DNA from: a virus
DNA length: 21,184 bases
IMG/VR virus record: IMGVR_UViG_3300046467_000845
Coordinates: 1 to 21,184 of that record
Strand: one strand, 5' to 3'
Shown: piece after piece, positions 1-21,184 of the stretch
How positions within the stretch are numbered: the stretch's first letter is position 1
How the letters are laid out: each line of letters opens with the position of its first letter
Notes under the pieces: generated by a model
Seen by the model: the letters and a program-made list of their open reading frames with translations, nothing else
The model's database searches: none
What the model was told of the DNA's origin: nothing
Translations under genes and position numbers: made by a program

Positions 1-153
1 TTAGTTAAGTACTATCTTAAAGACGAAAGAAAAGAAAGAATGCAAATTGCGGGAGCAATGATTGAAAACCCTGTATCTACTAGCATTAGAAATAATGTAG
101 GTTTTCCAGATCATATCAAAAGAGTACTTGATATGTACAAGGTATATAAGTAA
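1..153 (+). CDS. 3' end of an upstream phage structural gene (partial)
   Basis: Reading frame 1 is open from the first base to a TAA at 151-153 and gives the last 50 residues of a protein that begins outside the window. The tail is basic and ends in DMYKVYK. The stop overlaps the next ATG by one base (TAATG), so the two genes are likely translationally coupled and in one operon. From its place just before neck-type genes it could be a head or head-tail connector protein, but too little is present to assign a family. Confidence 0.6.
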   Translation, partial: LVKYYLKDERKERMQIAGAMIENPVSTSIRNNVGFPDHIKRVLDMYKVYK

Positions 154-1655
154 TGACTAAATCTATTATTAGTGTAAAATCTCATGTTACGGGGCGTAAC
201 AAAGGCACGAAATGGACAAAGTTAACTGACCAACTTTTTGACAATCTAACAGAAACTGGGTTAGATAATACTGACATAAGAGACCAAATACAAAGAGATC
301 AAAAAGGCATGTTTGTAAATTTAGAGGGCTTTCTTCAAGCACTTTATGATGCAGAATCCAAGAATGTAAGCTTAGCTACAGGTTTTTCCGACGAATATTT
401 CGGAGACTCAGCAACAACTTCTAGTGGTAAACATCTACAAGAAGGTATTAGAGTTAAATACGCTGAAGCACAGAAAATAGTAAGAGAACTAACAAACGGT
501 GTCACAATGAGTGATAAATATGAAGTAGATCATGTAAATGTTACTCCAGTAAATACAAGAATTACAGCACTTATAGAAGTACTTGAAATGATAAAAGAAG
601 ATTATAGGCAAGTACAAGAGAAGGGCAGAGGATCAAACTTAGGGCAAAAAATGTATTCAGATATGAGTATAAATCCTACTAATGCTTTAAAAGCTATTAG
701 CGAGCTAGACACTAGAATAAACCACTTAAAACTAGCTAGAGCATTTATGAAAGAATTAGAAAGAAATATGGAAAGTGGAGCAACCCCCTCAGAACAAGAT
801 TTAACATCTATGCTACGGGCAAATGCTAAAGATAACTATTATGATATTACAGCAGATAAAATAAATGATGTAAATGTTTACGAGTCTGGAGGAGATTTAG
901 GCTCTTTTCAAATAATTACAGAATCCGCCCATACCTCAAAAAGTCAAAATCAAAGAATAATGGGTAGTGTACTAAATAGGGTTATGCTAGGGAGCTATAA
1001 GCTACCTGAAAACATAGATCCTAAGGAAGAGGCAGCGATTAGAAAAATGTACACACAATTAACAGACGCTCATGAAGGAGGAATTACAGTAGTAGGCTCA
1101 GAGGGCATAGAAAACTCCATAAATAGACAGATGATTGAAATACTAAAAGGGAAAACTCCCAAACCTAGTAAATCAAGAACACGTACAACAAAAAAAATAA
1201 AAGTGAAGGTGGACTTAAGAAAAACCAAAGCTGCAGTAGCAAAACTAAAAGCTAAAAAACTTAGAATTAAAAAAGCATTACTACTAGCAGGAAAAACAGA
1301 AGCAGTAAAGAAAAGAATTCGTAGAAGTAGCTCGGGTCAAGCTAAATCTGCTTTACACTTAAAAAGATTAATAAATAGAAGACTTCCCGCAGAAGTTAGA
1401 AGAAACATGGGAAGACCTGCACTAAGAAATAAATCAGGTAGATTTTCAAATAGTGTTAAATTAGAAAGTTTAGTACCCTCAAAAGCTGGAATGGTAGGAA
1501 AATACTCCTATATGTATAGTCCTTATGAGACTTTTGAAAATACAGGCGCAAAAAGATGGCCTGGAGCATATAACCCTAAACCCCTTATTACTAAGAGTAT
1601 AAGAAACTTAGCGGTTCCACACATGGAGACAAAATTAACTCTTAGGAGAACATAG
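153..1655 (+). CDS. Putative neck/tail-completion protein, HK97 gp10-like C-terminus
   Basis: This 500-residue protein starts at the ATG of a TAATG overlap; an AAGG about 10 bases upstream is a weak ribosome site. Residues 1 to about 325 are polar and mostly helical-looking and match no family I recognise. Residues about 330-393 are strongly Lys/Arg-rich, with repeated KK, KAKK and KKRIRR patches, like a basic linker or DNA-contacting arm. The last 100 residues have a pattern seen in HK97 gp10-type tail-completion proteins: a SGRF..SV segment, then a YMYSPYETFE segment (the equivalent of the 'Y..YVEFG' motif), then a PKPLITKSIR helix. The gene sits directly before the tail terminator, where gp10-type genes normally lie. 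Such proteins seal the head-tail joint. Usual family members have 100-150 residues, so a 390-residue N-terminal extension would be unusual. The family call is an inference from motif and position. Confidence 0.5.
   Translation: MTKSIISVKSHVTGRNKGTKWTKLTDQLFDNLTETGLDNTDIRDQIQRDQKGMFVNLEGFLQALYDAESKNVSLATGFSDEYFGDSATTSSGKHLQEGIRVKYAEAQKIVRELTNGVTMSDKYEVDHVNVTPVNTRITALIEVLEMIKEDYRQVQEKGRGSNLGQKMYSDMSINPTNALKAISELDTRINHLKLARAFMKELERNMESGATPSEQDLTSMLRANAKDNYYDITADKINDVNVYESGGDLGSFQIITESAHTSKSQNQRIMGSVLNRVMLGSYKLPENIDPKEEAAIRKMYTQLTDAHEGGITVVGSEGIENSINRQMIEILKGKTPKPSKSRTRTTKKIKVKVDLRKTKAAVAKLKAKKLRIKKALLLAGKTEAVKKRIRRSSSGQAKSALHLKRLINRRLPAEVRRNMGRPALRNKSGRFSNSVKLESLVPSKAGMVGKYSYMYSPYETFENTGAKRWPGAYNPKPLITKSIRNLAVPHMETKLTLRRT
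1644..1648 (+). promoter_or_regulatory. Ribosome binding site for the GTG-started gene
   Basis: AGGAG lies 6 bases upstream of the GTG at 1655-1657, which overlaps the previous stop (TAGTG). The good spacing supports GTG as the start of the tail-terminator-like gene. Confidence 0.7.
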
Positions 1656-2110
1656 TGGCATCAACTTATAGAACAGCTCGAAAGAAAATTGTTGATGCTT
1701 TAGTAAATGAATTGAATACGAGTATAAATGGCGTAGCCCCTTATAATTCAAATTTATTTAATAGTGCTGAAGGGCACTTAAAATTTTTAGATCAGATTCA
1801 GGAGTATCCACATCTTTGTGTGGTTGCTGGAGATGAAACTAGACAATATCAACCCGATGGTTTTAAATGGAGATTCTTGCAACTAGATATAAGATGTTAT
1901 ATTAATAATGAAGCGGATCCTCAAGAAATACTAGCTCTTTTAATGGAAGATATAGAGAGAGTGGTAGATAATAATGATATTTTGACTTATGATAATACTG
2001 TAAGTCCAAATTTAAAAACAACTTCCCTAACCATAATATCACTATCTAGTGATGAAGGTGTATTAACACCTTTAGGAATTGGAGAAATGTTAGTAGAGGT
2101 TAGATATTAA
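1655..2110 (+). CDS. Tail terminator-like protein
   Basis: This 151-residue protein starts at a GTG within a TAGTG overlap, preceded by AGGAG. Size, position (after a gp10-like gene and before the tube gene) and pattern fit the tail terminator / minor tail U-like / DUF3168-like group. It has an N-terminal helix (ARKKIVDALVNEL), a middle strand that includes HLCVVAGDETRQY, a WRFLQLDIRCYI strand, a helix (LALLMEDIERVVDNN), and a final strand ending GIGEMLVEVRY, which resembles the C-terminal 'v.i.vry' of this fold. Terminators form a hexameric ring that stops tube polymerisation and joins the tail to the head. Assignment is by fold pattern and synteny, not by a diagnostic residue. Confidence 0.65.
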   Translation: MASTYRTARKKIVDALVNELNTSINGVAPYNSNLFNSAEGHLKFLDQIQEYPHLCVVAGDETRQYQPDGFKWRFLQLDIRCYINNEADPQEILALLMEDIERVVDNNDILTYDNTVSPNLKTTSLTIISLSSDEGVLTPLGIGEMLVEVRY

Positions 2111-2167
2111 ACCGAAATTACAAAGCAGATAAAAATCTAGCTAAGTACTTTCAAAGACTAAAGAAAT

Positions 2168-2172
2168 AGGAG
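2168..2172 (+). promoter_or_regulatory. Ribosome binding site of the major tail tube gene
   Basis: AGGAG lies 7 bases before the ATG at 2180, an optimal spacing that fits a highly expressed virion protein. The 69-base gap before it (2111-2179) shows no clear promoter or hairpin. Confidence 0.7.
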
Positions 2173-2179
2173 AAAAGCA

Positions 2180-3868
2180 ATGGCTTTAAATCTTTCAAGA
2201 AATACAAAAGTATTTGTAAGCACAGTAAATGGAGTCCCGACAACGGGAGGACAGTTTCTTACAGGATATATTAGTGCTGGAGGTTCTAACTACGTCGTAG
2301 GCGATAGACTAGAATTTTCTGGAGCGAGTGCGAGCACTGGGTCCGACTTCACTGGTATAGTTGAAACTGTATCTTCAGGAGCCGTTACTAAATTAAACAT
2401 TAATGGTAACGGAGTAGGTGATGGTATAGCAGACTCAGAAGCACTGACTGAATCAACAGCATATACTACACTAGGAGTAGCCAGTAGTGGCACAGGCTGT
2501 ATAGTCGAGTGTGTAACTTCAGGCTCAACAACGGCTGTAACGAGCGAAGGCTCAAGAGCAGCAACAGGACGCTTTGTAGGTAATGGCTCAGGCGCAAATA
2601 CCTTCAGAATTGGTGTATTAGATGGATACAGCTTCTCACAAGGAAGTGAATCTTCTGATGTAACAATATCAGAAGCGGGTGCTACACCCAGTCGTGGATC
2701 AAAACGATTCAATGACTCTTTACCCCCAGCCGAATGGTCATTTGGAACTTATGTTCGACCATTCATTCATGGAGCAGATAGTTGGCGAGCAGTTAACAGC
2801 TATGATATGTGTGAAAACATATTATGGAATGCGTTATCTGGAACAGCTATTACAGGTGTTTCAGGAGCAGGTGTTACCTGTGAAGCACAAGGAACAGCAG
2901 CTAGTGTAACTACTGGCGGTAATGTAACTTTTGCAAATTCAAACGCTCACGAACTTTTAAAACTCAATCTTTATTTTGTACTAGAAAATACAACTTACAG
3001 ATTAAACGACGCTCAAATTGGCAGTGCAGAAATTGATTTTTCAATTGATGGCATAGCACAAATTACATGGTCTGGTAGTGCAACTACTATTGATCAGGTA
3101 ACTACTGGTACTGAAGATCCTTATAGATATATATCTGTAATTACAGGATCAGACGCTAGTGGGCAAACAACCGTGACAACAGCAGCTGCTGATGATACTT
3201 ATACAGAATCATACACATTTGCAGACTCAACAGGTCCAAGCGATGCTGATTATTTAAGAAACAAACTTTCAGCACTTTATTTAGATACTAATGCACAAGG
3301 CGGCGGAAGCAGCTCTTCAGGATTAGACGCTAAACTTTATGATGTCAATATCACAGGAGGCTCTATAACAATAGAGAATAATGTTACTTATGTAACACCA
3401 GAAACAATTGGTATAGTTGATAAACCAATTGGTTCCTTTACAGGAGCAAGAACAATATCTGGAAGCTTAACAATGTATCTAGATACAAAAAGTAATGGTT
3501 CAAACCAACTATTATCAGATTTAGCAGCTGCAACTGACTTAGTTAGTAATTCATTTGATATGAGTTTACTAATGGGTTCAGCTTATGCAGCTAGTAGACC
3601 TGGGGCTGATAGAGCAGATAATGCTCACGCAGCAGCAGACTTTACTGGACCAGGTGTAGAATTCTTTATGCCTAAATGTCATTTATCTGTTCCTGCAATA
3701 GAAGTTGCGGACTTGGTTTCAGTTTCAGTAGAGTTCTCAGCACAAGGAAGCACTCTATTAACAACTGATGAAATGAGTGTTAAATATATGGGAACAACTA
3801 CTCATAGTGATAATAGAGGTTATGACCATAACGGTACAGCTAATATTAACGTAGTTAACGCAGCATAA
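2180..3868 (+). CDS. Major tail tube protein, decorated
   Basis: This 562-residue protein has the N-terminus typical of tube proteins (LSRNTKVFVSTV), then DGYSFSQGSES, a TPSRGSKRF segment and a PAEWSFGTYVRPF strand, a pattern I recall from tail tube proteins of aquatic phages. The tube strands are split by an extra domain at residues about 22-140. This insert is rich in Gly, Ser and Thr and contains a GGSNYVVGDRLEFSGA element followed by GSGANTF; it resembles small Gly-rich surface domains. Residues about 255-300 (LNLYFVLENTTYRLNDAQ and the following SAEIDFSID) form a core segment also seen in the next gene. The C-terminal part (about 390-540) looks like a second beta-sandwich. Siphovirus tube proteins usually have 150-250 residues, so this one probably carries outward-facing decoration domains. 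The protein would form stacked hexameric rings around the tape measure. Confidence 0.72.
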   Translation: MALNLSRNTKVFVSTVNGVPTTGGQFLTGYISAGGSNYVVGDRLEFSGASASTGSDFTGIVETVSSGAVTKLNINGNGVGDGIADSEALTESTAYTTLGVASSGTGCIVECVTSGSTTAVTSEGSRAATGRFVGNGSGANTFRIGVLDGYSFSQGSESSDVTISEAGATPSRGSKRFNDSLPPAEWSFGTYVRPFIHGADSWRAVNSYDMCENILWNALSGTAITGVSGAGVTCEAQGTAASVTTGGNVTFANSNAHELLKLNLYFVLENTTYRLNDAQIGSAEIDFSIDGIAQITWSGSATTIDQVTTGTEDPYRYISVITGSDASGQTTVTTAAADDTYTESYTFADSTGPSDADYLRNKLSALYLDTNAQGGGSSSSGLDAKLYDVNITGGSITIENNVTYVTPETIGIVDKPIGSFTGARTISGSLTMYLDTKSNGSNQLLSDLAAATDLVSNSFDMSLLMGSAYAASRPGADRADNAHAAADFTGPGVEFFMPKCHLSVPAIEVADLVSVSVEFSAQGSTLLTTDEMSVKYMGTTTHSDNRGYDHNGTANINVVNAA

Positions 3869-3875
3869 ATAAAAA

Positions 3876-4817
3876 ATGTCTTATAGTTTTCTCAAGGAGA
3901 GTAAGCTATACATAGTGTATGGCGGAACAAAGTATAGAATCTATACTAGTTCCGCTATATCATTAAACCAAACATTTGCGGAAGATTCGTACTCAGTAAA
4001 GACTCTGCACGATCAATCAAAAATGTTTGAAGGTTCAATAATAAATAAAGCAAATCCTGCTTCATTTAGTTTTGATATACCTTTAACAATAGAAAAAGAT
4101 GAGTCTGTTATTATAGACTTATTAAGTGATTTAACTGATGGTCAGTTAAAAACATTTGATATTTTTGTAGTAACAACAAATAGCACTTTTAAACTAGAAA
4201 ATGCTGTTATTGCTAATGGTAGCATGGATTTCATACCAGATAATCCATTTATTATTAGACTAGAAGGAGAAGGAACTAAACTATGGAGACCAGGAGATGA
4301 AAGTTTTAATATTGAAAATTCATACACCCCCAATGCCTCAGTTCATTCTGAACAGGCTACAAGAACCCCTCTAATAGTATATCCCGTTATTTCAGCGGAT
4401 AGCTTAGATATGACACATATCGTAAGCGTAAATCTTAGGATTTCGAGTGAAATAAGTTGGACAAGCTATTCCACCCTTCAAGACAGTCTATTAATTACTA
4501 ATAATGATACAGATACCCTCATGTTTCCAAGTACTTATACGGTAAACAAACGTACGGCTTCGGGAGAAATACGTCAATACCAAGTAGACAGCAATGTCTC
4601 ACAATTTGATAATTTTAATACTAATACTAATTTAACTATTAAAGCTATAAAGCTAGGAGATGCAGTTGATGCAACCCCTTTCTTTCAGATACAATTAAAT
4701 CCCGTATCTTACACAGCAAGAATAGATGTAGCTCCTGTATTTACACAGAGTTATGATTTTAAATCTTTAGATAATACAGCATTAGATACTAGAATTACAC
4801 AATACGAACACAATTAA
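3876..4817 (+). CDS. Second tail tube-like structural protein
   Basis: This 313-residue protein has no visible Shine-Dalgarno sequence; only an A-rich stretch separates the previous stop from its ATG. By eye it aligns with the preceding tube protein. ESKLYIV matches NTKVFVS. SAISLNQTF matches DGYSFSQGS. SKMFEG and PASFSFDIPL match SKRFND and PAEWSFGTYV. FDIFVVTTNSTFKLENAVI with a following MDF..D matches LNLYFVLENTTYRLNDAQI with IDF..D. About 13 of 44 residues are identical in the last block. It is therefore probably a paralogous tube-fold protein. It could be a minor tube or tip-proximal ring protein, or the true tube with the 562-residue protein as partner. Its place between the tube and chaperone genes fits either role. 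Confidence 0.55.
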   Translation: MSYSFLKESKLYIVYGGTKYRIYTSSAISLNQTFAEDSYSVKTLHDQSKMFEGSIINKANPASFSFDIPLTIEKDESVIIDLLSDLTDGQLKTFDIFVVTTNSTFKLENAVIANGSMDFIPDNPFIIRLEGEGTKLWRPGDESFNIENSYTPNASVHSEQATRTPLIVYPVISADSLDMTHIVSVNLRISSEISWTSYSTLQDSLLITNNDTDTLMFPSTYTVNKRTASGEIRQYQVDSNVSQFDNFNTNTNLTIKAIKLGDAVDATPFFQIQLNPVSYTARIDVAPVFTQSYDFKSLDNTALDTRITQYEHN

Positions 4818-4828
4818 AATATATTCAT

Positions 4829-4833
4829 AGGAG
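4829..4833 (+). promoter_or_regulatory. Ribosome binding site of the tail chaperone gene
   Basis: AGGAG lies 7 bases before the ATG at 4841 in a 23-base intergenic gap. It fixes the start of the chaperone gene. Confidence 0.7.
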
Positions 4834-4840
4834 AATAAAA

Positions 4841-5290
4841 ATGGAATTAAAAAACCTGTTGGTCGACAGTAAGACCACCTGGGTTGAGTTTCCCGGACTC
4901 GAGGGATTTGAAGTTGAACTAGCAAATCTTTCTCGAAAAGAACTCGTCGCATTACGAAAAAGATGCACACAAAATAAATTTAATAGAAAAACTAGACAAT
5001 TTGAAGAAAATCTAGATGATGATAAATTTGTAAAAGAATTTACTCAAGCAACTGTAAAGGGCTGGAAAGGCCTCAAACTAAAGTTCTTAGAAGATTTAGT
5101 ACTTGTTGATTTAAAAGGAAATGATCCAGATAAGGAATTACCTTTTGATCAAGCAAATGCAACAGAACTTGTAGAAAATTCTTCAGAATTTGACAACTGG
5201 CTCAACGAGGTAGTCTTTGATCTTGAAAACTTTCGTAGCAAAGCTCAAGATACAGTTGTTCAAAAAACTAAAACTGTATCTGGATCATGA
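4841..5290 (+). CDS. Tail assembly chaperone (gpG-like)
   Basis: This 149-residue acidic, helical protein begins with a small beta-like segment (TTWVEFPGLEGFEVEL). An LSRKELVALRKRC helix, a DDDKFVKEFTQATVKGWKGL motif and a C-terminal LPFDQANATELVENSSEFDNW segment follow. The 'v..WkGL' element and the final 'F...NA..l....sef..Wl' arrangement are characteristic of phage tail assembly chaperones, which bind the tape measure before tube polymerisation. The gene lies directly upstream of an overlapping open frame and the tape measure, the place of the lambda G and GT products. The protein terminates at TGA 5288-5290. A fraction of ribosomes may change frame at 5261-5268 and read into the next frame. 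Confidence 0.75.
   Translation: MELKNLLVDSKTTWVEFPGLEGFEVELANLSRKELVALRKRCTQNKFNRKTRQFEENLDDDKFVKEFTQATVKGWKGLKLKFLEDLVLVDLKGNDPDKELPFDQANATELVENSSEFDNWLNEVVFDLENFRSKAQDTVVQKTKTVSGS
5261..5268 (+). promoter_or_regulatory. Candidate programmed frameshift site (CAAAAAAC)
   Basis: The downstream chaperone frame overlaps the first one from 5214 to 5290 and lies +1 (equivalently -2) to it. The only A6 run in that overlap is at 5262-5267. In the zero frame it reads CAA AAA ACT. A lysyl-tRNA on AAA (5264-5266) can re-pair perfectly one base forward or two bases back. The fusion would join residue 142 to the downstream frame and give a product of about 260 residues. Phage tail chaperone genes commonly use a frameshift here, usually -1. 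The site is a candidate from sequence alone. Confidence 0.4.
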
Positions 5291-5300
5291 TGATATAGGT

Positions 5301-5624
5301 ATGAACAAAGACCAGTATCTACGAATGGTAGAACAAACTGGCGAAGAAATAGATTGGGATAGAATTCCTCCAGATGTGGAGGACTTTCCTGATGCTGTAA
5401 TTACAGCACTAAATATCTACAATTCTTTAGGGAATAGAGTATATCCAGATATTGGGTACGTAGGTAAAGATTATACTAATTTAGAACTTCTATATAAACT
5501 TTATTATATTGAGAAAAAAGATAAAGATTTTATATTTGAAATTTTATTATACTTAGAAAGTATAGAAATAGATAAATCACAGCGACGCTTAAAAGCGGAA
5601 TACGATAAAATAAAAAGAGGATAA
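5301..5624 (+). CDS. Second tail assembly chaperone component (T-domain-like)
   Basis: From the ATG at 5301 this frame encodes 107 residues beginning MNKDQYLRMVEQTGEEIDWD, then a PPDVEDFPDAV segment, ALNIYNSLGNRV, a GYVGKDYTNLELLYKLY helix, and a charged C-terminal helix (DKSQRRLKAEYDKIKRG). The pattern of an N-terminal 'QYL.m.e..g.ei....iP...eDFP', then 'iynsL.dR', then 'GyvGKD' recurs in small phage proteins encoded just before tape measures. The frame is open back to 5214, with a TTG at 5217, so it can also be read as the C-terminal part of a frameshift fusion with the upstream chaperone. The Shine-Dalgarno match before 5301 is poor (only TAGG), which favours coupling or frameshifting over independent initiation. 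The stop overlaps the tape measure ATG (TAATG). Confidence 0.65.
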   Translation: MNKDQYLRMVEQTGEEIDWDRIPPDVEDFPDAVITALNIYNSLGNRVYPDIGYVGKDYTNLELLYKLYYIEKKDKDFIFEILLYLESIEIDKSQRRLKAEYDKIKRG

Positions 5625-8600
5625 TGGCAAAGAAAACGAAGATGGAACTGAACATGACAGGGACGGGCATAAAAAGCACGGCCAAAGATGTTAAGAAAAC
5701 CAGGCAAGAGACGGATAAACTAGATAAGTCCCAAAAGAACCTTAGTAAGGGTACTAATAAGTATCATAAGTTACAAAAAGGTGTAGCTCAAGCGGGAGCA
5801 AACTCAACTAAAAACTTCTCAAAAATGAATCAAAGCATGGGGGGATCCTCTGGTTTGGTGGCAGCTTACGCAACGTTAGCTGCTAACGTATTTGCTGCGA
5901 CTGCAGCATTTGGTGCTCTTTCTAGAGCAGCAGAATTTGAAAATCTCAAAAAGGGTTTAACAGAACTTGGCGCTCAGTCAGGTCGAACCCTATCTATAAT
6001 GGCAGAGGGTCTAAGAGAAGTAACAGGAGGAGCAATCTCAGCAGAAGAGGCTATGAGAGGAGCAGCTTTAGGAGTATCTGGTGGATTCGGAGGAGAACAA
6101 CTAGAAGGACTTGCTAAAATTGCTAAAGGAGCTTCCATAGCTTTAGGTAGAAACCTACCAGATGCATTTGATAGGTTAACAAGAGGTGCCATAAAACTAG
6201 AACCAGAAATTTTAGATGAATTAGGTATTATGGTTCGTCTTGATGACGCTGTGGAAAACTATGCTGCCGAAATAGGTAAGAGTGCTGGAGCTTTAACTCA
6301 ATTTGAGAGAAGACAAGCATTTATGAATGCTATCTTAACACAAGGAGAAGAGAAATTCGGAGAAATAGCTGAGGCTGTTGACACCGATCCCTATGCAAAA
6401 TTAGGAGCTACCTTTGGAGATTTAACTAAAGATATATTTACCTTCGTAAATGAAACTTTGTATCTAGGAAAGATTATGGGCTTCTTAGCAGATAATACTG
6501 CTATATTATTAGGTGTAATGGTATTATTTGGATCAACTATTGCAGCTAAGATGTTGCCCTTCTTATCTGATTCCGCTGCTTCAGCAGCGAATGCAGCTAA
6601 AGGAATGGCGGATACGGCAGTAGCAGCAGAGGATGCTGTTAAAACACAAAAAGAATTTGCACAAGCAACTATAGGGGCTACTAAAGGGGGTTCTAAAGCT
6701 TATCAAGGTATGGCAAAGAGTGTTCGAGAAGGTAAATATGAAATAACCTCACTAAAGACAATGCAGGGAAGCTTAAATAAGTCTACTGCTGCTTTACAAA
6801 GTTTAGAAGATAGAAATGCAGTTAAAGATGCTGCAGCTCATAAGGTAAAAGTTGCTAATATAAAAACAGAGCAAAGAAACTTACAAATTTTAATAGGATT
6901 AGAAACTGAAAGAGCAGCAGTATCAGCAACAGCAGCGATTGCAACTGCTAGATCAAACCAAGCACTGGCTAATGTAGCTATTGTAAATGCTTATGCACAA
7001 GGAAACGCAAATCTTTGGACAACATTAAAAGGCGTAAAAGGTGGAGCCCAAGCATTAGCAAAAGAATTAAATACCATATCAGCAACACAAATGGGCTTAA
7101 CTACTGAAACATTACCTGGGGGTACTAAAGCTATGAATAAAATGAAAGCAGGAGTATTTCAACTAGGTACTGCTTTTAGAGCACTTGGAAAAGCTATATT
7201 AAAAGCCTGGATGCCACTAGGTCTTATTATTATAGCGGTAGCCGCTGCTGTAGCTATATTTAGACATCTTTACCATACAAAAGAAGCTGAAGCCTACAAT
7301 AAGACTTTAGAAGATATGGATACTGTTTTAGCGGATATAAATAAAAAAGCAGAGAAGTTTAAAGACTCTATGACTATGGCAGATGCTGCCTTTTCACAAA
7401 TTCGTGCTTTTGAAGTAACAAGTGGACTAATAACAGAAACTAATGACTTGGTTCAAAAAGGTATGAAAGAAAGAATTGCTGTACAAAATAGTTTGACGAA
7501 GGGTGTAGAGGAGGAACTTACAGGTCATTTAAGTGTGGAGGCTGCCCGTAATAGAATAAACAGGTTATTAAGTGGTAATAAAGGGTTGGGTAAAACTCCT
7601 GAAGAGTTAGCTATGGGGGATAATCAGTATGGTTATTTTGCACCTAAAAGAAGAAGTCAACAAGCAGGACTTGCTAGAGGAGATCTAGCAGTAGATTTTG
7701 GTGTTAAAGAGTTTGCTAAAAAAGATGAAGGTTTAACTCATCTATTTGCAATTAAAGAAAGTCCAGAATATGCAGGAATGCAAAATATAATGCAGAGTGA
7801 AATTCCTGGTATGGCAAATCTTTTAAAGAAGAAAATGAAAAATATTATGAAGGAACCCTTTGTAGACGGAGTAGACTCTGCAGCACAATTTAGTAGAGCA
7901 ATAAAAGAAGTTCAAGTCACATTTGGTGGAATAGGACCAGCAGTAACAAATATGAGAACTTCACTACGAGAATCCGAAAAAGAAGCCTCTAAATTTATGC
8001 AAGCATTTCAAAAGAAAACAAAAGTTGACGCTATAGTAGATTCTTTTGTTGCAATAGAAAGAAATGCTAAAGAAATAAGTAGAGAAGTAAATAAAGCTTT
8101 TGGAGATGAGGCAGATGCAAGTGTAATAGCTTTAGGTAAATCTTTATCTGATGTCGGGACAATAACAGCTCAAATGATAGGCCCTGAGTTTGTGAAGGCT
8201 CAGAGAGAGTTACAAGATGTTCAAAAACAAATAAGCGAAACTGGGGCAGTAGATCAACAAGGAGCTGATTGGGACGCTTTAGTAGCAAAACAAAAGGCGT
8301 CCGCTAAAGCATTGGGTGGAATGTTTAAAGACTTTAAAAAGATAAGCAAAGAGATGCAATTACATCAGCGTCTTGAAATTCAAAAAAAGAAAATTTTAAA
8401 ACTAACCTCAAATATACTTAAAAAAGTAAATAAAGAATATAAGAGCAGTACAGCATTATCAAAAGTAGCATTACAAATCGAAAAACAAAGAGCTAAATTT
8501 GAAATTCAAAGTATTCAATTAGAAACACAATCTGTAAAAAATACTTTTAAGGGATTAAAATTTAAAGAACAATTTGTTGATAGTCTTGGTAAAGCTTGGT

Positions 8601-10345
8601 ATCTACATGGAAAAATAAATGCTGAACAAATACTTGAATTAGATAATATAGAAGATCAAATAGGCATGACTCAAGCTTTAGGAAAAGAGGCAGGAGATTT
8701 ATTCGCTCTTAGAGATATGGCATTAAAGCAAGCTATTGCAGGTGAAGAACTGCTTCATTTGAAGGCTGTAGAAAAAGACGCATCACTTGTAAGAGAAATC
8801 GAAGCAAAACAACAAATAAATAAATTAACTGAAGATTTAAGATTAAAACAAGAAGCAATATCAAAAACTCAAAAATTAATTGAAAAATTTCAAGCAACAG
8901 GTAGAACTGAACTTAATGCGGCTGAAGAAGCGAAAATAGAAGTGGAAGCTGCTAAAAGCGCGGCAGAGTTTGCAAGAAATAATTTAGTTCTTGAAAAAGA
9001 TCTCCTAATGGCAAAAGGAAGGATACAAATTAAAGAATTTGAGTTAATGAATAAAAGAATAGAATTAACTAATGCAGAATTAAAAGCTCGAGATCCAGCT
9101 GCATCTCAAATAGAGCTTATAAATATAGATCAGGTGGAAAGAGATATTAATAAAGCAACAGCAAAATCTATCGAATTAGCAGAAGCAGTAGTAGTAGGAC
9201 TAGAACAAGGGGTTACTGTTGCTATAATGAATGGAATTAAAAATGTAAGAGAAGCTATGACTTCGGGTGACCTAGGATTTGGAGAAGGTACTGAGACTAT
9301 AGGGAAGTTGGTAACAGAAGATAATAAAGGACCTACAGGTAAAGGAGGCGGTAAAGATGGAGCTGAACTGTCTATAGGTGAAAGACTACAATCAGCAGGA
9401 GCAATAGTTGATACATTTGCTGCAAAACTAGCGACTATAAGCCCTGAAGGAGCTGCTTATGCAGCAATGGGGCAGGGTATGATGGGCATGGCTCAAGGTT
9501 TAGCTGATTTCGCGGAAAAGGGAGCTACTTCTGCCCAAAAACTTGACGCAGTATCAAACATAATGGGTAGTATAGGAGATGTTATGAATGCAGCTTCAGC
9601 TTCAGCAGTAGCAGGAATAGATCAACAAATAGCAGCTGAAGAAAAGAGAGATGGCAAGTCAAAAGAAAGTTTAAATAAAATAAAACAATTACAAATGAAA
9701 AAATGGTTAATGGAGAAAAAAGCATTTGACCAAAATAAAAAGGTAAAAATAGCTCAAGCTTTAATATCTACTTATACAGGTGTCGCAGCTGGAATAGAAA
9801 AAGGAGCACCTTGGGGATATATAGAAGCAGCTATAACACTGGCTATGGGTATGGCTCAAGTTAAAGCTATACAAAATACTAAATTTGCAGGAGCAAAACC
9901 AGGGGGGACGGGTCTTAATGCTCCAAATACAGCTTTAAATATAGGAAAACGAGACAATAAAGTTGATGTATCAAGAGGAGTTTCAGGAGGAGAACTTTCA
10001 TACTTAAGAGGTGGTAGAGGTCAAGGTAGTGGTCCAAATGACTTTAAACCTGCTGGTGGAGCTGTAGGATTAAGACAGGGTTATAATACTGGTGGAGTAC
10101 TTATAGGAGAGCAGGGTCCAGAAGTAGTATATCCAACAACACCAATAACAGTAAATCCAAATAATAGTGCGACAGGAAGTACTAGTGTTAACTTTACAAT
10201 TAACACAATAGACTCTCAAGGAGTTGCAGAATTCTTAGACACAAATTCAGGAGCTATTATACAAACAATCAGAGGAGCTGCAAACGGCTACGGAACAGGA
10301 TTTTTAGAAGAAGTGGATACTACGGTACTCGCTCCAGGGGGCTAA
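5624..10345 (+). CDS. Tail length tape measure protein
   Basis: This 1573-residue protein starts at the ATG of a TAATG overlap, with AGAGG only 3 bases upstream. Its layout is that of a tape measure. A Lys-rich, coiled N-terminus is followed by a Gly/Ala hydrophobic segment at about 77-100. A 'GAISAEEAMRGA' / 'GLAKIAKGAS' region at about 140-180 is typical of tape-measure N-terminal domains. There are two strongly hydrophobic, membrane-spanning-like segments, at about 295-315 and 528-551 (around MPLGLIIIAVAAAVAIF). Long charged coiled-coil stretches cover about 880-1180. An Ala-rich C-terminal region (KIAQALISTYTGVAAGIEKG, then WGYIEAAI) precedes a Gly-rich tail holding TGGVLIGEQGPEVVYP at about 1489-1504, a common C-terminal motif of these proteins. 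It sets tail length, fills the tube lumen and is released on infection to help DNA cross the membrane. By the usual rule of about 0.15 nm per residue the tail would be roughly 230 nm. Confidence 0.92.
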   Translation: MAKKTKMELNMTGTGIKSTAKDVKKTRQETDKLDKSQKNLSKGTNKYHKLQKGVAQAGANSTKNFSKMNQSMGGSSGLVAAYATLAANVFAATAAFGALSRAAEFENLKKGLTELGAQSGRTLSIMAEGLREVTGGAISAEEAMRGAALGVSGGFGGEQLEGLAKIAKGASIALGRNLPDAFDRLTRGAIKLEPEILDELGIMVRLDDAVENYAAEIGKSAGALTQFERRQAFMNAILTQGEEKFGEIAEAVDTDPYAKLGATFGDLTKDIFTFVNETLYLGKIMGFLADNTAILLGVMVLFGSTIAAKMLPFLSDSAASAANAAKGMADTAVAAEDAVKTQKEFAQATIGATKGGSKAYQGMAKSVREGKYEITSLKTMQGSLNKSTAALQSLEDRNAVKDAAAHKVKVANIKTEQRNLQILIGLETERAAVSATAAIATARSNQALANVAIVNAYAQGNANLWTTLKGVKGGAQALAKELNTISATQMGLTTETLPGGTKAMNKMKAGVFQLGTAFRALGKAILKAWMPLGLIIIAVAAAVAIFRHLYHTKEAEAYNKTLEDMDTVLADINKKAEKFKDSMTMADAAFSQIRAFEVTSGLITETNDLVQKGMKERIAVQNSLTKGVEEELTGHLSVEAARNRINRLLSGNKGLGKTPEELAMGDNQYGYFAPKRRSQQAGLARGDLAVDFGVKEFAKKDEGLTHLFAIKESPEYAGMQNIMQSEIPGMANLLKKKMKNIMKEPFVDGVDSAAQFSRAIKEVQVTFGGIGPAVTNMRTSLRESEKEASKFMQAFQKKTKVDAIVDSFVAIERNAKEISREVNKAFGDEADASVIALGKSLSDVGTITAQMIGPEFVKAQRELQDVQKQISETGAVDQQGADWDALVAKQKASAKALGGMFKDFKKISKEMQLHQRLEIQKKKILKLTSNILKKVNKEYKSSTALSKVALQIEKQRAKFEIQSIQLETQSVKNTFKGLKFKEQFVDSLGKAWYLHGKINAEQILELDNIEDQIGMTQALGKEAGDLFALRDMALKQAIAGEELLHLKAVEKDASLVREIEAKQQINKLTEDLRLKQEAISKTQKLIEKFQATGRTELNAAEEAKIEVEAAKSAAEFARNNLVLEKDLLMAKGRIQIKEFELMNKRIELTNAELKARDPAASQIELINIDQVERDINKATAKSIELAEAVVVGLEQGVTVAIMNGIKNVREAMTSGDLGFGEGTETIGKLVTEDNKGPTGKGGGKDGAELSIGERLQSAGAIVDTFAAKLATISPEGAAYAAMGQGMMGMAQGLADFAEKGATSAQKLDAVSNIMGSIGDVMNAASASAVAGIDQQIAAEEKRDGKSKESLNKIKQLQMKKWLMEKKAFDQNKKVKIAQALISTYTGVAAGIEKGAPWGYIEAAITLAMGMAQVKAIQNTKFAGAKPGGTGLNAPNTALNIGKRDNKVDVSRGVSGGELSYLRGGRGQGSGPNDFKPAGGAVGLRQGYNTGGVLIGEQGPEVVYPTTPITVNPNNSATGSTSVNFTINTIDSQGVAEFLDTNSGAIIQTIRGAANGYGTGFLEEVDTTVLAPGG

Positions 10346-10348
10346 GAT

Positions 10349-11083
10349 ATGGGAGTTATAACACATTCAAATAGATTACCAGATCCTAACTATTCAATAG
10401 AGGAAACAGGAAAGGGAGGATCAGGAACGGCTGGGCCTGGTTTTGCATCTGTAAAACTTGAATCAATACAACCAACCGCGGTAAGTACTACAAATAGTGG
10501 ACGAGTAACTTCTCGTTCTATTGTAGCACATAAATGGAAAATAGATATTAGCTATAACCCAATGACTCGAGACCAATTCGAGCCTATCTTTAATTTTCTT
10601 ATGGAAAAAAGAGGACGATTAAAACCTTTTGAAGTAGTACTACCTCAGTATGCTGCACCAAGAACAGCATTAAGTATTACTGGTGGACAGACATACTTAA
10701 AACCAGCAGCAAATATCACAGCAGGTGCACCTTATTTTTTAGCAACTAATCACGGAGATACTAGTTCACCTTATACTGGAGGTATGCGCCCTGGCGACAT
10801 GTTTACATTTAATGATACAGGTAACTCAAACCATAAAAAAGTATATAGAGTTACAAGTGTAACAGATAGAGATAATTATATAGCAGGTCTACAACCAGCT
10901 ACTGCTGAGAGGTACTACTATGTAACTCCTTCTATAGAAAAAGCAGTTACAGCTAGTAGCACTACATTAATTACTACAAACCCAACTTTTAGAGTTATAC
11001 AAAACGGAGATACCCGTTCGTATTCTCTTGGAACAAATAATTTATATGAATTTAGTCTAAGCCTAGTGGAGGCTCAACCGTAA
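10349..11083 (+). CDS. Distal tail / minor tail protein
   Basis: This 244-residue protein lies three bases after the tape measure stop and overlaps the gpJ-like gene by one base. An AGGGGG run about 7 bases upstream is its only ribosome-site candidate. The central HKWKIDISYNPMTRDQF segment followed by FLMEKRGRLKPFEVVLPQY resembles the N-terminal beta-barrel region of distal tail and lambda M-type minor tail proteins, where a 'W.i.i.y.pm....f..i..Fl...rG....F.v.lP' pattern recurs. A second half (about 110-200) with GMRPGDMFTFND and HKKVYRVTSV looks like an inserted beta-barrel (Gly-Asp-x-[FI] turn). The C-terminus returns to a tube-like strand (LYEFSLSLVEAQP). Such proteins form the ring between the tube end and the tip complex. 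The exact family is inferred from position and pattern. Confidence 0.65.
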   Translation: MGVITHSNRLPDPNYSIEETGKGGSGTAGPGFASVKLESIQPTAVSTTNSGRVTSRSIVAHKWKIDISYNPMTRDQFEPIFNFLMEKRGRLKPFEVVLPQYAAPRTALSITGGQTYLKPAANITAGAPYFLATNHGDTSSPYTGGMRPGDMFTFNDTGNSNHKKVYRVTSVTDRDNYIAGLQPATAERYYYVTPSIEKAVTASSTTLITTNPTFRVIQNGDTRSYSLGTNNLYEFSLSLVEAQP

Positions 11084-14000
11084 TGTCAACAGAAAAAGTT
11101 ATTAATAGTACCATTAGAACTAATCTTCTTAACAATGAAGATTTTCTTTATGCACATCTAGTAAAATTTGAGCGTCCATTTACAAAAGCTACTGATGGAA
11201 ATTATCCTACAGACGCAAGTAGATATGCCTATTATACTGATGGAAGTTATGATATATCATATGATGACGGTAGTGGTAATGGGGCTCAAGTTTATAGAGC
11301 AAATAGGGTACTAAGTATAGGAACTTACTCGGAAACTACACAAGCTCGTGCCAGCCAAATGAACTTAACTCTTGCGGGGGAAGATTTAAAATCTTCAATA
11401 TCTCTAGCTGGAAGTATATCCACCAGTGGAGTATTTACTCCAACTTCTACAGTATATGAAGGATACCCACTAGACTTTGTAGAAAGAGGTTTTAAAGAAG
11501 GAGACGAAATATCTTTTACGTATAGTAGTACTACTTTAACTTATAGAATATCTAGTTTTACTTCTAATAATACTATTTTAAACTTAGCAGTTATTGGTAC
11601 TACTCCAGATATTGTAAGTTCTTTCCCGGGCTCTACTCTGAGTCAAACATTTACTGTAAAACTTGAATCTGATGAATTAACAGCTCCTCTACAAGAAAGA
11701 GGAATAACTATATCAGGTACCTCAGCCGCTAGTCCTAACTTTATAAATAGAAGTGTAATGATTTACAAAGTATTTATAGACCAAGATACAGGTTTAGCTT
11801 GGGGTGGTACAGGTATTACTATATTTAAAGGAGTAATTCAAAATGTATCTATTGATGAAAGCCCTACAGGGGTAAAAGTTAAATGGGGTATTACAAGCCA
11901 TTGGGGAGATTGGAATCAAGTTGGGGGTAGATTAACTACTGATGAAATTCATAGAAATCTACAGCCTAATCAAATGCCTGCCCCAGTCCAGCCTATACGA
12001 AATGAATATGCAAGTGACTTAGGCTTTTTACATGCTGAAAGTTCTTTAAGTGCTATAGCAAATTATACTACTCAAGAAACTAGAACTAAGATGAAGAAAA
12101 AGAGAAGAGGAGGCCTTGCCGGACTCTTTGGAGGTAAATACTATATACAAGAAGAATACCAAATTGACATTCAAAATGAAGTTGATTTAAATATACATTT
12201 ACAAGGAAGATACCTTCCAGTAATTTATGGTGTACAAAGAGTAAATGGTAATCCAGTATTTGCAGACACACTAAATAGTGATAGTAAAGTAATCTTTACA
12301 GCAGATGCTATTTGTGAAGGAGAAATTCACGGATTATATAATATATATATAGATGATATTCCTTTAATATGTACTGATGATAATGACTATGATGTTAGAA
12401 GGGTAGGTGGAACAGACCAAGATAATACGCAACTTCAATGTTATGGTAGAATGTCTCATGGAGAGACTTTAATGGGGAAAGAAGGAGACCCAGTCGAAAC
12501 TAGTGGAGAACCTCCTATTGGTGTAGATACAAGAGATCATAATGAAAGATCCGTTCTTATCGCCTATGGACATGCTTTGCAAACGGGCGGTTATATACCT
12601 GGGGTAACACGTGACTGGTTCAAAGGAGTGGGCATGTCTGCAGGTACAAATGGAGTTTTACATAGAAAAAGTTGGAGCATTGATGGAGTACACAAAATAG
12701 ATTCCAGCTTTTTTAGTGGAAGAGCAAATCAACTAGCTTCTTCTATGCTATATAATCCTGCTCAACTTACAGATGGGATAGAAAGTATATCAGTTACTAA
12801 TCCAGGTACTGGTTATACTAGTAATCCAACTATAGCAATATCTGCTCCCTCAGGAGGAGGAGTAACAGCAACAGCTGAAGTACAAACTCGTGGGTATACT
12901 GAAGGCGGACTCCAAACAACAATTGGGGCAATAAGGCTATTAACTTCGGGTTCAGGATATACAGATTCAGATACAATTACAGTAACAATTACTCCAAATA
13001 CACAAGGTACTGGAGCACGAGCAACAGCAAATAGAGGTGGGTACAAAAGACAAGTAGATTATTATGAAGGAATAGAGCCTTACTGGAATTCAAATCATAG
13101 ACTATTAGATACTGCATATTCAGCAACCCGTTTTGAAATTAGTCCAGACGCCACAGAAATACCTGAAATAGAGTATGTTGTCAAAGGGTCACTACTTGAT
13201 TGTTATAATTATGATAATATTTATGTGCCCGATGAAGTTTTAAACCCAGCAAGTGCAGGAGATATTACAACTAGAGCAGCTACATTTAAAATAGGAGATG
13301 TGATAGCCGTTGAATATAGTACAGATGGGTCTAGTTGGACTAATGATACTTCGGGACTACATTCAAATGGTAAGTTTAAAATAATAGATAAGTATGAATT
13401 TCAAACCAATAGACAAACAACTCAATGGAAATTTGAATTAGATTCCGCTCCAGCTTTAGCAGTTACGAACGGAGCTCCTGGAAGAACTCATTTAAGATTA
13501 AAAAATTCAAGTAATCAGTACTGGTACATGTTAACATGGAACTATACTTTGTGTACTGATAAAACATTTCCTGATGAATGGAAGCTGCCTACTTGGACCC
13601 TAGTTGGGGATAAATTAACTGGTACATTTTCAACAGCAGATGCAGCACTTTTAGGTAGTACTAGTGACTATACTTCTTATCAATTCTATACGACTAATTG
13701 GACTGACATACCAAGCCTTAGTAAGGCATTATTAACAGGAACATGGGCTGGAAATGTAGTTACTATAGATGTTCCAATGCCTCTAGCAGATGCGACCGCA
13801 TCACTAGCTGCTATGAATGCACGATTAAAAATAAAAAATGGTAAAACATTTAAAGTTCCTTCAGGTGGCACAGGTACTACTAACTATGATGAAATTACTG
13901 GAATAACAAATTCAAAAGAATTATTTAATACTTATAGTGATACTGACATGAAAAGTAGTAATGCACGAACCTATGTTGGTCGTGGCGCTTTACTTCAAAA

Positions 14001-17000
14001 TACTACTACAGGAGAAGAAAGAGAAATTGAAGATTTTAATACTACTAGTGATACTATAACTTTATCAACTCCTTTCTATACTCCTCCAACTCCAGCTGAT
14101 AAGTTTACAATAACAGGTAGAGGGGCGGATAAACGAAGCTCTACTAATCCTGCAATACAAACACTTGATTATTTAAGTAATACTCGATATGGTAAAGGGT
14201 TAACAGGTACAGATTTAAATATTGATTCCTTTATTGCTTCAGCAAAATTATGTGATACTAGATCAAATGTAACACTTAAGCTAAAGACTGTTAGTGGTAT
14301 AGCAGCAGGAGATGTTTTTGAACTAAAAGTGGGAGGTTCCACAAATAGCGGAGATTTAGTAGCTCAGGGTACAGTAGGGACAGCTTCAGGTGATATTGAT
14401 GCTGTAAATACTACTATTACTCTTACTAACGTACTTGGTAAATTTACTAAAGCCTATAGTACTTATGGGCAGTATCTAGAAGGAGATATAATTTATACTG
14501 TTGCAGGACGCTATTATAGAGCTGGGTCCACAGTAACAAATACTAGTGCTGTAGAACCAGTTCATGAGACTGGTACTGTTGGGGGTATGACATATATTTG
14601 TAAGCATACTGATACTTCAACAGCCACCGACATTATTTTACACAAAACAGCAGGAAACGGTACTGCTAGTACTATAGCTTTAGAAAAACGATTTGGTAAG
14701 CCTGTTGAATATGGGTTATATGACTCTGATTGGGTAAGATATTGGAGATACTATGGTTGGGATCGTAACAATCAAGCAGAAGTAACTAGGCACCAAACTA
14801 ATTTTATACTTGATACTGGTAAGTCTCAATTCGCAAATATAAATGCTCTACTTTCACACTTTAATGGTATACTATCTTATGAAAATGGCAAATATGTATT
14901 AGACGTAGAAACACAAGAAGATGCTCCAACAATAAATCTTAATTCATCTCAAGAAAATATTAATCCGTATTATATAGAAAATTCAGATATAATAGGAAAA
15001 ATATCCTTGAAAGATGATTCACAAAAAAAAGGTAAAAACACTATCAAATCAAGTGTCGCTGATCCTCAAAATAATTGGGGTTCTAGAAGTATAACTTTCT
15101 TTAATTCTGATTTTTTAAAGGCAGACAGAGACATAGTAAAAACTGGAAACTTTCCTTTTACTGGTATAACTAATTATTGGAATGGAAGAATTGGAGTAGA
15201 AAAAGAATTATTCCAAAGTAGATTCTCAAAAGAAATAAGTTTTACTATAGGACCAAAAGGTTTATTATTAAAGGTAGGACAAGTTATAAGTATGAATTAT
15301 GATTCCTTTGGCTGGTCTAATAAATTGTTTAGAATCGAGAACTTAAATTTTAATGCAAATTGCAATGTTTCAGTAAAAGCTACAGAGTATGATGATAGCA
15401 TCTATGAAATCACAAAACAACAAGCACTCGGAGTTGAAACTCAATCTAGTGCACATTTTTCACTTCCAGTTGTAGAATCTCCTAGTAGTCTTGCTACAAC
15501 TACAAATAAAGCAGGATCAGTTATTATTACTTGGACTAATGGAACTGATTTTGTTGAAGGAACAGACTCCACACAGATATGGGCGTCTTCAACTAATGAT
15601 AGAAGCGCTTCCACCCTTATAGCTACAATAGATAATGCAGAAAGTTATGCATATACTACGGCTGTTGCTGATACTAAGTATTATTGGGTAAGACATAGAA
15701 GAAAATCAAAGAAAGGGCTTAAATCCTTCATAACTAGTTCAGGGTTTTTCCCTGTAAGTACAACTGGTGGAACAACAGGAACTGCACTAGCTATAAGTGC
15801 AGGAGCAGCAACAATCAGCTTAGTTCCTAGTAGCCATGTTATAGATTGGAATAAAACATCATCAGCCGAAACTTCTACTATAGCTTTTAGTACTACAACT
15901 TTCAATATGGAAGGAACTATATACTATGAATTTTTAGTTGGAGCAAACACTAGACAAAATTTGACAACATCAACATATACTTTAGGAGACTATGATGATG
16001 CTACTTGTGATACAACTAATACTAGTACTAATGTTACTGTAGATAGCACTACTAATTATAAAGTAGGAATGAAAGTTACAGGTGCAGGTATTCCTGCGTC
16101 AACACTTATAGCTGCTGTACCAAGTGCTACAAACTTTACATTAAGTAATGCAGCAACAGCAACTGCTACAAATATAACCTTAAATATTACAGACGAACCT
16201 GGAGCAGATGATGCTCCAATACAAGTAACAGTAAAAGCAAGACAAGGGAGTGCGGGAGCCTCAACAATACTTGCACAAGATGTTACTTCAATATTTGCTG
16301 TTCAAGACGGACAAAGTACTGTAACAGGAATATTGACAAATGAAGCACATACTATACCTGCTGCCACTGACGCAACTGTCAGTAGTTTTTCAGGATCAGG
16401 GGGCACTTTTCTCGTATACTACGGTAATACAGAAATTGCGGATATAACAGATTATCAAGCTTCAGATTTAGTATTTAGTGTACAGGCTACAACAGGAACA
16501 GTAACAGCAGCTATTAATGCAACTTCAGGAGTCTATTCTATATCAGCACTTGGCTCAGACACAGCTACAGTAACTTTTAGAGCAACAATTAAAGGTAGTA
16601 TGCTTGGTGGATTAGATACTACAAATGATGTAACACGAGACAAAGTATATACAATATCAAAAGCAAAAGTTGGAGCAACAGGAACAGGGGTAGCAGGATT
16701 AAACCAAAAAACAATAAGTTTATATTACCTTAACAATACTACTAGTACTGCGCCAACACGTCCAGATAATGATTTATTTTGGAATTTTGCAGAGAAAAAA
16801 TTAGTTCAATCAACTGGTACAACAACAACTTTAAGTGACGGACACGCATCCCTTGATAGTTGGACACAAGCTCTTCCTAGTACTACAAGTACTAATGGAG
16901 TAAGATGGGTTACAATGGCGGTGGCTTCTGCTAATACTGCTGAAGATACAATATCATCAGGAGATTGGGCAGCACCAGCTGTAGTTGGAGCTGATGGGTC

Positions 17001-20000
17001 TCAATATGCCAGAATAGACTTATACCAAAGAAATGCTAGCGCTACAGCTCCTGCCAAACCAACTACTAATCTTTTCTATAACTTTAGTCTAGGAGCTTTA
17101 GTAGCAGATATAACATCAACAACACCCCTAACAAACTCAAGTAGTGATCTAAATAGTTGGAAATTAGATATACCTCTAGCTAGTGCGGGAGGGTACTTAC
17201 ATACAACCAGTGCAGTCGCATTAGCAAATACAAGTGCTTCTCATGATACTATTGCTCCAGCAAATTGGGCGGATGTAACCATATTAACAACACAGGGAAC
17301 TGCAGGGACTGCTTCAATAAGTAATATAGTTACAGCTAATAACCCTTGGATTTTTAAAAGTTACGAATATGATCCTGATACTCGTACTGATACTGTTGTA
17401 TACTCCCCTACTACTATAACACTTACTGCAAATACCCAAAATACTACAAATGCTACAGGAGCATGGACTGCTTCAAATAGTGTTCCATTTGCAAGTGTAG
17501 ATCATACTATTGATTCTAATGGTATTGCAAGCTGTACAATAGCTGCTTCTGCTGTTGTTGATGGTATGACAGTTACATATACTTTACACTCAGATGATAA
17601 TAGTCTTGCAGATCATGTTACTATTAAACTTTTTGAAGGTGATGAAAGTAATGATGTTGCTGTACTCGAAAATGAAGTACATTTATTATTAGCCAATGAT
17701 GATGGTACTATAAAAAGTGGTGGGTACAGCGGTAGTGGTACTGAAATAAGACTATCCGAAGGTGGAAAAGAATTAGATTATTTACATACTGCTTCAGCAA
17801 CAGGAGACTTAAGCGCTGGAGAATGGTATATAACAAGCATTACAGCAACAACAGGAATTACAGTAGGAGCTAAAAGTTCAGAAGCTGGTGCAACTAGTAG
17901 TGCTTCTAGACACGCTCAAATAGCAGATCATAGTAGTGCTGCAACAGGAACAGATCTTTTTACAATAACGTATAATATTACATTAAAATCAAAATCTGGC
18001 ACAGTAAACACAGTTACTGGAAAGCAAAGAATAGGAAAATCAAAACAAGGAACAACAGGGACTACTGGAGCTTCTACAAACATAGTTTTTAAAAGAGCAG
18101 CTTCTGTAAGTACTCCAAGTAATTCTTCTGGTGTTCCTACTGGTTGGTCAGATGGTCCTCCAAGTGGAACAGATCTTTTATGGGCGTCTCAAGGAACAAA
18201 AGCATTAAACTCAGCAGATTTTGTGTGGACTACACCTTTTAAAATAGAAGCTGGAGCAGTTGCAGAAATATACATTTATAGAAAGAATAATTCTGGAGCT
18301 CCGAGTGGAGGAAGTTATAACTTTACAAATAATACTTTAGCTCTTCCCACTAATTGGGTCAAAGATCCTCCAGCTCTTACAGCAAATAATGATGAAGTAT
18401 ACGTAGCCCTAGGTTTATCTACTGGAGCTCCCACAGCAACCGCAGCTAGCGTTAGTTGGGGTACCCCTGTTTTATATGCTAGAAGAACAGACGGAACTGA
18501 TGGATCTCCTGGAGCTGCTGGGTTAAACAGCAGTACAGTATCTTTATACAATAAGAATACTAGTAGCTCTTCTGCACCTTCCGCCTTTAGTGGTACATTT
18601 ACTTATACCTTTGCAACAGGAGCAATAAGTAATGGTACACTCAATGGTTGGACCACTGCAGTCCCTGCTTTAGCTGCTGGAGAATACGCATGGGTTAGAC
18701 AAGCTACAGCTAGTAGCTCTGCTACTACAGATACTATTCCTACTTCAGAATTTTCAACAGCAGTTATGCATAGTGGAGTAGGGGAAGATGGACAGAGTAT
18801 AACAGGTGCTGCAGGTAACTCCAACGCACTAGTAGCTTTATATGCAGTTAATACAAGCAGTTCTAGCGCTCCTTCAGCTTTTAGTGGCACTTTTACTTAT
18901 ACTTATGCCACAGGGGCGGTTTCTGGGGGCACACTTAATGGTTGGCAAACTACAGTACCAACAGTAGCACAAGGGTCTTTTTTATGGGTTAGACAAGCTA
19001 CAGCTAGTTCTAATACTACTACTGACACTATTGCTACTTCAGAATTTTCAGCCGCAGTAGTAGCAAGTGCTTCTGGTGCTAATGGAGCTCCTGGAGCAGA
19101 TGGAGATGATGGAGCTGGTATTGAATATATATTTGCAGTAACCGCTGATTCAAGCACCTCTCCTAGTGCTCCCAATAATTCTTGGGGATTCGATCAACCT
19201 AGTAGCCCCTGGGCTGATGCAGCTCCAGCTGTAACAACATCTAATAAAGCTCTTTGGAGCACTCAAAGAGCTATAGTTGGAAGTCCTTCAGCAGGAGACG
19301 CTGTATCAGCTAGTTGGACCAGTGCTACAGTTGTAGGAAGGTTTGCAGATGATGGGTCTCCTGGAGCAGCTGGAGCAAATAGTGCTACCGTTACTTTGTA
19401 TAGAAAAAGCTCAAGTAATTCAAGTGCACCTACTGCTTTTAGTGGTACTTTTACATATACTTTTGCTACTGGAGCAGTCACAGGTGGAACACTTAATGGT
19501 TGGACTACAGCTCTACCAAGTATAACTAATGGTGAGTATATATGGCAAAGACAAGCAACAGCTAGTAGTACTGCTACTACAGATAGTATTCCTACCTCTG
19601 AATTTTCAGGAGCAGTTGTACATAGTGGAGTAGGAGCAAACGGAGAAAGTATAACAGGAGCAGCAGGTAACTCTAATGCTTTAGTAGCTTTATATGCAGT
19701 TAATACAAGTAATTCAAGTGCCCCCTCTGCTTTTAGTGGTACTTTTACATATACTTTTGCTACTGGAGCAGTCACAGGTGGAACACTTAATGGTTGGACA
19801 GCAAATTCTCCAAACATTCCAGATGGATCTTACTTATGGGCTAGACAAGCTACAGCTAGTTCTAATACTACTACTGACACTATTGCTACTTCAGAATTTT
19901 CAGCAGCAGTTGTAATAGGAGGAGTTGGAGAAGATGGAGATACAGGACCTAGTGGCACAGCAAACTTAGTAGGTAAAATGGAAGCTGTTCCCTCAACGGT

Positions 20001-20322
20001 GATATGGAGTTCAACGGATGCTGTTAACTGGTCTCCCACAGGTACTACACAAGACCAAACAATTACTTTCTATAATGGTCTTAAAAATGAGACTTGTGTA
20101 ATTAGATGGACTCTGTCTATTATTGCTTGGAGCACAGCAGATTTTATAACTTCCGTTGCAGAAATAACGGATTCAACTAGTAGCTTTAGCTTAGGAAGTA
20201 TTAGCCCTTCAAGTGCTACTAATAGAAAGTATGCAACAGTAGTAGTTACTCATGATGATGGTTTAACACTTACAGCTGATTGTTTACTATCAGTAACAGG
20301 TATTGCGGGAGCAGGAAAATAA
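11083..20322 (+). CDS. Giant gpJ-like tail hub and receptor-binding protein
   Basis: This 3079-residue protein starts at the ATG of a TAATG overlap, with GGAGG 10 bases upstream. Residues about 20-310 resemble a DUF2163-type minor tail domain fused at the front (YRANRVLSIGTYSE, RSVMIYKVFIDQDTG, ITSHWGDWNQVGGRLT). Residues about 375-540 carry a hub segment (YLPVIYGVQRVNGNPVF, ICEGEIHGLYNIYID). A Gly-rich insert with two GxGYT turns lies at about 565-650. Hub elements follow: EIPEIEYVVKG at about 700, STNPAIQTLDYLSNTRYGKG at about 1018, and the tail_3-like ISYENGKYVLDVE-type strand region with the following sheet at about 1240-1445. A fibronectin-III-like domain lies at about 1460-1563. Downstream come Ig-like pairs (about 1565-1868 and 2085-2330) and nine related beta-modules separated by short Gly-x-y linkers (GADG, GSPGAAG, GEDGDTGPSG). 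A different C-terminal domain ends the protein. Lambda J has 1132 residues, so the excess is mostly in the repeated outer region, which I infer contacts the host surface. Confidence 0.85.
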   Translation: MSTEKVINSTIRTNLLNNEDFLYAHLVKFERPFTKATDGNYPTDASRYAYYTDGSYDISYDDGSGNGAQVYRANRVLSIGTYSETTQARASQMNLTLAGEDLKSSISLAGSISTSGVFTPTSTVYEGYPLDFVERGFKEGDEISFTYSSTTLTYRISSFTSNNTILNLAVIGTTPDIVSSFPGSTLSQTFTVKLESDELTAPLQERGITISGTSAASPNFINRSVMIYKVFIDQDTGLAWGGTGITIFKGVIQNVSIDESPTGVKVKWGITSHWGDWNQVGGRLTTDEIHRNLQPNQMPAPVQPIRNEYASDLGFLHAESSLSAIANYTTQETRTKMKKKRRGGLAGLFGGKYYIQEEYQIDIQNEVDLNIHLQGRYLPVIYGVQRVNGNPVFADTLNSDSKVIFTADAICEGEIHGLYNIYIDDIPLICTDDNDYDVRRVGGTDQDNTQLQCYGRMSHGETLMGKEGDPVETSGEPPIGVDTRDHNERSVLIAYGHALQTGGYIPGVTRDWFKGVGMSAGTNGVLHRKSWSIDGVHKIDSSFFSGRANQLASSMLYNPAQLTDGIESISVTNPGTGYTSNPTIAISAPSGGGVTATAEVQTRGYTEGGLQTTIGAIRLLTSGSGYTDSDTITVTITPNTQGTGARATANRGGYKRQVDYYEGIEPYWNSNHRLLDTAYSATRFEISPDATEIPEIEYVVKGSLLDCYNYDNIYVPDEVLNPASAGDITTRAATFKIGDVIAVEYSTDGSSWTNDTSGLHSNGKFKIIDKYEFQTNRQTTQWKFELDSAPALAVTNGAPGRTHLRLKNSSNQYWYMLTWNYTLCTDKTFPDEWKLPTWTLVGDKLTGTFSTADAALLGSTSDYTSYQFYTTNWTDIPSLSKALLTGTWAGNVVTIDVPMPLADATASLAAMNARLKIKNGKTFKVPSGGTGTTNYDEITGITNSKELFNTYSDTDMKSSNARTYVGRGALLQNTTTGEEREIEDFNTTSDTITLSTPFYTPPTPADKFTITGRGADKRSSTNPAIQTLDYLSNTRYGKGLTGTDLNIDSFIASAKLCDTRSNVTLKLKTVSGIAAGDVFELKVGGSTNSGDLVAQGTVGTASGDIDAVNTTITLTNVLGKFTKAYSTYGQYLEGDIIYTVAGRYYRAGSTVTNTSAVEPVHETGTVGGMTYICKHTDTSTATDIILHKTAGNGTASTIALEKRFGKPVEYGLYDSDWVRYWRYYGWDRNNQAEVTRHQTNFILDTGKSQFANINALLSHFNGILSYENGKYVLDVETQEDAPTINLNSSQENINPYYIENSDIIGKISLKDDSQKKGKNTIKSSVADPQNNWGSRSITFFNSDFLKADRDIVKTGNFPFTGITNYWNGRIGVEKELFQSRFSKEISFTIGPKGLLLKVGQVISMNYDSFGWSNKLFRIENLNFNANCNVSVKATEYDDSIYEITKQQALGVETQSSAHFSLPVVESPSSLATTTNKAGSVIITWTNGTDFVEGTDSTQIWASSTNDRSASTLIATIDNAESYAYTTAVADTKYYWVRHRRKSKKGLKSFITSSGFFPVSTTGGTTGTALAISAGAATISLVPSSHVIDWNKTSSAETSTIAFSTTTFNMEGTIYYEFLVGANTRQNLTTSTYTLGDYDDATCDTTNTSTNVTVDSTTNYKVGMKVTGAGIPASTLIAAVPSATNFTLSNAATATATNITLNITDEPGADDAPIQVTVKARQGSAGASTILAQDVTSIFAVQDGQSTVTGILTNEAHTIPAATDATVSSFSGSGGTFLVYYGNTEIADITDYQASDLVFSVQATTGTVTAAINATSGVYSISALGSDTATVTFRATIKGSMLGGLDTTNDVTRDKVYTISKAKVGATGTGVAGLNQKTISLYYLNNTTSTAPTRPDNDLFWNFAEKKLVQSTGTTTTLSDGHASLDSWTQALPSTTSTNGVRWVTMAVASANTAEDTISSGDWAAPAVVGADGSQYARIDLYQRNASATAPAKPTTNLFYNFSLGALVADITSTTPLTNSSSDLNSWKLDIPLASAGGYLHTTSAVALANTSASHDTIAPANWADVTILTTQGTAGTASISNIVTANNPWIFKSYEYDPDTRTDTVVYSPTTITLTANTQNTTNATGAWTASNSVPFASVDHTIDSNGIASCTIAASAVVDGMTVTYTLHSDDNSLADHVTIKLFEGDESNDVAVLENEVHLLLANDDGTIKSGGYSGSGTEIRLSEGGKELDYLHTASATGDLSAGEWYITSITATTGITVGAKSSEAGATSSASRHAQIADHSSAATGTDLFTITYNITLKSKSGTVNTVTGKQRIGKSKQGTTGTTGASTNIVFKRAASVSTPSNSSGVPTGWSDGPPSGTDLLWASQGTKALNSADFVWTTPFKIEAGAVAEIYIYRKNNSGAPSGGSYNFTNNTLALPTNWVKDPPALTANNDEVYVALGLSTGAPTATAASVSWGTPVLYARRTDGTDGSPGAAGLNSSTVSLYNKNTSSSSAPSAFSGTFTYTFATGAISNGTLNGWTTAVPALAAGEYAWVRQATASSSATTDTIPTSEFSTAVMHSGVGEDGQSITGAAGNSNALVALYAVNTSSSSAPSAFSGTFTYTYATGAVSGGTLNGWQTTVPTVAQGSFLWVRQATASSNTTTDTIATSEFSAAVVASASGANGAPGADGDDGAGIEYIFAVTADSSTSPSAPNNSWGFDQPSSPWADAAPAVTTSNKALWSTQRAIVGSPSAGDAVSASWTSATVVGRFADDGSPGAAGANSATVTLYRKSSSNSSAPTAFSGTFTYTFATGAVTGGTLNGWTTALPSITNGEYIWQRQATASSTATTDSIPTSEFSGAVVHSGVGANGESITGAAGNSNALVALYAVNTSNSSAPSAFSGTFTYTFATGAVTGGTLNGWTANSPNIPDGSYLWARQATASSNTTTDTIATSEFSAAVVIGGVGEDGDTGPSGTANLVGKMEAVPSTVIWSSTDAVNWSPTGTTQDQTITFYNGLKNETCVIRWTLSIIAWSTADFITSVAEITDSTSSFSLGSISPSSATNRKYATVVVTHDDGLTLTADCLLSVTGIAGAGK
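12775..13032 (+). other. Gly-rich insert with two GxGYT turns in the tail hub
   Basis: Residues about 565-650 of the gpJ-like protein show two half-repeats. The first is SVTNPGTGYTSNPTIAIS followed by GGGVTATAEV. The second is RLLTSGSGYTDSDTITVTI followed by GTGARATANRG. The 'v.v.n.GsGYt..pti.i' pattern is a small module found in many aquatic phage structural proteins. A more diverged relative is in the insert of the tail tube protein (GGSNYVVGDRLEF). It interrupts the hub region and is probably surface-exposed. Confidence 0.55.
15997..16187 (+). other. Small beta-module nested in an Ig-like domain
   Basis: Residues about 1640-1702 of the gpJ-like protein read as a self-contained module (TNVTVDSTTNYKVGMKVTGA, then IPASTLIAAV, then NFTLSNAATATATNITL). 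It sits between YTLGDYDD and a DDAPIQVTVKAR strand that belong to one Ig-like domain. The 'VGM.VtG.GIPa.t.i....s...f.LS.aaT.t' pattern recurs in phage and bacterial surface proteins. The second Ig pair (from about 17335) appears to lack it, which suggests insertion after the pair duplicated. Confidence 0.5.
18526..18819 (+). repeat. 98-residue tail-tip repeat, copy 1
   Basis: This is the first of four close copies of a 294-bp in-frame unit in the gpJ-like gene. The core pattern is LY..NTSSSSAPSAFSGTF, TFATGA, a LNGW turn, W.RQATASS, TTDTI.TSEFS and a closing Gly-rich linker. It is paired with copy 3, 852 bp downstream. Confidence 0.8.
18820..19113 (+). repeat. 98-residue tail-tip repeat, copy 2
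   Basis: This copy follows copy 1 directly and in phase. It starts with SNALVALYAVNTSS. Its second half shares 63 identical bases (18990-19052) with copy 4 (19842-19904). Its linker is collagen-like (GANGAPGADGDDGAG) and differs from that of copy 4. Confidence 0.8.
19378..19671 (+). repeat. 98-residue tail-tip repeat, copy 3
   Basis: This copy lies exactly 852 bp after copy 1, with no net insertion or deletion between the two, and both are preceded by the same DGSPGAAG linker. Bases 19433-19505 are identical to 19727-19799 in copy 4. Confidence 0.8.
19672..19965 (+). repeat. 98-residue tail-tip repeat, copy 4
   Basis: This copy lies 852 bp after copy 2 and 294 bp after copy 3. Its front half matches copy 3 at the DNA level and its back half matches copy 2, so it looks like a patchwork. 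It ends in GEDGDTGPSG, after which the unrelated C-terminal domain begins. Confidence 0.8.
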
Positions 20323-20915
20323 TGACAACAATTACATCAAGCAACGGGTACAGCTTAAGACCCTTAATAGAAGCAGATTATAGTTTTGTAATGGAAGTAT
20401 TAAAAGATTTTCCTATAGGCTCGAATAGCTATGCACAAAGAGTTAATGAGTTTTCTACTATGCTTTACGTAACTGAGGGTTTTACAGTTGCAAAAGTAAA
20501 AGCACAAACTCCAACAGCCGTTACTATGATTACAGTAAAAGATAGTGTAGCGCGAGCATTATGTTACCTAGATTTTGCTAGTTTAGTGGCTGAACAAAGA
20601 ATAGCAGCAGTTCACCCTGATCATAGAGGTGGCAAACATTTTACAGCACAACAGATGCTAGCAGCTTATCTTGCTTATACTGAATGTGACTGTACTTCTT
20701 CTATGCAAGAAGCAATAAGTTCAGGAGGAATAAATACAGTCGCTAATAAATGGAGATCTACAATGAGTACGGCTGAAACAGAACGAGAAACAATAGATAA
20801 ATCAGGTGATGGAACAACTTACACCTTAAAAAAGATTATACAAACAGCAGCAGAACACGAAACCTATAGAGCAGCACACTCAACGTGGGGCTCAGTAACA
20901 TATACTGTTTCTTAA
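20322..20915 (+). CDS. GNAT-like acyltransferase or structural relative
   Basis: I chose the ATG at 20322 (197 residues) because it overlaps the gpJ-like stop (TAATG) and has AGGA 5 bases upstream; an upstream TTG in the same frame would run through the end of gpJ and has no such support. The N-terminus (YSLRPLIEADYSFVMEVLKD) matches the first strand and helix of GNAT acetyltransferases. Residues 94-112 (IAAVHPDHRGGKHFTAQQML) resemble the acetyl-CoA-binding motif A, where strand 4 ends in 'vhPdhRg' and a helix follows. The canonical R-x-x-G-x-G/A loop is degenerate: the two later Gly positions appear as K105 and F107. A helical segment and 'NKW' follow at about 113-144, where motif B would lie. 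It could modify a virion or host component, or be a catalytically weak relative used structurally. Its place after the tail-tip gene suggests a link to the tip. The substrate is unknown. Confidence 0.55.
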   Translation: MTTITSSNGYSLRPLIEADYSFVMEVLKDFPIGSNSYAQRVNEFSTMLYVTEGFTVAKVKAQTPTAVTMITVKDSVARALCYLDFASLVAEQRIAAVHPDHRGGKHFTAQQMLAAYLAYTECDCTSSMQEAISSGGINTVANKWRSTMSTAETERETIDKSGDGTTYTLKKIIQTAAEHETYRAAHSTWGSVTYTVS

Positions 20916-20966
20916 TAAGTATAACACAATAATTCGGGTCTAACACACCCCTTAGAAAAATATTTC

Positions 20967-20995
20967 TTGACATATACCTTAAATTTTGGTATAAT
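20967..20995 (+). promoter_or_regulatory. Perfect-consensus sigma70-type promoter
   Basis: TTGACA (20967-20972) and TATAAT (20990-20995) are separated by exactly 17 bp, the ideal spacing, and lie in the 105-base gap between the GNAT-like gene and the next gene. Transcription would start near 21002, leaving a leader of about 20 bases that holds little more than the ribosome site. This should be recognised by host housekeeping RNA polymerase without a phage factor. Confidence 0.85.
20973..20993. promoter_or_regulatory. Inverted repeat between the promoter boxes, possible operator
   Basis: TATACC at 20973-20978 and GGTATA at 20988-20993 are perfect 6-bp inverted arms around a 9-base AT-only centre. 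The element fills the spacer and overlaps the first four bases of the -10 box. That position suits a dimeric repressor, but no regulator gene is visible in the window. Confidence 0.4.
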
Positions 20996-21004
20996 TATAC
21001 AAAT

Positions 21005-21009
21005 GGAGG
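21005..21009 (+). promoter_or_regulatory. Strong ribosome binding site of the last gene
   Basis: GGAGG lies 11 bases before the ATG at 21021, with an A-rich spacer. The complementarity is strong and the spacing somewhat long. With the promoter just upstream it indicates high expression of the following gene. Confidence 0.7.
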
Positions 21010-21020
21010 AAAAAAATTAA

Positions 21021-21184
21021 ATGAGCGCAGGAACTTACAATTTCATATTAGAGCAAGGAGCCACCTTTAACCGTATTCTAACCCTAAAAGAAAACTCTGG
21101 GGTTATGAATCTAACAGGCTATTCGGTTGCGTCCAAGATGCGATCCACACACGACTCAGGTACCGTGGTGGGCACGTTTACGTG
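21021..21184 (+). CDS. Start of a putative virion structural protein (3' partial)
   Basis: The first 54 codons are open to the end of the window. The N-terminus SAGTYNFILEQGATFNRILT followed by NLTGYSVASKMR matches a recurrent phage pattern, 'y.f.ieqGatf.r.lt.kd..g...nLtGy.a..qiR', which I associate with short beta-sandwich baseplate or tail-accessory proteins (BppU N-terminal-like). It has its own promoter and ribosome site, so it begins a separate transcription unit. Its codon use is clearly less AT-rich than the genes before it (about 33 of the 60 bases at 21121-21180 are G or C). The function is inferred from pattern only. Confidence 0.65.
   Translation, partial: MSAGTYNFILEQGATFNRILTLKENSGVMNLTGYSVASKMRSTHDSGTVVGTFT

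Follow-up and report, generated by a model that had tools for sequence, protein, structure and literature searches.

In bacteriophage T5 (Demerecviridae), each of the three temporal classes relies on sigma-70, late genes have strong promoters in front of them, and the discriminator is the main difference between early and late promoters (PMC7472727). The T5 record annotates promoters P-J5 and P-G25 in the late region, and the annotation of D5 describes it as required for late transcription. The stretch of DNA analyzed here (the window) is a complete virus record of 21,184 bp. It carries a T5-like tail module composed of a tail terminator, a major tail protein, a p140-like tube protein, an assembly chaperone, and a pb9-like distal tail protein. 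The nearest cultured relatives of the major tail protein are T5-like phages, at about 35% identity, and T5 pb3 has a match in the equivalent region of the window's relatives. The source phage is an uncultured marine relative of T5.

TTGACA-17-TATAAT at 20967 to 20995 is the sole 12/12 match in the window and also the sole match with fewer than two mismatches. Judged by its boxes and its 17-bp spacer, the site is a sigma-70 promoter. The sequence-only reading had described it as a consensus promoter of near-maximal housekeeping type that opens a new unit and is followed by a strong ribosome site; match, spacing, and coordinates proved exact, and GGAGG precedes the ATG at 21021. The features of the locus are as follows, with A, B, and C denoting the serial late promoters of relatives that are described below.

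11083 to 20322, + strand: 3079-aa tail hub/fibre protein, corresponding to T5 pb3 in position and through the match seen in relatives
20337 to 20915, + strand: 192-aa ORF upstream of the promoter, final gene of the preceding tail unit
20947 to 20966, + strand: A/T-rich, UP-element-like upstream element, consensus GAAAAATA-n-TTC right before the -35 box
20967 to 20972, + strand: -35 box TTGACA, exact match to consensus
20973 to 20978, + strand: left arm TATACC, exact only in the window and L002, L003, and L031, absent from other clades
20987 to 20995, + strand: extended -10 box TGGTATAAT, with TATAAT at 20990 to 20995 and TG before the -10; includes the right arm
20988 to 20993, + strand: right arm GGTATA, inside the extended -10 box
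20996 to 21001, + strand: discriminator TATACA, late type (T immediately after TATAAT) by class comparison with B, C, and early promoters
21002, + strand: predicted transcription start, placed 7 nt after the -10 box by spacing alone
21005 to 21009, + strand: Shine-Dalgarno sequence GGAGG before the ATG at 21021; GGAG is retained in orthologues
21021 to 21184, + strand: beginning of the driven ORF, truncated where the contig stops

The driven ORF belongs to phrog_1084, is 111 aa long in most relatives, and is similar to phrog_3304, "L-shaped tail fiber protein assembly." Searches of IMG/VR, phage records, PHROGs, and Pfam gave no significant relative for the 192-aa ORF, which separates the promoter from the giant tail protein. 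No terminator near the promoter appeared in the program listing. A candidate hairpin upstream, GGGT-N7-ACCC, was rejected as a terminator, as it folds no better than shuffled sequences and is not followed by a T run.

Conservation was assessed in IMG/VR at loci that specify the downstream protein with at least 58% identity; 29 of these were readable. The promoter was kept in all 29, with 28 at 12/12 and one at 11/12, which exceeds chance. The -35 box reads TTGACA in 28 loci and TTGACT in one, and the spacer is 17 or 18 bp; GGAG and a start codon follow. No such promoter was present before more distant relatives of the downstream protein (44% identity or less) in other phages. The A/T-rich upstream element is common to the orthologous promoters and to both early and late promoters of relatives. 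The site is a real strong promoter, firmly retained ahead of a tail-fibre gene.

The window, being a fragment, does not include promoters A and B; the layout of the late region given here is that of relatives. In their late regions, promoter A is followed by B about 5 kb on and by C, the class of the window's promoter, more than 20 kb further. The A-to-B unit includes the terminase gene. Behind B lie an HNH-like gene, the portal gene, the head protease/major head protein, the head-tail adaptor, and tail genes. The HNH-like gene (L305 to L384) has at least 544 confirmed relatives in IMG/VR and, given how common it is, the T5-like group seems to be abundant. A 91-kb relative, G011, contains 14 exact TTGACA-17-TATAAT sites; the reversed pattern, used as a control, gave one match even when one mismatch was allowed. 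The same relative encodes a D5 homologue (48% identity over 221 aa), whereas the window fragment does not include the early region. No counterpart of T5.026, the RNA-polymerase-binding protein, turned up in the relatives searched.

Early and late promoters of this lineage differ around the -10 box. The window's promoter and the terminase and portal/head promoters of relatives share TATAATT and a leader with a Shine-Dalgarno sequence. Early-region promoters read TATAATA, often with an ATG 6 to 9 nt downstream. The base after TATAAT is T in 18/20 distinct C promoters and 35/38 distinct B promoters, and A in all 20 distinct orthologous early promoters; two C-like promoters with A (L169 and L198) are counterexamples to the late T. 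GG before TATAAT was found in 19/20 distinct C and 27/38 distinct B promoters. From these signatures we predict that many early mRNAs of the relatives are leaderless and late ones leadered.

Several further observations concern sequences close to the -10 box. In G011 (L204, L205, and L208), an ATG lies 6 to 9 nt after TATAAT for eight ORFs of at least 49 codons. For one early gene (L387 to L422), the distance is 6 to 7 nt in 19/20 distinct orthologous promoters. In several relatives, another early gene, whose product starts M-I-x-Y-N-W (L205:8931-9360), has its ATG only 1 to 4 nt past TATAAT, which is too near for the usual start site. In other phages (L033, L035, L037, L039, L042, L043, and L046), a gene beginning MKLSKETV, which we take to be T4 gp45-like, shows a longer dyad around the -10 box, for example, TATACCCC-N5-GGGGTATAAT.

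By comparison with relatives and with T5, the site is quite probably a T5-type sigma-70 late promoter, the third of three serial ones, that serves the tail-fibre module on the late schedule. We infer its start site, strength, timing, and mechanism as follows. Host RNA polymerase would bind the consensus -35 box, the extended -10 box, and the A/T-rich upstream element and start near position 21002. The short leader with GGAGG would then allow the tail-fibre-assembly gene, and the fibre genes beyond it, to be translated efficiently. Lying more than 20 kb below B, the promoter would make fibre transcripts independent of read-through along a long operon. As in T5, phage factors that act on the host polymerase and the start region would impose late timing, with no repressor at the dyad.

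The sequence-only reading had proposed a schedule different from that of the tail operon, either early or lysogenic. This found no support, since the same promoter class precedes the terminase and portal/head units of relatives, the sequence after the -10 box is of late type, and neither integrase PF00589 nor an HTH_3 repressor, the sole repressor type sought, gave a match in the eight related contigs examined, which are mostly partial. Lysogeny was rejected on the latter ground, and a separate schedule is unsupported because the promoter resembles those of its late neighbours. The schedule is most likely shared with the neighbouring late units, as far as sequence and analogy allow. It could be argued that a 12/12 promoter in principle needs no activator, so that an unregulated site of this kind would give early or constitutive expression whatever the stage of infection. 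We regard this as unlikely, given that the start region and leader are of late type, that the same class stands ahead of units containing terminase and portal/head genes, and that in T5 the late promoters, though also strong and of sigma-70 type, fire late (PMC7472727).

A repressor was the other regulator considered. The repeat TATACC-N9-GGTATA does lie in the spacer and overlap the -10 box, with its arms at 20973 to 20978 and 20988 to 20993 as originally described, and this real dyad is what speaks for a dimeric regulator that silences the unit or gives it a schedule of its own. Its use as an operator fared less well. While every orthologue retains the boxes, the exact repeat occurs in only 4/20 distinct orthologous promoters (the window's and those of three other loci), so that, among related phages, the boxes were kept and the repeat largely was not. 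Within the window's clade, the outer arm bases vary freely, the left hexamer also reading GATACC, ACTACC, CTTACC, or CATACC. In other clades GGT stands in direct orientation, mostly with an 18-bp spacer. The shifting position and both orientations of this GGT/ACC element argue against a fixed dyad. The extended -10 box that holds the right arm is also found in promoters without the left arm. A search for further copies of TATACC-N9-GGTATA recovered a single occurrence in the window's own record and none at other promoters of relatives. Across IMG/VR, TTGACATATACC-N9-GGTATAAT occurred in 19 contigs, several of them from unrelated phages, and the pattern alone is therefore no marker of the window's T5-like family. 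Repeats with arms of at least 6 bp arose in 12.1% of simulated promoters and in 14/94 real promoters of the same shape. The repeat is present but does not appear to be clearly beyond chance, most of its right arm being fixed by the extended -10 box. Together with the lack of an integrase or HTH_3 match in the eight mostly partial contigs, this makes control by a repressor very improbable. The mirror-image sequence seems to be a promoter by-product and not a repressor switch, which leaves the site fairly ordinary.

One observation stays outside the by-product account of the dyad, namely, a constraint on the -35-proximal half of the spacer. In ten orthologues of the window's clade with 17-bp spacers, TACCTTA (spacer positions 3 to 9) is invariant although spacer positions 1 to 2 and 10 to 11 vary and 10/12 four-fold sites in the downstream gene differ among sequences. 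This invariance could be counted in favor of a repressor; it also suits a late-class element (TACCTTA here, AAGGT in B, and GGT in other C promoters) that would be recognized by a modified polymerase or a phage factor, for example, the D5 homologue, the dyad being a by-product of the orientation in this clade. GGT or ACC was present in the left spacer of 16/16 distinct C and 20/24 distinct B promoters, where shuffling expects about 2 and 6, although these counts come from related, nonindependent sequences and overstate the evidence. Orthologous early promoters were at background (5/18 versus 4.2 expected). The orientation and exact position of the element shift, however, and A promoters mostly do not carry it. 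We consider such an element rather doubtful; it is compatible with a T5-type late promoter and adds one step to it. A broader proposal, put forward tentatively and judged hardly less doubtful, is that temporal class in this lineage is written around the -10 box: early promoters would combine TATAATA with an ATG 6 to 9 nt on and give leaderless mRNAs, and late B and C promoters would combine TATAATT, a Shine-Dalgarno leader, and a spacer GGT/ACC read by a late factor (the D5 homologue or a modified polymerase).

These findings indicate that an uncultured marine phage group retains the way in which T5 drives its late genes, from host promoters that are nearly perfect. The dozens of orthologous promoters represent a clean comparative set in which the question raised by T5, how late sigma-70 promoters are distinguished from early ones, can be approached through sequence.

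Compared with repressor-controlled phage promoters whose operator covers the -10 box, the locus is alike in having a dyad that overlaps this box. It differs in that the dyad is neither conserved nor recurrent and in the integrase and HTH_3 results for the eight contigs. Compared with T5, the boxes are nearer to consensus, the late discriminator begins with T, and many early mRNAs of the window's relatives look leaderless. The T5 promoters lie within T5.146 and between pb2 and T5.139, with none annotated directly before the fibre module. P-G25, in the T5 late region, has ATATT after its -10 box, which means that T5 and the window's group do not follow exactly one discriminator rule. Common to both are strong host-type promoters placed serially within the late structural region, with a 17-bp spacer and an A/T-rich upstream stretch, and homologous major tail protein, p140, pb9, pb3, and D5 in the window's family.
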